Assembly (NCBI GenBank): GCA_021731085.1
Contig: JAKFYB010000011.1
Location: 1 to 64,000 of the forward strand
Length of the DNA: 64,000 nucleotides
Source: Dehalococcoidia bacterium
GTDB lineage: Bacteria; Chloroflexota; Dehalococcoidia; DSTF01; JACRBR01
Reading direction: 5' to 3'
Translations under genes and position numbers: made by a program
Shown here: one piece after another, positions 1-64,000 of the stretch
How positions within the stretch are numbered: the stretch's first letter is position 1
How the letters are laid out: each line of letters opens with the position of its first letter
Notes under the pieces: generated by a model
What the model saw: the letters and a program-made list of their open reading frames with translations, nothing else
Database searches by the model: none
What the model was told of the DNA's origin: nothing

Positions 1-493
1 CAGTCGCGCCGTTGTACGGACCGCCGGGTTTCCACATGTTCCAGCCAGCGTTTCGCGCCCACGTCTCGGAGTTCTGCGCCCACGTCAGAAACTTCGAGTT
101 GTCGCCGTAGTACGCGGACTTCGCGAGACCGACGTAGACCATGACGATCGAAATGTTGTAGTCCGTCCCGTCGGTGCCGCGAACGATTGGTGCGGCGAGT
201 GCGCGGTCGTAGCGGTCTACCGTGACGGCGTCGTACTCAAGACGAGCGACGGTGCCTGGCTTCAGGAAGATATTGGCGAGCGCCGAGGTCGCCCAGGCGC
301 CACCGCACTCGTTGGATTCAGGTGTGTTGATTTGCAGCATGCGAACGCGCGTGCCGTCGTCGCAGTCGAACGTGTCGCCGTCGACGACGCGGCTGACAGT
401 GCATGAAGAAGGGCCTGCATCTGCCGAGGTTGGTAGGAGGGTCAGCGCCGCGAGCGCGACCAGCCCGATGACTGCGAATCTAACCACGCGCAC
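1..493 (-). CDS. secreted thermonuclease (SNase family), C-terminus cut by window edge
   Basis: Reading the minus strand from a GTG at 493 gives an open frame to the window edge (164 residues). It starts with a hydrophobic export signal (VIGLVALAALTLLPTSADA). A staphylococcal-nuclease fold follows: VVDGDTFDC (metal-binding Asp), RVRMLQINTPE (catalytic Arg and Glu; one family Asp ligand is Asn here) and VDRYDRALAAPI (second catalytic Arg). The family hydrolyses DNA and RNA outside the cell in a Ca2+-dependent way. The start could also be the GTG two codons downstream. The end of the protein lies left of the window. It is divergent from the beta-propeller gene at 758. Confidence 0.85.
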   Translation of the reverse strand, partial: MRVVRFAVIGLVALAALTLLPTSADAGPSSCTVSRVVDGDTFDCDDGTRVRMLQINTPESNECGGAWATSALANIFLKPGTVARLEYDAVTVDRYDRALAAPIVRGTDGTDYNISIVMVYVGLAKSAYYGDNSKFLTWAQNSETWARNAGWNMWKPGGPYNGAT

Positions 494-548
494 CCCCGTT
501 GGTGTCTGACGATCCTACGAACACGAGACACCTCGTCAAAGGAATTGA

Positions 549-567
549 GGGCTACATTTTGTAGCCC
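549..567. promoter_or_regulatory. 7-bp-stem hairpin in divergent intergenic region
   Basis: GGGCTAC and GTAGCCC flank a 5-nt ATTTT loop. It lies between the thermonuclease start (493) and the propeller gene (758), so it is upstream of both genes and is unlikely to end either one. Its role is unknown. Confidence 0.3.
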
Positions 568-757
568 CCAAACCACGCTAAAGGGTGCGATGGGCTATAG
601 ACGGCTGGGGCCGCGACCTCTAGAATTGGACATCCTGCAAAGCTGTTTCTGGGGAAAGCAATTTCGGCAACATGCGCCATCGCATACTGCGGCCGGTCTC
701 GGCCTATGCCCGTGCCGCATTGCGGTCTTGGCCTGAGAACATTGGGAGGCACTAGCC

Positions 758-2734
758 ATGTCAACGCGGAAAACGAGGGCATTTCGGAGGCTGGGACAAG
801 TTCTGATGGCTGCTGCCACGGGCGCCTGCGTGTTGATCCTTGTCGACAGCAGATCGTCGGCGTCTCCGGGCGAGACCGCAAAGGTCAGCTTGCGCGCGGA
901 CGGTACGGCTACGGATTCTCCCAGTCGGTTCTCAGACATCAGTGCTGATGGCCGATTCGTTGTGTTTTGGACGATGAGCAACTTCGTCGCCGACAGCCTT
1001 GGAGGCGGAATATTCGTTCGCGACCTAGTACTGTCGACGAATGAGCGGGCCAACTTAAGGCCTGATGGCGAAATCGAGGGCGTGAACCAAAACCCTGCAA
1101 TCAGCGGAGACGGCAGATTCGTGGCCTTTGAGACCGCGAGTGGCGTCATGCTAAGAGATCTGACGCTCAACACGACGCAAACAGTTGCTGAGATTGGGAA
1201 GCACCCAGACGTTAGTGGTGATGGCCGCTACGTTTCCTTCGAGTCGAGTTCTCCGACTTTAGTCGCGGACGACACCAATGGCGTGCCGGACATCTTCGTG
1301 TTCGACACGGTGTCTGCCTCGACCGAGCGTGTTTCGCTTTCAGGTGCAGGCGTACAAGCTGATGTGAACAGCCAGCATGCTCGACTTTCTCCCAACGGCC
1401 GCTTCGTCGTGTTCCAGTCATTGGCCACCAATTTAGTGCCGAACGACACAAACCTCCGTTGGGATGTGTTTCTGCGGGACCGGCTCCTCGCGACGACTGT
1501 GCGCGTGAGCGTAAACACCGCCAGCCAGCAGGGTAACGATGACAGTTTAGAAGTGAGTGCCTCGAGGGATGCGCCAGTCGTAGATGCTTCGGGGACTCTA
1601 ATTGCATTCACATCCGCAGCGACCAATCTGACCGAAGGAGATTCAAATGGCGGCACCGATATCTTTCTTCGCGACATGGTGGCTGGGACGACGACTCGGG
1701 TGAGCGTCTCCGATTCAGGGTCACAAGCGAATAGAGACAGTTTCAAACCGAGCATCTCGGCCGACGGACGAATGATTGAGTTCACGTCAGTCGCAACAAA
1801 TCTCGTTGCAGGTGGAACGAATGGACAGAGCCAGATATTTGTCAGGGACGCGATCGCTGGAACAACGCTCTTGATTAGCGTCGAAAGCAGCGGCGTCCAA
1901 GGGAATGCGTTCAGCAACGAAGGCGAGATCAGTGCAGACGGACGATTCATTTCCTTCTACTCGGCCTCGACCAACCTCGTGTTCCCAGATGCGAACGGCG
2001 TGGAAGATGTGTTCCTGCATGAACTTTGCGGCGACGCTGAGCCGGACGAATGGCACGATTGTCCTCGCTTGAACCATGAAGGCCCAAAAAATACGGAACA
2101 AGGTGAAGACAATTGTGTTGGTGTTGCGAATTTCTCGCAGGGCAACAACGATGGAAACTACATTGATCACAGCCCACCATACATGCCCGGCGTCGACGAC
2201 AAGACATGGCCCGACTCCGACGGCGCAGGCGACGCCTGCGACAACGACAACGACAATGATGGCATCTCGGACACTGATGAAGCCGATGGCGGTACCAGCT
2301 GCGCGGCCATTACGGAACCGCTGCTTCGCGACACCGACGCCGACCGGTTCCTCGACGGCGCGGAGTGCGTGCTCGGCACGGACCCGACGTCGTTCGCGAG
2401 CAAGCCGCTCGTGACGGCATGCGGCGGGACCACCGATGTGGACGGCGACAAGCTCACGGAGCGCGTTGAGTTCTGTTTCTACGGCACCGACCCCAACAAC
2501 AGCGACACCGACGGCGACAAGGCGCTCGACGGCGGGAATGACGGGTGCGAGGCGGCATCATTCAACCATGACCGCATTGTGAACGTCGCCGACATGGGCA
2601 TGCTGGCAACCGCGATCTCGAATGTCTCGTTCCGCGTCGTGAGCGTAGATGTAAACAAGGACGGCGCCTGGAATCCGGCCGACCAGGGGATCGTTGCGAG
2701 TTTCATCTCGCCGTCTGGGCAATGCCCCGGCTAG
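758..2734 (+). CDS. secreted TolB/PD40-type beta-propeller protein with TSP3-like and dockerin-like C-terminus
   Basis: The 658-residue protein starts at an ATG preceded by GGGAGG. Residues about 15-30 are a hydrophobic export signal. Residues about 35-430 carry repeated PD40-like strands (SADGRFVVF, SGDGRFVAF, SGDGRYVSF, SPNGRFVVF, SADGRFISF), as expected for a six- to seven-bladed propeller. Residues about 470-530 contain Asp-rich thrombospondin-3-like Ca2+ loops (DNDNDNDGISDTDE). The last ~70 residues are dockerin-like, with one good EF-hand loop (DVNKDGAWNPAD), and end in GQCPG. The final ~130 residues are nearly identical to those of the protein ending at 6769. Function is unknown; binding or anchoring outside the cell is an inference. 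A palindrome follows the stop codon directly. Confidence 0.8.
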   Translation: MSTRKTRAFRRLGQVLMAAATGACVLILVDSRSSASPGETAKVSLRADGTATDSPSRFSDISADGRFVVFWTMSNFVADSLGGGIFVRDLVLSTNERANLRPDGEIEGVNQNPAISGDGRFVAFETASGVMLRDLTLNTTQTVAEIGKHPDVSGDGRYVSFESSSPTLVADDTNGVPDIFVFDTVSASTERVSLSGAGVQADVNSQHARLSPNGRFVVFQSLATNLVPNDTNLRWDVFLRDRLLATTVRVSVNTASQQGNDDSLEVSASRDAPVVDASGTLIAFTSAATNLTEGDSNGGTDIFLRDMVAGTTTRVSVSDSGSQANRDSFKPSISADGRMIEFTSVATNLVAGGTNGQSQIFVRDAIAGTTLLISVESSGVQGNAFSNEGEISADGRFISFYSASTNLVFPDANGVEDVFLHELCGDAEPDEWHDCPRLNHEGPKNTEQGEDNCVGVANFSQGNNDGNYIDHSPPYMPGVDDKTWPDSDGAGDACDNDNDNDGISDTDEADGGTSCAAITEPLLRDTDADRFLDGAECVLGTDPTSFASKPLVTACGGTTDVDGDKLTERVEFCFYGTDPNNSDTDGDKALDGGNDGCEAASFNHDRIVNVADMGMLATAISNVSFRVVSVDVNKDGAWNPADQGIVASFISPSGQCPG

Positions 2735-2756
2735 CACACGATGTGAGAATCGTGTG
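2735..2756. repeat. stop-adjacent palindrome, copy 1 (CACACGAT-n6-ATCGTGTG)
   Basis: A perfect 8-bp inverted repeat with a 6-nt loop begins on the base after the TAG of the propeller gene. The same hairpin recurs at 6769, 16002 and 20312. It has no U-tract. Likely a 3'-end or terminator-type element, possibly a dispersed palindromic repeat. Confidence 0.7.
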
Positions 2757-2840
2757 GCGACACGAGGAACAACGAAGGCAGGAGCTCGCACTCGTGGGCC
2801 CTGGCGCTGCTCAGGCACCGCTGACGGCGGCAGGCGTCCG

Positions 2841-3911
2841 TCAACGAATGCCGTGCCGAAATGCAAAGCTGGCGGCGTCCACCCGCGAATGAGCCCCGAT
2901 TTTTCCGTAAATGTTCGCGAGATGCCTTACGACCGTGCGTTCGCTGAGGGTGAGCGCCGCCGAGATCTCGCGGTTGCTACTCCCCCCAGCCAAGAGCGCT
3001 AGGACCTCTCGCTCACGAGCCGTAAGCGCGGAGAGCGACGCCGCATCATCGGGCTGAGTCTCAGCTTTGCCGCTGCGTCCTGCGTTTAGGAACTCCACGG
3101 TCGGATCAACCACCATCTCGTCGCCCTCACCGGCCGGCACGTTTACGTTGCCGATCAATGGTAGAAAGCGCGCGTTCGGAAGATCGGCAGCGAGGCGACG
3201 CCCGGCCTCGAATGGAACAATAGGATCGCCGCGCTTATGTACAACGAGGGTCTCGACCCTAATCTCAGGGAGCAGCGGACTCAGATCACGCGAGGTGGCG
3301 GCCGCGATGAAATCGGCCGCCACCTCGCCGCTTGAGGAGCGGTGAAAAAGCGAACCCAATCCCTCCACGCCGTCGTCACGCCCGTCAGGCTGATGGCGCG
3401 GGTGTTCGTCACGTGGTCCGCCCATCCCACCAATTGTCCAGGAGGTCAGCTCCCAGTTCTCGCGCGTTAGCTTGTCAAACGCCGAAAACGCCTCGGGCTT
3501 TGCCATCTCTGAGGCCTTTCGGAGCGTGGCGTACAGCACCATGCGGCGCGGCCGGTTCTGATGGCGGTGCGCGAACACCAGCGCCATCGGCCCCGCCATG
3601 CCCGTGGCAAACAAGTCGAAATCGCGCAACTTCGCCGCGTCCACAACGATCTCAAGATCAACAACCAGCTGATCGAGGGTCAGCGGACCCCGCAACTCGC
3701 GTGAGAGCCCGGTCCCACGCATGTCGTATCGGACGACCTGCCTACCTCGGCCAATTCGCTCGTGAAACGACTTGAGCCCCGGAACCATGTGCTCGAGAGC
3801 AAACGACGCCACAAACATTGGCGCGATCACCATTGGCTCGCCCTCGCCCTGAACCGAAAACGCGAGGCGGGTTCCATCCGTCGAGGTGGCGTACTGAATC
3901 TTTGGCTCCAC
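2841..3911 (-). CDS. alpha/beta-hydrolase-like sensor fused to LuxR-type HTH
   Basis: The N-terminal ~250 residues resemble an alpha/beta hydrolase (cap-preceding YDMRGTGLS, then DLFATGMAGPMALVFAH). The C-terminus is a GerE/LuxR helix-turn-helix (SALTAREREVLALLAGGSSNREISAALTLS as the core, ending about 60 residues later). Fusions of this type are transcription regulators in which the hydrolase fold probably senses a ligand. The usual nucleophile elbow G-x-S-x-G reads ATGMAG, so the catalytic Ser is missing and enzyme activity is unlikely. The chosen start is a GTG at 3911 (VEPKIQY); longer in-frame starts only add low-complexity residues. It is convergent with the propeller gene. Confidence 0.75.
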   Translation of the reverse strand: MEPKIQYATSTDGTRLAFSVQGEGEPMVIAPMFVASFALEHMVPGLKSFHERIGRGRQVVRYDMRGTGLSRELRGPLTLDQLVVDLEIVVDAAKLRDFDLFATGMAGPMALVFAHRHQNRPRRMVLYATLRKASEMAKPEAFSAFDKLTRENWELTSWTIGGMGGPRDEHPRHQPDGRDDGVEGLGSLFHRSSSGEVAADFIAAATSRDLSPLLPEIRVETLVVHKRGDPIVPFEAGRRLAADLPNARFLPLIGNVNVPAGEGDEMVVDPTVEFLNAGRSGKAETQPDDAASLSALTAREREVLALLAGGSSNREISAALTLSERTVVRHLANIYGKIGAHSRVDAASFAFRHGIR

Positions 3912-4123
3912 GCGCAAAGTGTATCTGCCCAGGGAGCGCGTCGAACACGCCGGGCCTACATAGATCACGCCAGAGGACGGGCAACAAATGGAGCGTTCGC
4001 TCGATGACCCGCCACCCTCGCAGGGGCAAGATCTGCGTGGGGTAGCCAGACGTGGAGTATCGCCTCGCGACTGGCAGCCCCGCATCCACCATACGAAAAT
4101 CTGAGACCGAAGCGAGGGGCACG

Positions 4124-6769
4124 ATGTTCAAGGCATTCTCAAAGCAGGCAATGCGTCGTCAGCAGGACACGACGGCCACGCGGCTGGCCCTTGCCGGCGC
4201 CGTGGTACTGGTCGCCCTGTTCCTGGCGCCTACGCCGTGGATCGCGAAGCCCGCGCAGGCCGCGACCCTGACGGTGAATTCCACTGGCGACGCCGCAGAT
4301 GCTGCGCCAGGCAATGGAGTGTGCGCTACGGCCGGAGGCGTCTGCACGCTGCGGGCGGCGATCCAGGAAGCCAACGCAGGGGCAGGCGCCGATACCATCG
4401 ACTTCAACATCCCGGGCGGAGGGACGGTCCCTTTGGTTCCCATCGCGACGGCTCTTCCCGCAATCACCGCGCCGGTGACGATCGACGGTAACAACGCAGG
4501 CGCTCACGATTGGGTCCGCATTGATGGGACAGGCATCGCTGCGAATACGGACGGCCTTCGCGTGCTCGTCGGCCTAACGATCATCGACCGCATGGTTATC
4601 ACCAACTTCACCGATGACGGCATCGACGTGAGCAGCGGCCGCACGATCATCACTGGCAACCTGATCGGTATCGACGGCGCAGATGTGGACAGAGGCAACA
4701 CCGGCGACGGCATCGAGATCGATTCCGACGGCAATATCGTTGGCGGGTCAATAATCGCGGACCGTAACGTGATTTCCGGGAACAGTGGCCGCGGCATCTG
4801 GCTCAACGGGAACAACAACGGCGTCAGCGGCAACTACATCGGGACGAACATCGCAGGCTCCGCAGCGATCCGAAACGACATGGGTGGTCTAGAGGTCGTC
4901 GGCGACTCGAGCTCGATTGGTGGGTTGACCTCCGGCCAACGGAACGTTATCTCCGGAAATGGATCTTTCGGCCTTCTTGTTGGCAGCACTGCGAACTTCA
5001 CAGCTGTTCACGGCAACTACATTGGCACCGATGCGTCGGGCAGCACCGATGTGGGCAATGCCAACGCCGGTGTGTCCGTAAGCGGTAGCGACACGCTGAT
5101 TGGGGGAAGCACGCCCACACATCGAAACGTCATTTCTGGCCATGGTCTCGTCGGCGTTCTGACGAACGGCGTGCGCACGACCGTGGAAGGTAATTTCATC
5201 GGCGTAAACGCCGCCGGCGCGACGGCGCTAGGCAATACGCTGGGGATCGCGGCAAATGGCGTCAATACACTCATTGACGGCAATGTTGTCTCAGGAAACG
5301 TGGATGGAATCTACCTGGTGCCAGGCGCCACGAATCCAGTCGTCGTCGGGAATATCATCGGTGTCGACGTGACAGGTTCGAGCGCCATCCCGAACCAGAG
5401 CGGCATCACTGTCGGATCTACGTCGGGGACGATCGGCGGCGCAGCCGGCACGACGAACTACATCACGGGCAACACAGGCGATGGGATCTGGTTCCTAGCT
5501 GCGGCCAAGAACGTCACCGTCGCGAGCAACTTCATCGGGTACATGCCCGGGTCTTCAGCCACAAACGGGGGACATGGCATTCGAGTCAGCGCTGGCTCGC
5601 TCGCAAATATCGTCCTAGGCGGCGCCGGTAATGCAGACCGAAACCTGATAGAAAACAACGTGGGCGACGGCATCCACATCGAGAGCACAGCCACGGGCGT
5701 CGACATTCGGACGAATTTCATCGACGCCAATGGTGGTCTGGGAATCGACCTTGCGCCTGACGGGCCGACCTTGAATGACCCGACCGAGTTCGACACCGGC
5801 GCAAACGACCTGCAGAACTGGCCCGTGATCAAGTCCGCCGTCCAGAGCGGACCGTCCCTGACGATCAATTCCCACATCCGCACGGAGCACTTGACGAACT
5901 ACATGCTTCGGTACTACGCCACGGTCTGCGATGCCAGTGGATATGGCGAGGGCGGAACACAGATCGGCTCCGTCATGGTGAGCACATCGCTGGAGGGGAA
6001 CGCCGCGGACACCTCGACGTTCACGTACACACTGCCGGCGGGCTACACGGTAACCGGCACGGCGACGAACATCTCCACCGGATCGGCATCGGAATTCAGC
6101 GCCTGCTACTCACCGACCAGCGACGTCGACGGCGATGGCGTGTTCGATGTGAACGATAACTGCCCTGCTGTTCCGAACAACCGGCAGGACAACACAGACC
6201 GCAACTTCATCGATCACTCCCCGCCCTTCTTATCGACTGTTGACGACAAGACGCGCGCGTACTCGGACGCCCTCGGTGATTCGTGCGATAGCGATGACGA
6301 CAACGACAACAGGTACGATTGGAGCGAGGCTAGCTGTGGAAGCGGCAGTGATCCATTGCGGGCTGACACCGACGCTGACCGGTTCCTCGACGGGGCGGAG
6401 TGCGCGCTCGGTACTGACCCGACGTTGTTCGCGAGCAAGCCGCTTGTGACGGCATGCGGGGCGACGACGGATGTGGATGGCGACAAGATTACCGAGCGCG
6501 TGGAGGTCTGTTTCTACGGAACCGACCCCAACAATAGCGACACCGACGGCGATAAGGCGCTGGATGGGGCAAAGGATGGGTGTGAGGCGGCGTCCTTTAA
6601 CAGCGACCGGATCGTGAACGTCGCTGATATGGGCATGCTGGCGACGGCGATCGGGAACGTGGCGTTCCGGGTTGTGAGCGTGGATGTGAACAAGGACGGC
6701 GTCTGGAATCCTGCCGACCAGGGCCTAGTCGCGAGTTTCATATCTCCATCAGGGCAGTGCCCTGGGTAA
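4124..6769 (+). CDS. secreted parallel beta-helix (CSLREA-type) protein with dockerin-like C-terminus
   Basis: The 881-residue protein starts at an ATG with GAGGGG upstream; an in-frame start 24 codons earlier lacks a ribosome site. A signal peptide ends near AKPAQA. Next comes a CSLREA-like segment (CTLRAAIQEANAGAGADTI), then many beta-helix turns with NVISGN, GNYIGTN and GNFIGV repeats (residues about 130-590) of the pectate-lyase/NosD type. The C-terminus holds TSP3-like Ca2+ loops and the same dockerin-like module as the gene at 758, again ending GQCPG. It probably works at the cell surface or outside the cell; no catalytic residues can be assigned. A palindrome overlaps the stop codon. 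Confidence 0.8.
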   Translation: MFKAFSKQAMRRQQDTTATRLALAGAVVLVALFLAPTPWIAKPAQAATLTVNSTGDAADAAPGNGVCATAGGVCTLRAAIQEANAGAGADTIDFNIPGGGTVPLVPIATALPAITAPVTIDGNNAGAHDWVRIDGTGIAANTDGLRVLVGLTIIDRMVITNFTDDGIDVSSGRTIITGNLIGIDGADVDRGNTGDGIEIDSDGNIVGGSIIADRNVISGNSGRGIWLNGNNNGVSGNYIGTNIAGSAAIRNDMGGLEVVGDSSSIGGLTSGQRNVISGNGSFGLLVGSTANFTAVHGNYIGTDASGSTDVGNANAGVSVSGSDTLIGGSTPTHRNVISGHGLVGVLTNGVRTTVEGNFIGVNAAGATALGNTLGIAANGVNTLIDGNVVSGNVDGIYLVPGATNPVVVGNIIGVDVTGSSAIPNQSGITVGSTSGTIGGAAGTTNYITGNTGDGIWFLAAAKNVTVASNFIGYMPGSSATNGGHGIRVSAGSLANIVLGGAGNADRNLIENNVGDGIHIESTATGVDIRTNFIDANGGLGIDLAPDGPTLNDPTEFDTGANDLQNWPVIKSAVQSGPSLTINSHIRTEHLTNYMLRYYATVCDASGYGEGGTQIGSVMVSTSLEGNAADTSTFTYTLPAGYTVTGTATNISTGSASEFSACYSPTSDVDGDGVFDVNDNCPAVPNNRQDNTDRNFIDHSPPFLSTVDDKTRAYSDALGDSCDSDDDNDNRYDWSEASCGSGSDPLRADTDADRFLDGAECALGTDPTLFASKPLVTACGATTDVDGDKITERVEVCFYGTDPNNSDTDGDKALDGAKDGCEAASFNSDRIVNVADMGMLATAIGNVAFRVVSVDVNKDGVWNPADQGLVASFISPSGQCPG

Positions 6770-6788
6770 CACGATCCGGTGATCGTGT
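6769..6788. repeat. stop-adjacent palindrome, copy 2 (ACACGATC-n4-GATCGTGT)
   Basis: A perfect 8-bp inverted repeat with a CGGT loop begins at the last base of the TAA stop of the beta-helix gene. It is a variant of the 2735 element. It sits between convergent genes and may terminate both. Confidence 0.65.
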
Positions 6789-6951
6789 GCGTTTCGCGGC
6801 GGGTTTCGGTGGCCTGTACGCAACCGCGCGGCCGCATGCGGCAGCGAACGGCGACAGGGGTGGGCCGCGGCCACAGTCGCTGTGCCGGAGCGGATTGGAC
6901 ACGGAGGAACCAACTATGGCAGCGGCCGACGCCTGTTTCCGAATTCGCGCC

Positions 6952-8289
6952 TCAGTTCTGTGAAGGAACCCTGCCCGTGAACTGCGCCCCACCGCTGGCG
7001 CCGTTCGCTGCCGTCAGCGTGCCTCCGTGCGCCACGAGGATTCGATGCGCAATCGTTAGGCCGAGTCCAGCGCCACCGGTCTCGCGGCTACGTGAGGGGT
7101 CACCGCGGTATAGAGGCTCGAACAGGTGCGGAAGATCGTCTGCCGCGATCCCTGGACCACTGTCGGCCACGCTGAACCACGCATCATCGTCATCTTCACC
7201 GCAACGAACATCGATCGTCCCGCCGTCCGGGGTGTAGCGCAGCGCATTGTCCAGCAGGTTTTCGACGGCGCGCGTCAGGAGGTACCGGTCAGCCAGCACC
7301 GTGCAGGGACGGACCGTCGAGTTGAATCGGAGCGGGATGTGCTTCGTCTCCGCCTCCGGCTGGCGGTCGCGAACGATCTGCTGCAGGAACACGGACAGAT
7401 CGAGCGAATGCCGCTCCGGCGGCTGGTGCAGATAGGCGAGGCGCGTGTAGTCGAACAGGTCACTCACCAGGCGTTCCAGCTCGTCCGACTTCGCGCTCGC
7501 GACGGCGAGGTATCGTGACTGCTGCTCGGGCGTCTCCGCGATCCCGTCGCGCAGGCCTTCGAGGTAGCCGCGCAACGAAAAAAGCGGTGTGCGCAGGTCG
7601 TGTGCGATCGCCGTGATAAACAGCCGGCGCTCCTCTTCCAATGCCGCCTGCTGTTCCAGGGAGTGATGCAACTCAGCCGCCATCGTCTCGAAGGCGACAT
7701 TGACCTGGTCCAGCTCGGTCACCCGAGAGCGAGGGAGCGTGACCGCCAGGTCGCCCTCCGCAACCTGCTGGGCCGCTCGATGCGCTGCCTGCAGCGGGCG
7801 CACCGTCATCCGACCGAACACCCAGGCGATGGCGATCGTCACTATCACAAACATGACGCCGACCATCAGCAGGAATTCTGGCACCGGCGGGTCCTTGTCG
7901 AGCGGCAGATACACCAGCGCCGTGAAGACCGAATCCGAATCCGTGAACTCCTCCGTGTGCAGGACCCACTGAGTGCGGGTCCCCGCCCCCGGAATCACCC
8001 CCGGTGCGGTGCGATGCACTTCCCGTCCATCAACGAGCAGCACGACGCCACCCTCACCCTCGTCACGGAGCGTGCTACGCACGCTCTCCTGCCACGCCGG
8101 ATCTTCCCAGCGATCAACGTTCTCCCGCAGTTGAGTGGCCACCCGCTCGGCCCTGTCCTCGGCGTCGCCCTCCTCCGAGAACGCAACGATGGCTCCGATG
8201 GGCGCAGCGACGCCAAAGAAGACGATCGCGGCCCCGATCACAAACCAGGTTCGGATTGGCAGCACCCATCGTTTCGCGACTGCGCTCAT
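6952..8289 (-). CDS. sensor histidine kinase (two TM, HAMP, HisKA, HATPase)
   Basis: The 445-residue protein has TM helices near residues 12-37 and 139-159 around an extracytoplasmic sensor domain of ~100 residues. HAMP (160-213) is followed by HisKA with the phosphorylated His at about residue 230 (AIAHDLRTPL). The ATP-binding motifs are N box NLLDNALRYTP, G1 DSGPGI, F box LFEPLYRG and G2 GGAGLGLTI. It autophosphorylates and passes phosphate to the response regulator, whose gene overlaps its start by four bases. The ABC exporter at 9158 is divergent from this pair and is a likely target. Confidence 0.92.
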   Translation of the reverse strand: MSAVAKRWVLPIRTWFVIGAAIVFFGVAAPIGAIVAFSEEGDAEDRAERVATQLRENVDRWEDPAWQESVRSTLRDEGEGGVVLLVDGREVHRTAPGVIPGAGTRTQWVLHTEEFTDSDSVFTALVYLPLDKDPPVPEFLLMVGVMFVIVTIAIAWVFGRMTVRPLQAAHRAAQQVAEGDLAVTLPRSRVTELDQVNVAFETMAAELHHSLEQQAALEEERRLFITAIAHDLRTPLFSLRGYLEGLRDGIAETPEQQSRYLAVASAKSDELERLVSDLFDYTRLAYLHQPPERHSLDLSVFLQQIVRDRQPEAETKHIPLRFNSTVRPCTVLADRYLLTRAVENLLDNALRYTPDGGTIDVRCGEDDDDAWFSVADSGPGIAADDLPHLFEPLYRGDPSRSRETGGAGLGLTIAHRILVAHGGTLTAANGASGGAQFTGRVPSQN

Positions 8290-8981
8290 CGGCGTCGTTC
8301 GCCTTCGAACCGATAGCCAACGCCCCGCACCGTGACGATGTGGACAGGATTCGAGGGGTCTTCCTCGATCTTCTCCCGGAGCCGGCTGATGTGAACGGTG
8401 AGCGTGTGGCGGTCTCCGACCTCACCCCAGAACTGTGCGAAGAGCTGGTCGCGGGTGAAGATCTGGCGCGGATGGCTGGCGAGGTACTCCAGCAGCTCGA
8501 ACTCGCGTGCCGTCAGAGCGACCGGCGCGCCGTCCACGCGCACCTCGTGTGCCCGCACATCGATGATGACACGGCCGTAGTCGAGCAGCGCATCCACCGA
8601 GTGCTCAACGGTCCGACTGCGGCGCAGTACCGCGCGCACGCGCAGCACCACCTCGGCGGGTGTCGCGGACTTCACGATGTAATCATCAGCACCCAGGCTT
8701 AGCCCGCGAAGCTTATCGCCGTCCTCTTGTAGCGCACTGAGCAGAAGCACCGGGGTATCCCCCTGCGCTCGCACCTGGCGCAGGACATCGAAGCCGGACA
8801 GACCCGGCATCATGATGTCCAGCACGACGCAATCGACCTGGCGCGCATCAAGCGTTGCCAGCGCCGCACGCCCGTCACCGGCAAGCACCACCTCGTACCC
8901 CTCCGCCTGGAGGAAGTCGCGCATCAGCGCTGCGATATCAGCGTCATCGTCCACAACGAGCACCACAGGGCGTCGCTCCAT
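8286..8981 (-). CDS. OmpR/PhoB-family response regulator
   Basis: The 231-residue protein has a receiver domain with acidic residues DDD at 11-13, phospho-acceptor Asp55 (VVLDIMMPG) and a conserved Lys (YIVKSATP). The C-terminal winged helix of the Trans_Reg_C type has the REFELLEYL and VGYRFEGE signatures. The kinase gene follows with an ATGA overlap, so the two are translated together. The candidate operator at 9078-9119 lies between this gene and the ABC exporter. Confidence 0.92.
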   Translation of the reverse strand: MERRPVVLVVDDDADIAALMRDFLQAEGYEVVLAGDGRAALATLDARQVDCVVLDIMMPGLSGFDVLRQVRAQGDTPVLLLSALQEDGDKLRGLSLGADDYIVKSATPAEVVLRVRAVLRRSRTVEHSVDALLDYGRVIIDVRAHEVRVDGAPVALTAREFELLEYLASHPRQIFTRDQLFAQFWGEVGDRHTLTVHISRLREKIEEDPSNPVHIVTVRGVGYRFEGERRR

Positions 8982-9077
8982 ACTCGGGCTCCTCCACCGC
9001 CAGTGCGTCCATTGTGCGCGTCCGAAGATGACGTCGCCATGCCAGCCAGTGCCATGTGAGCAAGATAGAACGAACTG

Positions 9078-9119
9078 TTGAGACTCCCGTGAGGTTTCCG
9101 CAGCGGTTCGTTGAGTCTC
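9078..9119. promoter_or_regulatory. repeated TTGAG(A/T)CTC motif between regulator and ABC exporter
   Basis: TTGAGACTC at 9078 and TTGAGTCTC at 9111 are direct repeats with one mismatch, 33 bp apart (about three helical turns). OmpR-type regulators commonly bind tandem repeats, so this may be the operator through which the neighbouring pair controls the exporter. This is inference from position and symmetry. Confidence 0.35.
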
Positions 9120-9157
9120 GTCGCTGATGCTGGGAGGCGTAGCCAGTTGGAGGAAAC

Positions 9158-10102
9158 ATGATCGAAGTACGCGACCTGACCAGGCACTACGGCGACACCA
9201 TGGCCGTGGATCATCTGTCGTTCACCGTGCGACCGGGCGTGGTGACCGGCTTTCTCGGCCCCAATGGCGCCGGCAAATCCACCACCATGCGCATGATACT
9301 CGGACTCGACCGCCCCGCGGGCGGCTCAGTTACCGTCAACGGCCAGTCCTACGTTGACATGCCGGCACCGATGCAAGAAGTCGGCTCACTGCTGGACCCA
9401 AAGGAGATCCAGGGCGGACGCACGGCCTACCAGCACCTGCGCTGGGTCGCACAGGCAAGCCGGATCCCGCGGCGCCGAGTGGACGAGGTCCTGGAAATCG
9501 TAGGCCTGATCGATGTGGCACACCGTCGCGTGGGCGGCTTCTCACTCGGCATGTCTCAGCGCCTCGGCATCGCGACCGCGCTTCTCGGCGACCCGCCAAT
9601 CCTGCTCTTCGACGAACCCGTGAACGGGCTCGACCCGGAGGGCATCGTCTGGATTCGCACGCTGATGCAGCGACTGGCGTCCGAGGGTCGCACGGTGTTC
9701 GTCTCCAGCCACCTCATGAGTGAGATGCAGGAGACCGCGGAACACGTCCTAGTCATCGGGCGGGGACGCCTGATCGCTGACACCAGCGTCGCCGACCTTA
9801 TGCGCAACAGCGCGCGCAGTCACGTACGTGTGGTTTCGCCGCAGGCAGCAGACCTCCTAACGCTCCTCGAAGGCGCCGGCGGCCGCGTCGACGCCAGCCC
9901 TGACGGGTGGCTCAGCGTAGAGGGCCTCGATGCCACGAGGATTGGCGAGATCGCGTACGGCGGCAGCATCCGGTTGCACGAACTCACCCCACAGCACGCG
10001 AGCCTGGAAGCGGCGTTCATCGAGCTCACACGCGACAGCGTCGAGTACCACGCGGATGCCGTCGCTCCGGCGGTGCTCGCGACAGAAGGGTCACGATCAT
10101 GA
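9158..10102 (+). CDS. ABC transporter ATP-binding protein (BcrA-like)
   Basis: The 314-residue protein starts at an ATG with TTGGAGG upstream. Walker A is at 34-42 (GPNGAGKST), the signature is FSLGMSQRL (an S for G variant), and Walker B is ILLFDEPVNGLDP, with a switch His in VFVSSHLMSEM. The C-terminal ~90 residues are the accessory region seen in BcrA/antibiotic-exporter ATPases. It powers export by the membrane protein encoded downstream, whose start overlaps by four bases. It is probably controlled by the adjacent two-component system. The substrate is not known; lantibiotic or peptide-antibiotic protection is typical of such sets. Confidence 0.9.
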   Translation: MIEVRDLTRHYGDTMAVDHLSFTVRPGVVTGFLGPNGAGKSTTMRMILGLDRPAGGSVTVNGQSYVDMPAPMQEVGSLLDPKEIQGGRTAYQHLRWVAQASRIPRRRVDEVLEIVGLIDVAHRRVGGFSLGMSQRLGIATALLGDPPILLFDEPVNGLDPEGIVWIRTLMQRLASEGRTVFVSSHLMSEMQETAEHVLVIGRGRLIADTSVADLMRNSARSHVRVVSPQAADLLTLLEGAGGRVDASPDGWLSVEGLDATRIGEIAYGGSIRLHELTPQHASLEAAFIELTRDSVEYHADAVAPAVLATEGSRS

Positions 10103-10932
10103 CGACACTCACGACTCCAACCGGCGACCGCAGCGTGCCGCTCCAGCCCGCACGCTTCATCGACACCCTCGCCGCAGAATGGACCAAGCTCATCTCGCTG
10201 CGTTCGACTTACATCACGCTCGCGCTCGGGATCGGGCTCTCGCTTGCTGCCACACCGCTTATTGGCATAGCGTTCGGGAGCCGCTGGGACGGTATGAGCG
10301 CCAGTGAACAGGCCGACTTCCAGCCTGCTGCCTTCGCGATGTTCGGCTATCTGCTGAGCCAGATCATCTTCGCCGTACTCGGCGTGCTCGTCGTGGCGTC
10401 CGAGTACTCGAGCGGCCAGATCCGCCTCTCGCTTGCGGCAACGCCGCGTCGTGGCCGCTTTCTGTTCGCCAAGCTAACCATCCTGGCTATGGTGACACTC
10501 GTTGCTGGCCTCGTCATCGCATTCGGAATGTTCTTCGTGGGCCAGATGGTGTTCAGTGCATACAACGCACCGGTCGCCTCGTTGACGGATGACGGCGCTC
10601 TGCGTGCCGTGCTGGGCGTCGGAGCGATGCTGATGGTCGTCCCGGTGCTCGGAGCCTGCGTGGCTGCGCTCCTCCGCAGCACACCAGCCGCGATCACGAC
10701 GGTGCTTGCGTTCACATTCGCACCGCAGCTGTTTGAAGAACTCGTGCCGACGTGGTGGCAGGACAACGTGCTCAGTCTCCTCCCCGGCTCCGCGATGGAA
10801 AACCTGATGATCGCGCACCTTGTCGAAGAGAATCCGGCGTACGGCCCGGTCACCGCAATCCTGATCATCGTCGCATGGCTCGTAATCGGGATCGGCAGCG
10901 CATACGCCATGCTCCGCTGGCGGGACGCATGA
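10099..10932 (+). CDS. ABC-2 type transporter permease
   Basis: The 277-residue membrane protein starts at the ATG that overlaps the ATPase stop (ATGA). It has the ABC-2 pattern: an N-terminal DTLAAEWTKLISLRSTY segment, a first TM near residue 30 and about six TM helices in all (for example FAMFGYLLSQIIFAVLGVLV, LTILAMVTLVAGLVIAFGMF, LIIVAWLVIGIGSAYAML). It forms the channel half of the exporter with the preceding ATPase. Confidence 0.88.
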   Translation: MTTLTTPTGDRSVPLQPARFIDTLAAEWTKLISLRSTYITLALGIGLSLAATPLIGIAFGSRWDGMSASEQADFQPAAFAMFGYLLSQIIFAVLGVLVVASEYSSGQIRLSLAATPRRGRFLFAKLTILAMVTLVAGLVIAFGMFFVGQMVFSAYNAPVASLTDDGALRAVLGVGAMLMVVPVLGACVAALLRSTPAAITTVLAFTFAPQLFEELVPTWWQDNVLSLLPGSAMENLMIAHLVEENPAYGPVTAILIIVAWLVIGIGSAYAMLRWRDA

Positions 10933-11340
10933 GATCGCCTGGCGTCTCGCCTCGGTCGCGTGGGCGCGGGGCGGGACGCCGGTACGAACACAGCGGTGAA
11001 CTCCACGTACCGGCTGATCGTGTCGCTGCAGTTCGGGCCTACCGGCCGGCCCGTGCAGACATCGACAAGAACGGAGTCGTGAACTCTACTGACTTGTTGC
11101 TAGTTGCGCTGCAGTTCGGGGAGTTTCTGTTAGGTACCCCACGCACACGATGGCACAATAGTGCGCGTTCACGACGACCCTGATTGACTAACGCTTGCCA
11201 TGACTCGGCTGATCGCCTCCTACCGATAGGAGCGACACTGCCTGCTGCAGCCTGTTTGGAACGGCAATGGGCCCGTACCTCCCGTCGCACCGATCCGGCA
11301 CTAGTGTGTGGTACGCCGGAGGTCACGAGCACCAAGGATC
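10933..11340. other. gene-poor 408-bp gap with dockerin remnant
   Basis: The gap lies between the 3' ends of the permease (+) and the DUF2290 gene (-). It contains a decayed dockerin-coding stretch (10991-11136), a degenerate relative of the CACACGAT palindrome near 11141-11168 and a small CTCCTA/TAGGAG hairpin (11217-11232). No intact gene is seen. It probably marks the left side of the accessory island. Confidence 0.5.
10991..11136 (+). pseudogene. decayed dockerin-type repeat fragment
   Basis: One frame from 11058 reads DIDKNGVVNSTDLLLVALQF, a dockerin-type EF-hand loop with its helix. An 83-bp-upstream copy (from 10996) reads VNSTYRLIVSLQFG in another frame and shares 13 identical bases (GCTGCAGTTCGGG) with the second. 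There is no start codon with a ribosome site and no upstream domain, so this is the remains of a third dockerin-bearing gene. Confidence 0.55.
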
Positions 11341-12039
11341 TCAAGTTTGCGCCGTGCTGACCGGACTGGACACTAGCGGATCGCGCCAATTGATATGCAA
11401 CTCGGACTCTTCATCTGGGAGCAACGTACGGTTACTGCTTGCTTGCGCCCATTGGCGCAGAAACGGATGTGTGTTCCAGAGCTCGGGATAGAACTGGCGA
11501 AACACGAATCGGACAAAATGGCCGAGACTAAGCGGCCCAGCACTCGCGACTCGACATGACCCGGCGACGACCGTTAAGTGGCTCGCCGCATGTCCGGGAG
11601 CCGCTGCAGCTGGATCGAAGTCGAAACGAACGGGACTCCGCAACCGAATGTCTCCGATGGAGGGTGGCCCAAAGTCTTCAAGAAGGTCGAGGAGGGGGAT
11701 CTCTAGAAGCAATTCTGGATCGAAATCGAAAGGACAGGGGATGTAGACGAGCCGGTGTCCGACAAGGTCTTCGCGTTGGAAGTCAAAACTGACTTGCAGC
11801 AGGGCGCCATCCCTCAGGACGACAGAGAATTGTCTGTTGCGGAGCCAAGTTGTGTACTCGGCGAGCGATGGACTGTCGTTTTGCCACAGCGCCAGAGCGC
11901 CGGTGGTTCCAACCCACGAAACACGTAGTCGAGCGCCTGCCCCTGTCACTCCTACGGGATTGGAGTCGAGGACGATTCCCGCGCTGGATAGCGCATCAAT
12001 CAGATTGCGTATGTCCGTCGCGCAGCTACTCGAGGTCAT
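11341..12039 (-). CDS. DUF2290 domain protein, partner of upstream helicase
   Basis: The 232-residue protein matches the DUF2290 pattern from memory: a C-terminal half with LLEDFGPPSIGDIRLRSPVR, then ASHLTVVAGSCRVASAGPLS and FVRFVFRQFYPE. It is soluble with no signal peptide. Its biochemical role is unknown. Its ATG lies 14 bases inside the helicase gene, so the two are coupled. I recall helicase-DUF2290 pairs being listed as candidate anti-phage systems. Base composition is less GC-rich than the core genome genes, in line with transfer. Confidence 0.7.
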   Translation of the reverse strand: MTSSSCATDIRNLIDALSSAGIVLDSNPVGVTGAGARLRVSWVGTTGALALWQNDSPSLAEYTTWLRNRQFSVVLRDGALLQVSFDFQREDLVGHRLVYIPCPFDFDPELLLEIPLLDLLEDFGPPSIGDIRLRSPVRFDFDPAAAAPGHAASHLTVVAGSCRVASAGPLSLGHFVRFVFRQFYPELWNTHPFLRQWAQASSNRTLLPDEESELHINWRDPLVSSPVSTAQT

Positions 12040-14257
12040 GCGCTTCTGCAGAATCGCGCTCTAGGAGTCTCGCGATGCTTGTGCGTAGATCTGCTGGCAG
12101 CGAGTTGAAATCCAAATCACCAGCCTGCGCTGAGCGCAAGAGGTCACGCAGGTTTTGCTCCAACTGACGAAGCCGGGCGATTTCGTCATCTGTGCGGTCC
12201 CGATGCACCATGCGCATACGCTGCAGCTCCTCGGTTGTCGGAATCTGGAGTTCGAGTGCGAAGTTTCGTTCACGCGCCGCCGTGATTTCGTCCTGAAGCA
12301 GTTGCATCCCAGATCCCCATCCCGTTATCCGTATCCAAGCTCGGGATCGAGTAATGGCCGTAAATAGCGTGTTTCTGAGCCTAAGGAGCTCGTGGCCAGA
12401 TTGACACTCTTGGGCGTTCAATACGTAGACCATCGGTGCCTCGTTACCCTTGGACCTGTAGATATTTGCTACCGCGATCGAGTCGCTAGAAAAGAGCTCG
12501 TCAACGCTGGATGTTACGCCCGCTAGGTGCGACTCGATTTTGCGGGCCTGCAGCGCGTCCGCCAAGATGCGAGATGACGATTTTGAAGTGTAAGCGTCAG
12601 GAAGGATCACGAGAACGTCATCAGTTTCAAGTTCGTCCTCGGTGATGTTAGTCGCGATCTGCTCCGCGACCCACTCGGCCTGTTCTCTCTCGCTCTCGAA
12701 CGTGCGGGCTACGATGGCGTCGTCTTGACTTAACAAGTCTGTGAAATACTCGGGGTACGAGGTCGGAGCGCGGGTGAGCGTTACTCGCGACCCTTCCGTA
12801 AGTGTGCCATCGACAACTTGGTAACCAATGGATTCCCACTGATGTGGATCGTCGAAGTGCTGAACAGGGCCCTCGGCACGGTAGATACCAAACCCAAGTG
12901 CGTGCGCCAGTGCGAGTGCCCACGGCGTATTTCGGTAACAGATTGGCAAGGTGATATCTTGCCGAGGCATGCCAGGATTGCTTCGCAATTCCACCCGAGG
13001 ATTGCCGCCTTCGTCGGTTCCGAAGAGATCTCGGGTCGAGGGCATAGTTGCTTCTGAAAGCTTCTGCAACTCGTCGTACGCAAATACAACTCTCTTCGGC
13101 GGGCGAGCGAACTTATGCGCGAGTTGGAAGAAGGGCTCAGGCAAGTCCTGCCCTTCGTCAATTAGGATGGCGTCAAACATAGTTGGCATGTCAGCTACCT
13201 GGTCCGCGAGGTCAAGTAACTCCTTACAAACGCCTCGGAATTCGTCTCCGCGCCGGAACTTCGCGCGTGCGTAGCCGAAATCCCGTACTGGAGCCGCCAA
13301 CGCACGAGCCATCTCGGAATACAGTCCGGGTTTGCCCGTCCCGCCCCACGCATGCAGAACCCTCAGTCGTTGCCAATTCGGTTCATCTGCGGCGTGTTCG
13401 AACGTAAATCGACGAATCAGATCGATGAACTGCTGGTAAAGAGAACGCGTGTAGAAGACGACGGCAATGTCCCAGTCGGGATGCTGAGTGTGCAGATATG
13501 CCGCCTTTAGTGCGAGCACAACTGTTTTGCCCGAACCAGCGAGACCTCTGATGCGTTGCGGACCTTCGGGCATTTCGATCGCGGCGGCGTTTTGCCACCG
13601 ATCCAAGTTTGCGATTTCTCGCTCGATCTTCTTGATCACTGCGCCGCGCGAACTTGCTCTAGTAACGCCCTCGCGCCGCTTCGCCGGCTTGATGGTCGAA
13701 ACGCGCTGGATGACTGCGTTAAGCGGGGCCCACAGTTCCTCACTCAACGGTGGCAGCTGCGCGATTGCGTGCGCCAAATCCTGCACACCGGCGAACCTTC
13801 CGCTTGCCACCGATGGAACGGGTGTCGTGATGGAATTGGCGAATACAGTTACTACTTCGGGTTGGACTGCGAGGTCTCGTCCTCTTCGCAGGCTGTCGTT
13901 TCGCTCAAGATTTGCTTTGAGAACAAAGAAGAGCCGATCCTGTTGATCTTGCAGGGATGCCCAGCGGCTCACATCGCCGTCCGGCGGGGTGCTGGGCTCG
14001 ACTGTAAATGCGACTAGGCCGTGTTCGCGTGTGAGCAAGAGCGCATCAACATCGACTTGGCTGTCAGCAGATGCGATTACTGGATAACCCAGGAACAGCG
14101 TTCCGTCGAGGCGAAGGCCCTCCACGGACGAGATGAGCTGTTGTGCAATCTCGACCGGGTACTTCGTTTGGCCGCGAACAACCTCTATCATTCCCGTTCC
14201 CCAATCCGCACATGCGTGTCCAATCGGCAAGATATCCCCCAATGCCCTTGAGCGCAT
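12026..14257 (-). CDS. UvrD/Rep-like SF1 helicase with N-terminal nuclease-like region
   Basis: The 743-residue protein has a Q-motif Gln (LDRWQNAAA), Walker A GLAGSGKT at about 238-245, Walker B ILIDEGQDLP at about 367-371, motif III VVFAYDELQKLS and motif VI LFTAITRSRAW. This marks it as a DNA-translocating SF1A ATPase. The first ~200 residues include VDVDALLLTREHGLVAFTVE, which resembles a NERD/PD-(D/E)xK core, but the Lys is not evident. An ATG at 14257 with GAGGAG upstream was preferred over a GTG at 14296. The region is visibly less GC-rich than flanking genes. With the overlapping DUF2290 gene it forms a candidate defence module. Confidence 0.8.
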   Translation of the reverse strand: MRSRALGDILPIGHACADWGTGMIEVVRGQTKYPVEIAQQLISSVEGLRLDGTLFLGYPVIASADSQVDVDALLLTREHGLVAFTVEPSTPPDGDVSRWASLQDQQDRLFFVLKANLERNDSLRRGRDLAVQPEVVTVFANSITTPVPSVASGRFAGVQDLAHAIAQLPPLSEELWAPLNAVIQRVSTIKPAKRREGVTRASSRGAVIKKIEREIANLDRWQNAAAIEMPEGPQRIRGLAGSGKTVVLALKAAYLHTQHPDWDIAVVFYTRSLYQQFIDLIRRFTFEHAADEPNWQRLRVLHAWGGTGKPGLYSEMARALAAPVRDFGYARAKFRRGDEFRGVCKELLDLADQVADMPTMFDAILIDEGQDLPEPFFQLAHKFARPPKRVVFAYDELQKLSEATMPSTRDLFGTDEGGNPRVELRSNPGMPRQDITLPICYRNTPWALALAHALGFGIYRAEGPVQHFDDPHQWESIGYQVVDGTLTEGSRVTLTRAPTSYPEYFTDLLSQDDAIVARTFESEREQAEWVAEQIATNITEDELETDDVLVILPDAYTSKSSSRILADALQARKIESHLAGVTSSVDELFSSDSIAVANIYRSKGNEAPMVYVLNAQECQSGHELLRLRNTLFTAITRSRAWIRITGWGSGMQLLQDEITAARERNFALELQIPTTEELQRMRMVHRDRTDDEIARLRQLEQNLRDLLRSAQAGDLDFNSLPADLRTSIARLLERDSAEAHDLE

Positions 14258-14401
14258 TAGCTGCTCCTCAAATCCTTCCCCCAGGGCCTTAGGCACGTTT
14301 CGCCGCGCCAGCCCAAGGCTTTCGGGGAATGGAATGGTGCCGCACGGGAATGGTGCGTAGGCTCATGTTTGAGTGCATAGAAAAGTGAGTGTTCGAAAGC
14401 A

Positions 14402-15526
14402 TCAGGCTGCGGCCTTGCGCACCATCGCCCAGATGAGTTCGACGTCTGGAGGTGCGGCTTCCGGCATCGCGAGATCGGCCACGTACTCTCCGAGTTCGCG
14501 CATCACGCCTTCGATCATCTCACGCGCCTCGGCGAGGATGAATCGACCACTGTCATCCAGCGGATCGTGTCCGTCGAACTCAACGTCCGCGATTTGCTTG
14601 ATCACTTCCTCGATCGCCGCCAGCTCACTTGCCCGCGCCAGCACCTCTTGCCGGACAGCAATCACAAGCATCGTGGGTAGGTTCTTTAATGCCGGTTCCT
14701 GGGTGAGGTCGAAAATATCCAGTTCCTTAGCCGGGATCGGCAGCGTCTGCCGAGCCGGCGTGTCCGACAGCGCCCTCTCCGCATGCTCGCGCCAGCGCAG
14801 CCGGCGAGCGACGTCATCTTCATCGCTGTCGGGATGGACGTCGTATGCCATGCCCCAGTCCGGAAACAACGGCACGTCCGCGCCCGACCAGGCGGCCACG
14901 TCGCCCCATGTCACCTTGCGGCGCTTTCCACGCCGTTTGCAAGGCAGCGCCCCAGACGCGATCGCTTCCTCCATCACGGCCTCGATCTCATCCCATCGGT
15001 TGTCCCATGCCTCGCTCGTCGGGTCGCCATCTTCGTCGAGGTCGTCCGGTGCCCACGGCCCTGCCAACAGGTAGTGCTCGATCACCGTGTCGAGGTCGTC
15101 GATCTCACCGGCAAGCTCTGACCTGCGGGCTTGGAGACGCGACTCCGTAGTTGGCTCCTTCGTGTCCAGCCCGATGTACGCGCCGAGCAGCGTGAAGTCG
15201 AGGGCGCAGATGCGCAGCGATTGGAGCCAGCCCATCTTGATGGATGTCTGCCGCGCCTGCTCCCGCATGATCACGAGGGTGACGGCGAGTTCCACGTTGA
15301 CGGCGTTGATCAGGCCCAACAGCCGAGAGAACTCCTTGGCGTCGTGGCTTGGCGTCGTGTGGAGCACGAGCGGGTCGGGCTTCTCCCCGATGCGCATGGA
15401 CTCCATGACGAGGATCGCACGTTCCTTGGCCGTCAGGCCGGGCATGAGGCGATCGAGACGCTTGTCGGTCACGGGAGCCTCCTCAATCCAACGATATATT
15501 TCTGTCGAGCGCACGGGCCTACCCAA
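14402..15526 (-). CDS. unknown island protein, 374 residues
   Basis: I do not recognise this protein. It starts at a TTG (15526) or at a GTG four codons on. It is soluble and mostly helical, with a basic patch (CKRRGKRRKVTW) near residue 200 followed by an acidic stretch (PDSDEDD). Codon use looks like a real gene, and it follows the 15564-15962 gene by 37 bases in the same direction, so the two probably form one transcript. It belongs to the accessory island. Confidence 0.6.
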   Translation of the reverse strand: MGRPVRSTEIYRWIEEAPVTDKRLDRLMPGLTAKERAILVMESMRIGEKPDPLVLHTTPSHDAKEFSRLLGLINAVNVELAVTLVIMREQARQTSIKMGWLQSLRICALDFTLLGAYIGLDTKEPTTESRLQARRSELAGEIDDLDTVIEHYLLAGPWAPDDLDEDGDPTSEAWDNRWDEIEAVMEEAIASGALPCKRRGKRRKVTWGDVAAWSGADVPLFPDWGMAYDVHPDSDEDDVARRLRWREHAERALSDTPARQTLPIPAKELDIFDLTQEPALKNLPTMLVIAVRQEVLARASELAAIEEVIKQIADVEFDGHDPLDDSGRFILAEAREMIEGVMRELGEYVADLAMPEAAPPDVELIWAMVRKAAA

Positions 15527-15563
15527 GCCCTACGCTGGCAGCGCGAACCAGACTGCGCCGTCC

Positions 15564-15962
15564 TCATCGTTGTCCCTTCTTCACCAGGCGCGGACCGAGC
15601 GCCGCTTCGACGGTGCGCAGGCGCTCCTCCAGTTCGCCGACCTCCAGCAGCTTGGCGGCAGCTTGGGCGGCGGCGATCAGCAACCGCCCGCGAGCGACGG
15701 AGTTCTCCGTGTTGAGGGCATCGGTGACGACGATCTCCACGAGCCTGCGGATCTCCGTGATGGACTGCAGGCCCTCGAAGTCGTAGGCGCCGGCGATCGT
15801 GTTCTCCTTGCGCCGTCGCAGGCCGCCGAGGCGTCGGGCTTCGACGGCAGCCTCTGCGTGTTCGGGCGAATGCCAGAAGCAGACGGACTCTTCGCGAAGT
15901 GGAGTTGCTCCACAACGCTGGCCATCCTTGGTCGGCGCCGAACAGGCGCGAATGCCTACCAT
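15564..15962 (-). CDS. small protein with N-terminal Cys/His zinc-knuckle-like motif
   Basis: The 132-residue protein starts at ATG 15962. The first 35 residues carry spaced Cys and His (CSAPTKDGQRC, then CFWHSPEH), a likely zinc site. A basic GGLRRRKEN segment follows, then a long helical C-terminus (ARGRLLIAAAQAAAKLLEVGELEERLRTVEAAL). It looks like a nucleic-acid-associated island protein; no function can be given. It is in the same direction as the unknown gene at 14402. Confidence 0.6.
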   Translation of the reverse strand: MVGIRACSAPTKDGQRCGATPLREESVCFWHSPEHAEAAVEARRLGGLRRRKENTIAGAYDFEGLQSITEIRRLVEIVVTDALNTENSVARGRLLIAAAQAAAKLLEVGELEERLRTVEAALGPRLVKKGQR

Positions 15963-15965
15963 CGC

Positions 15966-16163
15966 CTACCTCTGCAGGGAACGTGCGTTGCTAGGGTCGT
16001 GCACACGATCTGGCCATCGTGTGGCATGAGTTTCGCGCGCCTGAATCGCGTCGAAGTCGAGGTACTGCGCGATGGTCATCGTGCGATCGTCGTTCAACGT
16101 GACGACCATCCTCCTGGGCACGAGAGCAGGGTCGATCGGCTGCGGCCGAGGCCGCATTCGCAT
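15966..16163 (-). CDS. possible small island ORF (65 residues)
   Basis: An open frame downstream of the RAMA gene reads plausible protein (RRMVVTLNDDRTMTIAQYLD). The start at 16163 has no strong ribosome site, and copy 3 of the palindrome lies inside its end, which argues against it. It could be a real small gene or a read-through tail. Confidence 0.3.
   Translation of the reverse strand: MRMRPRPQPIDPALVPRRMVVTLNDDRTMTIAQYLDFDAIQARETHATRWPDRVHDPSNARSLQR
16002..16023. repeat. palindrome, copy 3 (CACACGAT-n6-ATCGTGTG)
   Basis: The arms are identical to copy 1, with loop CTGGCC. It lies just upstream of the 15564-15962 gene start and downstream of the RAMA gene. It is the only copy not directly next to a clear stop codon. 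Confidence 0.65.
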
Positions 16164-16222
16164 CCACCACAACGAGAGCAGGCCGCCGAAGCGACCCGTC
16201 TCGGGCTCGGGTGCAGACGTTG

Positions 16223-16642
16223 CTACTGCGCGGTGTGCGTCAGCGCGTGTTCCGTCGCCGCTTTCATCGTCGGGAACACCTGGCCGCAGGCGCCGCAGCC
16301 GAACGAATCGCCGCTCTCCGTCTTCGCGGCCTTCTTCTTCGGCGCGCTCTTCTTTGTCGCCTTCTTGGGGGGTGCCTTCTTCCTTGTCGGCTTCTTCGTC
16401 GCTTTGGGCTTCGGTTCGCGCGCGGGCTTGAGGTCGCCATCCAGGCTCCAGAAGCGCCACCCGTTCGCCGCGATCCCGCCCATCACCGCCTTCGCGGCGG
16501 AACTCGGGCTCTTGTAGTCCGTCCCCGCGACCCGGTAGCGCAGGCCGTCCTCCGTCTCCATCACGACGCAGGTGTGGTCCTCCTTCTTGTACCGCGCGAC
16601 GAGCACGGTCCCCGGCGCTAGTTCTCTGTTCTCGAGTGGCAT
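16223..16642 (-). CDS. RAMA-domain protein with histone-H1-like tail and C2H2-like zinc finger
   Basis: The 139-residue protein starts at ATG 16642, seven bases after AAGGAG. Residues about 8-70 match the RAMA fold from memory (LAPGTVLVARYKK, then SPSSAAKAVMGG and NGWRFWSLDG). RAMA modules are predicted to read modified DNA and are usually fused to methylases or restriction enzymes. Residues about 75-110 are Lys/Ala/Pro-rich repeats (KKATKKSAPKKKAAK) like the histone H1 tail. The end carries CGACGQVF followed by HALTHT, a single C2H2-like finger. A small free-standing reader with a DNA-coating tail is unusual. The ParB-methyltransferase in the same island could supply the modification. Confidence 0.65.
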   Translation of the reverse strand: MPLENRELAPGTVLVARYKKEDHTCVVMETEDGLRYRVAGTDYKSPSSAAKAVMGGIAANGWRFWSLDGDLKPAREPKPKATKKPTRKKAPPKKATKKSAPKKKAAKTESGDSFGCGACGQVFPTMKAATEHALTHTAQ

Positions 16643-16693
16643 GTGGCATCTCCTTGTGAAAGCCCCGGCCAGGGGCGTCTTCGTTGGCGATGC

Positions 16694-16848
16694 CATACAT
16701 CACTCTGCAGCCGATCGAAGTCAACGGGATGTGGCGAGAATCTGCGCACCGTCCGGAGAGATTGTTGTGGCGCGTCAACCGTCCGCAGAGATTGTCTGTC
16801 TTTGCCCGAAATACTCGTTGACTTACAGCCCGCGCAGAGTGATGTATG
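16694..16848. promoter_or_regulatory. 155-bp interrupted palindrome with two 18-bp direct repeats
   Basis: CATACATCACTCTGC (16694-16708) is the perfect inverse of GCAGAGTGATGTATG (16834-16848). Inside, AAGTCAACG (16718-16726) pairs with CGTTGACTT (16816-16824). Both pairs share the centre 16771. Around that centre are two direct repeats, ACCGTCC(G/C)GAGAGATTGT-like, at 16748-16765 and 16778-16795, 30 bp apart. The block fills the space between the divergent RAMA (-) and 16869 (+) genes. It may be a two-way operator, an origin with iterons, or a small inverted-repeat element. Confidence 0.6.
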
Positions 16849-16868
16849 TGGTGAAAGGAGAAGCAACC

Positions 16869-17261
16869 ATGACCAGCCAATACGCATTTGTCGGCACCTA
16901 CGAGGCGCGGTCCTTCCCGAAGGGATGGGCGCACCCGAAGCGCAACGGACGCTACGTCCCGCTCCTCCCCTACGGCTACGCCGGTGACGAGACCGACGAC
17001 TTTGTCGCCACGCCGGAGACGACGATGCCGCCATCGAGGCTGCAGGGCGAGAACGAGATCGCCGCTTACGAGGCCGTCAGCGAAGGCACGCCGATTTCGC
17101 CCGCATTCCCCGACACGCCCCAGGGGCGGCTCGACCTCTGCAACTGGTGCGCAGCCAACGAAGACATTCTCGGGAAGCGGAAGGTCGATGCCGAAGCCTG
17201 GGCGGCGATCCTCTTCGGCGATGCCGCGATCACGGGCGACGGCAGCGTCATCGCGCAGTAG
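16869..17261 (+). CDS. unknown island protein, 130 residues
   Basis: The start is ATG 16869 after a strong AAAGGAG; longer frames upstream run through the palindrome and are rejected. The protein is soluble and acidic (begins MTSQYAFVGTYEARSFPK). It has a single CNWC near residue 100. I do not recognise a family. It is the only clear + strand gene in this part of the island and is divergent from the RAMA gene, so the symmetric region at 16694-16848 probably controls both. Confidence 0.6.
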   Translation: MTSQYAFVGTYEARSFPKGWAHPKRNGRYVPLLPYGYAGDETDDFVATPETTMPPSRLQGENEIAAYEAVSEGTPISPAFPDTPQGRLDLCNWCAANEDILGKRKVDAEAWAAILFGDAAITGDGSVIAQ

Positions 17262-17266
17262 GTTCG

Positions 17267-17440
17267 TCATTGCCTTGCCTCCACGCCGTCGCGCTCGCGG
17301 CGGCGTTCCTCGTCAAGCACGAGGGCCTTCACCAACTCGAACAGACCCGTTTCCAAACAGCCCAGGCACTCGCCGTCCGACCGCTTCCGGACGTGAACAA
17401 GCGATCCGCGCGCATCTCTCACGAGTTCGAGGTTTGGCAT
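17267..17440 (-). CDS. 57-residue microprotein with strong ribosome site
   Basis: ATG 17440 follows an ideal AAAGGAGG. The reading frame (MPNLELVRDARGSLVHVRKR onward) has a CLGCLETGLFELVKALVLDEE core and an Arg-rich end, with a possible Cys pair (CLGC). No family is recognised. It sits between the methyltransferase and the + strand gene at 16869, and its stop is five bases from that gene's stop. Confidence 0.55.
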   Translation of the reverse strand: MPNLELVRDARGSLVHVRKRSDGECLGCLETGLFELVKALVLDEERRRERDGVEARQ

Positions 17441-17529
17441 GATGCCTCCTTTGGCTGGGTGCTGGCGCCTTTGTTTCTCATAACTCGTTCACCTTCATCA
17501 GGCTTCCGGCGTTGTACGAAGCAGAGCGA

Positions 17530-17587
17530 AGCGGCGGCGGCTCTTCTCCAAAACCCCGTTCCACATGACACCAGGGTTGCCGCCGCT
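17530..17587 (-). terminator. inverted repeat after methyltransferase stop
   Basis: GCCGCCGCT (17579-17587) and AGCGGCGGC (17530-17538) are perfect inverse arms with a 40-nt loop, just beyond the methyltransferase stop at 17590. There is no U-tract. Possibly a 3' stabilising or terminating hairpin. Confidence 0.35.
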
Positions 17588-17589
17588 CG

Positions 17590-18822
17590 CTACTTCTTCT
17601 CAAGGCACACAGCCTCCTTGCCGCTGAACGACTCCCAGCGAGCTAACACGACGCTCCCATAGTGCGCATCCAATTCCATCCCGTAGCAGACGCGCCCGGT
17701 GCGCTCGGCGGCGATCAGCGTTGAGCCTGATCCGAGAAACAGATCGAGCACGACGTCGCCGGCCTTGGACGAGTTCTCGATCGCGCGTTCGACCAATGGC
17801 AGCGGCTTCATCGTCGGATGAGCCTCGCTGTCGCCCGGCCGATCGATCTCCCACACGTCCGACTGGTTGCGATCGCCGCACCAGTGGTGCTTCTGTCCCT
17901 CACGCCAGCCGAACCAGATCGGCTCGTACTGCCTTTGGTAGTCGGCCCGTCCCATGACGAAGCGATCCTTCCGCCAGATGATCGTGTCCGACCAGTGCCC
18001 GTCGGCCTCGGCCAACGCCCGTGAGACTGACGCCCACTCCTTCGTGCTCATGCAGATGTAGATCGCGCCGTCGACGTTGCTGACGATGTTGTTGGACCAG
18101 GCACGGATGAATGCGTCCCATTGTTCCGCGGGCATCGCGTCGTTCTGGATGCGCCGCTTGCGCTGGTTCTTCTGCTGCCCGCCGTGGTCTCCGAGGGCGA
18201 CGTTGTAGGGCGGGTCGGTGAAGCAGAGCGCCGGGCGGACATCGCCGAGCAGGCGCGACACGGCCGCACTGTCGGTCGCGTCCCCGATCAGGACGCGGTG
18301 GTCGCCGAGCGCCCACAACGCGCCACGTTTGGCCCGTGTGGCGGCACGTGCGGCCTCCAGCGCCGCCTCGACGTCGAACGCCTCCGCCTGCTCACGCTTC
18401 TCGCGCACATCCAGTGACTTCAGCAGCTTGTCGAGTTCGCCAGCCTCAAAGCCCGACAGCGTGAGGTCGATCCCGTCCACGCCCTGGAGGTCGGCCAGCA
18501 TGTGCGCCAGGAGATCCTCGTCCCACTCGCCACCGATCCTGTTCAGGGCCATGTTCAGCAGTCGGGACTGTTCGACCGAGATGTCGAGCCAGATCACGGG
18601 TACGGTCTTCATGCCGAGCTTCCGCGCAGCAAGCAGGCGTTGGTGGCCGCCGACGACGGTCTTGTCTTCCCTCCTCGCCAAGACAGGCTGGATGAAGCCA
18701 AACTCCTGGATGCTCTTGGTCAGCGCTTCGAGCTCGCGCGGTGAGATGCGCCGCGGGTTGGCGGGGTCGGGCTTGAGGTGGTCGATCGTGACGTGCTCGA
18801 TCTCGACTGCGGTGGTCATCAT
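17590..18822 (-). CDS. ParB-like nuclease domain fused to N4/N6 DNA methyltransferase
   Basis: The 410-residue protein has an N-terminal ParB/sulfiredoxin-like domain (residues about 8-95, with GGHQRLLAARKLG). The C-terminal adenine/cytosine-N methyltransferase is of the beta group: DPPY at 203-206 comes before the SAM-binding LDLFLGSGSTLIAAE. Such fusions are common in phages and mobile elements and modify element DNA. The start at 18822 follows GGAGG; an ATG at 18843 overlaps the upstream terminase stop and is the alternative. It lies directly downstream of the small terminases and near the RAMA protein, a possible reader of its mark. Confidence 0.85.
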   Translation of the reverse strand: MMTTAVEIEHVTIDHLKPDPANPRRISPRELEALTKSIQEFGFIQPVLARREDKTVVGGHQRLLAARKLGMKTVPVIWLDISVEQSRLLNMALNRIGGEWDEDLLAHMLADLQGVDGIDLTLSGFEAGELDKLLKSLDVREKREQAEAFDVEAALEAARAATRAKRGALWALGDHRVLIGDATDSAAVSRLLGDVRPALCFTDPPYNVALGDHGGQQKNQRKRRIQNDAMPAEQWDAFIRAWSNNIVSNVDGAIYICMSTKEWASVSRALAEADGHWSDTIIWRKDRFVMGRADYQRQYEPIWFGWREGQKHHWCGDRNQSDVWEIDRPGDSEAHPTMKPLPLVERAIENSSKAGDVVLDLFLGSGSTLIAAERTGRVCYGMELDAHYGSVVLARWESFSGKEAVCLEKK

Positions 18823-18839
18823 CTTTGCCTCCACGTTGT

Positions 18840-19304
18840 TCATGACGCGCCTCGGTCGAAGCGCGCGAACGGATCGTCGATGGGCTGCGTTGCTTGTGCC
18901 TGGACGCGCGTGCGTGAGGCCGGCGACATGCCGAACTCCGCCAACAGCAAGCGCACCTGCTCTCCGGCTTTGTTGGCGATCCCGACGTAGGGGCTCTGGA
19001 CGGGGTAGCCGTTCGGGCTCTTGAGAACGACGCCGTATTCCTGCAGCGCCGCGATCGCCTCCAGCCACCTGCCGTAGGCGTCGCAGTAGAGCGCGAGCGC
19101 CGCGCGGTCGACCGTCGTCAGCAGGCCCATCGCGGTGAGATGCTTCGAGATGCGCCGCCACTCCTTCCGGGCTGCCGAAGAGAGTTCAGGCGGACACGTC
19201 GGCCTTCCGTCGCCCACCGGCTCGCGCGGATTCATACGGTCGGCGCGCAGCGTGCCGCGCAAGGCCTTGATGCTTGTAGGTACGGGCTTCGCTCCCCGCT
19301 TCAT
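18840..19304 (-). CDS. phage terminase small subunit, P27 family (copy 1)
   Basis: The 154-residue protein fits the P27 family: MKRGAKPVPTSIKALRGT start, CPPELSSAARKEWRR, LLTTVDRAALALYCDAYGRW, and LLAEFGMSPASRTRV at the end. P27 small terminases recognise the packaging site and load DNA on the large terminase. No large terminase follows; the next gene is the ParB-methyltransferase. A ~42-nt motif lies 57 bases upstream of the start, as at the second copy. Confidence 0.85.
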   Translation of the reverse strand: MKRGAKPVPTSIKALRGTLRADRMNPREPVGDGRPTCPPELSSAARKEWRRISKHLTAMGLLTTVDRAALALYCDAYGRWLEAIAALQEYGVVLKSPNGYPVQSPYVGIANKAGEQVRLLLAEFGMSPASRTRVQAQATQPIDDPFARFDRGAS

Positions 19305-19360
19305 CGCTGACCCCCCTCTACCCTAATCTGGCAACGCACACACGCCGGAACGCCAGCGCT

Positions 19361-19402
19361 TTCCTATTCCCGTAATCGCTGAAAATCAGACCGCCCTCCC
19401 CC
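19361..19402 (-). repeat. pre-terminase motif A (candidate packaging/cos-like site)
   Basis: Aligned with 19949-19992, this segment is about 80% identical over ~42 nt of non-coding DNA (shared TTCC-A-TC-CG-AATCGC, CAGACC and a C-rich end, with one or two single-base gaps). It lies three bases past the stop of terminase copy 2 and 57 bases before the start of copy 1. Cos sites of P27-type phages lie upstream of the small terminase, hence the proposal. Confidence 0.5.
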
Positions 19403-19405
19403 ATC

Positions 19406-19882
19406 TCAACCCTCCACCATCTTTCGGTAGCGTTCCATGACGCGGATGCCGCGCTCTTCGTCTTCCGGATCAGCAGGCCGTTCGTGGGCGATGCCCGATC
19501 GCAGCCGGGCGATCGGCGTCAGTCCAAGTTGTCGTGAGAGTTCGGTGACGGTCTGCTCGGCGTCGCGCTTCATCAGCCACAGCGGGTTGCGCACGAGGTT
19601 GCCCTTCTGTCCGCGGATCAACTTCCCGGACTTGCCGAGCATCGACTCCAACTCACACCAGTCAGCCCAGGCCACGCAGTACCGGACGAGCACAGCACGG
19701 TCGATCTTGGCGAGGACGCCGGCCTCTTCGAGTTCTGGCACAACACGCTGCCACTCGGCGCGGGCCTCGCCGGTCAGGACCTTCGGCAGCGCCGGGCGCG
19801 CGACGGTGACGGCCTTGCCGCTCGTGCGACGCTTGTTGCGCCTGCGCGCGTAAGGCAGAGGCAGTGGTCCGCGCTCACCCAT
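19406..19882 (-). CDS. phage terminase small subunit, P27 family (copy 2)
   Basis: The 158-residue protein has the same layout as copy 1 but is clearly diverged: LPKVLTGEARAEWQRVVPEL, LAKIDRAVLVRYCVAWADW, and LSRQLGLTPIARLRSG. A basic N-terminus (YARRRNKRRTSGK) is added. ATG 19882 is the start; the longer frame upstream is not coding. Two small terminases in a row without a large subunit is unusual and suggests duplication or capture of a packaging-specificity gene. Confidence 0.82.
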   Translation of the reverse strand: MGERGPLPLPYARRRNKRRTSGKAVTVARPALPKVLTGEARAEWQRVVPELEEAGVLAKIDRAVLVRYCVAWADWCELESMLGKSGKLIRGQKGNLVRNPLWLMKRDAEQTVTELSRQLGLTPIARLRSGIAHERPADPEDEERGIRVMERYRKMVEG

Positions 19883-19948
19883 CACTCGTCTCCGTGCGGA
19901 TACGTTGCCGAGAAACCCGTACGCAGTCGGAGAAGGGGGTGTGAGCGG

Positions 19949-19992
19949 TTCCCACTCTCGGAATCGCCCAAAAACCAGACCGGCCCCACCCC
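19949..19992 (-). repeat. pre-terminase motif B (candidate packaging/cos-like site)
   Basis: Second copy of the motif at 19361-19402. It lies 66 bases upstream of terminase copy 2, about the same distance as motif A from copy 1. The conserved parts include AATCGC, CAGACC and a run of C on the + strand. Confidence 0.5.
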
Positions 19993-20088
19993 TTGGTTGA
20001 CACGCGGCGTTGCCGTCGCTGCCTCGGTTGCTAGGATCGAACGAGCTCTCGCGTCCAGCCCCCAAGCAGATGCGGGGAGCCCGTTCAG

Positions 20089-20118
20089 GGTCGGCGCCCC
20101 GCGGTTGAGGCGCCGACC
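20089..20118. promoter_or_regulatory. 10-bp-stem hairpin upstream of the two-TM gene
   Basis: GGTCGGCGCC and GGCGCCGACC flank a 10-nt loop, a very stable stem. It ends 16 bases before the ATG of the membrane microprotein and would also lie in the upstream region of terminase copy 2. It could be a terminator or a leader structure. Confidence 0.45.
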
Positions 20119-20134
20119 TTCCCTTGGTGTGCGG

Positions 20135-20311
20135 ATGATCCACGTAGCAATCGGCTTCTTCATCGTTTCCCTAACCTTCGCCGCGCTGTGCGTGGTGTCG
20201 TTCGTTGTGCCAGGGGCACCGAGCGTCGACCTGATGTTTGTCATGGGAACCGTCGTTGATGTGGTCGTCGCCACGGCACTCGTTGTGGTGGTTTGGCTCT
20301 TTGGCCTGTAG
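20135..20311 (+). CDS. 58-residue two-TM membrane microprotein
   Basis: ATG 20135 to TAG 20311. Two hydrophobic helices (VAIGFFIVSLTFAALCVVSF and a Val-rich VVDVVVATALVVVVWLF) are joined by a short polar turn. Size and layout resemble small holins or toxin-like membrane peptides, but no lysin gene is nearby. The ribosome site is weak. Palindrome copy 4 begins on the base after its stop codon, the same arrangement as at 2735. It is convergent with the primase. Confidence 0.5.
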   Translation: MIHVAIGFFIVSLTFAALCVVSFVVPGAPSVDLMFVMGTVVDVVVATALVVVVWLFGL

Positions 20312-20335
20312 GCACACCATTTGGTCATCGTGTGC
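20312..20335. repeat. stop-adjacent palindrome, copy 4 (GCACACnAT / ATnGTGTGC)
   Basis: Nine-base arms with one mismatch and a 6-nt loop. It sits exactly between the TAG of the two-TM gene (+) and the stop of the primase (-), so it could act as a two-way terminator. Confidence 0.6.
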
Positions 20336-20336
20336 G

Positions 20337-23012
20337 TCATTCCTGGCCCTCCATCACCCGTTGGAGAGCGTTGCGGCGGCACTCGTCGCAGAGGTTACTG
20401 CTGCCGTCGCTCAGGGTCCTGCGGCACCGCTTGCATCGCCGGCCGTCAGCAGGCGGGGTGTAGGGGTGTAGGGTGGTGTAGGGTTTTTCAGGGTTTTTTC
20501 GCGTAAGCTCATTTTCTCTAGAGCTAACCCCGTTTTCCGGATCGTCAGCTTCGCGACCATACACCCGGTCGCCAGACCCTACACCCGAAGCCGCCTCCGC
20601 GAGGTCGAGTTGCGGTTCGGCGACCGCGGACAGCAGCCCAACGCCGAGGTAGCGGTTGCCGCGCTTCGTCCGTCGACGGTCGAACTTCATGTTCATGCGG
20701 CTTCCGAACACGGTGTTCGTCAGCGTCTCGCGCGAGGCCAGCCGTTGTACCTCAGACCAGTCGCGATACACGCGGTAGAGGTCATTCGCCCCGACCGAGA
20801 ATTCCGTGCCGACAACGCAACACTCGTCTAAGAACTGGGCGAGGGGATCGGAGTCGACGCGGTAGCTCTCCGTTGCGTCGCGAACCACGCCCGGCGTCAC
20901 GAGTCCATCCCGCTGCCACATCAGGGCTCCTCGCACGGCCCACACGAGGATGCCTGGCAGTTCGTCGTGGAGCTTTGACTGCAGCGTCTTGTCATCGGCG
21001 GTGCCGCGAAACTGACGAAGGAACGGGATCAGCCGCACACGCCGCCAGAAGCCCACTGAGTCATCGCCTACGACAGGCTTGTGATTGACCGCGAGCCAGT
21101 ACTTGGCCACGGGGACGAACGTGAAGAACTCAGCGTGCAGGAAGCGTGCGGTGATCGGGTCACATCCCGTCAGCGCCTTGATGCGCGCTTCGTTAAGCCG
21201 CGTGCCCTCGTTGGTCTCGGACGACGTGACGAGGCGCTTGCCGGCAAGGGCCGCCAGATCATTCGGGATGGATGATTGGTGCTGGCGCTCGAAGCTGGAG
21301 AACGGTGCGTTGAACGAGTAAGCGCCTGCCAGCTTCTGAAGGACGGCGAGGAACACGCTCTTACCGTTAGCGCCCGTGCCGTGGCAAAGGAACATGCACT
21401 GTTCGCGCGTATCGCCGGAGAGGCTGTAGCCCACCGCGTGTTGGATGAAGCGGATCATCTCGGCGTCGCCGCCGAAGACCTCCTCCAGAAACTGCTCCCA
21501 GCGTGGCGCCGAAGCGTTCTCGTCATATGTGATGTCTGAGCACAGTGTGATGCGGTCCGCATGGCGACCGTCTCGAAGGTTCCCGGTTCGGAGGTCGACA
21601 ACGCCGTTCGCAACTCCGAGAAGCCAGCCGTCGCTGTCCCAGCGGTCGCCTGCGTCGTTCAACGGAGGCTGCGCTCGGCCGATCTTGAGCATTGCGTCGA
21701 TGCGGGCACCGTTCTCGCTCGCGATGGCGAACTTCGCCTCCGCTTTTCGCTCCTCGAAGTCGGCTTGTCGGACCGACGAAAGCCCTCGATGCCGCGCAGC
21801 GAGAATCGCCAGCCTCACAACTTCTGCATCGGCATCGCCAATCCAGCGATGGCCGCTCCACACAAGCCATCTCTGACGACGGTGATTGAAGCGGAGTCGG
21901 TCCCCGTACTGGCGAGCGAAAAGTTCCGCATTGCCGGCGTCTGTGCGGGGGAACTCGTGCTCCGCTCCAGGCGACACGATGGCGGGATCGTGCCCACGTC
22001 CAACGCTGAGACGGAGAGCACGTTTAAAGTCCTGCCAGCCCTTTCCTGCTCCGCGGTTGTGAAAGCAGTGGCCCGCGTATGGGCCATCAGGCAGCGTTTG
22101 CCCCACCCCGCACTCGAACGGTCCACCGCCATCATGCAGCGGGCACTGTGGAAGGTGGTACCAGGTCACCCCGTTCGCGTCTGGCGGTTGCTCGCGATAC
22201 TCGAGGCCGTGCTCCACAAGAATGTCGACAAGAGCCGCGCTGCCGGAGGTGGCTCTGATCGTGGGAGCCTGCTTGGGCGGTTCCGCCAGTGCTTCGAGCT
22301 GGTCGCGCGAAACTAGGTCGAGAGCGCGAGGCACGTCGGTCAACGCGGAACGACGGTGTGGTCGATCCGGGAGGGCGTCGCCTTTGACCTTGAGGGTTCC
22401 GGCCAGGCCGATGATGCGCGCTGCGTTGTGCACGCTGGTGTCGACGTGGACTTCGTCCGAGTTGAACTTCGCGGCCAGTGCCTCCAGCACCGCCTTCACC
22501 AGTGCCAACGAATCGGCGTCGTTGGGGAGGTCGATGCGAAAGAGCAGGTAGGCTCCGTTGCCCGACATAACGCACAAGGGCGCGGGCCAGCCAAGCGCGG
22601 CCAAGTGGGCGGCGATCGCGTCCCTATGGTCCTCGGCCGCGAGAAGCTCCACGTCTGTACTGCTGATGCCGCTCGGTCGATTCGCGTCGATGTCGACGAA
22701 CAGCCAACGTCGACGAAGGATGTCCGTGTCGGCGGTAGTGTTCTCGGCGCGATCGACGATCCTATTCGCCGCGCGCGCGAGCAGGGCAGAGGAGGCGGGG
22801 TTGAGCGTGACGAAGATATTGGCGCGGCCGTCCAACTTAGCTACAGCGGCAACAGCAGCATCGACATTGTTGAAGTATCCTGAGGCCGTCGACTTGTACT
22901 GGCCGTACTTCGGCACGCGGATCTCGAACACGTCGCCGCTCTCATGCAGCACTGAGAGGAAACGCCGCACGTCGTGCGGCTCGAAGGCAGGCGCGGCCAG
23001 ATGGTGGCTCAC
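20337..23012 (-). CDS. PrimPol/D5-type primase-helicase (phage/plasmid P4 family)
   Basis: The 891-residue protein starts at a GTG. The N-terminus is an AEP/PrimPol-like primase: WLFVDIDA metal residues near 107-109 and HVDTSVHNAARIIGLAGT near 189-206. A Cys/His-rich segment (CPLHDGG, then HCFHN) follows at 290-319. The C-terminal half is D5N plus SF3 helicase with Walker A GTGANGKS at 545-552. The end has a four-Cys zinc ribbon (CKRCRR, then CDEC). It would start replication of the element by making primers and unwinding DNA. Its 5' end lies about 45 bp from the junction with comM, so it is the first gene from that end. Confidence 0.88.
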   Translation of the reverse strand: MSHHLAAPAFEPHDVRRFLSVLHESGDVFEIRVPKYGQYKSTASGYFNNVDAAVAAVAKLDGRANIFVTLNPASSALLARAANRIVDRAENTTADTDILRRRWLFVDIDANRPSGISSTDVELLAAEDHRDAIAAHLAALGWPAPLCVMSGNGAYLLFRIDLPNDADSLALVKAVLEALAAKFNSDEVHVDTSVHNAARIIGLAGTLKVKGDALPDRPHRRSALTDVPRALDLVSRDQLEALAEPPKQAPTIRATSGSAALVDILVEHGLEYREQPPDANGVTWYHLPQCPLHDGGGPFECGVGQTLPDGPYAGHCFHNRGAGKGWQDFKRALRLSVGRGHDPAIVSPGAEHEFPRTDAGNAELFARQYGDRLRFNHRRQRWLVWSGHRWIGDADAEVVRLAILAARHRGLSSVRQADFEERKAEAKFAIASENGARIDAMLKIGRAQPPLNDAGDRWDSDGWLLGVANGVVDLRTGNLRDGRHADRITLCSDITYDENASAPRWEQFLEEVFGGDAEMIRFIQHAVGYSLSGDTREQCMFLCHGTGANGKSVFLAVLQKLAGAYSFNAPFSSFERQHQSSIPNDLAALAGKRLVTSSETNEGTRLNEARIKALTGCDPITARFLHAEFFTFVPVAKYWLAVNHKPVVGDDSVGFWRRVRLIPFLRQFRGTADDKTLQSKLHDELPGILVWAVRGALMWQRDGLVTPGVVRDATESYRVDSDPLAQFLDECCVVGTEFSVGANDLYRVYRDWSEVQRLASRETLTNTVFGSRMNMKFDRRRTKRGNRYLGVGLLSAVAEPQLDLAEAASGVGSGDRVYGREADDPENGVSSRENELTRKNPEKPYTTLHPYTPPADGRRCKRCRRTLSDGSSNLCDECRRNALQRVMEGQE

Positions 23013-23054
23013 ATCACCACCACCCTTCTCAATGGCTTGTTGTAGTTCTGACCT

Positions 23055-23070
23055 ACACGGATGCCCGTGT
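23055..23070. other. island/comM junction with short dyad (candidate attachment site)
   Basis: comM homology begins at 23062. The dyad ACACGG-ATGC-CCGTGT straddles this point. Bases to the left belong to the island; bases to the right encode the conserved CPCGY of ComM. The 11-mer ACGGATGCCCG (23057-23067) recurs at 23586-23596, past the end of the comM remnant. Confidence 0.5.
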
Positions 23071-23538
23071 GGCTACTCCGGGGATTCGACGCGCGAGTGC
23101 TCGTGCTCAGGCTCGACAATCACGCGGTATCAGAAGCGCATCTCAGGGCCGCTGCTCGACCGCATCGACATCTTCGTCGAGGTGCCGCGTGTGGAGTATG
23201 AGAAGCTCGCCGGGGAGGGCGGCGGTGAGACATCGGAGATCGTGCGGGAGCGGGTGGAGGACGCGCGTCGTCGCCAGTTGGCACGGCTGCAAGGCACAGG
23301 TCTGATGTCGAACGCGGAGATGTCGGCGACGGAGGTGCGGCTCCACTGCCAGGCGCAGATGGACGAGCAGGCGCAGTCGCTGCTCCGGCTGGCGATGGCG
23401 CAGTTGTCGCTGTCGGCGCGGGCGTTCCACCGCATCCTGAAGCTCGCTCGCACCATCGCCGACATGGAGCCGTCCGACATCATCCACTCGCACCACCTGG
23501 CGGAAGCCGTACAGTACCGGCAACGCGTGTCCGGCTAG
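23062..23538 (+). pseudogene. comM: comM (YifB, Mg-chelatase-like) 3' fragment
   Basis: The frame reads CPCGYSGDSTRECSC, then ITRYQKRISGPLLDRIDI and RAFHRILKLARTIADME, ending EAVQYRQRVSG. This is the C-terminal ~160 residues of the ~500-residue ComM/YifB helicase used in natural transformation. The N-terminal two thirds, including Walker A and B, are absent from the window. Upstream the frame runs into antisense of the primase gene and makes no sense as ComM. The gene was therefore cut by insertion of the island; the missing part should lie left of the window or has been lost. Confidence 0.85.
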
Positions 23539-23693
23539 CGCGACGCTTCGCTTTCGACAGACAGGAGCTAGCCAGGGCCGTCTCGACGGATGCCCGATGG
23601 CCGGATTCGACATTCCTGCCACGTGGCCGTTTCGTCACAGGCGTCGTCTCGCATACACTCGAAGCCCACGGGACACAGAACTGGAGGCCCAGC

Positions 23694-24665
23694 ATGGTCG
23701 CGATTTTCGGAGACATCACAGCGCAGGACGATTACACGCATCCTCTCGGCCCGGAGTCCAACTTCAACGAGAGCATGTACTTCAACTTCTTCGACCGCGC
23801 GAAAAACACAGGCGGCTTCCTCCGTCTTGGGAACCGGGCGAACGAGGGCAACGCCGAAATGACGCTCGTGCTGTACCAGCCTGACGGGAGCGTGCTGTTC
23901 CAGTTCAAGCGACCGTCAATCGACAACAACGACGCGATGGACGCCGGCGGCATGAAGTTCGAGGTGATCGAGGGTCTTGAGAAGCTGCGCACCACGTACG
24001 AGGGTAGAGCGGTGTACCTCACCGACCCTTCGCAGATGGCCGACCCCAGCAGCGCGTTCAAGAACAATCCGCACAAGCCGGTGAAGGTCGACTTGTTGCA
24101 CGAGGCCGCGGGGCCGGCGTATGGCTCGACGGGCAAGAACCACAAGGTTGTCGATCCGGAGAAGGAATTCGCAAAGGCGCACTACGAGCAGCACATGAAG
24201 GTCACGGGCACCGTCGAAGTCGACGGCGTTGTGACTGAGATTGATGGTTTGGGTTTGCGAGACCACTCGTGGGGGCCACGATACTGGCAGGCCATCCACC
24301 GCTACCGCTGGCTGACGATCAACTTCGGTCCGGACTTTGGCATGATGGTCTCCACTGTTTGGCGAGACGAAGAGAATCGCTCACAGGGCGGCGTCGTGTA
24401 CCGCGGCGACAAGATGGACCAGATCGTGGGCGTCGACATCGACACCGACTTCGAAGACAACGGCCTGTTTCACAAGGACCTGGTCGCGCACATCAAGCTC
24501 AACACCGGCGAACAGCTCGATGTCAGCGGTAAAGTGATGGGCTTCATCCCGCTGCGCAACCGGCGCGAAGGCATGGTCACGCACGTCGGTGAAGGTATGA
24601 CCGAGTACCGCTGTGGCGACGCTGTCGGCTACGGCCTGTCCGAATACCTCGACCAGGTCGTATAG
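23694..24665 (+). CDS. DUF7064/CrtC-like lipocalin-fold protein
   Basis: The 323-residue protein starts at ATG 23694 after CTGGAGG. The sequence (NESMYFNFFDRAKNTGGFLR; GLGLRDHSWGPRYWQAIHRY) matches the family found beside phosphotransferase and acyl-CoA genes in actinobacteria and proteobacteria, distantly related to hydroxyneurosporene synthase. No catalytic site is established. It leads a + strand run with the next genes; the phosphotransferase start is eight bases after its stop. Confidence 0.7.
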   Translation: MVAIFGDITAQDDYTHPLGPESNFNESMYFNFFDRAKNTGGFLRLGNRANEGNAEMTLVLYQPDGSVLFQFKRPSIDNNDAMDAGGMKFEVIEGLEKLRTTYEGRAVYLTDPSQMADPSSAFKNNPHKPVKVDLLHEAAGPAYGSTGKNHKVVDPEKEFAKAHYEQHMKVTGTVEVDGVVTEIDGLGLRDHSWGPRYWQAIHRYRWLTINFGPDFGMMVSTVWRDEENRSQGGVVYRGDKMDQIVGVDIDTDFEDNGLFHKDLVAHIKLNTGEQLDVSGKVMGFIPLRNRREGMVTHVGEGMTEYRCGDAVGYGLSEYLDQVV

Positions 24666-24673
24666 AGCACTGC

Positions 24674-25702
24674 GTGGCGACCGAGAACGACGAACTCGCA
24701 TCGAATATCGAGCGCTTCATCTCGAATGAGACGGGCGTCAATGCGCGCGTGTCTGACCTGCGACGGCTGACGGGTGGCGCGTCACGTGAGACGTGGTCGC
24801 TGGATGTCGCGCTGGAACGCTCGCCGGAGGCGGAAGTACTGCCGCTGATCCTCCAGCGCGATGTGCGTGGCGCCGCGAAGGCTCTTTCGCGCCCGATGGA
24901 GTTTGCGCTGATGAAGGCGGCGTTCGATGAAGGCGTCGCGGCTCCGGAGCCGCTCTGGGTCGGCGACGAGACGGTGGGAAAGGGTGAGTCGTTTTTCGTC
25001 CGGCGCGTCGACGGCGAGACGCTGCCACGCCGGCTTCTCCGCGAAGACGCCTATGCCGACGCGCGTCGCGCACTTCCCGTGCAGCTTGGCGCCCTGCTTG
25101 CAGATATCCATCGTATTAAACCTGAGAGGCACGGCGTCGTCGGTTTGCCTGCACCGCCTGACGGAGCACCTCCGGCGGCCTTCGAGATCGAGCGGTACGA
25201 GCAGATCTTCCGGATGATCGCGCCACAGACGCATCCAGCGTTTGAGTTGGCATTCCGTTGGCTTCGGCAGCACCCCGTCGTCGCCGAGGCCACCAGCACG
25301 ACGCCAGGCTTAGTTCACGGCGACTTTCGCATCGGCAACGTGTTGTTTGGTCCCGAGGGGCTGCGTGTGATGCTCGATTGGGAGCTAGCGCATATGGGTG
25401 ACCCGATGGAGGACATGGGCTTCATCTGTGTGCGTTCCTGGCGCTTTGGCGGCGCAAAGCCCGTCGGCGGCATCGGCGAGCGTGCGGAGTTCTTCGCGGC
25501 CTACGAAGCGGCCGGTGGCGGGAAGGTCGATCCCGAGCGGGTGCGGTTTTGGGAAGTGTTCGGCAACCTGCGGTGGGGCATCATCTGCATCAGCCAGGCG
25601 AAGGCGTACCTAGATGGCATCAGCAATAGCGTCGAGCTGGCGAGCATCGGGCGAAGAACGGCCGAGACGGAGTGGGAGCTGCTGGAGCTCATCGACAGCT
25701 AA
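24674..25702 (+). CDS. phosphotransferase family protein (APH/ACAD10-N type)
   Basis: The 342-residue protein starts at a GTG. It has a kinase-like fold with LTGGASRETW near the N-terminus, the catalytic loop LVHGDFRIGN and the metal site VMLDWELAHMGDPMEDMG. Members are usually linked to acyl-CoA or hydroxy-acid breakdown rather than antibiotic resistance. The flanking DUF7064-like and DUF6285 genes are its typical partners. The substrate is not known. Confidence 0.85.
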   Translation: MATENDELASNIERFISNETGVNARVSDLRRLTGGASRETWSLDVALERSPEAEVLPLILQRDVRGAAKALSRPMEFALMKAAFDEGVAAPEPLWVGDETVGKGESFFVRRVDGETLPRRLLREDAYADARRALPVQLGALLADIHRIKPERHGVVGLPAPPDGAPPAAFEIERYEQIFRMIAPQTHPAFELAFRWLRQHPVVAEATSTTPGLVHGDFRIGNVLFGPEGLRVMLDWELAHMGDPMEDMGFICVRSWRFGGAKPVGGIGERAEFFAAYEAAGGGKVDPERVRFWEVFGNLRWGIICISQAKAYLDGISNSVELASIGRRTAETEWELLELIDS

Positions 25703-25724
25703 GGGCAGCACGAGAGGCGACATC

Positions 25725-26123
25725 ATGCACGACCGACCGACCGTCGACGAGTTGCTGCGGGCCGTGGAAACGCTATTCGATGAGCAGCTTGTCCCGTCAC
25801 TTACAGGCTCGCGGCAGTACAACTCGCGTGTTGCGGCGAATGTGATTCGAACTGTGCGGCGTGAGCTGCGCCATGAGGAACAGAAGCTGCACGACGAATG
25901 GGCAGGCCTCGACGTCGTGTTAGGTCAGGCGAATCGACCAAACACACTTCATGCGCTTCGGATAGCAATCGCTGAACGAACGGGCGACGTTAGCGAGCGG
26001 ATCCGAGCGGGCGATGCGGACACTGGTTCGTGGCGTCAAGCGGTGATCGCGCACACGAAGGACGTGGTCCGCGCGAAACTTGAGGCGTCGAATCCAAAGT
26101 GGTTGGAAGCAGACGTTGGGTAA
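25725..26123 (+). CDS. DUF6285 domain protein
   Basis: The 132-residue protein starts at ATG 25725, 22 bases after the phosphotransferase stop. It is helical (DRPTVDELLRAVETLFDEQL; YNSRVAANVIRTVRREL). Proteins of this kind occur next to APH-like phosphotransferases and acyl-CoA dehydrogenases. It may regulate or stabilise the kinase; this is inference from neighbourhood. Confidence 0.7.
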   Translation: MHDRPTVDELLRAVETLFDEQLVPSLTGSRQYNSRVAANVIRTVRRELRHEEQKLHDEWAGLDVVLGQANRPNTLHALRIAIAERTGDVSERIRAGDADTGSWRQAVIAHTKDVVRAKLEASNPKWLEADVG

Positions 26124-26643
26124 GCGGACGGTTCTTAGGCTGCGTGTCGGCTGCGTCAGTGCGCTACTGGTGCTGGGCGTTGTTGTGTCCGCTTGCTCAG
26201 ACGAAGCGGCATCGGACGCCGCGTACGACGAGTACTACAGGTTGCTCGGGGAAGAAATGGCAGCGTTCGACCGCGAGATCGGTACGATCGTCGGTACACA
26301 GGAAGGGCTCGATTCGGAGGGGCTGTCGGCGAGCATCGGCGCCGATGCCGGGCAGCTGGAGTTCCATGCCACGGCGCTCGCCGACCTTGATGCTCCGGGC
26401 GAGGCGGCCGAGCCGCACCGCAAGTTCGTGACGGCATTTCGGTATCTTCGTGACGTGAAGATCCTGCAGGCAGACCAGCTTATCGGGATCGACTCGGGCC
26501 TCAGTGATGACGAGCTCGCGCAACGCGTCGACAGACGATCTTCCGAGTGGTTCGACCTGTGTCACGAACTGCAAGACCTGGCGCTGACGCGGGAGATCGA
26601 CGTCGACCTGAAGTGCGTGACCGCATTGCACAGACCTCGATAG
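26116..26643 (+). CDS. lipoprotein of unknown function
   Basis: A TTG start at 26116 overlaps the previous gene end. The N-terminus is a lipoprotein signal with lipobox VVSAC. The mature part is helical, Asp/Glu-rich and contains AAYDEYYRLLGEEMAAFDRE. It would be tethered outside the membrane. The start is uncertain; an in-frame codon lies further upstream at 26080. Confidence 0.55.
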   Translation: MGKRTVLRLRVGCVSALLVLGVVVSACSDEAASDAAYDEYYRLLGEEMAAFDREIGTIVGTQEGLDSEGLSASIGADAGQLEFHATALADLDAPGEAAEPHRKFVTAFRYLRDVKILQADQLIGIDSGLSDDELAQRVDRRSSEWFDLCHELQDLALTREIDVDLKCVTALHRPR

Positions 26644-26678
26644 GCGATGTGATCGCGATCCAGAAGCAGGAGTTTGTC

Positions 26679-27482
26679 ATGGCCGGAAACCAGTTCGACG
26701 TTTCGCGCTACCACGCGCTTCTGACGACCAAGGTTCTCGGGCGTAATTTCATCTTCGAACCGACCGTGGGCTCGACCATGGATGTCGCTCGCGAGGCTGC
26801 GGCGCACGGTGCGGTTGAGGGCACGCTCTCTGCTGCCGACGAGCAGACGTCTGGACGTGGGCGCCTTGGCAGGTCGTGGGTGAACCCCGCCGGCGTGAAC
26901 CTTGCTTCGACACTGTTGCTACGTCCGCCGGACGGTGTATTGCGTCAGATCGCGATGATCACGCCGCTCGCGCTGGTGAGGGCCGTCGAGGACGTATGCG
27001 GCTTGAAGGCCGACATCAAGTGGCCGAACGACCTAGTCGTCCAGGCGAGCGGCGCTGGTGCTGCTTCCCGCAAGTTGGCCGGCATCCTGATCGAGACAGA
27101 GCTGAGGGATGGTGGCGAGGCCGTCGTGCTCGTCGGCGCCGGTGTAAACGTGAACTGGGATCCGCGCCAGCATGAGGAGATTCGTGACATCGCGACGAGT
27201 TTGCTGGCCGAGTTGGGACATGAGGTCGAGCGCGAGGCCCTACTCGCCGCTTACGTGTTGCGGTTCGAGGAGCTATATGAGGCGGCGAAGGTGGGCGAAT
27301 CTGTCGTCGATGCATGGAAGTCGCGGTTGGTGACACTCGGGCAGCAGGTGCATGCTGCATGGTCAGGTGGAGCGGCTGATGGTCTCGCTGAGGACGTGGA
27401 CGACGATGGGGCGCTGCTCGTGCGCACGGAAGCTGGAGCGGTTGTACGTGTCGAGGCTGGAGATGTGACGTTGCGGGGCTGA
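26679..27482 (+). CDS. birA: biotin-[acetyl-CoA carboxylase] ligase
   Basis: The 267-residue protein starts at ATG 26679 after AGGAG. It has the BirA catalytic core: STMDVAREAAA, the ADEQTSGRGRLGRSW ATP/biotin loop, KWPNDL, KLAGILIE and VGAGVNVN, followed by the small C-terminal SH3-like domain. It joins biotin to carboxylase carrier domains. The N-terminal HTH of E. coli BirA is absent, so this is a ligase without repressor function. Confidence 0.93.
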   Translation: MAGNQFDVSRYHALLTTKVLGRNFIFEPTVGSTMDVAREAAAHGAVEGTLSAADEQTSGRGRLGRSWVNPAGVNLASTLLLRPPDGVLRQIAMITPLALVRAVEDVCGLKADIKWPNDLVVQASGAGAASRKLAGILIETELRDGGEAVVLVGAGVNVNWDPRQHEEIRDIATSLLAELGHEVEREALLAAYVLRFEELYEAAKVGESVVDAWKSRLVTLGQQVHAAWSGGAADGLAEDVDDDGALLVRTEAGAVVRVEAGDVTLRG

Positions 27483-27562
27483 TTAGCAGCGGCCGCTCGC
27501 TGGGCTACACTTCTGCACAGCAGCGATGCGTGCGGTGTGTTGACGATCAGGGAGACGATGCG

Positions 27563-27916
27563 ATGACGACCGAGACTTCGGAGAAGTACATCATCCGCAA
27601 GCTGAGTGAGACACCGACTGAGCGCGGCGTCTGCGGCTGGCGCAAGACACTGGTGACGGCGGAGGATACGCCCGTCGCTAACGTGTCACACCTGACGATC
27701 CACGAGAGCCGCTATCACTATCACAAGGTCATGACCGAGTACTACTACGTTCTTAGCGGCAGCGGGACGATCACCCTGGACGGCGAGAAGATGCCCATCG
27801 AGGCCGGCGACCTTATCGTCATCAAGCCGCTGACGTGGCATACGTCGGAGGGCGATATGCAGGTGCTCATCATGGGTGTTCCGGCTGGCGAGCAGACGGA
27901 TATCTGGTTCGAGTAG
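27563..27916 (+). CDS. cupin domain protein
   Basis: The 117-residue protein starts at ATG 27563 (GGGAGA upstream). It has a single cupin barrel with metal ligands in HYHKVMTEYYYVLSG and a late His in IKPLTWHTSEG. Its role may be isomerase, binding or sensing; none is shown by the sequence. The stop overlaps the next gene start. Confidence 0.8.
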   Translation: MTTETSEKYIIRKLSETPTERGVCGWRKTLVTAEDTPVANVSHLTIHESRYHYHKVMTEYYYVLSGSGTITLDGEKMPIEAGDLIVIKPLTWHTSEGDMQVLIMGVPAGEQTDIWFE

Positions 27917-28371
27917 TGGCAGCCGAAACCGGGGTCGGGTACGTCCAACGCTGGCCACACATTACGCGCCTCGGTGCTGCAGATCTCGCGTGTGGCGTCC
28001 TCGTTGTGGTCTTCTTGCTTGCCCCGTGGGCGACCACGCGTGGCGGCAACCGTGATGGATTTACCGAACCAACAGGGTGGGTGCTCGCGAGCGTGGCTGC
28101 AGTCTTAATGTACTGCGCATTCCTTGAAGCCTATGAGGGAATCGGCAAACGATCGCTGGTTTTGCTGGCATTCCTCAGCGTGGTTCCGCTGCTCGTCATT
28201 CCAGTGTGGTACCTCGCGGGAATCGATAAGTGCTGGGATCCACAATTCATGGCGGACGCTTGCTTCGAGCGAACTGTCGGTTGGGGATTGATCGGGATGA
28301 TCGCTCTGGGCTTCACGCGTGTCGGCCTTGGCGTCTTGCGACTACGAGACTTGCGTAGCAACCGCGCTTAG
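27916..28371 (+). CDS. four-TM membrane protein of unknown function
   Basis: A GTG at 27916 overlaps the cupin stop (TAGTG). Four hydrophobic helices can be seen: LACGVLVVVFLLAPWATT, WVLASVAAVLMYCAFLEAY, LVLLAFLSVVPLLVIPVWYL and GWGLIGMIALGFTRVGL. Two Cys face the loop between helices 3 and 4. No family is recognised. Confidence 0.6.
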   Translation: MAAETGVGYVQRWPHITRLGAADLACGVLVVVFLLAPWATTRGGNRDGFTEPTGWVLASVAAVLMYCAFLEAYEGIGKRSLVLLAFLSVVPLLVIPVWYLAGIDKCWDPQFMADACFERTVGWGLIGMIALGFTRVGLGVLRLRDLRSNRA

Positions 28372-28373
28372 CT

Positions 28374-29075
28374 CTAGATGGACGGGACCCCGGAGCCGTC
28401 GCCGTGGATGGTGACGCGTGTGCCCGCCTTCGCGAAATTCCAGAAGAAGAGCGCATCGTTGTAACGCATGCCGACGCAGCCGTGGCTCGAGCGCGTCGTG
28501 CCGAACACCCACGGGTCGCGCCAGTAGTTCTCGTGCAGCGCGTGGCCGGCTGTCGTAAAGTACTGCGTCCACTGTACGTTGTCGAGGACGTAGTATTCCT
28601 CCGCGCCGATTGAAGCGGACGACATGGTCTCGCTTTCGAGGCGGGAGTTGATGTACCACGTGCCGACGGGCGTATCCCACCCGTCCTTGCCGGTCGTGAC
28701 GAGCGCCGTATATATCGCCGTCTCGCCGATCCAGGCCGTGGTTGTCTGATTCGTGAGGTCGACAGAGATCCAGCGCTCGCCCGGGAATTCGGCGCCGGGG
28801 ATGCCTGGCGGCTGGGGTTCGGGGATCGGCGTGGATGTTGGTAGCGGTGTAGGCGTCGCAGTTGGCGTCGGCGTGGACGTCGCTGTGTGTGTGGGCGTGC
28901 TCGTTGGAGTGTGAGTAGTCGTGGGCGTCGCAGTAGCCGTCGGTGCCGCGAAGGGATTCCAGCTCTCCTCAGGCCCAAACGCGCGCATGGACACGGCGCC
29001 GGCCGTCGCAGCAGTAGCGACAGCGGCTATTACAGCGGCGACGATGCCGAGGCGGAGTAGAAGGCGTCGATTCAT
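28374..29075 (-). CDS. secreted L,D-transpeptidase (YkuD) with Pro/Thr spacer
   Basis: The 233-residue protein has an N-terminal membrane anchor or signal (IVAAVIAAVATAATAGAV), a ~40-residue Thr/Pro-rich spacer typical of Chloroflexota surface proteins, and a YkuD domain. The active site is HENYWRDPW, then SSHGCVGM with the catalytic Cys. It would cross-link peptidoglycan or anchor proteins to it outside the membrane. Confidence 0.9.
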   Translation of the reverse strand: MNRRLLLRLGIVAAVIAAVATAATAGAVSMRAFGPEESWNPFAAPTATATPTTTHTPTSTPTHTATSTPTPTATPTPLPTSTPIPEPQPPGIPGAEFPGERWISVDLTNQTTTAWIGETAIYTALVTTGKDGWDTPVGTWYINSRLESETMSSASIGAEEYYVLDNVQWTQYFTTAGHALHENYWRDPWVFGTTRSSHGCVGMRYNDALFFWNFAKAGTRVTIHGDGSGVPSI

Positions 29076-29166
29076 GCGTCGTTCAAGTGTAGAACGCTCG
29101 CGACCGGGAGAAGGTTAACGATCCTGGCGAATCTGCTCACGTTCGACAAGGATAGGCAAGAAGATA

Positions 29167-29191
29167 GGGGGCGACGCCGAGCGTCACCCCC
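29167..29191. terminator. hairpin GGGGG-n-GACGC/GCGTC-n-CCCCC
   Basis: Two paired segments with a mismatch make an 11-bp stem and a 3-nt loop. It lies next to the terminator at 29215, between DUF5679 and the L,D-transpeptidase start. Confidence 0.45.
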
Positions 29192-29214
29192 TGTCCTGCC
29201 TGCTACAGCGAAAA

Positions 29215-29232
29215 GGCCGCCTATAGGCGGCC
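29215..29232 (-). terminator. rho-independent terminator of the DUF5679 gene
   Basis: On the minus strand GGCCGCC-TATA-GGCGGCC is followed by TTTT, nine bases after the DUF5679 stop. It is a classic intrinsic terminator. Confidence 0.7.
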
Positions 29233-29240
29233 CTTCGTGA

Positions 29241-29384
29241 TTACTTCGCTTTGCCGATCTTGTACATACCGGTCCCGCATGTCGGGCATGTGCCCTTCGT
29301 GGCAGGCTTGCCGTTCTTCATGGTGACGGCAGTCGCATCCTTCATCTCACGCTGCGTGCGGCACTTCAAGCAGTAGGCTTCCAT
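29241..29384 (-). CDS. DUF5679 zinc-ribbon microprotein
   Basis: The 47-residue protein starts at ATG 29384 after GGAGG. It has two CxxC pairs (CLKC and CPTC) around a basic VTMKNGKPATKG loop, matching DUF5679, a short zinc-ribbon protein widespread in Chloroflexota and actinobacteria. Possibly ribosome- or nucleic-acid-associated; no function is proven. Confidence 0.85.
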   Translation of the reverse strand: MEAYCLKCRTQREMKDATAVTMKNGKPATKGTCPTCGTGMYKIGKAK

Positions 29385-29587
29385 CAGTCCTCCGATACTC
29401 CTCTTCGCGGCCGAGCGCCGGCCCCATGCGTGACTCGTGGCTAACGCGTACTCGTCTTATCAATTCCACGCGTCCAGATTCAGTCGAGACAATCATAGCT
29501 AGGCCCTAAGACTTGTCAAGCGTCAAAACGGCCTTTTCGGGCTCGATCGGCGACAAATTTCGTGAATCTGGCTAGATTCAGCCAGAT

Positions 29588-30505
29588 TCAGGCATTTGGG
29601 AGGACTTTAGCGGGGTGCCAGCTTCCACGGCCTCGATAGCGCAAGACGCCCATGAAGCTACCGTGCGTGTCGTATGCGCGGCAAAGCTCATCTTGTTCGG
29701 GCGAGATGCCTTCGGGTCGTATCCGGAGGGTGACATCGCGTCCCGCCCGCACGTCGATGGCGTGCTCCACGTCGAGAATTGCGGCGCGCCGCCGCTCGAC
29801 AGCGCGGTCGACAGCCAGCACGGCGCCTTCCAGATTGCCGGCGTCGGCCAACGCTGCCACGTCGGCGGTGCTGCGAGCGAGCCTGAGGTCGAAGCCACCT
29901 GTGGCGGTGCGTCGAAGTGCCGTGAGGTGTGCACCGACGCCTAGTAGCTGACCGAGATCGTGGGCGAGCGAACGAATGTATGTGCCCTTGCCACAGGCGA
30001 TCTCGATCTCAGCTTCAGGATGTGAACCCGGCTCGAAGCTGAGGACGGAAATGCCGTCGATGCGGACGCTTCGCGCCGGGATCTGCACCACCTCACCAGC
30101 CCGGGCGTACCGATACATAGCCTTGCCGGCGACTTTTAACGCGCTGAAGGCGGGCGGAACCTGATCGATGACGCCTGTGAAGGTCGGAAGCAGGTTCTCA
30201 AGTGCGCCGCGGGTGACTCCCGAGGCGTCTGCAGTGGCTGTCACCGTGCCTTGCGCGTCATACGTATCGGTGGTGGCGCCAAAGCGGATGCGGGCGATGT
30301 AGACCTTCGGAGCATCGTCGAGGTACTCGATGAAGCGCGTGGCCTGGCCGATGGCCACGGGCAGAACGCCTGTGGCCATCGGATCGAGCGTGCCGGCGTG
30401 TCCGACCCGGCGTACGCCCGTAAGTCGCCGCATAAGGGCCACCATCGAGAACGAGGTGGCGCCGGTCGGCTTGTCGATGATCAGGAATCCATTCGGGAAC
30501 GTCAC
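29588..30505 (-). CDS. truB: tRNA pseudouridine(55) synthase
   Basis: The 305-residue protein has the TruB start FLIIDKPTGATSF, catalytic Asp41 in GHAGTLDPMATGVL, RFGATTDTYDAQG, VPPAFSALKVAGKAMYRYAR and CGKGTYIRSLAHDLG. It makes pseudouridine 55 in the T-loop of tRNAs. Its start overlaps the two-TM gene upstream by four bases. It ends the nusA operon. Confidence 0.95.
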   Translation of the reverse strand: MTFPNGFLIIDKPTGATSFSMVALMRRLTGVRRVGHAGTLDPMATGVLPVAIGQATRFIEYLDDAPKVYIARIRFGATTDTYDAQGTVTATADASGVTRGALENLLPTFTGVIDQVPPAFSALKVAGKAMYRYARAGEVVQIPARSVRIDGISVLSFEPGSHPEAEIEIACGKGTYIRSLAHDLGQLLGVGAHLTALRRTATGGFDLRLARSTADVAALADAGNLEGAVLAVDRAVERRRAAILDVEHAIDVRAGRDVTLRIRPEGISPEQDELCRAYDTHGSFMGVLRYRGRGSWHPAKVLPNA

Positions 30506-30783
30506 GGTTGGTCTTCTTCGTCCAGCTCGAGTTCGGGAATACGCAGGACGCCGATCTCGAATAGCACGAACATCGCCGCGACAACTACGTAGATGAAACT
30601 AACCAGCACGGCGCCGGCAACCAACGCGTTTCGCGGCGTCCACTCCCAGATTGATGGGTCTGGCAGGACGTAGGCGAAGAGGATGAAGGCAAGAAGGACG
30701 GGTGGCGTGATTACAAGGAACGTGGCCACCCGAGATAAGCGGCTGCCGACTTTCCGGGTCCTGGTTGGGAGCGATAGGTACAC
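30502..30783 (-). CDS. two-TM membrane protein in translation operon
   Basis: The 93-residue protein has helices at about 20-42 and 53-78 (FLVITPPVLLAFILFAYVL; ALVAGAVLVSFIYVVVAAMF) and an acidic C-terminus (ELELDEEDQP). It overlaps truB by ATGA and follows the THUMP methyltransferase by 11 bases. No function is known. Confidence 0.65.
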   Translation of the reverse strand: MYLSLPTRTRKVGSRLSRVATFLVITPPVLLAFILFAYVLPDPSIWEWTPRNALVAGAVLVSFIYVVVAAMFVLFEIGVLRIPELELDEEDQP

Positions 30784-30794
30784 AGAGCCCTCGA

Positions 30795-32204
30795 CTACTC
30801 CCTAACGATAACGAATGCCGTGACCGGCAGCCCACGTAGAAGCAGGCGGTGCTTTGCACGCACGCGCATCGCCTTCGGAAGCGCTTCCGCCAATTCGCGC
30901 GGCTCGCCTGTAAGGATGACGGCGCGCCCGCCGCGGCGGAGTACGCGCGTCGCCTCGCGCATGGCTGCGCGGTAGAGCTTCGGGAGGCCGGCGACGGCTT
31001 CATGTTGGCGTCCATAGGGTGGGTTGGTGATCACAACGTCCACCGAGCCTGTGGGAAGCGGGAGCTCTGTCGCGTCCCAACGCGCGAGCGAGGCATGACG
31101 GCCAACGTTCGTTCGACCAGCGTCGAGCGCTTCGCTGTCGATGTCCCCACCGAAGATGCGTCCTGTAGGTTCTTCGCCGCCAGCGCGGGATCGAAGGCTG
31201 AGGACGGCGTCGGCAGCTTCACGGAGGATTGTGCCTGTGCCACACATCGGATCGAGGATCGTGTCGCCTGGCTTAATTTCGGCCATCGCCACGAGGGCGC
31301 GGGCAACGGTGGGCTTCAGCGAAGCCGGGAGGTGGGCTTTCTTGTAGGTGCGTTGCGCGAGCGTGTCCGTCGACAGCCGGATGCCCGCGATGGTGCGCTG
31401 GTCGATGACATGCGCCCACAGTTCAAGCGCTGCGTTCTTCGGCGTGGGCACCCACTTAGCCAGCATGCCATCCAGAGCGTGCGCGAATGCAGCTTCAATC
31501 TCTTCTCGGCGGAAGGCGTGGTCACCCGCCATGCGCGCAACGACGTTGTATGAGCGGCCGCGCTTACCGGGACGGAGGGCATGGTGGGTGAGCATGGCGC
31601 GCTCGACGGCTTCGCGCTGCATCGCGCGGGCCATCTGCCGTGGGGCATGGCGGCCGGGCGTTGTCGGTGCGTCGAACACGATCTCGAAGATGTCATCGAT
31701 AGTCGTCGTGCGGAGGGCGCGGGCGATGTCATCCGTCCGAAAGAGAATGACGGTGTCGCGCTTGTCGAAGCGGCCGAGTACGCCGAGGATGCGCGACCCG
31801 GTTGCCTTGAGTTCCGTAGCGGCGATGTCCTCCAGGCCAGGGACGACCAACGCATAGTAGGTTGGCGCCACGAGCTTCGCGCGCTGTGGCTGCGTTGCGG
31901 GAGGGGCTGCGCTGGCAGGACGGGGCCGCGGTTTGCGCGTCGGCTTCTCCTTTGCGGCGTCCGCGAACGGACGGGGCAGTTCGGGCCCCGGCGGGCCCTT
32001 GGGTGCCGTCGCGGGCCGTCCGTGCTTTGGACGAGGCGTGGGGTCGATTGAACGAGCCCGCGCGTTGGAAGGGTTTGCAGACCTCCCCGTACCAGGCTCA
32101 CGCGTGGTGCCCCCTGTGCTCCCTGGCTTCGAGGCACGTGGTTTCGCGCCGACTGCGGTCGGATTGGCGGCACGAGGGCGCGACAGCGGGCGTTGATGTT
32201 TCAT
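30795..32204 (-). CDS. THUMP-domain RNA methyltransferase (Trm14/RlmL-like)
   Basis: The 469-residue protein has a ~100-residue basic Pro/Ala-rich N-terminal tail, then a THUMP RNA-binding region (PTYYALVVPGLEDIAATEL) and a Rossmann methyltransferase: SAM motif ILDPMCGTGTILREAA and catalytic NPPYG. It is predicted to make N2-methylguanosine or a similar mark on tRNA or 23S rRNA. The exact target is not shown. Confidence 0.85.
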   Translation of the reverse strand: MKHQRPLSRPRAANPTAVGAKPRASKPGSTGGTTREPGTGRSANPSNARARSIDPTPRPKHGRPATAPKGPPGPELPRPFADAAKEKPTRKPRPRPASAAPPATQPQRAKLVAPTYYALVVPGLEDIAATELKATGSRILGVLGRFDKRDTVILFRTDDIARALRTTTIDDIFEIVFDAPTTPGRHAPRQMARAMQREAVERAMLTHHALRPGKRGRSYNVVARMAGDHAFRREEIEAAFAHALDGMLAKWVPTPKNAALELWAHVIDQRTIAGIRLSTDTLAQRTYKKAHLPASLKPTVARALVAMAEIKPGDTILDPMCGTGTILREAADAVLSLRSRAGGEEPTGRIFGGDIDSEALDAGRTNVGRHASLARWDATELPLPTGSVDVVITNPPYGRQHEAVAGLPKLYRAAMREATRVLRRGGRAVILTGEPRELAEALPKAMRVRAKHRLLLRGLPVTAFVIVRE

Positions 32205-32227
32205 TGCTAGGTTCGCGCACGCGGCGC

Positions 32228-32779
32228 TCAGGCCTCGGTTGCCGCATCAAAGTCTTCGCGCAAGAGACCCATGCGTAGCTCGTCGTGCCAGGTGCCGTCC
32301 TCGAAGTGTCGCAGTCGGCTCGTGCCCTCGCGCTGAAAGCCGCACTTCTCGTAGATGCGTACGGCTGGAGTGTTGTTGGGATCCGCACTCAGTTCGATGC
32401 GATGGAGGTTGAGGTGGTCGAAGGCCCAGCGACAAAGCGTACGGAGCGCGTCCAGCCCGTAGCCATGGCCGCGGTCGGCGGCGTGCCAGATGCCCATGCC
32501 CACCATCGCGCAGCGGTTCCGATCCTCGATGCGAAAGAGATCGATGTCGCCGATCGAGCGTTCGTTGACCGCAATGATGAACTCCAGCACGTCGGCGGGT
32601 GGGTTCGCGATGCTCTCGTCGAACTCCCGCTGCATCGTCTCGAATGACTTGGGGGGTTTGAGCCAGTCGCGGAGTTGCTCGCCCTTACCGTCGGGCGACT
32701 GCGCGGCCTCCCAGGCGGCGCGGACGTCGTCTCGCTCCCAGGCGCGTAGTATGATGCGTTCTCCAGCGATCCACGCCAT
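32228..32779 (-). CDS. GNAT acetyltransferase, RimJ/RimL type
   Basis: The 183-residue protein has the GNAT core: IGDIDLFRIEDRNRCAMVGM, acetyl-CoA loop RGHGYGLDALRTLC and SADPNNTPAVRIYEKCGF. RimJ/L types acetylate N-termini of ribosomal proteins or small molecules. The ATG overlaps the rbfA stop (TAATG), so it is part of the nusA operon. Its substrate is unknown. Confidence 0.88.
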   Translation of the reverse strand: MAWIAGERIILRAWERDDVRAAWEAAQSPDGKGEQLRDWLKPPKSFETMQREFDESIANPPADVLEFIIAVNERSIGDIDLFRIEDRNRCAMVGMGIWHAADRGHGYGLDALRTLCRWAFDHLNLHRIELSADPNNTPAVRIYEKCGFQREGTSRLRHFEDGTWHDELRMGLLREDFDAATEA

Positions 32780-33138
32780 TACAGGATGTCTCCGCGCTCC
32801 GCCGCCGTCTGGCGCAGCTTGTCGGTCATCGCTTGGGCTTCTTCCATCGACGTATCGCTGACGAAGCGTATGTTCGGTGTATACCGCATGTTGATGCGCT
32901 TGCCGAGCTCACGGCGGAGGTACATGCGTGCGGAGGCCAGCGCTTCCATCGTTGACGCGCGATCTTCAGGCGAACCAAGAACGCTGACATGGGCGCGCGC
33001 CTGCTTGAGGTCCGGGGATGTGTCGACGCGGGTGATCGTGATGAGGCCGAGCAGGCGGGGGTCGTTGATGTCCTCGCGCACGAGTTCCGAAAGCTCTTTG
33101 CGTAGGAGATCATTCACCTGGTCATTACGGCGGGTCAT
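32779..33138 (-). CDS. rbfA: ribosome-binding factor A
   Basis: The 119-residue protein starts at ATG 33138 (MTRRNDQVND). It has the KH-like RbfA fold with ELVREDINDPRLLGLITITR and YTPNIRFVSDTSMEEA. It helps mature the 30S subunit. It lies between infB and the GNAT gene in the same direction. Confidence 0.92.
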   Translation of the reverse strand: MTRRNDQVNDLLRKELSELVREDINDPRLLGLITITRVDTSPDLKQARAHVSVLGSPEDRASTMEALASARMYLRRELGKRINMRYTPNIRFVSDTSMEEAQAMTDKLRQTAAERGDIL

Positions 33139-33226
33139 GTCAGGCCTCGTGAGACGGGAAGACGTATCCCGAAACAAACCGCGTGGGCTGAGAAGCACGC
33201 GCTACGGTCGCGTGCGCACGAAGCGG

Positions 33227-35032
33227 CTACGTGTCGCGCTCGATACGGAAGAACTCGATGACGTCGTTCTCCTCGAAGCTGTCGAAGCCGTCGATCTGGA
33301 TACCGCACTCGAAATTCGTAGCGACGTCGCGAACGTCTTCTTGGAAGCGTTTGAGCGTGCCGATCTTGCCGTCCGCAATGACGGCGCCATTCCGCAGAAT
33401 GCGCGCCGAGTCTGTGCGTGTAATTGTGCCGTCGCGGACGAACGCGCCGGCGATGGAGTTCTTGCGGGCGACGCGGAAGACCTGGCGAACCTCGGCGTGT
33501 GCGGTGACGACCTCCTTGAAGGTCGGCTCCAGCATGCCCTTCAGCGCCTTGTCGACGTCCTCGATGATGTTGTAGATGACGCTGTATCGCCGGATATCGA
33601 CCTGCTCCTGCTGGCCGATGCGCTCGGCGCCGCCCTCTGTGCCCGTGTTGAAGGCGATGATGATGCCCTTCGACGCGATTGCGAGCATGACGTCGGATTC
33701 GGTGACCGAACCGGAGCCCGTGTGAATGATCTTCACCTTCACCTGTTCATTCGTCAGTTTCTCCAGCGACTGTCGGATCGGTTCGATTGATCCCTGCACA
33801 TCCGTCTTGAGGATGATATTCAGTTCCTTGAGCTTGCCGGCGCTGATCTCACCGAACAGCGTGTCAAGCGTGACGTGCGGCTGCGCGTTGAGGTCGGCCG
33901 CTTCGCGCTGGCGGATGCGATCGATCACCGTCTGCTTGGCGATCTTGTCATCGGCGACGACGACGGCCGTCTCGCCCGCCTTCGGGACTGACGCGAGTCC
34001 AAGGATTTCCGCTGGCTCTGACGGACCGGCCTGCTTGAGCTTCTTGCCGGCCTCGTCGTGCATAGCCTTCACGCGGCCACTCGTCTCGCCAACGACGATG
34101 TAGTCGCCGGCACGGAGCGTGCCGGTCTTCACGAGGAGCGTCGCCAGCGGGCCCTTCGTCTTGCTCAACTCCGCTTCGACGACGATTGCGATCGCCGGAC
34201 GGTCAGGGTTGGCCTTGAGGTCGAGGACTTCTGAGACGACGAGAATGTTGGCGAGTAGGTCATCGAGGCCGACCTTGGTGCGCGCGGACACGGGCACGCA
34301 TGGCGTCTCGCCGCCGTAATCCTCCACAACCACGCCGTTCTCGGAGAGTTCGCTCTTGATCTTGTCGATGTTGGCGTCGTCGAGGTCAATCTTGTTGAGG
34401 GCGATGACGATCGGCACGCCGGCAGCCTTCGCGTGGTCGATGGCTTCCTTCGTCTGTGGCATGACGCCGTCGTTAGCGGCGACCACCACAACTGCTACGT
34501 CCGTCACCTGGGCGCCACGTGCGCGCATTTGCGTGAATGCTTCGTGACCTGGGGTGTCGAGAAATGTGATCAGCTGGCCGTTGTAGTCGACCTGATACGC
34601 GCCGATGTGCTGTGTGATACCGCCGCTCTCGCCCGCAGCGACCTTGGCCTCGCGGATGGCGTCGAGGAGGCTCGTCTTGCCGTGGTCGACGTGGCCCATG
34701 ATCGTGACAACCGGCGGCCGAGACACGAGCTTCGTCGGATCTTCTTCGATTTGTGGCTTCCCGGTCTCGCGGTCTACAGAAACTTCGGCAGTTTCGGCAA
34801 GCTGCTGCTCGAGTGGCTCGAAGCCCATGTCGTGTGCGACGATCGCGGCGGTGTCGAAGTCGATGACCTGGTTGATCGACGCCATGACGCCGTTCTTCAT
34901 CAACTCCTTGATGACCTCGACCGGTGACACGGACATCAGGTCGCCGAGCTCCTTAACGGAGAGCACGCGCGGAATCTCGATCGGACGGGCTTCCGGAGGG
35001 GCTTCCTGCAGGGCTTCGGTATCGGTGGTCAT
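33227..35032 (-). CDS. infB: translation initiation factor IF-2
   Basis: The 601-residue protein is short because the N-terminal extension is minimal. It has one IF2_N domain (about 21-75), G1 GHVDHGKTS at 113-121, G2/G3 [14 protein letters not shown] in ALNKIDLDD, then beta-barrel, IF-2 domain 3 and the fMet-tRNA-binding C-terminal barrel ([17 protein letters not shown]). It delivers initiator tRNA to the ribosome. Confidence 0.97.
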
Positions 35033-35045
35033 AGATCTCGATTCG

Positions 35046-35348
35046 CTATTCGGGCTGTTCGCTCAAGGCCGTCGCATGAGCGTTCAGTGCTTGCAGATCC
35101 GCCGCGGGAACGGTGACCTTTAGGGCGCGTCCAAGGCGTTCCTTCTTGAGCGCCTCGTCCCAACAGACCCGTGATTCATGGACGTAGGCGCCGCGGCCGT
35201 TTTTCTTGCCCGTAAGGTCCAGCTCGACCCGACCCTCGGGCGTCCGCACAACCCGCACAAGTCCGCGCTTTGCCTCAGTGCTTCGGCAGGCGATGCACGT
35301 GCGCTGCGGGACGTGTTTCGGTCGCGGAATTCCCTTCTGTGCAGACAT
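35046..35348 (-). CDS. ylxR: YlxR/RnpM RNA-binding protein
   Basis: The 100-residue protein has the YlxR signature [20 protein letters not shown] and GRGAYVH. In some bacteria the protein modulates RNase P or nucleoid-linked transcription. It lies in its usual place between nusA and infB; its ATG is one base past the nusA stop. Confidence 0.92.
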
Positions 35349-35349
35349 C

Positions 35350-36909
35350 TTACCAGTTAATGTCTTCCATCTCGCCTACGTCGGCTTCGTCTTCGTCCTC
35401 GTCGATCGGAAGGATGCGGCGAGCGCCACCCTTCTTCTTCTTCGGCACCGCACGACCGGCCTCGTCGTCGCGCCGTTGGCCAGGCGGGCCACGACGCTTC
35501 TCACCGGGCTTCGGCAGTTCAAGCGGCGGCCGCACGAGTTCTTCTGCGAAGCGGATCGTCGGGCGGGCTGGCCCCGAAGGCGGCGCCGGAGCGACTGGTT
35601 CGGCGACGGTTGCCGCTGGTGCGAGCGGTTCGGCCGCAACCTTCGCTGCCTCCTCCTGCTCCTGGCGCGCGTACTCGAGTGCGATCTCTTCTTCCGGTGT
35701 GAGCGCGCGCGTCGTGGCAGCGACGGCTGCGGCCTCGGCGGCGATGCGCCGCTGCTCGGCCTCGTGTGCGGCCGCTTCACGCGAACGGGCGAGTGCGTCT
35801 TCGCGAGCTTGCTCCTGTACCTGTTCGAGCGTCAGGCCCTGCGCCGCGAGTTCTTCCTCGTACGCAGACTGGCTCTTGATGTCGATGCGCCAGCCTGTCA
35901 GCTTCGCGGCGAGGCGAGCGTTCTGGCCCTCCTTGCCGATGGCGAGTGAAAGCTGGCGGTCCGGCACGACAACCTCAGCCGTATTTGAGCGCTGGCCGTC
36001 CTCACCTGCGTCCTCGCGAGTGAGCACGCTCACGACTTGGGCGGGGCTGAGGGCATTGGCGACGAACCGCGACGGTTCCGGGTCCCAGACGACGACGTCG
36101 ATGCGTTCGCCGTTGAGTTCGTTGACGATGTTCTGGATGCGCAGGCCGCGCAGCCCCACGCAGGCGCCTACGGGATCCACACCTTCCTGGCGCGACCAGA
36201 CGGCGACCTTCGATCGATAGCCGGCCTCGCGCGCGATCGACTTGATCTCGACGATACCGCGCGCGATCTCCGGCACTTCCAATTCGAACAGCCGCTTTAA
36301 CAGGTCCTTATGTGCGCGGGAGACGATGACCTGTGGGCCCTTCGCCGCCTTCTGCACCTCGATAACCATGACCTTGAGGCGCTGCGTCGGGCGGTAGTGC
36401 TCCGTGCGTGCCTGCTCGGGCGGTGGCAGTAGCGCTTCGGCGCGGCCGAGGTCGATGATCGCGTTACGACCCTCGAGTCGCTGCACAACGCCGGATACGA
36501 TGTCGCCCTCTTTGCCGGAGTACTCGTCGAACACGACTTCGCGCTCGGCTTCGCGCAACCGCTGCAGGACGACCTGCTTGGCTGTCTGTGCCGCGATTCG
36601 TCCGGCATTCGCTGGAGTCGCCTCGAAGCGAATGCGGTCTCCAACAACGGCATCGGGCCTCGTTGCGCGCGCCGCTTCGAGCGTCATCTGCGTGTTCTCG
36701 TCTTCGATCTCATCGGAGACAGTCATCACCGTCCACGTGCGGATGGTGCCGTCTTCCTTGTCGATCTCAACCTCAAGCTCATTGAGCGCGAGGTTGTCCT
36801 TCTTGTAGGCGGAGGCAAGCGCCATCTCAACCGCGCCGAGCACCGTTTCAGTGGGCAGGTTCTTTTCCGCCGCGAGGGCGGTAATGGCCGTAACGAATTC
36901 GCTCTTCAT
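35350..36909 (-). CDS. nusA: transcription termination/antitermination protein NusA
   Basis: The 519-residue protein has the N-terminal RNAP-binding domain, S1 (about 130-200; [22 protein letters not shown]), KH1/KH2 ([42 protein letters not shown]) and a long Ala/Glu/Pro-rich C-terminal extension ending in a Lys/Asp patch. It controls pausing and termination and helps rRNA synthesis. It is the first gene of the operon; rimP, the usual first gene, is absent here. Confidence 0.95.
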
Positions 36910-36982
36910 ATCGAGAACCCTTTAACGAACAAAAAAGTGGGCTCGCGCCCACCTCTGATGGAGATATCCAAGGTTCACCACC

Positions 36983-37012
36983 AGTATAGGCAACCCGATG
37001 TCAGACATACAA
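36983..37012 (-). promoter_or_regulatory. candidate promoter of the nusA operon
   Basis: On the minus strand TTGTAT (37012-37007), an 18-nt spacer and TATACT (36988-36983) form a sigma-70-like promoter, predicting a leader of about 65 nt before the nusA ATG. Confidence 0.4.
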
Positions 37013-37035
37013 GGCAGGGGAGCCCCGAACGAAGT

Positions 37036-37090
37036 GCGGGCTGAAAGCCTGCGCTCCGGCCCGGCTGCTGGTGCGCGTCCTGACAGGACG
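37036..37090. promoter_or_regulatory. two hairpins in the nusA/ABC divergent region
   Basis: GCGGGCT-GAA-AGCCTGC (37036-37052, one G-T pair) and the near-perfect palindrome CGTCCTG-A-CAGGACG (37076-37090). They lie between the nusA promoter and the start of the + strand ABC ATPase. One or both could be operators for the exporter. Confidence 0.35.
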
Positions 37091-37179
37091 GTGGCAGTTC
37101 TGCTGTTTTCGCAGGTGCCGCGGGCGTGTTCCACGCCGATCGCCCTCATAGACTGCCATCAGTACCGAAAGGACGCTTC

Positions 37180-38160
37180 TTGGCCGCAATCTTCGCGCAG
37201 GGACTCGCAAAGCACTTCACACCGGAGATCAAGGCGGTCGATGGCATCGACCTCGCGATTGAGCCGGGCCAGATCTTCGGCTTCCTCGGGGCAAATGGCT
37301 CCGGCAAGACGACGACTGTCCGCATGCTGACGACCCTGCTGCGCCCGACGGCGGGCCGTGCCGAAGTCAGCGGCTTGGATGTCGAGAACCACGCGGGCCA
37401 GGTTCGCGCGAGCATCGGCGTCGCATTGCAGGAGGCGGGCCTCGACGACATCCAGACGGGGCGCGAGCTTCTGACACTTTCCGCGCGGCTGTACCGTGTG
37501 CCATCGTCGCAGATGAAAGCACGTGTCGACGAGCTTCTGCGCATCGTCGACCTTGAAGAGTCAGCCGACCGTGCGCTGAAGACGTACTCGGGTGGAATGC
37601 AGCGCAGGCTCGACCTGGCGGCGGCGCTAGTGCACCGGCCGACAGTCGTGTTCCTCGACGAGCCGACGACCGGGCTCGATCCCATTTCGCGCGACGCAAT
37701 CTGGCGCTATGTCGGCGAGCTGAATCGCACGGAAGGCGTGACGTTCTTCCTCACGACGCAGTATCTCGAAGAGGCCGACCGGCTGGCCGATGAAGTGGCG
37801 ATCATGGCGGCGGGCAAGATCGTCGCGCAAGGGTCGCCGGCTGAGCTGAAGGCCAGCATCGGTACCGATGTCGTGTCGCTGCGCATCGGCAGCGATGAAG
37901 ACCTTACGCGTGCTTCCGACGCGGTAAGGCGCTTCGAGGGTATTGAGGATGTGCGTGTCGTCGATGATGCCGTGATCTGCTACGTGCGCGACGGCAGTAG
38001 CGCAATCGCCGCGCTCGTGCTGCTGCTAGACGGTGCCAACATCCGCCCGCGCGAAGTGACGTTGTCGCAACCGACCCTCGACGACGTGTTCCTGCGCAAG
38101 ACCGGCCATCACATGGAGGCCGACGCGGCGGCCGATGCGAAAGTGAGGAAGTCCTCATGA
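37180..38160 (+). CDS. ABC transporter ATP-binding protein (DrrA-like)
   Basis: A TTG at 37180 follows GAAAGGA; ATG starts upstream lack a ribosome site. The 326-residue protein has Walker A GANGSGKTT, signature YSGGMQRRLDLA, Walker B VVFLDEPTTGLDP and the DrrA-type C-terminus ending TLDDVFLRKTGHH. It energises export of drugs or lipids. The permease start overlaps its stop. Confidence 0.9.
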   Translation: MAAIFAQGLAKHFTPEIKAVDGIDLAIEPGQIFGFLGANGSGKTTTVRMLTTLLRPTAGRAEVSGLDVENHAGQVRASIGVALQEAGLDDIQTGRELLTLSARLYRVPSSQMKARVDELLRIVDLEESADRALKTYSGGMQRRLDLAAALVHRPTVVFLDEPTTGLDPISRDAIWRYVGELNRTEGVTFFLTTQYLEEADRLADEVAIMAAGKIVAQGSPAELKASIGTDVVSLRIGSDEDLTRASDAVRRFEGIEDVRVVDDAVICYVRDGSSAIAALVLLLDGANIRPREVTLSQPTLDDVFLRKTGHHMEADAAADAKVRKSS

Positions 38161-38921
38161 CGGCTGTGTTTACCGATACGTACTACCTGATGTTGCGCGC
38201 GCTGCGGGAAACGATCCGGCAGCCAGCGCTCGAAATCGGCAACGTCTTCATCCCGATCTTCTTTTTCGCCGTGACCGTCGGCGCGATCGGCAGTTCTGCC
38301 GCGCGCGCGTTCGGTGTGGACAATTACACCGGATTCCAGATGCCCATCGCCGTGTTGCAGGGCGTCGCAGGCGCTGCGGGTGTCGCGGGGATAGCGACGG
38401 TCACCGACATCGAACGCGGCTACTTTGACAAACTGCTCCTGACGCCGGCCCCGCGGATATCGCTCGCGCTGGGACGCTTGGCGGCGGACGTCGTACGCAT
38501 CTGTATCCTTTCGGCCTTTATCGTCTTCGTTGGCCTACTCTTCGGATCCGGCATGGAGACGGGCGTGCTTGGCATCGTCGTGCTCGTTGTTATGGCCGGG
38601 GCGTTCGGGTTGGCGTACTCGGGCATTGGCATGGCGTTGGCGCTGAAGACGGGAAGCGCGCAGGCGGCCCAACTGGGCTTCCTGATCTTCTTCCCGCTGC
38701 TGTTCTTGTCACCAGCGTTCGCACCGAAGGAATACTTCGCGCCGTGGCTCGAGTTCTTGGCGACGATCAACCCCGTCACGTACATCGTCGAAGGCATGCG
38801 CTCCCTCGTGCTTGAAGGCTGGGACGCAGCCGCGATCGCGAAGGCGTTTGGCGCTATCTTCGGCATGGGCGTGCTGACGATGTCGCTCGTGCTCTGGGGC
38901 CTTCGCGGTCGGACGGCCTAG
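38157..38921 (+). CDS. ABC-2 permease (DrrB-like)
   Basis: The 254-residue protein has six hydrophobic helices and the DrrB-type segments NVFIPIFFFAVTVGAIG, DIERGYFDKLLLTPAPR and INPVTYIVEGMRSLVLEG. It forms the pore of the exporter with the overlapping ATPase gene. The substrate is unknown. Confidence 0.9.
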   Translation: MTAVFTDTYYLMLRALRETIRQPALEIGNVFIPIFFFAVTVGAIGSSAARAFGVDNYTGFQMPIAVLQGVAGAAGVAGIATVTDIERGYFDKLLLTPAPRISLALGRLAADVVRICILSAFIVFVGLLFGSGMETGVLGIVVLVVMAGAFGLAYSGIGMALALKTGSAQAAQLGFLIFFPLLFLSPAFAPKEYFAPWLEFLATINPVTYIVEGMRSLVLEGWDAAAIAKAFGAIFGMGVLTMSLVLWGLRGRTA

Positions 38922-38947
38922 TTCAGCAATAGTGGGAGACGAATCCC

Positions 38948-39724
38948 GTGGGAACACTCGACGGCAAAGTGGCGATGGTTACCGGCGCAACATCCGGAAT
39001 CGGACGTGCGGTCGCGCTGGCGTATGCGTCGGAAGGTGCCACCGTGATGGGATGTGGTCGCGATCCAGACGCGCTTACATCGCTGCAATCTGAACTTGGC
39101 GAACGCGGCGTGGCGCGAAGCTGCGATGTCACTGTGGAGGTCGACATCGAGACGACTGTTGCCGAGGCAGTCCAGAGGTTCGGACGCGTCGACATCGCGT
39201 TCAACTGTGCCGGAATGGGCGGCATGTCCACCATTCGCGCCGGCGACCTCGATTTGGCCGACCAGATCTGGCAGACGAACGTCCGCAGCGTCCTCGCGTG
39301 CATGAAGCACCAGTCGCGCGCGATGGCGACGGGCGGAGGCGGGTCGATCATCAACGTTTCATCGGCCAGCGGCGTGCAGGCGTCGGCGGGTCTCTCCGCG
39401 TACTGCGCGTCGAAGGCAGCGGTCGACATGCTCACGAAGACCGCGGCGGTCGAGCTTGGCGCGCACAACATCCGCGTGAACGCGCTGGCGCCCGGCACGA
39501 CGACGACGCGCATGACGGTATGGACGCAGCTTCCCGGTATTGAGGATGCAGTCGCCGCAGCAACGCCCCTCGGCCGTCTCGGCCAGGTCGAAGACATGGC
39601 CGGCATGGCGCTGCTGCTCGCGAGCGATGCCAGCGCGTTCATCACTGGACAGATCCTCTACGTGGACGGCGGACTCTCGCTGCCGGTGTTTCCCGACATC
39701 CGCAAGCTGCTTCCGCGAGCCTGA
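38948..39724 (+). CDS. short-chain dehydrogenase/reductase
   Basis: A GTG at 38948 starts the 258-residue protein. It has the NAD(P) motif TGATSGIG at 12-19, NCAGMGG, catalytic Ser in NVSSASGVQ, YCASK and the late PLGRLGQVEDMAGMALLLAS. It is a classical SDR oxidoreductase. The substrate cannot be read from sequence; it lies 26 bases after the ABC permease. Confidence 0.9.
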   Translation: MGTLDGKVAMVTGATSGIGRAVALAYASEGATVMGCGRDPDALTSLQSELGERGVARSCDVTVEVDIETTVAEAVQRFGRVDIAFNCAGMGGMSTIRAGDLDLADQIWQTNVRSVLACMKHQSRAMATGGGGSIINVSSASGVQASAGLSAYCASKAAVDMLTKTAAVELGAHNIRVNALAPGTTTTRMTVWTQLPGIEDAVAAATPLGRLGQVEDMAGMALLLASDASAFITGQILYVDGGLSLPVFPDIRKLLPRA

Positions 39725-39947
39725 AAGAGGAACCGGGCGCGCGCCCCGCATCCTGCGAAGGCTGACGCGCCCGGCAGTCCGAGAGCCGCTCGAGACGGGG
39801 GAGCTTGTCCCGGGCGATTCCCTTGTTCCGGACTATATGACTCAACACGTTAAACGCGGCGTAAATGCACGCTAAGAGATTGCCGCTCTGAGGAGCGCAT
39901 GCCGAAAGAGGTGTGCAAGTTCAGCCGTCTGTGTAATCTGTGAATCT

Positions 39948-40919
39948 GTGGTTACTAACCTCGACCTTAATGGCCTCATTCCCGCGACGGTCCTGCCGCT
40001 GACCGACGATCACCAGATCGACGAGCCTGCGCTGCGTGCGTACATCCGCTGGCTGCTCGGTTTCGACGGACTGAAGGCGCTCGCCGCAAACGTGGACACC
40101 GGCGAAGGCCCGCACCTTTCGCGCGATGAAAAGCGCCGGGTGCTCGAAATCTACGCCGATGAGGTCGGCGGGCGCATCCCCGTCCTCGCAGGCATCGGTG
40201 GACCGTACACCGCGGCGGCCTGCGACCTCGCGCGAGACGCTGAGCGTGCTGGCGCCAGCGGTATCGTCGTCTTCCCAATCGCGGCGTTCTCGGGCGAGCC
40301 GCTTCCATCGGACGTGCCCTACGAGTACCACCGCGCGATTGCCGATGCTTGTCCGCTGCCGATGGTGTTGTTTCAGCTGCAGCCGTCGCTTGCGGGCGTG
40401 CTATTTTCGCGCGAGACGCTGCTGCGGCTGATCGAGATACCGACGGTGGTCGCGATCAAGGAAGCGTCGTTCGATGCCGTGAAGTTTGTCGAGACGCGGC
40501 GCATCCTCGACGAGGCACCACGCCGCATCACGTTCCTCACAGGCAACGACAACTTCATCCTCGAGTCGTTCGTACTCGGTTGCACAGGTGCGCTCATCGG
40601 GTTCGGGACAATCGCCATCGCTGAACAGATCGAGATGTTCCGGCGCGTCGCCGCGAACGATATCGCCGGCGCGCAGGCAATCAACGACGCTGCCGTCCAG
40701 CCGCTCGCCGACGCGCTCTTCGCACCGCCGGTGCGCAACTATCGCGCGCGGATGAAGGAGGCGCTGCGGCAGCTCGGCGTCATCGAGAACGTCACAATGC
40801 GTCCGCCGCTGTTACCTCTGGATGCGGAGGAGGTTGCCGCCGTGACGCGCGCGATGGCGAGTGTGAATCTAGCGCAGTCAGGAGCGCGGTCGCCCTCGTC
40901 CGCGAGTGTTAGTACATGA
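39948..40919 (+). CDS. DapA-like dihydrodipicolinate synthase family protein
   Basis: A GTG at 39948 starts the 323-residue TIM-barrel protein. Schiff-base Lys171 is in VVAIKEAS, and the GIGGPYT loop is at 82-88. The Tyr that normally relays protons (YNNP) is replaced: the segment reads VLFQLQPS (Phe142). This argues against DapA itself and for another aldolase or lyase. It is co-transcribed with the Gfo/Idh/MocA gene (ATGA overlap) and the DUF6807 gene. Confidence 0.85.
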   Translation: MVTNLDLNGLIPATVLPLTDDHQIDEPALRAYIRWLLGFDGLKALAANVDTGEGPHLSRDEKRRVLEIYADEVGGRIPVLAGIGGPYTAAACDLARDAERAGASGIVVFPIAAFSGEPLPSDVPYEYHRAIADACPLPMVLFQLQPSLAGVLFSRETLLRLIEIPTVVAIKEASFDAVKFVETRRILDEAPRRITFLTGNDNFILESFVLGCTGALIGFGTIAIAEQIEMFRRVAANDIAGAQAINDAAVQPLADALFAPPVRNYRARMKEALRQLGVIENVTMRPPLLPLDAEEVAAVTRAMASVNLAQSGARSPSSASVST

Positions 40920-42013
40920 CAGACCAAATCCGCATCGGCATCATCGGCGCGGGCGGGATCTCCCACTCGCACGCGCTCGCCTATCGCGGCAGCATGAACC
41001 GCGATCTCGCGAAGGTCGTCGCGATCGCGGACATCGCCGAGGATGCGGCGAAGGAGCGCGCTGGCCAGTACGGCATCGAGCGCGTCTACACCGACTGGCA
41101 CGACCTCATCGCTGACCCCGGCGTGCAGGCCGTCAGCATCTGCACGCCGCCGTTCCTGCACGTCGACCAGGCGTGCGCGGCGTTGCGCGCTGGCAAGCAC
41201 GTCCTCTGCGAGAAGCCCGTATCGCCGACGCTCGCCGGTCTCGACGAGATCGCGGCTGCGGAGCGCGACGGTGGTGCGATGTTCGCCGGCGTGTTCCAGC
41301 ACCGTGTCGGGCAGGGCGCGCAGCAGGTGAAGGCGCTAATCGAAGCGGGGCACTTCGGGAAGCTGGTGTTTGGGCTCTCGGAGACGCTGTGGCAGCGCGG
41401 CGACGACTACTACAGCGTCTGGTGGCGAGGTACGTGGGAGCAGGAGTGCGGCGGCGTCACGATGGGCCACGGCATCCACAGCATCGACATGCTTGCATGG
41501 CTCTTCGGTGAGCCTGCGTCGCTCATCGCCGATGCGGCGACGGTAAAGCTCGACATCCAGGTCGAAGACACGTCGTTGGCGACAGTGCGGTTCAAGAACG
41601 GCGCCGTCGGCCAGATCATCGTCAGCGTCAACGCGCAGGACAACCGCAGCCGCCTCGAGATCTTCGGCCACGACCTGCAGGCCGTCTCGACGGAATCCCC
41701 ATACGACCCGACGCGCGAGCCGTTCCGCCTAACGTCGCTGGACGAAGCTCACGGCACTTCGGCGCGCGAGTTCGCAGAGAGCATGTATCCGGACACGCCG
41801 AAGCACCTTCACGTGGCGATGGTCAACGACTTCCTACGGGCCATCATCGACGGGCGTCCGCCGCTCGTGTCGACTGCGGAATGCCGCCGGTCGATGGAGC
41901 TCATTACCGGTCTGTACAAGGCTGCGATGACGGGCGAGCGGGTGCACTTTCCGATTGCATCGGACGACCTCTGGTATTCGGCGATTCCGGCAGGCGGCGC
42001 GAGCCTCCCGTGA
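40916..42013 (+). CDS. Gfo/Idh/MocA family oxidoreductase
   Basis: The 365-residue protein has the N-terminal Rossmann motif GIIGAGGISHSHA, then CTPPFLHVDQACAALRAGKH and CEKPVSPT, the EKP motif that holds NAD(P) and substrate. The C-terminal domain is the usual beta-sheet substrate part. It probably acts on a sugar or cyclitol, with the linked aldolase-like and DUF6807 genes. Confidence 0.92.
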   Translation: MTDQIRIGIIGAGGISHSHALAYRGSMNRDLAKVVAIADIAEDAAKERAGQYGIERVYTDWHDLIADPGVQAVSICTPPFLHVDQACAALRAGKHVLCEKPVSPTLAGLDEIAAAERDGGAMFAGVFQHRVGQGAQQVKALIEAGHFGKLVFGLSETLWQRGDDYYSVWWRGTWEQECGGVTMGHGIHSIDMLAWLFGEPASLIADAATVKLDIQVEDTSLATVRFKNGAVGQIIVSVNAQDNRSRLEIFGHDLQAVSTESPYDPTREPFRLTSLDEAHGTSAREFAESMYPDTPKHLHVAMVNDFLRAIIDGRPPLVSTAECRRSMELITGLYKAAMTGERVHFPIASDDLWYSAIPAGGASLP

Positions 42014-42050
42014 TCGTGCGTCTACTGCGAGCGGTCGCTATGCTCGCTGC

Positions 42051-43241
42051 ATGAAGATACAGATCGGCCCAACGACGACGCCCCGCGAGAACTTCATCGC
42101 TGATGCAATGCTGCCTGCAGGTACGCCTTCGGACGGCGCGTGGGAGATGGCCGATGCGGAGTCGGGCGCCGTCACGCCTGCGCAGATCGATGATGTAACA
42201 GGCGCCTCGCGCGTCTCGTGGTGGGTGGGCGAACTTGCGCCTGGCGATCGGCGGACGTTCGAGCTGCGGCCCGCGGCGGGAGAATCGAAGGCGCGCGGCA
42301 TCGACGTGGACGATCAGCCGGAGAACGGGCGCGTCGTCGTCTACTACGGCACGCTCTTGCAGTCGATGTACCACTACGGCCTGCCGAACTATCGGCCGTA
42401 CTTCTGGCCGAACGTCGCTCCAAGCGGGCGCGCTGGCTCGGGCGTGGAGAGCACGGACGGCTCGCAGCCAAAGTCAATCACCGACGACGGCCCGCCCGAC
42501 CATGTGTGGCACAAGTCGCTGTGGTACGCATGCGGCGATCTCAATGGCGTCGACTTCTACCTTGAGCCGGCGGCGATGAACCGTGGCTATGGCCCGCATG
42601 TTGGGACGGGTTGGGGCCGCATCGTGCATCGCTCATTCGACTGGATGGTGTCGGGGCCGGTGTGGGGTGGCTTTCAGCAGCAGGTGCAGTGGGTGGCGCC
42701 CGACGGCCGCATTCTGCTCGATGACACGCGCCGCTTCCGCATGTATCGCATGAAGGGCCGCGTCCGGCTCTGGGACATCCAAGCGGACTTCACGCCGCAT
42801 CTCGGCGAGGTCACGTTCGGCCAGACTAACGAGAACGCGCTGCCGCTCTTCCGCGTTGCCGACATCATCGACGAGTGGGACGGCGGCACGTACACAAACT
42901 CGACCGGCGCAGTCGGCTCGCCGAACACGCACGCGCAGCGCGCGGAATGGGTGGACTGCAGCGGTCCGTTCACACGCGCCGTCGGACAGGATCCGGAGAT
43001 CTTCGGCATCGCGATGCTCGACCATCCGTCGAACCGCAATCACCCCAACGCCTGGTTCACGCGCGGCTATGGGCCGATCGGCACGAACCTGCCGTACTTC
43101 GATGGGCCGCTGACGTTGCAACCGGGCGAGACGTGGTCGCTGAAGCATCGCCTGTTCGTACACCAGGGCATGCCTGCGGATGCGAACGTCGCCGGACGTT
43201 TCGTCGAATACGCCGAGCCTGTCGCCACGGTCGTCGTGTAG
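42051..43241 (+). CDS. DUF6807 (PmoA-annotated) family protein
   Basis: The 396-residue protein starts at ATG 42051. It matches DUF6807, often mis-annotated as methane monooxygenase PmoA: YYGTLLQSMYHYGLPNYRPY, DHVWHKSLWYACGDLNG and LDHPSNRNHPNAWFTRGYGP. It has no TM helices, so it is not a membrane monooxygenase. It occurs with Gfo/Idh/MocA enzymes in sugar degradation. It ends next to the convergent AlkZ-like gene. Confidence 0.85.
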   Translation: MKIQIGPTTTPRENFIADAMLPAGTPSDGAWEMADAESGAVTPAQIDDVTGASRVSWWVGELAPGDRRTFELRPAAGESKARGIDVDDQPENGRVVVYYGTLLQSMYHYGLPNYRPYFWPNVAPSGRAGSGVESTDGSQPKSITDDGPPDHVWHKSLWYACGDLNGVDFYLEPAAMNRGYGPHVGTGWGRIVHRSFDWMVSGPVWGGFQQQVQWVAPDGRILLDDTRRFRMYRMKGRVRLWDIQADFTPHLGEVTFGQTNENALPLFRVADIIDEWDGGTYTNSTGAVGSPNTHAQRAEWVDCSGPFTRAVGQDPEIFGIAMLDHPSNRNHPNAWFTRGYGPIGTNLPYFDGPLTLQPGETWSLKHRLFVHQGMPADANVAGRFVEYAEPVATVVV

Positions 43242-44318
43242 TCAGGAGATCGTCGCGCGCAATGGCATTCCGCTGAACCGCTCGTAGCGCAGCAATTCTT
43301 CGTCCAGCGCTTGTCGTGCTTCCCGATTGAGTTTTGAGAAGAGCGTGACCTCTGCCTCCAACGCATCTGCGCGTAGCCTGCGTTTCCATCCTCCGACAAC
43401 TTGGCCATCGAGCACGACGAAGTGCGCGGATAGATCATCGCCGGCCAGCTTCGAGAGATCGACGGCTGCGCCAGCGTGTATGCCATCCCGATATGCGAGC
43501 AGGTACTCGTCGTAGTTCGGTAGGAGGCGGATGTGGGGCGAATTCACCTTCCGTGAGCGCGCGTGTCCCGCGAAGTAATACGTGTGGCCGTCGAGGTCGA
43601 AGGCAAAGATGTCCGCCCCCGCGCCTTCGAGGCCACGCTTCGTCGAAGCTACGGTTAACCCTGACCAGAACACAAAATCTCGAACTTGAGCCGGGCCATG
43701 GCTCGTGAAGAAGCGCCTCACGAGCTCCACCAGCGCCTCGTCGCCTGAGAGGCTGCGTGATGTGGAGATGCGTTCATCGCACAGCGCGTACGTCGAATGT
43801 TTGCCGCGCATAGGCCCGCTGCAGATGAGCGCATCCAGCTCTGCCCACATCACGATGAAGGTCAGCCGCTCACCGGCGAGTGCGATACCCGCAGCACGCA
43901 ACTTCGCGGCCAGTTCCTGTCTCGTCAGGAGTGTGCGGTCGCGGAGTGCCTTCGTGAAGACGCGCTTTGCTGTGCGCATCAGTATGGCGTCGATCTCCAA
44001 CTGGCGATAGCGATACGCCATGAGCTGATGGACGCGCGGGCTCGTGAGCGCCTGCATCCAACGCAGGTCTTCGGAGGCGACGAAGTGCCACGTGGGGCGA
44101 AGGATGTGGGTGCGCACGAACTCGCCCTCGTCGTATGATGCCAGCACGCTCGCCCCTGATGCGCTGCGCACGCGTTGGCCGACGCCCCAGAGCGCACCCG
44201 GCAAGTCTTGTGATTGAACAGCGCCGCTGTGGCGGACGACCTGCACCGGCGAGGCGGCAGGTTTGCCCGTGAGGAACTGGTTTCGCAGACGAAGGCGCGT
44301 GATGTCGGCGCTGTTCAC
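43242..44318 (-). CDS. winged-helix AlkZ/YcaQ-like DNA glycosylase family protein
   Basis: A GTG at 44318 starts the 358-residue protein, nine bases after the lepA stop. It belongs to the HTH_42 family (ALWGVGQRVRSASG; HILRPTWHFVASEDLRW; LLPNYDEYLLAYRD). It carries QSQDLPGA, matching the catalytic Q-x-Q motif of AlkZ/YcaQ glycosylases that open interstrand crosslinks or remove bulky alkyl bases. Activity here is inferred. Confidence 0.75.
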   Translation of the reverse strand: MNSADITRLRLRNQFLTGKPAASPVQVVRHSGAVQSQDLPGALWGVGQRVRSASGASVLASYDEGEFVRTHILRPTWHFVASEDLRWMQALTSPRVHQLMAYRYRQLEIDAILMRTAKRVFTKALRDRTLLTRQELAAKLRAAGIALAGERLTFIVMWAELDALICSGPMRGKHSTYALCDERISTSRSLSGDEALVELVRRFFTSHGPAQVRDFVFWSGLTVASTKRGLEGAGADIFAFDLDGHTYYFAGHARSRKVNSPHIRLLPNYDEYLLAYRDGIHAGAAVDLSKLAGDDLSAHFVVLDGQVVGGWKRRLRADALEAEVTLFSKLNREARQALDEELLRYERFSGMPLRATIS

Positions 44319-44327
44319 ACCCGGCCC

Positions 44328-46163
44328 TTACTTCTCGAGACGCAACACGGCCATGAAGGCTTCCTGCGGTATCTCGACGTTGCCGACGCGCTTCATCCGC
44401 TTCTTGCCCTCTTTCTGCTTTTCGAGGAGCTTGCGTTTCCGCGTGATGTCACCGCCGTAGCACTTCGCGAGCACGTTCTTCCGCATCGCCCGGATCGTCT
44501 CACGAGCGATGATCCGGCCACCGATCGCGGCTTGCAAGGGCACATCGAACATCTGGCGCGGGATGAGCGTCTTGAGCTTATCGGTGAGCTGCCGTCCGTA
44601 GTGCACGGCGTTGTCGCGGTGCGTGATCAGCGACAGCGCGTCCACTGGCTCGCCGTTCACAAGAATGTCGAGCTTTACGAGCGGCGCGGCGCGGTACTCA
44701 CGGAACGTGTAGTCGAGGCTGGCGTAGCCCTGCGTGCGTGACTTCAGATTGTCGTAAAAGTCGACCAGGATCTCGGACAAGGGGATGCTGTATTCGAGAA
44801 GGACGCGGCCTTCACCCTTCTTCGTGCCATCATCCTGGACGATGCTGTGCTGTAGGTACTCCGTGCGCTTGTACTCGCCGCGGTTCGTCGTGACGAGCTC
44901 CATGACGGTGCCGATGTAGCGGTCGGGGCAGACGACGCTGATGTCCATCCACGGCTCACGGATTTGGCCGACCTCTTGGGGCGGCGGCAGTTCTGCCGGA
45001 CTGTCGATGACGATCTCATCGCCGTTCGTCTTCGTCACCTGGTACTCGACGCTTGGCGCCGTCGCCAGTAAGTCGAGGTTGTATTCGCGTTCAAGGCGCT
45101 CCTGCACGATCTCCATGTGAAACAGTCCGAGAAAGCCGCAACGAAAGCCAAAGCCAAGCGCTGTCGATGATTCCGGTGTGAAGCCGAGCGCTGCGTCGGT
45201 GAGTTGTAGTTTGTCGAGGGCGTCACGCAGTAGTGGGTACTCGTTCCCTTGCTGCGGATAGATGCCGGCAAAGACCATCGGCTTCGCGGGGCGGTAGCCA
45301 GGCACCGCGTCATCGGCAGGCTTTCCATCGTCAGTGAGCGTGTCGCCGACGCGGCAATCTTTCACCGTTTTCAGGCCCGTCGCGATGTAGCCAACTTCGC
45401 CGATAGTCAACTCTTCGACCGCATCGAGCGCCGGGCGAAACACGCCGACTTCGAGCGGCTCGAACGTGAAGTCCGTCGACATCAGCCGCAACTTCCGTTT
45501 GTTGTCGACGCGGCCATCGATGACGCGGCAGTATGCGATCACGCCTTTGTAGGTGTCCCACTTGCTGTCGAAGATGAGCGCACGTAGGGGCTTGTCACCT
45601 ACACCCGAAGGCGCTGGCACGCGCGCGATGATCGACTCAAGCAGATCCTCTGCGCCGGTGCCTTCCTTCGCTGACGCGAACATGATCTCTTCAGGTGCGA
45701 ACCCCAACGTGTCGACCAACTCCTGCGCGACGCGCTCCGGCTCAGCCGAAGGGAGATCGATCTTATTCACAACCGGAATCAGCGTGAGGTTTGCTTCGAG
45801 CGCGAGGTACACGTTCGCGAGCGTCTGCGCCTGGATGCCCTGCGCTGCATCGACAACGAGCAGCGCGCCCTCACACGCCGCCAGCGCACGCGAGACCTCA
45901 TATCCGAAGTCCACATGCCCGGGCGTGTCGATGAGGTTCAGTTCGTAGGGCGTGCCGGCCTTCGACGTGTACGCCATGCGCACCGCCTTGGCCTTGATCG
46001 TGACGCCCTTCTCGCGCTCGAGATCCATGTCGTCGAGCACCTGCGCGGACATGTCGCGCCGCGAAATCGTGCCCGTCATCTCGAGGAAGCGGTCTGCGAG
46101 CGTCGATTTGCCGTGGTCGATGTGGGCGATGATGCAGAAATTGCGTATCCGTGCTGGCTCCAT
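44328..46163 (-). CDS. lepA: elongation factor 4 (LepA)
   Basis: The 611-residue protein starts at ATG 46163 ([20 protein letters not shown]). It has G1 [10 protein letters not shown]3 [21 protein letters not shown]-like domains III and V and the LepA-only C-terminal domain with [20 protein letters not shown]. It is a ribosome-associated GTPase acting in translocation and subunit biogenesis. Confidence 0.97.
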
Positions 46164-46217
46164 GTGGCTACAGGGTAGCAGCAAGCGAACGCACGGAAAT
46201 GTGGGAGCAGACCTAGA

Positions 46218-47711
46218 CTAGCTTGGGCTGAAGGTGTTCGTCCCGCCGCTGGTGGTCACCGTGCCCTTCGTACCGATCGTCTCGGCCTTCGTCATCGATT
46301 CGAGCAGCCGCCGGTCAGCCGGCGTGTTGGCGATGAAGCGCCGGTCGTCGCTGTCCCGGCCGATAACGATGCCCTGTTCCGGCGCGCCGTCCCGGTTGAA
46401 CACGACGGTGTACGTCTCGATGGTCGCCGCGCCAGACGGCTCGTCGGTAACTTCGGGCTTCGGCCTGGCGTCGACCTCGGCCTGCACGGCCTTGGGATTC
46501 GGGCGCTGCCACGCATTTCGCGGCGGATCTGTGGAGTAGATGCCGGCGGCATGCTTCGTGACGTACCAGCCGTTCGCCGTCACGAGTCCGAGCTTGCCAC
46601 GATCCGCGCGAAGCTTCTCGACCATATTGGCAATGCTGTGTGTGACGTAGTTGTTGCCGGCGCCGCCGAAGTACGGCAAGCCGCCGGTCACTGTCAGTGG
46701 ACGCGGGTCGTTGGCGGCGATGCCCAGTGCGTCGCGTGCGATCTGCACAGCAGACGGAAAGCATGAGTAGATGTCGAAATGCGTAATCTCGCCGATCGTG
46801 ACGCCGGCCATCGCGAGCGTCGCCTCGCCGACGGCGCGGATCGCTGGCGAAGAGTGGAAGTCCTCGCGCTCTCGGATGTACCAGTGGTCGGCCGCTTCGG
46901 CGCCGCCCCAGACGTAGACCCACTGCTCCTCTGGAATGTTGAGGCGTCGAGCCTCGCCAACAGACGTGAGGAGGAGCGCCGCGCCCTGATCGACATCCAT
47001 GATCGCGTTCATCGTCTTGGTGTACGGAAAGCCAATGTAGCGATTGTCGGGCGTCGCAGTAGCGATCTGATGAGCCGTCTTCGCGTCGCGGAACCATGCG
47101 TACGCGTTGCCTGCGGCAACGGCGGAGAATGGCGCGAAGAGTTCGCCGAGAGACTGCTGATGTTCGGCAATCGTACGTCGATAGTGGTGACGGAGCGCGT
47201 TTTCGAAAAGCGGGTAGATGCTTGTTGGAAGCAGCGCGCCGTGCTTGATCTCGTGTTCGGTCGAGCCGGGCCGCGTGTCCCCGACGTCGGCGGCCGGGTT
47301 TCCGCGCGGCGACCAGCCGAGATCGACGCCCTTTGTGCGCGCCCGCCTCGCGGAGTACACGCATTCTGCGCCTGCGATCAGCGCTGTCTTGATTTCGCCG
47401 CGATGGATGGCGTCGGCGACTTCGTTGACCTGCCACTGCGGTGTGTTTCCGCCGACGGCCGTGTAGATCATCTCGCGCGGAGCCACGGCGAGGGCGTTCG
47501 CGAGATCGTGCGCGGGCGCTTTCGAGGGCCACGACAGGTGGTTCACGACGCGCAGCGAGTCGATCTCGTGCAACAGGTCGCCCGCGCCGGCGTCGCGTTC
47601 GGCGAGTCGAGCCGCCTCGGCCATGAGCGCGAGCGGTTCGCGTGGGCGCTCGGTCTCTGGGCGCTGCGTGACCTGCCCGCCGCCGACGATGATAGGTGCG
47701 CGCTCGTCCAT
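46218..47711 (-). CDS. thiolase-like acetyl-CoA acetyltransferase family protein
   Basis: The 497-residue protein has a thiolase fold of the SCPx type (ALIAGAECVYSARRA; FDIYSCFPSAVQ; TGGLPYFGGAGNNYVTH) plus a ~110-residue C-terminal addition. The nucleophile element VNRVCGSG is replaced by VGGNTPQWQVNEV without Cys, so a normal thiolase reaction is doubtful. Members are linked to lipid or steroid side-chain metabolism. Confidence 0.85.
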   Translation of the reverse strand: MDERAPIIVGGGQVTQRPETERPREPLALMAEAARLAERDAGAGDLLHEIDSLRVVNHLSWPSKAPAHDLANALAVAPREMIYTAVGGNTPQWQVNEVADAIHRGEIKTALIAGAECVYSARRARTKGVDLGWSPRGNPAADVGDTRPGSTEHEIKHGALLPTSIYPLFENALRHHYRRTIAEHQQSLGELFAPFSAVAAGNAYAWFRDAKTAHQIATATPDNRYIGFPYTKTMNAIMDVDQGAALLLTSVGEARRLNIPEEQWVYVWGGAEAADHWYIREREDFHSSPAIRAVGEATLAMAGVTIGEITHFDIYSCFPSAVQIARDALGIAANDPRPLTVTGGLPYFGGAGNNYVTHSIANMVEKLRADRGKLGLVTANGWYVTKHAAGIYSTDPPRNAWQRPNPKAVQAEVDARPKPEVTDEPSGAATIETYTVVFNRDGAPEQGIVIGRDSDDRRFIANTPADRRLLESMTKAETIGTKGTVTTSGGTNTFSPS

Positions 47712-47805
47712 TCGGTGCTTCGACTTTCACTTGCTTCCGGCCGACTGCCAGATTACACCGAAGAAGTTGGTCGGGCGATACGGGCGGCATACGATCGCCC
47801 TTCGC

Positions 47806-47811
47806 TATACT
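47806..47811 (+). promoter_or_regulatory. candidate -10 box of tRNA-Glu
   Basis: TATACT lies about 70 bases before the tRNA. No convincing -35 box is seen. A strong hairpin (47822-47843) would lie in the leader. Confidence 0.3.
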
Positions 47812-47821
47812 ACGACTGCTC

Positions 47822-47843
47822 GGGCGGCCACACAGGGCCGCCC
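47822..47843 (+). promoter_or_regulatory. leader hairpin upstream of tRNA-Glu
   Basis: GGGCGGCC and GGCCGCCC make a perfect 8-bp stem with a 6-nt loop. It ends 37 bases before the tRNA. It may be a processing or attenuation structure. Confidence 0.4.
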
Positions 47844-47880
47844 CAACGGCGCTCATGGTGGGCGCCGCTGCGTGTCACGG

Positions 47881-47957
47881 GGCGCCATCGTCTAGGGGCC
47901 TAGGACGCCGCCCTTTCAAGGCGGAGATCGCGGGTTCGAATCCCGCTGGCGCTACCA
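47881..47957 (+). tRNA. tRNA-Glu (UUC)
   Basis: A cloverleaf can be folded: acceptor GGCGCCA with TGGCGCT, anticodon stem CCGCC/GGCGG with loop CTTTCAA (anticodon TTC), T arm GCGGG-TTCGAAT-CCCGC, and an encoded CCA end. The first pair is G1-U72 instead of G-C, which is unusual. It ends six bases from the convergent Vms1-like gene. Confidence 0.9.
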
Positions 47958-47963
47958 CCCAAT

Positions 47964-49013
47964 CTATTTCATGCGAACCGCGTACCTGAGGATGGCGCCT
48001 ACGCCACCGAATGGCTCCATGGCCGGATCGCCGCTGACGACTTCTACGCGTGCGCCCGCGTTGGTGGCGAGCCGCACTAGGTTAGCGCGATCGCTCTCGT
48101 CCGTCGCCTGCGTGTCGTCGAGGACGAGCGTGTCGACCTGTCCGGCCTCTAGTGCGCGGCGTACGTCTGCCGGGCCGCTCGCTGCGAGGCGTCCGCGCTG
48201 GATTTCAGCGATGAGTTGTTCGACAACGCCCGCGCCCTCCTCTGCCTCGATCCTGCGGAGGATTCCTTTCAACTCGGCCGTAATGTCATCGCGACCGGCG
48301 CGAATCTCCATGCGGATCGTGTCTCGCACAAGTGCAGCAACTTGCTGGGATAGTGCGTCGGATATAGCGTCCACGGTTGCTGGATCGCCCGCGAGGACGA
48401 TGTGCTGTGCGGCAACCTCGTCGACCAGTTCGGCGAGCGAGATTGCGGCCTCCGCTGCGAACTCTTCACGCGCTTTGTCCATGCGCCGGCGGTGGCGCTT
48501 CTGCGTTTCGTTTCCGACGGACCTTTGAAATGGCGCTGTATCGGGTCCTGCGACTTCGTCGGCCTGCGCTTGGCGCTTCACAATAAACCGGACAGTGTTG
48601 CTGTCGACGACGGCGATGATGGCGGTTTCATACTCGTCATCGAAGCGCGCGAGCTGAAAAAGATCCGGCGCCGTGCCGTCGGTTACCTGGTTTTCGAACG
48701 GCGCGCCGACCTCGAACGTCTCGAACACGCCTCGTCGGTCGCAGGCGAAGATGGCGAGGCCCTCCGTCGAACGGTCCTTGTCGCTCGTGACAAAGGCCTC
48801 GATACGCGCGGCATCGGCATGAAAGGAGTCGAATGCGGGGCCTCGCGGCGGCAGCGTCTTTCGTATCTCGTTGAGGCGGGCCTTCAGGACAACAAGCCCT
48901 GCTCGAACCGCTGGCCGCTCGCCCGTCGCTTCGGGTCGCACATCCAAATAGATGCTGAGAAAGGGCAAGTCCGATGGTTCGATTTCGGCGAGACGGCGGA
49001 TGTCGTCTTTCAC
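47964..49013 (-). CDS. Vms1/bacterial eRF1-like protein
   Basis: A GTG at 49013 starts the 349-residue protein. It matches the bacterial archaeo-eukaryotic release factor (baeRF/Vms1) family: FLSIYLDVRPE at the start, a central RHRRRMDKAREEFA helix, LVLDDTQATDE and the GGVGAILRY end. The eukaryotic relatives release peptides from stalled ribosomes; no GGQ motif is seen here, so the reaction is uncertain. Confidence 0.75.
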   Translation of the reverse strand: MKDDIRRLAEIEPSDLPFLSIYLDVRPEATGERPAVRAGLVVLKARLNEIRKTLPPRGPAFDSFHADAARIEAFVTSDKDRSTEGLAIFACDRRGVFETFEVGAPFENQVTDGTAPDLFQLARFDDEYETAIIAVVDSNTVRFIVKRQAQADEVAGPDTAPFQRSVGNETQKRHRRRMDKAREEFAAEAAISLAELVDEVAAQHIVLAGDPATVDAISDALSQQVAALVRDTIRMEIRAGRDDITAELKGILRRIEAEEGAGVVEQLIAEIQRGRLAASGPADVRRALEAGQVDTLVLDDTQATDESDRANLVRLATNAGARVEVVSGDPAMEPFGGVGAILRYAVRMK

Positions 49014-49106
49014 GATTTCTGCTCCGATGCTGATAGTTTGCGCTTTCGCCTAGTCTACAGGCAGGGCGGGCCCACGACGACGCGGCCTCTGGCACACTTG
49101 GAACCG

Positions 49107-50177
49107 ATGACCAAAGGACCGCTGCCTTTCGACCCGCCCATCGAGCCGATGCTCGCCAAGTTGTCCACGGCGATTCCGGAAGGCGATGGTTGGTTGTACG
49201 AGCCGAAGTGGGACGGATTCCGAACACTCGTCTTCTTCGATGGCGCGGAAGCGCATCTTCAGAGCCGCGATCTGAAGCCGCTCGCTCGGTACTTCCCGGA
49301 ACTACAGGAATCTCTGCAGCAAGCCCTGCCGGGGCCGATGATCCTCGACGGCGAGGCAGTGATCATGACGGATCACGGCCTCGATTTCGATGCGCTGCAG
49401 ATGCGCATCCACCCCGCCGAGTCGCGCGTGCGGAAGCTCGCCGTGGAAACGCCGTCGTCGTTCGTCGCGTTCGACATGCTCGCTGACGGCGGTGAGGATC
49501 TGCGCGCTCTGCCGTTTGGCGAGCGCCGTAAACGCATGGAAGCACGACTCGCCGCTGTTGGCCCGCCCGTGTTTCTCACACCAGCGACCGAGGACATCGC
49601 GACCGCGCGCGAATGGTTCGAGCAGTTTGAGGGCGCAGGGCTCGATGGCGTGATAGCCAAGCGCACAGACGGCGCGTACCAACCGGGCGTACGCGCGATG
49701 GCCAAGATCAAGCACTTGCGTACGGCGGACTGCGTCGTCGGCGGTCTGCGCTGGTACAAAGACCAGGCAGAACGCGCGATCGGATCGCTGCTGCTCGGCC
49801 TCTACGACGAGGCGGGTGTCCTGCATCTTGTTGGCCATACCTCAAGCTTCAAGGCAGACGAGAAGCGTCGCCTTGCGGATGAACTGCGGCCGTACATCAC
49901 GGATGACGACGAGCACGGCTTCGGCAAAGGCCGCATGCCTGGCTCGCCAAGCCGCTGGACTGGATCCAAAGACCTGAACTGGGTGCGGCTTCGACCAGAC
50001 CTGGTCTGCGAAGTGACGTTTGACCATCTGCAGGGCAACCGATTTCGTCATGCGGCGACATTCAAGCGATGGCGCACGGACAAGCCGCCGGAAGCCTGTA
50101 CATTCGACCAGATCGAGGAGACGCCGTCGTTCGAGCTGGTGAGCATCTTTGCTGAGCAAGGAAAGAAGGCGAAGTGA
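49107..50177 (+). CDS. ATP-dependent DNA ligase (LigC/LigD ligase-domain type)
   Basis: The 356-residue protein starts at ATG 49107. Catalytic Lys34 is in YEPKWDGFR; other nucleotidyl-transferase motifs are LDGEAVI, FVAFDML, LDGVIAKR and AKIKHLR, followed by an OB domain (VCEVTFDHLQGNRFRH). It seals DNA nicks and double-strand breaks. The LigD-type polymerase gene is nearby at 51917; Ku is not in the window. Confidence 0.93.
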   Translation: MTKGPLPFDPPIEPMLAKLSTAIPEGDGWLYEPKWDGFRTLVFFDGAEAHLQSRDLKPLARYFPELQESLQQALPGPMILDGEAVIMTDHGLDFDALQMRIHPAESRVRKLAVETPSSFVAFDMLADGGEDLRALPFGERRKRMEARLAAVGPPVFLTPATEDIATAREWFEQFEGAGLDGVIAKRTDGAYQPGVRAMAKIKHLRTADCVVGGLRWYKDQAERAIGSLLLGLYDEAGVLHLVGHTSSFKADEKRRLADELRPYITDDDEHGFGKGRMPGSPSRWTGSKDLNWVRLRPDLVCEVTFDHLQGNRFRHAATFKRWRTDKPPEACTFDQIEETPSFELVSIFAEQGKKAK

Positions 50178-50560
50178 CTGCAAACGCCAACGAGAGGCGC
50201 GTCCTCGCCGAGAGATTCTTCGATGCCGTGATCGCCGGTGACATAGAGAGCGTCCGCTCGATGTACGCGCCCGATGCCGTCATATGGCATGCCCATACCA
50301 ATGCGGAGCAGTCCGTCGACGAGAACCTGCGAACGCTGGCGGCGGTGGCCAAGTACGTGAAGGACTTCGGCTACGATGACCGGCGCTGCATCGCGACCGA
50401 CACCGGATTCGTCGAACAGCACATCACGCGCGGCATCGCCCCAAACGGGACGCCGTTCTCGATCCCGGCTTGCATTGTGTGCACCATCGTTGACGGCCGC
50501 ATCACGCGGCTGGACGAGTACTTTGACTCTGCTGCCGCAGCGCCCCTGTTGGGGCGCTGA
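50174..50560 (+). CDS. SnoaL/NTF2-like protein
   Basis: A GTG overlapping the ligase stop starts the 128-residue protein. It has the cone fold seen in SnoaL-like proteins: ERFFDAVIAGDIESVRSMYAPDAVIWH and VDGRITRLDEYFD. Function may be isomerase, hydrolase or binding. It is convergent with the P450 gene, with no gap. Confidence 0.8.
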   Translation: MTANANERRVLAERFFDAVIAGDIESVRSMYAPDAVIWHAHTNAEQSVDENLRTLAAVAKYVKDFGYDDRRCIATDTGFVEQHITRGIAPNGTPFSIPACIVCTIVDGRITRLDEYFDSAAAAPLLGR

Positions 50561-51793
50561 CTATTTCGCCACTAGTGTGACGGGCAGCTCCGCGAGTCCG
50601 CGCAATACGAGGTTTTCCTTGTACGGCGGTTCGGCAACCGCAAGCTCCAGTGAGCTTGTGCGCGCTACCAATTCGCCGATAGCTACCTGCCCCTCCACGC
50701 GGGCGAGTGGCGCCCCCAGGCAGAAGTGGATGCCCAAACCGAACGCGATGTGCCGGTTTTCAGCGCGCGTAATGTCGAGTCGTCGTGGGTCTGGAAACTG
50801 CGCCGGATCTCGATTCGCGGCGCCGATCAGCATCGTCGCCTGCTGACCCTTCTTGAGCACCTTGTCTCCGAACGGAATGTCCTCCATGGCCAGTCGGCCC
50901 GTGAGTTGCACAGGAGGGTCGAAGCGCAGTAGTTCCTCGACGGCTGTCTTCAGCAGTTCCGGCCGCTCGCGCAGCATCGCGAGCTGATCCGGATGCTTCA
51001 GCAGTTGCAGCGTGCCGTTGCCGATGAGATTTACGGTCGTCTCGTGACCGGCGATGAGGATCAGAATGCACGTCGAAACGAGTTCTTCGTGCGAGAGCTT
51101 CGAACCTTCGTCCTCCGCCGCGATAAGTGCGCTAATCAGGTCGTCCTTCGGTGCCGCCCGCCGCTTTGCAACGAGTTCCTCGAAGTAGGCATGGAATGCT
51201 TCAAACGTCGATTGCCTCGCTGCCTGTTCTGCGGGTGACAGCAACTCGTCCGGATCAACGCTGCGCGCGGCCTCTTTCGTCCATACACGGAAGCGCACGT
51301 TGTCTTCGACGGGAACACCGAGCATGTCGCAGATGATGGCCACCGGTAGCGGGTAGGCGTAGTCCTCCATAATGTCCACTTCGCCCCGTTCAAGAGCTGC
51401 GTCGAGCAGCCCCGACACAATCTCCTTGATGCGCGGCTTGAGTCCTTCCACCACCTTCGGCGTAAAGGCCTTGTTCACGAGCCCGCGCAGGCGAGTGTGA
51501 TCCGGTGGATCGAGGAAAAGGAACGAGCGGTTCTCCTCAAGCAGCGCGTCGTAGTCGAGCCCCTGGTCGAGTGCCTGCTGGCGGAAATTGTCCGACTTCC
51601 GAAAATCGCTGCTTGCACGCGGGTCACGCAGCAGCGACGTACAGTCCGCGTACCTCGACAGTATCAGGCCGCCGAATGGACTTTCCTGCACTGGATCTTC
51701 GATCAACAAGCGTTGGTAGGTGGGGTACGGGTTCTTGCGAAACTCCGGGTCGAACGGATTGAACGTCACGGCCTGTGTTGCATCTGTCGTCAT
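50561..51793 (-). CDS. cytochrome P450
   Basis: The 410-residue protein has the I-helix oxygen site LIAGHETTVN, the ExxR EELLRFDPP and the heme loop FGLGIHFCLGAPLAR with the Cys ligand. It is soluble and of the bacterial class I type, needing separate ferredoxin partners that are not seen here. The substrate is unknown. Confidence 0.95.
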   Translation of the reverse strand: MTTDATQAVTFNPFDPEFRKNPYPTYQRLLIEDPVQESPFGGLILSRYADCTSLLRDPRASSDFRKSDNFRQQALDQGLDYDALLEENRSFLFLDPPDHTRLRGLVNKAFTPKVVEGLKPRIKEIVSGLLDAALERGEVDIMEDYAYPLPVAIICDMLGVPVEDNVRFRVWTKEAARSVDPDELLSPAEQAARQSTFEAFHAYFEELVAKRRAAPKDDLISALIAAEDEGSKLSHEELVSTCILILIAGHETTVNLIGNGTLQLLKHPDQLAMLRERPELLKTAVEELLRFDPPVQLTGRLAMEDIPFGDKVLKKGQQATMLIGAANRDPAQFPDPRRLDITRAENRHIAFGLGIHFCLGAPLARVEGQVAIGELVARTSSLELAVAEPPYKENLVLRGLAELPVTLVAK

Positions 51794-51916
51794 CGTCGCC
51801 TCCAGAGAGTCCTGATTCGGCGCTCATGATCGCACGTTCGAAGGATGTTGGCTATCAGCCGTGAGTGCAGTTTTCGCAGCAGCATGAGGCCCAGTGAGGC
51901 GCGATATGATTGGCGC

Positions 51917-52921
51917 ATGCCGAAGAAAGCAGTAGAGGTCGATGCTGGGGGCGTGCCCGTCACGATCAGCAACCCTGACAAGGTGTACTTTCCGGAACGC
52001 GGGTATACGAAGCTCCAGGTCGTCGAGTACTTCCTCGCGGTGGCGGACGGAGCGCTGCGCGGAATCTACAACCGGCCCATGGTGCTGAAGCGCTTCGTAA
52101 ACGGCGTCACCGAGGAGCCCTTTTTTCAGAAACGCGCGCCCGACAAGCGGCCGTCCCACGTCCAGACCGCGCACATCACATTCCCGAGCGGTCGCACCGC
52201 AGATCTCGCCGTCGCTGATGAGACTGCCGACTTGATCTGGACGGTCAATTTGGGCTGCGTCGATCTCAATCCATGGCCCGTGCGCGCGCACGACGTCGAT
52301 CATCCGGACGAACTGCGCATCGACCTCGACCCGACGCCAGAGGCCGACTTCGCGATGGTGCGCGAGTGCGCCCTCGTCGTACGAGACGTCCTCGACGAGT
52401 ACGGATACGAAGGCTACCCCAAGACATCGGGCTCACGCGGCATCCACATCAACGTTCGCATCGAGCCGAAGTGGGAGTTTGGCGACGTGCGTCGCAGCGT
52501 CCTTGCGGTTGGACGTGAGGTCGAGAAGCGCGCGCCGTCACTGGCCACGACAAAGTGGTGGAAGGAAGAGCGACATGGCATCTTCATCGACTACAACCAG
52601 AACGCACGCGACCGTACCGTCGCTTCCGCGTACTCGGTGCGTCCGCTGCCGGATGCGCGTGTGTCGTGGCCGTTGACGTGGGATGAGGTCGCGGATGTCG
52701 ATCCGTCGGCGTTCACCATCGAGACGGTGCCAGCGTTGTTCGCGAAACGCGGCGATGCCCACGCCGCAATCGACGACAAGCAGCACTCGCTGCAACCGCT
52801 GCTCGATCTTGTAGCGCGTCACGAGAGCGATGGCATGGGCGAGGCGCCATACCCGCCGCAGTTCCCGAAGGCAGCGGGCGAGCCACGCCGCGTCCAGCCA
52901 TCGAAGCGCAAGAAGGACTGA
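51917..52921 (+). CDS. LigD-type polymerase/primase domain protein
   Basis: The 334-residue protein starts at ATG 51917. It has the LigD-Pol AEP core: YFPERGYTKLQVVEYFLAVA, metal Asp136/138 in LRIDLDPTP and SGSRGIHINVR. It adds nucleotides at breaks during end joining. Ligase (49107) and polymerase are separate genes here, with three unrelated units between them. Confidence 0.92.
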   Translation: MPKKAVEVDAGGVPVTISNPDKVYFPERGYTKLQVVEYFLAVADGALRGIYNRPMVLKRFVNGVTEEPFFQKRAPDKRPSHVQTAHITFPSGRTADLAVADETADLIWTVNLGCVDLNPWPVRAHDVDHPDELRIDLDPTPEADFAMVRECALVVRDVLDEYGYEGYPKTSGSRGIHINVRIEPKWEFGDVRRSVLAVGREVEKRAPSLATTKWWKEERHGIFIDYNQNARDRTVASAYSVRPLPDARVSWPLTWDEVADVDPSAFTIETVPALFAKRGDAHAAIDDKQHSLQPLLDLVARHESDGMGEAPYPPQFPKAAGEPRRVQPSKRKKD

Positions 52922-52958
52922 GGCGCGCGTCCCCGTCGCGGACGAGTAAAGTGGCGAC

Positions 52959-53210
52959 ATGAAAAGCGCCAAGCAGGAAGTATTGTCGTTCGTAGAAGGT
53001 CTGCCTGACGATGTGTCACTTGAGGCGATCCTCATTCATCTGCAGTTCAAACTCGACGTGCTCAATGGAAATGAGCAGTTTCTCTCTGGCAGCACATCGA
53101 ACCAGGACGAAATTCTGCTTAGACTGGAATGCTCGGTCGCTGAACTTGAACGGGGCGAGGGCATCCCCAACAGTACGGTCATCGACTGGCTCGACCGTCA
53201 AGGCCGATAA
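52959..53210 (+). CDS. antitoxin-like small protein
   Basis: The 83-residue protein starts at ATG 52959. Its layout ([20 protein letters not shown], then a helical C-terminus) resembles antitoxins of ParE/RelE-type pairs. No toxin gene follows; the next gene is the acyl-CoA mutase. It may be an orphan antitoxin. Confidence 0.5.
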
Positions 53211-53247
53211 AATTGCCGCTCGCCCAACTGCTCCATACACTTCCACC

Positions 53248-54867
53248 ATGACCCCAGACAACGGTAAGCAGCCTGTCGAGCGCGAAATCCCGTTCGAGAC
53301 GTCATCCGGTAAGCCCGTCGAGCGCGTGTATAGCCCGGAGAACGTCGACGGCTTCGACTATATGGAGAAGCTTGGCTTCCCGGGCGAATTCCCATATACG
53401 CGCGGCGTGCAGCCGACGATGTACCGCGGCCGCTTCTGGACGATGCGTCAGTACGCCGGCTTCTCAGACGCCGAAGAGTCGAACCGCCGTTACAAATATT
53501 TGCTGTCGCAGGGGCAGACTGGCCTTAGCGTCGCCTTCGACCTGCCGACGCAGATCGGCTACGACCCCGACCACCAGATGGCTGAGGGCGAAGTCGGCAA
53601 GGTCGGTGTCTCGATCTGTTCGATCGATGACATGGAGACGCTGTTCCGCGACATCCCGCTCGAGACCGTCACGACGTCGATGACGATCAACGCGACCGCC
53701 GCGGTGCTGCTCTCGCTCTACATCGCCGTCGCGAAGAAGCAGGGTGCTGATCTATCGAAGGTTGGTGGCACGACGCAAAACGACATCCTCAAGGAGTACA
53801 TCGCCCGCGGCACGTACATCTTCCCGCCGCGCCCGTCGATGCGCCTGATCACCGACATCTTCGCCTACTGCAGCGAGAATCTGCCGACGTGGAACACGAT
53901 CAGCATCAGTGGCTACCACATGCGGGAGGCAGGCTGCACGGCAGCGCAAGAGGTCGGCTTCACGATCTCTGACGCGATCGCATACACGCAGGCGGCGCTC
54001 GACCGCGGCCTCAAGATCGATGACTTCGCGCCGCGGCTCGCGTTCTTCTTCGCCTGTCACGGCAACTTCCTCGAGGAAATCGCGAAGTTCCGCGCGGCGC
54101 GGCGACTCTGGGCGCGCGTCGTGAAAGAGCGGTTCGGCGCGAAGGACCCGCGCAGCATGATGCTCCGCTTCCACACGCAAACCGGTGGTGCGACGTTGAC
54201 CGCACAGCAGCCGCTGAACAACCTCGTGCGAACGGCGCTGCAGGGCATGTCGGCCGTACTCGGCGGCACGCAATCGTTGCACACAAACTCGTACGACGAG
54301 GCGCTTTCGCTGCCGTCACAACATGCAGCTGAGCTGGCCCTTCGCACCCAACAGATCCTGGCGTACGAGACGGGCGTCGGAGACACGATCGACCCCGTTG
54401 CCGGATCGTGGTACGTCGAACATCTCACCGACGAAGTCGAACGGGATGCCGAGGACTACATTCGCCGCATCGATGAGATGGGCGGCGCCCTCGCTGGCGT
54501 CGAACGTGGCTTCCAGGCTGCCGAGATCCACGAGAACGCGTTCCGCATCCAGCGCGACATCGAGGCGAAGCGCAAGATCGTCGTGGGCGTGAACGACTTT
54601 GTTGACGATGAACTCCCGCCCGTTGGCCTTCACGAGCACGACCACACCGTCGGCCCACGCCGCATCGCGCAGGTGAAGCGCCTCCGTGCGGAACGTGACG
54701 CTGGCCGTGCCGAAGCGGCGATGAAGCGTCTCGAAGACGGCGCGCGTGGCGACGACAACATGATCCCGTTGATGGTCGAGGCAGTCGAGCAGTACGTGAC
54801 GCTGGGGGAGATCTGCGAGCGCCTCCGCGCAGTCTGGGGCGAACAGCGCGAGTCGATGGCGCTTTAG
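53248..54867 (+). CDS. acyl-CoA mutase large subunit (methylmalonyl-CoA mutase family)
   Basis: The 539-residue protein starts at ATG 53248 and comprises the catalytic barrel only; the B12-binding domain is missing, so a separate small subunit is needed. Conserved parts include [43 protein letters not shown] and [14 protein letters not shown]. The position of Tyr89 in the classical enzyme (YATMY) is Gln here, so methylmalonyl-CoA may not be the substrate. Confidence 0.9.
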
Positions 54868-54901
54868 CCGCATAGGTCGTGGGTGTTACGCTTGCGGCGC
54901 G

Positions 54902-56299
54902 ATGCCATTCTTCCACTACCGAACACCTGACGAACTCCTCGACGACATCGCCGAACACGGCGTCGATCTCACGTTGTCCGACGACATGGCGCCGCTGGCG
55001 AACCAAATGCGCATCGGCGCCTTGACCGCCGCCAACCGGCTCGCCGTGCACCCGATGGAGGGTTGCGACGGCAATCTCGATGGCACACCGGGTGATCTCA
55101 CCTTCCGCCGATGGCGCCGCTTCGGCGAAGGCGGCGCTGCCGTCCTCTGGGGCGAGGCGATGGCCATCGTCCCCGAAGCGCGCGCAAACCCACGCCAGCT
55201 CGTCATCAGACCTTCAACCGCACCCGAGCTGAAACGCCTGCTCGATGAGACGCGCTCCGCCCGACGCGAACGCTTCGGCTCGACCGATGGATTTCTCGTC
55301 GGCGCGCAACTCACACACTCGGGACGCTGGTCGAACGCGGGCCCGATCATCGTCCAGCACGGCGCCGCTATTGATGCGGTGAAGCATTGCGAGGATCTGC
55401 CGCCCCTGATGGACGCCGAACTAGAGGCGCTTGAAGAGCGCTTTGTCGAAGCGGCGGCACTAGCTCGCGACATCGGGTTCGACTTTATCGATATCAAGCA
55501 GTGCCACACGTATCTGCTGAACGAACTGCTCGGTGCTCGCACACGTGGTGGCGCGTACGGCGGTGATTTCGAACACCGAACCCGCTTCGTCCGCAAGGTC
55601 TTCGCGCGCATCCGCGATCGTCTCGGCGACTCGATCGCACTCGCGACGCGCATGAACATGTTCGACTCACTGCCGTATGTAAAGAGCGTCGATGGAACGG
55701 GCACGGCCGCGTCGCACGAGACGCCGTACGAGCACGGGTGGGGCACAGCTGTCGATGACCCAACGCAACCTGATCTCGCCGAACCCATCAGGCTCATCGG
55801 CGAACTACAGACGCTTGGCCTATCGCTGCTCAACGTGTCGATGGGAAGCCCGTACTACAACCCGCACATCGGCAGGCCTTTCGAGCGCGCGCCCGTTGAC
55901 GGCTACACGCCGCCTGAGCACCCGCTCGTCGGCGTCGAACGCCACTTTCGGCTGACAAGCGACATACAGCGCGCGCATCCCGACTTGCCCGTCATCGGCA
56001 CCGGGTATTCGTGGCTGCGGCACTACGCGCTGCATGCAGGAGCGGCCAACATCGCGAGCGGAGGCGTGTCGATGGTAGGCCTCGGCCGGGGCGCTCTTGC
56101 GTATCCGGACTTTGCGGTCGACGCGCTCGAAGGCGCGGGCATGGTGCGCGACAAAGCCTGCATCGGCGTCAGCTACTGCACGGCCTTGATGCGCGCAAAG
56201 CACAACGATCTGGGCCAGTACCCAACGGGCTGCGTGCCGCGCGATCCGATCTATGTGCCGGAGCTGCGAGCTGCACGTGTCAGCGAGCGCTGGACATAA
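54902..56299 (+). CDS. NADH:flavin oxidoreductase (OYE family)
   Basis: The 465-residue TIM-barrel protein has FMN-binding parts NRLAVHPMEGCDGN, AQLTHSGRWS, FIDIKQCHTYLLNELL and GLGRGALAYPDFA. It reduces C=C or similar bonds of unsaturated compounds. It follows the mutase by 34 bases and may share its transcript. No [4Fe-4S] Cys cluster or second domain is present. Confidence 0.9.
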   Translation: MPFFHYRTPDELLDDIAEHGVDLTLSDDMAPLANQMRIGALTAANRLAVHPMEGCDGNLDGTPGDLTFRRWRRFGEGGAAVLWGEAMAIVPEARANPRQLVIRPSTAPELKRLLDETRSARRERFGSTDGFLVGAQLTHSGRWSNAGPIIVQHGAAIDAVKHCEDLPPLMDAELEALEERFVEAAALARDIGFDFIDIKQCHTYLLNELLGARTRGGAYGGDFEHRTRFVRKVFARIRDRLGDSIALATRMNMFDSLPYVKSVDGTGTAASHETPYEHGWGTAVDDPTQPDLAEPIRLIGELQTLGLSLLNVSMGSPYYNPHIGRPFERAPVDGYTPPEHPLVGVERHFRLTSDIQRAHPDLPVIGTGYSWLRHYALHAGAANIASGGVSMVGLGRGALAYPDFAVDALEGAGMVRDKACIGVSYCTALMRAKHNDLGQYPTGCVPRDPIYVPELRAARVSERWT

Positions 56300-56314
56300 C
56301 GCTGCTTACGTTCA

Positions 56315-56343
56315 TTGACAGCGTGGATCTGTGCATCTAGCCT
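56315..56343 (+). promoter_or_regulatory. candidate aquaporin promoter
   Basis: A perfect -35 TTGACA (56315-56320) with a 17-nt spacer to TAGCCT (weak -10). It lies 64 bases before the aqpZ start. Confidence 0.45.
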
Positions 56344-56364
56344 TGTGCCTGTTGGGGGAAGTGA

Positions 56365-56387
56365 ACTCGCAATTGGAAGATGCGAGT
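56365..56387 (+). promoter_or_regulatory. leader hairpin before aqpZ ribosome site
   Basis: ACTCGCA and TGCGAGT flank a 9-nt loop, ending eight bases before the AGGAGG ribosome site. It could gate translation. Confidence 0.4.
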
Positions 56388-56406
56388 CGAATACAGGAGG
56401 GAACCT

Positions 56407-57114
56407 ATGGCCCAGATGCAGCGGAATCTTGGCGCTGAAGCGATCGGCACGTTCGTGCTGGTGCTCGGCGGTTGCGGAAGTGCGGTCCTCGCGGCGGGCT
56501 TTGAGCCTGGAGGCATCGGGCTTCTGGGTGTGTCGCTCGCGTTTGGACTCACGGTGCTCACGATGGCCTTCGCCGTCGGCCACATCTCCGGCGGCCACTT
56601 CAATCCAGCCATAACTCTCGGCCTCATCGCCGGCGGGAGATTTCCCGCGAAGGATGCCGCGTTCTACATCGTCGCTCAGGTCGTAGGAGCAATCGCCGCA
56701 GCAGGCGTGCTGTACGTGATCGCGAGTGGTGCGGACGGATTCGATGTGAATGCCGGATTCGCAGCAAACGGGTACGACGATCACTCACCCGGCGGGTATT
56801 CGCTCGCCGCGGCCGCCGTCTCGGAGGTGGTGCTCACGGCCGTGTTCCTCGTCGTAATTATGGGATCGACCAGCAAGCGCGCGCCGGCGGGTTTCGCGCC
56901 GATAGCCATTGGCCTCGTGTTAACCCTCATCCACCTCGTCAGCATTCCAGTTACGAACACGTCTGTGAACCCCGCCCGATCCACCGGCCCTGCGCTGTTT
57001 GTGGGCGACTGGGCATTGGAGCAGCTCTGGCTGTTCTGGGTGGCGCCGATCGCAGGTGCGATTATCGGGGGCACCATTTACCGATTCATTCTCGAGGATC
57101 CTGAAGACGCCTGA
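56407..57114 (+). CDS. aquaporin (AqpZ/MIP family)
   Basis: The 235-residue protein starts at ATG 56407 after AGGAGG. It has six TM helices and the two NPA boxes ([10 protein letters not shown] and [10 protein letters not shown]). The Arg after the second NPA and the His in the HLVSIP helix fit a water-selective pore. A shared terminator separates it from katG. Confidence 0.93.
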
Positions 57115-57142
57115 TCGCCTACCGATGAATGGGAAACAACAA

Positions 57143-57169
57143 AGGGCCGATGCATCACGCATCGGCCCT
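57143..57169. terminator. bidirectional terminator between aqpZ and katG
   Basis: AGGGCCGATGC and GCATCGGCCCT form a perfect 11-bp stem with a 5-nt loop. On the minus strand the stem is followed by TTTGTTGTTT, so it ends katG; it may also stop aqpZ transcripts. Confidence 0.8.
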
Positions 57170-57199
57170 GTCACTTCTCGTCTAGTCTCGCCGGTCGCC

Positions 57200-59484
<2,285 letters not shown>

Positions 59485-59607
59485 TGCGCCAGGTTCGTTC
59501 GGATCGATCGGTCGGTTCGGCAAGTTGAAGCCCTGCCAGCATTTGATGGTAAGGTCTGCTTTGAAGGCGGTCAATCTGCCTTGCTGAGCTTCGATGGCGG
59601 GGCGGCG

Positions 59608-59613
59608 TATAAT
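59608..59613 (+). promoter_or_regulatory. TATAAT box; leaderless crcB transcript
   Basis: A perfect TATAAT ends six bases before the crcB ATG. Transcription would start at or next to the A of ATG, so the message is predicted to be leaderless. No well-placed -35 box is seen. Confidence 0.55.
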
Positions 59614-59619
59614 CGCGGC

Positions 59620-59991
59620 ATGACCGTGCTCTACCTCATTCTCGGCGGTGCGAGCGGAACGTTGTGCAGGCACTACATGGGTATGTGGGTGGCAAACGCA
59701 ACTGGCTCCCGGCCAGGTGGCACGTTCGTCGTGAACGTCGTCGGCTCGTTCGCAATCGGGTTATTTCTCGTCCTCGCCACCGAGCGGTTCTCGTGGCCGG
59801 CGGCGACGGTTACACTCGTGTCCGTCGGCTTCCTCGGCGGGTTTACGACATTCTCCGCATTCTCGTGGCAGGCGGTTCAACAACTGGAAGCAGGCGACTA
59901 TACGTCGGCGTTTTGGTACGTGGGTGGCAGCGTTGTTTGTGGCATTCTCGCCGCCTGGGCAGGGGCTTCGGCTGCAAGGCTGGGGACGTAG
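59620..59991 (+). CDS. crcB: fluoride ion channel CrcB/FluC
   Basis: The 123-residue protein has four TM helices, the FVVNVVGSFAIGLF Asn region and the GGFTTFSAFSWQ Phe-box. It forms a dimeric fluoride channel that lets toxic fluoride leave the cell. No fluoride riboswitch is visible upstream. Confidence 0.92.
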   Translation: MTVLYLILGGASGTLCRHYMGMWVANATGSRPGGTFVVNVVGSFAIGLFLVLATERFSWPAATVTLVSVGFLGGFTTFSAFSWQAVQQLEAGDYTSAFWYVGGSVVCGILAAWAGASAARLGT

Positions 59992-60003
59992 AAGGAGGTT
60001 CTA

Positions 60004-60375
60004 ATGGCAGACTCGATCCACGTCGTGCGTGACTTTTGCGGTGCGTGGGAGCGGCTCGATAGGGTGGCCATCCTCGACTCGTTCACCGACGACGCCGTCT
60101 ATCACAACATGCCGATGCAGCCGGCCGTCGGCAAGCCCGCAATCGGTGTCCTGCTCGACATGATCCTCGGGCAGGCAGCGGACGGCGTCGTCTTCGACAT
60201 CAAGCACATCGTCGCGGACGGCGATGTCGTCCTAACCGAGCGCGTCGACACGTTTACGACGGGTGACAAGAAGATTGCGCTTGATGTGATGGGCGTCTTC
60301 GAACTGCGTGACGGCAAGATCGCCGCATGGCGCGACTACTTCGACATGGCGCAGTGGACGAAGCAGGCAGGCTAA
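60004..60375 (+). CDS. SnoaL/limonene-epoxide-hydrolase-like protein
   Basis: ATG 60004 follows the strong AGAAGGAGG. The 123-residue protein has FCGAWERLDRVAILDSFTDDAVYHN, GDVVLTERVDTF and GKIAAWRDYFDM, matching the LEH/SnoaL cone fold. The Arg-Asp pair fits an epoxide-hydrolase-type site, but the substrate is unknown. Confidence 0.82.
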   Translation: MADSIHVVRDFCGAWERLDRVAILDSFTDDAVYHNMPMQPAVGKPAIGVLLDMILGQAADGVVFDIKHIVADGDVVLTERVDTFTTGDKKIALDVMGVFELRDGKIAAWRDYFDMAQWTKQAG

Positions 60376-60386
60376 GGCAAGACACG

Positions 60387-61661
60387 CTAGGCGAGCGCGT
60401 CCGCCACATCTGCGATGGCAATCCGGCGCTCACCGTGATCCGATAAGTTCCGCAGCGTTACTTCGCCAGCAGCTAACTCGTCTTTGCCGAGGATCGCGAC
60501 ATACCGCGCGCCGCGCGAGTCCGCGTGCTTCATCTGGGATTTCAGGCTGCGGCCACCTGGCCCGACCATCGCCGCCTTGCCCGACGCGCGGGCCGCCGCG
60601 GCGATGCGCAGAGCGACCGCCCCCGCGCCCTCTGTGAGATGCGCGATGTATAGCGCGAGCGGCTCGTCGTCTGGAATCGTCACGTCCGCGCGCTTGAGAT
60701 TGATAATCAGCCGCTCGAACCCTGACCCGAAGCCGATGCCGGGCGTACGTGGGCCGCCGAGCAGTTCCGCTAGTCCGTCGTATCGGCCACCGCTGAGCAG
60801 ACTGCTCTGTGCCCCCTCGACCGCTGGGTGACATTCCCACACGGTGCGCGTGTAGTAGTCCAACCCGCGCACGACGCCGGGATCGACCACGTAGGCGATG
60901 CTTGCCGCGCCGAGATAGCCGAGAAGCGCCTCGAAGTGCTGCCGGCAATCATCGCAGAGGTGGTCGATCAGTTTTGGTGCGTCCGCAATCAGCGGCTGGC
61001 ATCGTTGTTCCTTGCAGTCGAGCAGGCGCATCGGGTTGGTCTCGAACCGCTGTCGGCAGTCAGCGCACACGTCATCGAGGCGGGGCCGATAGTAGGCTCG
61101 CAACGCTTCGATGTAGGCGGGCCGGCAGACGCTATCGCCGATAGTGTTGACCTTTAGCGTGTAGTCCCTCAGCCCCAGCTCCGAGAAGAACGCCGTCACG
61201 AGCTGGATCACTTCCGCATCGACGAGCGGGTGCGGGTCGCCGATTGCCTCGATGCCGAATTGCGTGTGCTGCCGGTATCGACCCGCCTGTGGCCGGTCGT
61301 AGCGAAAGTTCGGCGCGACATAAAACAGTCGCACCGGCTGTTGCAGGCTCGCCATGCCGTGTTGGAGATATGCCCGCACGACGCCCGCCGTCCCTTCGGG
61401 CCGCAGCGCGAGCACGTTCTCACCGCGGTCCTCGAAGACGTACATCTCCTTGTCGAGGACGTCGGTGCCTTCGCCGGCCGTGCGCAGGTAGACGCCGGCA
61501 TCCTCGAAGATGGGTGTGTCGATGCGCTTGTATCCGAACAGGCCGCAGACGCGCTCCGCGGTGTCGCGAACATAGCGCCAGTAGGGAGCTTCGTCGGGCA
61601 GGATGTCGGCCGTGCCTCGGGGCGCGGCGAGCTTCTGGGAGCGGGTAGGGGAATCAGCCAT
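60387..61661 (-). CDS. hisS: histidyl-tRNA synthetase
   Basis: The 424-residue protein starts at ATG 61661. It has class II motif 2 (RLFYVAPNFRYDRPQAGRYRQHTQFG), the His-specific GLDYYTRTVWE, motif 3 GIGFGSGFERL and the C-terminal anticodon domain. It charges tRNA-His. It is divergent from relA. Confidence 0.96.
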   Translation of the reverse strand: MADSPTRSQKLAAPRGTADILPDEAPYWRYVRDTAERVCGLFGYKRIDTPIFEDAGVYLRTAGEGTDVLDKEMYVFEDRGENVLALRPEGTAGVVRAYLQHGMASLQQPVRLFYVAPNFRYDRPQAGRYRQHTQFGIEAIGDPHPLVDAEVIQLVTAFFSELGLRDYTLKVNTIGDSVCRPAYIEALRAYYRPRLDDVCADCRQRFETNPMRLLDCKEQRCQPLIADAPKLIDHLCDDCRQHFEALLGYLGAASIAYVVDPGVVRGLDYYTRTVWECHPAVEGAQSSLLSGGRYDGLAELLGGPRTPGIGFGSGFERLIINLKRADVTIPDDEPLALYIAHLTEGAGAVALRIAAAARASGKAAMVGPGGRSLKSQMKHADSRGARYVAILGKDELAAGEVTLRNLSDHGERRIAIADVADALA

Positions 61662-61832
61662 GACTGCCAGAATAGCGAACGACGCGCGTACGCATGCGGC
61701 TGCACCCGTAAGGGAACCGCCGAAGGATGGCACGACCGTCCGTTCGAGCGGCGTTCCTCCGTCGGCGCTTCGCCGGCGGCGCCTTCGCCGCATTGTCCTC
61801 CGTCCTTGCCAGAGCCGATACGCTTAGTGCGT

Positions 61833-64000
61833 ATGGCAGCAGGCGCAGCGAAGCCCACGACCACTCCGGCACCCGACGCCGCACCAAGCGTCCAGCCGCT
61901 GCTCGACCTCTGTGCGAAATACCTCCCCGCAGAGGGCATGTCACTCGTCTCCCGCTCGTATGACTTCGCGGCGCACGCCCACCGCGACCAGAAGCGCCTG
62001 ACGGGCGAGCCGTACATCATCCATCCGCTCGATGCGGCCATGACGGTGGCTGGCCTGCAGATGGACCCCGCAACGATCGCCGCGGCCCTGCTGCACGATG
62101 TCCAGGAGGACTGCGGCGTTCCGAACGAGGAACTCGCCAAGCTGTTCGGCCCTGAAGTCGCAAAGCTCGTCGACGGCGCGACCAAGCTCGACAAGATCCC
62201 CTGGCGCGCCCCCGACGAACGCCCAGGTGACCAGCTCATCCAGGCGGAGAGCCTGCGCAAGATGTTTATGGCCATGGCCGAAGACATCCGCGTTGTGATC
62301 ATCAAGCTTGCGGACCGCCTCCACAACATGCGCACGCTCGACGCAAAGACGCCCGAGAAGCGCGTCCGCACCGCGCAAGAGACGATGGAGATCTATGCGC
62401 CGCTCGCGAACCGCCTCGGCATCTGGCAGATCAAATGGGAGCTCGAAGACCTCGCCTTCCGCTACATCGAGCCAGAGAAATACAAGCAGATCGCCAAGCT
62501 GCTCCAGACGAAGCGGACGGCGCGCGAACGCTACGTCTCGCAGGTCGAGCGCATCCTCCGTGAAGAGCTGTCGCGCTCCGGGATCGAAGCCGACGTGCAG
62601 GGGCGCGCCAAGCACATCTACTCGATCGCCCAGAAGGCAGAGAAGTACGCGGCCGAGCACAAAGGCTTCGAGCAGATCTACGACCTGCTCGCCCTACGCG
62701 TCATCGTGAACACCGTCGGCGACTGCTACAACGCGCTTGGTGTCGTGCACGGACTCTGGCACCCGATCCCCGGACAGTTCGACGACTACATCGCGAGCCC
62801 GAAGGAAAGCCTCTACCAGTCCCTTCACACGACGGTCATGTCTGTCGGCGCACGTCCCCTGGAAGTGCAGATCCGCACGCACGACATGCACCAACTCGCC
62901 GAGTACGGCGTCGCCGCGCACTGGCAGTACAAAGAGGGCGGGCCGAACAAGGACCAGGAATACTTGCAGCGCATGTCGTGGTTACGCCAGCTGCTTGAAT
63001 GGCAGCGCGACATGTCGCACGCCGAGGAGTTCGTCGAGTCCGTCAAGACCGATCTCTTCCGCGACCAGGTCTTCGTTTACACACCGAAAGGTGAGATCAA
63101 GGAGATGCCCGCCGGTGCCACCCCGATCGACTTCGCCTATCGCGTCCACACCGAACTCGGCCACCGCACCATCGGCGCGAAGGCGAACGGTCGCCTCGTC
63201 CCGCTGAACTACCAGCTCCAGAACGGCGACGTGCTCGAGATCCTCGCGTCAAAGGCGTCACGCGGCCCGACGCGCGACTGGCTCAACATGAACCTCGGCT
63301 ACGTGAAGACGGGCCACACGCGCGAGAAGATACGGCAGTGGTTCAAGAAGCAGGAGCGCGCCGAGAACATCGAGCGCGGCCGCGAGATCATCGACAAGGA
63401 GCTGCGCCGACTCAACCTGTCGTTGTCCGAGCACGGCGACGAGATCCTGCGCATCTTCAAGTACGAAGCGCTCGACGACTTTCTCGCGGCCGTCGGTTAC
63501 GGCGGCGTGAGCACAGCCCACTTCGCGACGCGTCTCGCGCCCATCATCCACAAGGACGACGAGCCTGCACTTCCCGTCGTCGAAGGCCCCACTCCACGCG
63601 TACAGACGCAGAGTGTGCAGGTACTCGGCACAGGCGACCTGCTCACGCAAATCGCGCGCTGCTGCAACCCTGTTCCTGGCGACCGCATCATCGGTTACGT
63701 GACGCGCAGCCGGGGCGTAAGCGTCCATCGCCGCGACTGCTTCAACATCCTTCACGAGGACGACCGCGAGCGCCTTGTCGACGTGGAGTGGGGGCGTAGC
63801 GGCGCCGCCATGTACCCCGTCGCCGTGCACATCGAGGCGTGGGATCGCGTCGGTCTGTTGAAAGACGTATCGACGCTCGTCAGCGACGAGAAGGTCAACA
63901 TGGTCGGCGTCCGAACTGAACATGATGACGATCGCACCACCCACGTCTACCTGACGCTCGAAACAACGGGCGTCGAACAGCTGAGCAAAGTCATGGCGCG
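61833..64000 (+). CDS. relA: bifunctional (p)ppGpp synthetase/hydrolase RelA/SpoT, cut by window edge
   Basis: ATG 61833 opens a frame of 722 codons to the edge. The N-terminal hydrolase has the metal site LLHDVQEDC (HDxxED), so degradation should work. The synthetase has GRAKHIYSI and DYIASPKESLYQSLHT. TGS (FVYTPKGEIKEMPAGATPIDFAY), a zinc-finger-like CCNPVPGD segment and an ACT domain follow. It makes and destroys the stringent-response alarmone. The last residues lie right of the window. Confidence 0.95.
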   Translation, partial: MAAGAAKPTTTPAPDAAPSVQPLLDLCAKYLPAEGMSLVSRSYDFAAHAHRDQKRLTGEPYIIHPLDAAMTVAGLQMDPATIAAALLHDVQEDCGVPNEELAKLFGPEVAKLVDGATKLDKIPWRAPDERPGDQLIQAESLRKMFMAMAEDIRVVIIKLADRLHNMRTLDAKTPEKRVRTAQETMEIYAPLANRLGIWQIKWELEDLAFRYIEPEKYKQIAKLLQTKRTARERYVSQVERILREELSRSGIEADVQGRAKHIYSIAQKAEKYAAEHKGFEQIYDLLALRVIVNTVGDCYNALGVVHGLWHPIPGQFDDYIASPKESLYQSLHTTVMSVGARPLEVQIRTHDMHQLAEYGVAAHWQYKEGGPNKDQEYLQRMSWLRQLLEWQRDMSHAEEFVESVKTDLFRDQVFVYTPKGEIKEMPAGATPIDFAYRVHTELGHRTIGAKANGRLVPLNYQLQNGDVLEILASKASRGPTRDWLNMNLGYVKTGHTREKIRQWFKKQERAENIERGREIIDKELRRLNLSLSEHGDEILRIFKYEALDDFLAAVGYGGVSTAHFATRLAPIIHKDDEPALPVVEGPTPRVQTQSVQVLGTGDLLTQIARCCNPVPGDRIIGYVTRSRGVSVHRRDCFNILHEDDRERLVDVEWGRSGAAMYPVAVHIEAWDRVGLLKDVSTLVSDEKVNMVGVRTEHDDDRTTHVYLTLETTGVEQLSKVMA

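Follow-up and report, generated by a model that had tools for sequence, protein, structure and literature searches.

The 155-bp palindrome at 16694-16848 of the window (the whole stretch of 64,000 nucleotides analysed here) is probably made up of two back-to-back copies of a promoter specific to mobile elements, each driving one divergent gene of a prophage or satellite in a Dehalococcoidia chromosome. In this promoter the spacing is fixed: 11 unconstrained bases separate the upstream block, [C/G]TTGACTT or its variant [C/G]TTGCTAT, from the downstream block, AGAGTGATGWATG. The predicted transcription start lies about 6-8 nt past this two-block box. The factor that reads the box would be linked to the elements, because the downstream block is unlike a TATAAT -10 and because the box is nearly missing from chromosomes outside elements. 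In phages of Bacillota and Actinomycetota, the best candidate for this reader would be the sigma-70-region-4-like protein phrog_36 (DUF1492/RinA-like). We infer both the promoter identity of the box and its reader, from the motif and its geometry, its spread, its position relative to genes and its co-occurrence with a regulator.

The features around the palindrome are as follows.

16223..16642, minus strand: gene for a DUF2924/RAMA-like protein that ends in a cysteine/histidine motif at its C-terminal side (PF11149 over its cut-off at E 1.1e-8, RAMA under its own)
16662..16676, minus strand: DUF2924 leader hairpin, small and G+C-rich, with a 5-bp stem (terminator-like scan match, reported on the plus strand)
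16694..16725, minus strand: left promoter-like box, GTTGACTT-N11-AGAGTGATGTATG, towards the DUF2924 gene (exact pattern match; shuffles expect 0.00; homologous boxes upstream of DUF2924 genes elsewhere)
16748..16765, plus strand: first central 18-bp repeat, a possible auxiliary regulator site (pair at all four own-genome loci)
16778..16795, plus strand: second central 18-bp repeat (pair at all four own-genome loci)
16817..16848, plus strand: right promoter-like box, with the same sequence blocks, towards the gene at 16869 (exact pattern match)
16869..17261, plus strand: gene for a 130-aa protein behind the right box (ATG 16869, AAAGGAG upstream)
17590..19161, minus strand: ParB-N + N6/N4 methylase fusion (found in 20/35 element sequences; box neighbour in many phages)
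20337-23012: D5-type primase gene (profile matches)

Geometry of the palindrome

The outer inverted pair is 15 bp long (16694-16708 and 16834-16848) and complementary at 15/15 positions, and the inner pair is an exact 9 bp (16718-16726 and 16816-16824). Both are centred at 16771, and together they form a pair of 33-nt arms (16694-16726 and 16816-16848) that is 79% complementary. Between the arms lie the two 18-bp repeats, identical at 17/18 positions and 30 bp apart from start to start, which are placed symmetrically about the same centre and are direct rather than inverted with respect to each other. Exact inverted pairs of 15 bp with a total span of up to 200 bp number three in the window, compared with an average of 0.05 and at most 1 across 60 dinucleotide-shuffled versions. 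The nested pairs with a common centre, the repeats around it and a symmetry far above chance had all been reported in a preliminary description of this DNA, and all are confirmed here. The two other exact 15-bp pairs in the window are at 3290-3328 and 6839-7013.

The divergent genes named in that description are also real. They start at ATG 16642 (leftward) and ATG 16869 (rightward), leaving an intergenic gap of 226 bp, and each has a ribosome-binding site. For the DUF2924 gene the start is ATG 16642, with AAGGAG upstream, and not the longer open reading frame start at 16696.

The bipartite box

Read outwards, both arms have the sequence GTTGACTT, 11 free bases and AGAGTGATGTATG, and in the genome of the window they share a GC directly before the second block. 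The general consensus, in fixed geometry, is [C/G]TTGACTT-N11-AGAGTGATGWATG. Since the N11 bases are free, the palindrome is imperfect. The comparison supports reading the palindrome as one bipartite box present in two divergent copies, its symmetry as a unit being a by-product. The palindrome as a single functional unit was considered and is rejected, given the lone boxes in relatives and the unequal gaps within box pairs.

In a compilation of 54 non-redundant sites both blocks are conserved, the spacer between them is free and the flanks are nearly random; the downstream block has 13 conserved letters. The single box has no internal dyad. At positions 37-39, T is nearly missing (1, 0 and 1 of the 54 sites), as if transcription started there. 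The first block has a variant CTTGCTAT, also given as [C/G]TTGCTAT, and the second block has the variants AGAGTGATATATG and AGAGTGAGTAATG.

It is worth adding that this alternative first block (CTTGCTAT/GTTGCTAT) is joined to an unchanged AGAGTGATATAT block and is found several times per phage, for example at 5912 and 7238 of L292, at 5920 and 7001 of L294, and at 8697 and 9132 of L314. In some phages the two first-block versions are mixed.

Copies in the same genome and in relatives

The 15-bp arm, with at most one mismatch, is found in seven places in the 3.58-Mb genome to which the window belongs. Six of these pair up on contigs C15, C20 and C43, each time with exactly 140 bp from one arm start to the other, and the seventh belongs to a fourth locus, on C3, where the other arm diverges more. 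At 4/4 of these loci a DUF2924 homologue lies downstream of the box. A class-wide search allowing up to three mismatches gave matches in 96 of 393 genomes; many of these are chance matches, and the search was used only to pick loci, from which 20 stretches were fetched. A single box precedes the DUF2924 gene in G003 (two loci) and G011 (four loci), while G001, G004 and G026 have a divergent pair of boxes with a different gap. The gaps between paired boxes are about 91, 58, 50 and 46 bp.

The right-hand gene differs among the loci. Given this, and the single boxes in relatives, it follows that the DUF2924-side box is the constant one and that the second box comes with the second gene. In G213, a homologue of the 130-aa protein carries its own box. 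The preliminary description had made conservation of the arms beside the flanking genes a test of its proposal. The outcome is mixed. On the DUF2924 side conservation is found in the homologues whose upstream DNA was read, with the exceptions that the second half of the box is degraded in G011:C65 and that the C3 copy has one extra base; the second arm is present only where a divergent gene exists. A search of viral contigs with the DUF2924 protein found no relative.

The pair of central 18-mers is present at 4/4 own-genome loci. A similar site was recognised by eye once in G001 and once in G004, where its distance to the DUF2924-side box is shorter by about one helical turn. The 18-mers are probably a lineage-specific site for an auxiliary regulator. 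The stem of the leader hairpin is kept in C20 and C43, and the hairpin could be an attenuator.

Spread and rarity of the box

Stretches with the strict box number 11 among viral sequences and 21 among genome contigs. Of the 21, three are from Chloroflexota and most others from Lachnospiraceae or other Clostridia. A match in Apilactobacillus is followed by no start codon and is probably due to chance. In degenerate form the box is present in 72 viral-contig stretches, and the variant box is found in named phages of Streptococcus, Erysipelothrix, Terrisporobacter and Gardnerella, using a relaxed pattern that was written after the CTTGCTAT variant had been seen. Gardnerella, the host of one motif-positive phage, is an actinobacterium.

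With up to three mismatches, 32 whole viral records chosen for having the box gave 61 matches, against one for the reversed pattern. Among genomes chosen for having matches, 19 from Dehalococcoidia gave 37 and eight from Bacillota gave 9, against none for the reversed control in either set. On these counts the box is rare and does not serve as a general host promoter. A matrix scan of 786,518 bases gave 43 matches, compared with 2 in a crude shuffle, the scanned records including those from which the matrix was built. Multiple boxes per element occur, on several dispersed units, and the box letters are unchanged in viral records of 32-65% G+C. Searches of open-licence PMC papers turned up no description of the box.

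Position relative to genes

Placement was counted at 50 non-redundant sites, both viral and from genome contigs (three more were skipped because they lacked downstream sequence). A ribosome-binding site and start codon lie within 110 nt downstream at 44 of the 50, compared with 3/50 in the antisense direction and 245/1000 for random positions; the remaining six sites have no good downstream start codon. The downstream genes are unrelated to each other, and include serine recombinases, tyrosine recombinases, a Tn916-Xis-like protein, amidoligases, gamma-glutamyl cyclotransferase, glutamine-amidotransferase-like proteins and DUF2924 (the tyrosine recombinase and amidotransferase labels being assigned by eye). 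Amidoligase-like genes have the box in Chloroflexota (G051) and in Bacillota phages alike.

In several phages the order is ParB-methylase gene, box and then terminase genes, and in v398, v399 and v416 the box is upstream of the packaging and structural operon. In v410, v411, v412 and v418 the box-driven units are oriented away from the late genes, an arrangement at odds there with a plain late promoter.

Candidate readers of the box

In the phages phi1605, Javan630 and TPDSL_ph1, a phrog_36 'transcriptional regulator' is encoded one or two genes behind the helicase. This regulator also goes by the label DUF1492. The phrog_36 proteins have sigma-70-like and RinA-like similarity, below curated cut-offs. 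They were found in 27/32 motif-bearing viral records at E 0.01 and in 25/32 at E 1e-9 or better, and were absent from 5/32, some of which are fragments. The family also matches 14/14 control genomes, via region-4-like stretches in the Chloroflexota genomes inspected, and therefore only long, strong matches were counted.

Among named phages, the regulator (E 1e-10 or better) is present in 7/7 box-positive and 1/11 box-negative cases (Fisher p 2.5e-4), in a small test where three of the seven positives were profile seeds; with the three seeds removed, p is 0.0037. The test used 18 of 20 loci, L295 and L297 being dropped because the stretch ended short of the usual place of the regulator. The profile was also tuned, in that its first version missed the Evtepia and Blautia phages and was then widened with more seeds. 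Weaker relatives of the regulator occur in the box-negative phi-m46.1 (6e-7), Javan51 (6e-5) and an Anaerosphaera phage (0.003). No phrog_36-like protein was found in the Chloroflexota element stretches scanned, and the candidate reader therefore does not explain the window itself.

Other candidates were tried and rejected. The ParB-methylase fusion is not a universal reader, being present in 20/35 element sequences and missing from the 60-kb G051 region, and a protein with a helix-turn-helix and zinc ribbon was found in only 5/35. The Pfam region 4 model (PF08281) was not decisive: it matched 26/31 viral records at E 0.01, 11/31 over the cut-off, and 14/14 control genomes.

Alternative explanations

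Another possibility is that the host's sigma-A reads the boxes as ordinary promoters whose -10 is unusual; they would be strong or constitutively active in the lysogen and need no special factor. TTGACT does match 5/6 letters of the sigma-70 -35 and stands in its place, and the spacing is near canonical, at 17 bp to GAnnnA or 19 bp to TGWATG. We nevertheless regard this as unlikely, because the box has a 13-letter conserved downstream block where a TATAAT-like -10 would be expected, is restricted to elements and nearly absent from chromosomes outside them, and keeps the same letters in viral records over the whole range of G+C given above. A standard sigma-70 scan of 16500-17000 found 0 promoters. 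It is quite unlikely that a widespread repressor or anti-repressor of the elements uses the boxes as operators overlapping weak promoters, with the conserved letters bound by the repressor instead of RNA polymerase. Such a role would suit the long conserved downstream block and the multiple boxes per element, and the central repeats suggest additional regulation; against it are the lack of a dyad within the single box, a block geometry like that of -35 and -10 elements, and the failure of clustering of element proteins to give a common repressor. Of the functions proposed in the preliminary description, a site of transcription control is supported, with each arm a directional promoter-like box of a kind found upstream of many unrelated genes.

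The other two functions suggested there, a recombination site and a replication origin, are not supported by the comparison with relatives, which have single boxes and, where boxes are paired, gaps of differing length. The idea of a recombination site, such as an invertible promoter, could draw on the perfect 15-bp inverted arms flanking a core and on the recombinase genes near the box in some phages, but it is very improbable, the core being flipped in 0/4 own-genome copies. Scarcely credible is an iteron-type replication origin of the element, formed by the palindrome and the 18-bp repeats. Two direct repeats 30 bp apart within a palindrome, and a D5-type primase gene at 20337-23012, are what recommends it, but there are only two repeats, with one similar site each in G001 and G004 and none noted in other boxed elements, and the arms are accounted for by the promoter box. 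No plasmid-type Rep family was found among the neighbouring proteins scanned.

Comparison with known systems

The proposed element-specific promoters have points in common with several known systems. As with the RinA/ArpU/Ltr late promoters, the candidate reader in Bacillota and Actinomycetota phages is a phage-encoded regulator of about 130-150 aa, sigma-like or RinA-like, and the box is often near terminase genes. One such promoter, P23 of Staphylococcus phage Phi13, has a canonical sigma-A motif and four upstream direct repeats in the available text of PMC13123087. Compared with P23 as described in that text, the conserved signal here is the core promoter itself, no comparable direct repeats were seen in the Bacillota sites, and the box is on several dispersed units per element and also in Chloroflexota elements. 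The idea of an element-encoded sigma factor for element genes is shared with Tn916/Tn1549-like conjugative transposons, whose sigma factors are mentioned as uncharacterised in the available part of PMC7438776; that part differs in giving no target motif.

More tentatively, one promoter class with its own reader family might form a private transcription code of unrelated mobile elements in at least three phyla (Bacillota, Actinomycetota and Chloroflexota), which would let amidoligase, integrase and DUF2924 genes move between elements under the same control. If so, some 20 fixed letters in fixed geometry would serve as a simple DNA tag for prophages, satellites and accessory genes in raw sequence. 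The box also turns the RNA polymerase factor of mobile-element genes into a directly testable question, and gives phrog_36/DUF1492-type regulators a concrete candidate target.

The surrounding element

The surroundings of the palindrome appear prophage-like or satellite-like, judging from the ParB-methylase fusion, two terminase small subunits and the D5-type primase. The 130-aa protein had no match in PHROGs, Pfam, PADLOC or NCBIfam. A paralogous small element in the same genome (L008, on C20, 9581-21271) has an integrase, a primase, a terminase large subunit, a methylase and DUF2924. Features of PICI and other satellites, which are small and integrated, encode a primase, a terminase small subunit and an integrase, and lack capsid genes, are divided between the copies: the window has the primase and terminase small subunits, while C20 has the integrase, primase and terminase large subunit. 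No capsid genes were found in the stretches read of the window and the C20 element. The difference from these satellites is that no Stl-like master repressor was identified.

The two terminase small subunit genes are adjacent and of the same family (18840-20143, minus strand), with no adjoining terminase large subunit. The C-terminal part of an open reading frame at 22558-23538 (plus strand) matches Mg_chelatase_C (E 2e-28). ComM, of the Mg-chelatase family, is a known insertion site, and the element seems to be inserted inside a ComM-type gene. A DUF2290 protein is encoded beside a UvrD-like helicase at 11341-14296 (minus strand), the helicase matching the PADLOC model 'Helicase' at E 8e-224. 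As a pair, the two are candidates for an anti-phage defence encoded on the element.

Follow-up and report, generated by a model that had tools for sequence, protein, structure and literature searches.

Why should one stretch of bacterial DNA carry two genes for a phage-type small terminase, each preceded by what appears to be the same short motif? The question arises in the window (the whole 64,000-nt stretch of DNA that was analysed, from a Dehalococcoidia bacterium), in which the earlier note had described two motifs before two P27 small terminases; the coordinates, the matches to PF05119 and phrog_83 and the alignment score all agree with that description. The motif copies lie at 19361-19402 and 19949-19992, are both read on the minus strand, and are separated by 56 nt from the start of terS1 (19304) and by 66 nt from the start of terS2 (19882). 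Both TerS proteins exceed the PF05119 family cut-off, with a profile match over their length.

18840..19304, minus strand: terS1, P27-type small terminase of 154 aa (PF05119 1e-29, 103 bits; phrog_83; in a clade with the TerS of C20 and L023)
19406..19882, minus strand: terS2, P27-type small terminase of 158 aa (PF05119 7e-24, 84 bits; phrog_83; in a clade with phages L017-L020 and L206)

In a local alignment, the regions upstream of the two genes matched in 36 of 49 columns with two gaps (SW score 42); this score was reached by 0.05% of 2000 dinucleotide-shuffle pairs and by no other sampled stretch of the window. The two TerS proteins share just 30% identity; the motifs are therefore far more similar than the genes that they adjoin, and the pair does not derive from a recent gene duplication. 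Nor is the motif a common genomic repeat: an exact search of the 3.58-Mb genome for the core pattern GGTCTGRTTTTN1-4GCGATT returned two places only, which are the two motifs, and a control pattern had zero matches. A 90-nt DNA query detected no third copy in the genome, and an Rfam search gave a sub-threshold chance match only.

In phages with the gene order HNH-terS-terL, the stretch from HNH to terS contains a G-run and, after it, (A)ATCTCT. We modelled this box as a PWM from 110 non-redundant terS-terL loci, with this genome and phage HK97 left out. One phage box served as the seed of this PWM, and scores above 8 bits were reached by about 7 of 110 shuffled sequences; what counts as evidence is score and position combined. 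When run blind, a motif search (w=30, all upstream regions) had converged on the Bacillota-specific AGGCTCTTTTTT near terS rather than on the G-run box, and the box-seeded search was used instead. Each motif copy contains a match to the independent PWM.

19361..19402, minus strand: left box of cos1, the motif of the earlier note (best model match 19378-19401; 13.5 bits)
19949..19992, minus strand: left box of cos2, the motif of the earlier note (best model match 19968-19991; 11.2 bits)

The two copies take the top ranks on their strand of the 64-kb window, in which one unrelated forward-strand site also reaches 11.2 bits, and the null probability per random 200 nt was 0.0000 for cos1 and 0.0018 for cos2. 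The box of HK97, which lies beside the known cos end, scores 17.0 bits in the same PWM, and the cos2 box of the window scores below most phage boxes; 18 nt of the cos1 box (GGGGGAGGGCGGTCTGAT) are identical to satellite L016. In the staphylococcal phages PVL and phi12 the box is not in the same place, and these phages were left out as support. The motif is present in phage cos regions, including those of HK97, phage L020 and many HNH-terS loci; with this and with its restriction to two places in the genome, both outcomes that the earlier note had named as refuting are contradicted. Its position just upstream of two related genes would also suit a promoter or translation signal that was duplicated together with a terS gene. 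We find this explanation barely credible, however, given that the motif is common to phage cos regions far from terS (L020, L206) and that a recent duplication would not have left the genes so diverged.

Viral contigs can start at the true end of a linear phage DNA. Among 30 viral contigs with a contig-end start near terS, 12 begin 36-59 nt upstream of terS. The starts of L017, L018 and L019 lie exactly 15 nt before GTACGGGTT, and those of six further phages (L037, L038, L039/L040, L049, L059 and L068) lie 15 nt before CCGC(GAAATT). In HK97, the end is 49 nt before terS, and the TerS site spans +15 to +29 relative to the cut (PMC11331095); the 15-nt register of the contig starts is the register of the HK97 mature end and TerS site. 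When this register is transferred to the window, the following positions are predicted.

19932..19948, minus strand: cos2 cut region with predicted physical end (+1) at 19937 (register with the contig starts of L017, L018 and L019 and with HK97)
19341..19360, minus strand: cos1 cut region with predicted physical end (+1) at 19349 (register with the contig starts of L037, L038, L039, L049, L059 and L068)

Cuts are accordingly predicted at 19937 for cos2 and at 19349 for cos1, and by the HK97 and contig-start register the 42-nt motifs lie to the left of them. The layout resembles that of the HK97 cos (HNH gp74, TerS gp1), which has a G-run/ATCAAATCT box left of the cut, a TerS site 15-29 nt to the right of it and terS about 50 nt from the end. 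Unlike the element in the window, HK97 is a complete phage with one cos and one terS, and its TerS has no PF05119 match.

The part of each site next to terS differs between the two genes. Regions before terS2 have GTACGGGTT(T) in common, and regions before terS1 have forms of CCGCGAAATTAGG..GGGGGG.

19905..19931, minus strand: cosB2, candidate TerS2 binding site, core GTACGGGTT at 19922-19914 (23.8 bits)
19318..19340, minus strand: cosB1, candidate TerS1 binding site, GTTGCCAGATTAGG, a divergent form of CCGCGAAATTAGG (common to C20, L023, L109 and L016)

The cosB2 model was trained without the window, and the next match after cosB2 in the 64 kb reaches 11.4 bits. A strict cosB2 pattern scan of viral contigs gave five matches, of which three were unrelated places; the others were L025 again and L216, a newly recognised satellite with a single terS2. 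In L017, cosB2 directly precedes terS2; in L018, L019, L020 and L206, it precedes a methylase-(RAMA)-terS2-terL operon instead of terS2 itself, and in L020 it comes after HNH and a 14.6-bit box. The element therefore tracks the TerS2 type and not the neighbouring gene.

An HNH or short reading frame crosses the cos region in several loci, and the motif could be a coding remnant, namely the tail of an HNH gene whose 3' end extends across this region, with no function as DNA. The HNH frame traverses the region in C20, L023 and L025, and a short frame persists before terS2 in the window; before terS1, however, the frame is stopped, and it differs among satellites, yet the DNA stays alike. The HK97 box lies well outside the HNH gene, and the third codon positions of cosB2 are invariant. 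Indeed, GTACGGGTT, as GTA-CGG-GTT, does not vary across the 8 terS2 regions compared, even though the rare codons GTA and GTT together account for just 7 of the 58 Val codons of these genes and only 5 of 55 conserved residues within terS2 retain a single codon; the constraint therefore acts on the DNA. We consider a coding relic very improbable. Judged from the sequence, the motifs are the left part of two complete cos-like sites, each comprising a box, a GC-rich cut region and a TerS-type-specific element. The earlier proposal that cos lies just upstream of terS thus stands insofar as each terS has such a putative site of its own, but by the HK97 register the 42-nt motif is the part left of the cut and not the cut site. 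The presence of two candidate packaging specificities (two SPECIFICITIES) in one element is well supported anatomically.

If the specificities are distinct, do they point to different phages? In the TerS tree, the two proteins of the window fall in the TerS1 and TerS2 groups, respectively. In phages, a fully supported branch separates the TerLs paired with TerS2 (L017-L020 and L206), together with the TerL of L041, from all TerLs paired with TerS1. The second TerS of C43 and the first TerS of L208 group with phage L041 (support 98) as a third type, whose pairing with a distinct TerL is seen in one phage (L041) only. Tandem terS genes occur in the window, L016, L025, L208 and C43, and 5 of these 5 combine different TerS types, in both orders, which favours the assembly of different cassettes over duplication. 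Both cassettes might nevertheless serve one helper, with the second TerS-cos acting as a decoy that titrates or poisons the helper terminase, or raising packaging efficiency. Satellite interference with helper packaging is known from the PICI literature, but the phages that carry the two TerS types have very different TerLs, and single-TerS satellites exist for each type; we therefore regard a single helper as improbable. The genome of the window lacks a TerL of the TerS2 kind, and no complete helper prophage was found there; the capsid-like genes on contigs C2, C4 and C36 have no such terL beside them.

What kind of element carries the tandem? The gene order on the minus strand is D5 primase, terS2, terS1, ParB/methylase fusion, and the 57-aa, RAMA, 132-aa and 356-aa proteins, and the features around the two cassettes are as follows.

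23059..23538, plus strand: C-terminal part of comM, integration junction at the D5 end (PF13335/PF01078)
20337..23012, minus strand: D5-type primase-helicase, replication (PF08706, PF19263; phrog_6088 DNA primase)
17590..18843, minus strand: ParB-N6/N4 methylase, hallmark gene of the satellite family (PF01555, PF02195; copies 90-93% identical on C20 and C43)
17267..17440, minus strand: 57-aa conserved satellite gene (93-95% identical in C20 and C43)
16869..17261, plus strand: 130-aa satellite ORF (gene call; partial relative in L208)
16223..16642, minus strand: DUF2924/RAMA protein (PF11149, PF18755; 93-96% identical in C20 and C43)
15564..15962, minus strand: 132-aa conserved satellite protein (74% identical in C43; also in L109 and L236-L238)
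14402..15472, minus strand: 356-aa conserved satellite protein (52% identical in C43; also in L109)

The N-terminal part of comM is on contig C36, where it adjoins a large serine recombinase, and the core TGCCCGTGT is common to both junctions; the other end of the element, with the integrase, is thus on a contig other than that of the window. No large terminase, portal or capsid genes are present between the comM junction and 14402, and no terL, portal or capsid genes are present in the relatives L016, L026, L207 and L109 either. The locus is probably part of a phage satellite, with replication genes and without a full virion gene set. The PICI order (left-end int beside an stl/AlpA regulator, pri-rep and packaging genes) is unseen in the window, which holds one end of the element, and we do not assign the element to the PICIs. 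The relatives L109 and L208 carry a tyrosine integrase and HTH genes; other comM elements use a large serine recombinase.

As a separate observation, comM is a recurrent place of satellite insertion (at 23059 in the window, and in L025, L210, L211, L236, L237 and L239); where examined, the insertion is at the NPCPCG motif, and a large serine recombinase is located at the other end in L211 and on C36.

The terS content of the relatives varies. Contig C43 of the same genome has two terS genes and a methylase 93% identical to that of the window; L016 has the order D5-terS2-terS1-methylase, L025 has comM-D5-terS1-HNH-terS2, and L208 has terS-terS2-methylase. A single terS1 is found in L026 and L109, and a single terS2 in L207, L210 and L216; TerS-less relatives also exist. 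L109 comes from a MAG labelled Chloroflexi and is the same locus as L232 of G191, which belongs to the same family as the genome of the window; this makes an affiliation with Chloroflexota likely. Contig C20, also of the same genome (L014 9578-19022, L015 150-1271), carries integrase-rep-HNH-terS-terL-methylase without portal or capsid genes, and this is a satellite-like element with its own large terminase. Two viral contigs, L052 and L055, have two terS genes each, with no terL seen, beside methylase genes; a cos-like box precedes the first terS only.

Single-TerS and TerS-less relatives are common, as would be expected if satellites exchanged cassettes by recombination and the tandem were transient, with one working cassette beside a relic. 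Damaged copies occur, as terS2 is frameshifted with a damaged N-terminus in L208 and split in L209, and cosB1 of the window is divergent. On the other hand, the ORFs, cut regions and TerS-site elements of both cassettes are intact in the window, and tandems are present in at least five elements, in both orders. Such turnover is, in our view, an unlikely account of the tandem, although less so than the other alternatives.

The reading that we prefer is a satellite with two cassettes, cos2-terS2 and cos1-terS1, that uses the terminases of two helper lineages, and we consider this reading probable. Once a helper infects the cell, replication would turn the satellite into concatemers. Each TerS would recognise its own element and not the other (TerS1 cosB1, TerS2 cosB2), at about 15-25 nt from the cut of that site, and would recruit the large terminase (with the HNH nuclease) of a different helper-phage lineage. 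The recruited terminase would cut at that cos, and the satellite would be packaged into the heads of that helper. Packaging by two helpers had been suggested in the earlier note; the separate TerL clades and the tandems of different TerS types fit this suggestion, and it is from anatomy and phylogeny that we infer binding, cleavage, orthogonality and the use of two helpers. A cross-reaction between TerS1 and TerS2 is compatible with the data. One TerS using both sites would free a piece of ~590 bp, which is an argument for orthogonality rather than evidence of it. That the satellite family as a whole stacks cos-terS cassettes as interchangeable helper adaptors, so that one element could spread by two unrelated helpers, is a broader proposal that we hold to be evenly balanced.

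Satellites with two cos sites and satellites with their own TerS are already known. EcCICFT073 and SaPIbov4 have two cos sites (PMC6092414); in EcCICFT073, both are functional, and their deletions affect phages lambda and phi80 differently (PMC6092414). EcCICFT073 has no TerS and its two cosN are alike, whereas the element in the window has its own TerS proteins and a TerS-type-specific element at each cos. In pac SaPIs such as SaPIbov1, the satellite-encoded TerS redirects the helper TerL (PMC5052747), but packaging is by the headful mechanism with one TerS, in contrast to the cos-type sites and two TerS of the window. SaPIbov5 and similar cos SaPIs have a cos resembling that of the helper, and helper cos phages package them (PMC5052747); these satellites have no complete TerS of their own and one TerS specificity, whereas the window has two TerS. 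In the open-access literature, we found no account of a single satellite with two cos-terS units that differ in specificity, although a prior description elsewhere is possible, and nothing relevant on terS genes that are duplicated or present twice. A pair of cos-terS cassettes with different specificities thus appears to be new.

How satellites keep pace with changing helpers is an open question, and stacked cassettes offer a testable answer, in which packaging range is modular and combinable; if this is true, adaptor stacking keeps options open when helpers change. The motif, the register with the TerS site 15 nt from the end, and the contig-end evidence together can predict cos in many uncultured phages and satellites of the HNH type. 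The ends of metagenomic contigs seem to coincide with physical phage ends to the base and could be used to map cos sites at scale. In Bacillota phages (loci L165-L188 and others), the position about 45 nt upstream of terS is taken by another conserved element, AGGCTCTTTTTTTATGCC, which is probably their TerS site.

Several neighbouring and other loci were also observed. L196, at 5944-9644 on contig C2, has an HK97-like capsid gene, a separate integrase and an excisionase-like gene, with no recognised terminase nearby, and is possibly a capsid-bearing satellite or a remnant. Beside the satellite, at 11341-14296 on the minus strand of the window, lies a candidate two-gene defence system consisting of a DUF2290 protein and a UvrD-like helicase, both of which are PADLOC matches. 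At 20040-20311, the plus strand of the window encodes a membrane protein of 58 aa whose leader is rich in hairpins (GGTCGGCGCC..GGCGCCGACC), and both this protein (93%) and its leader recur on contig C20.
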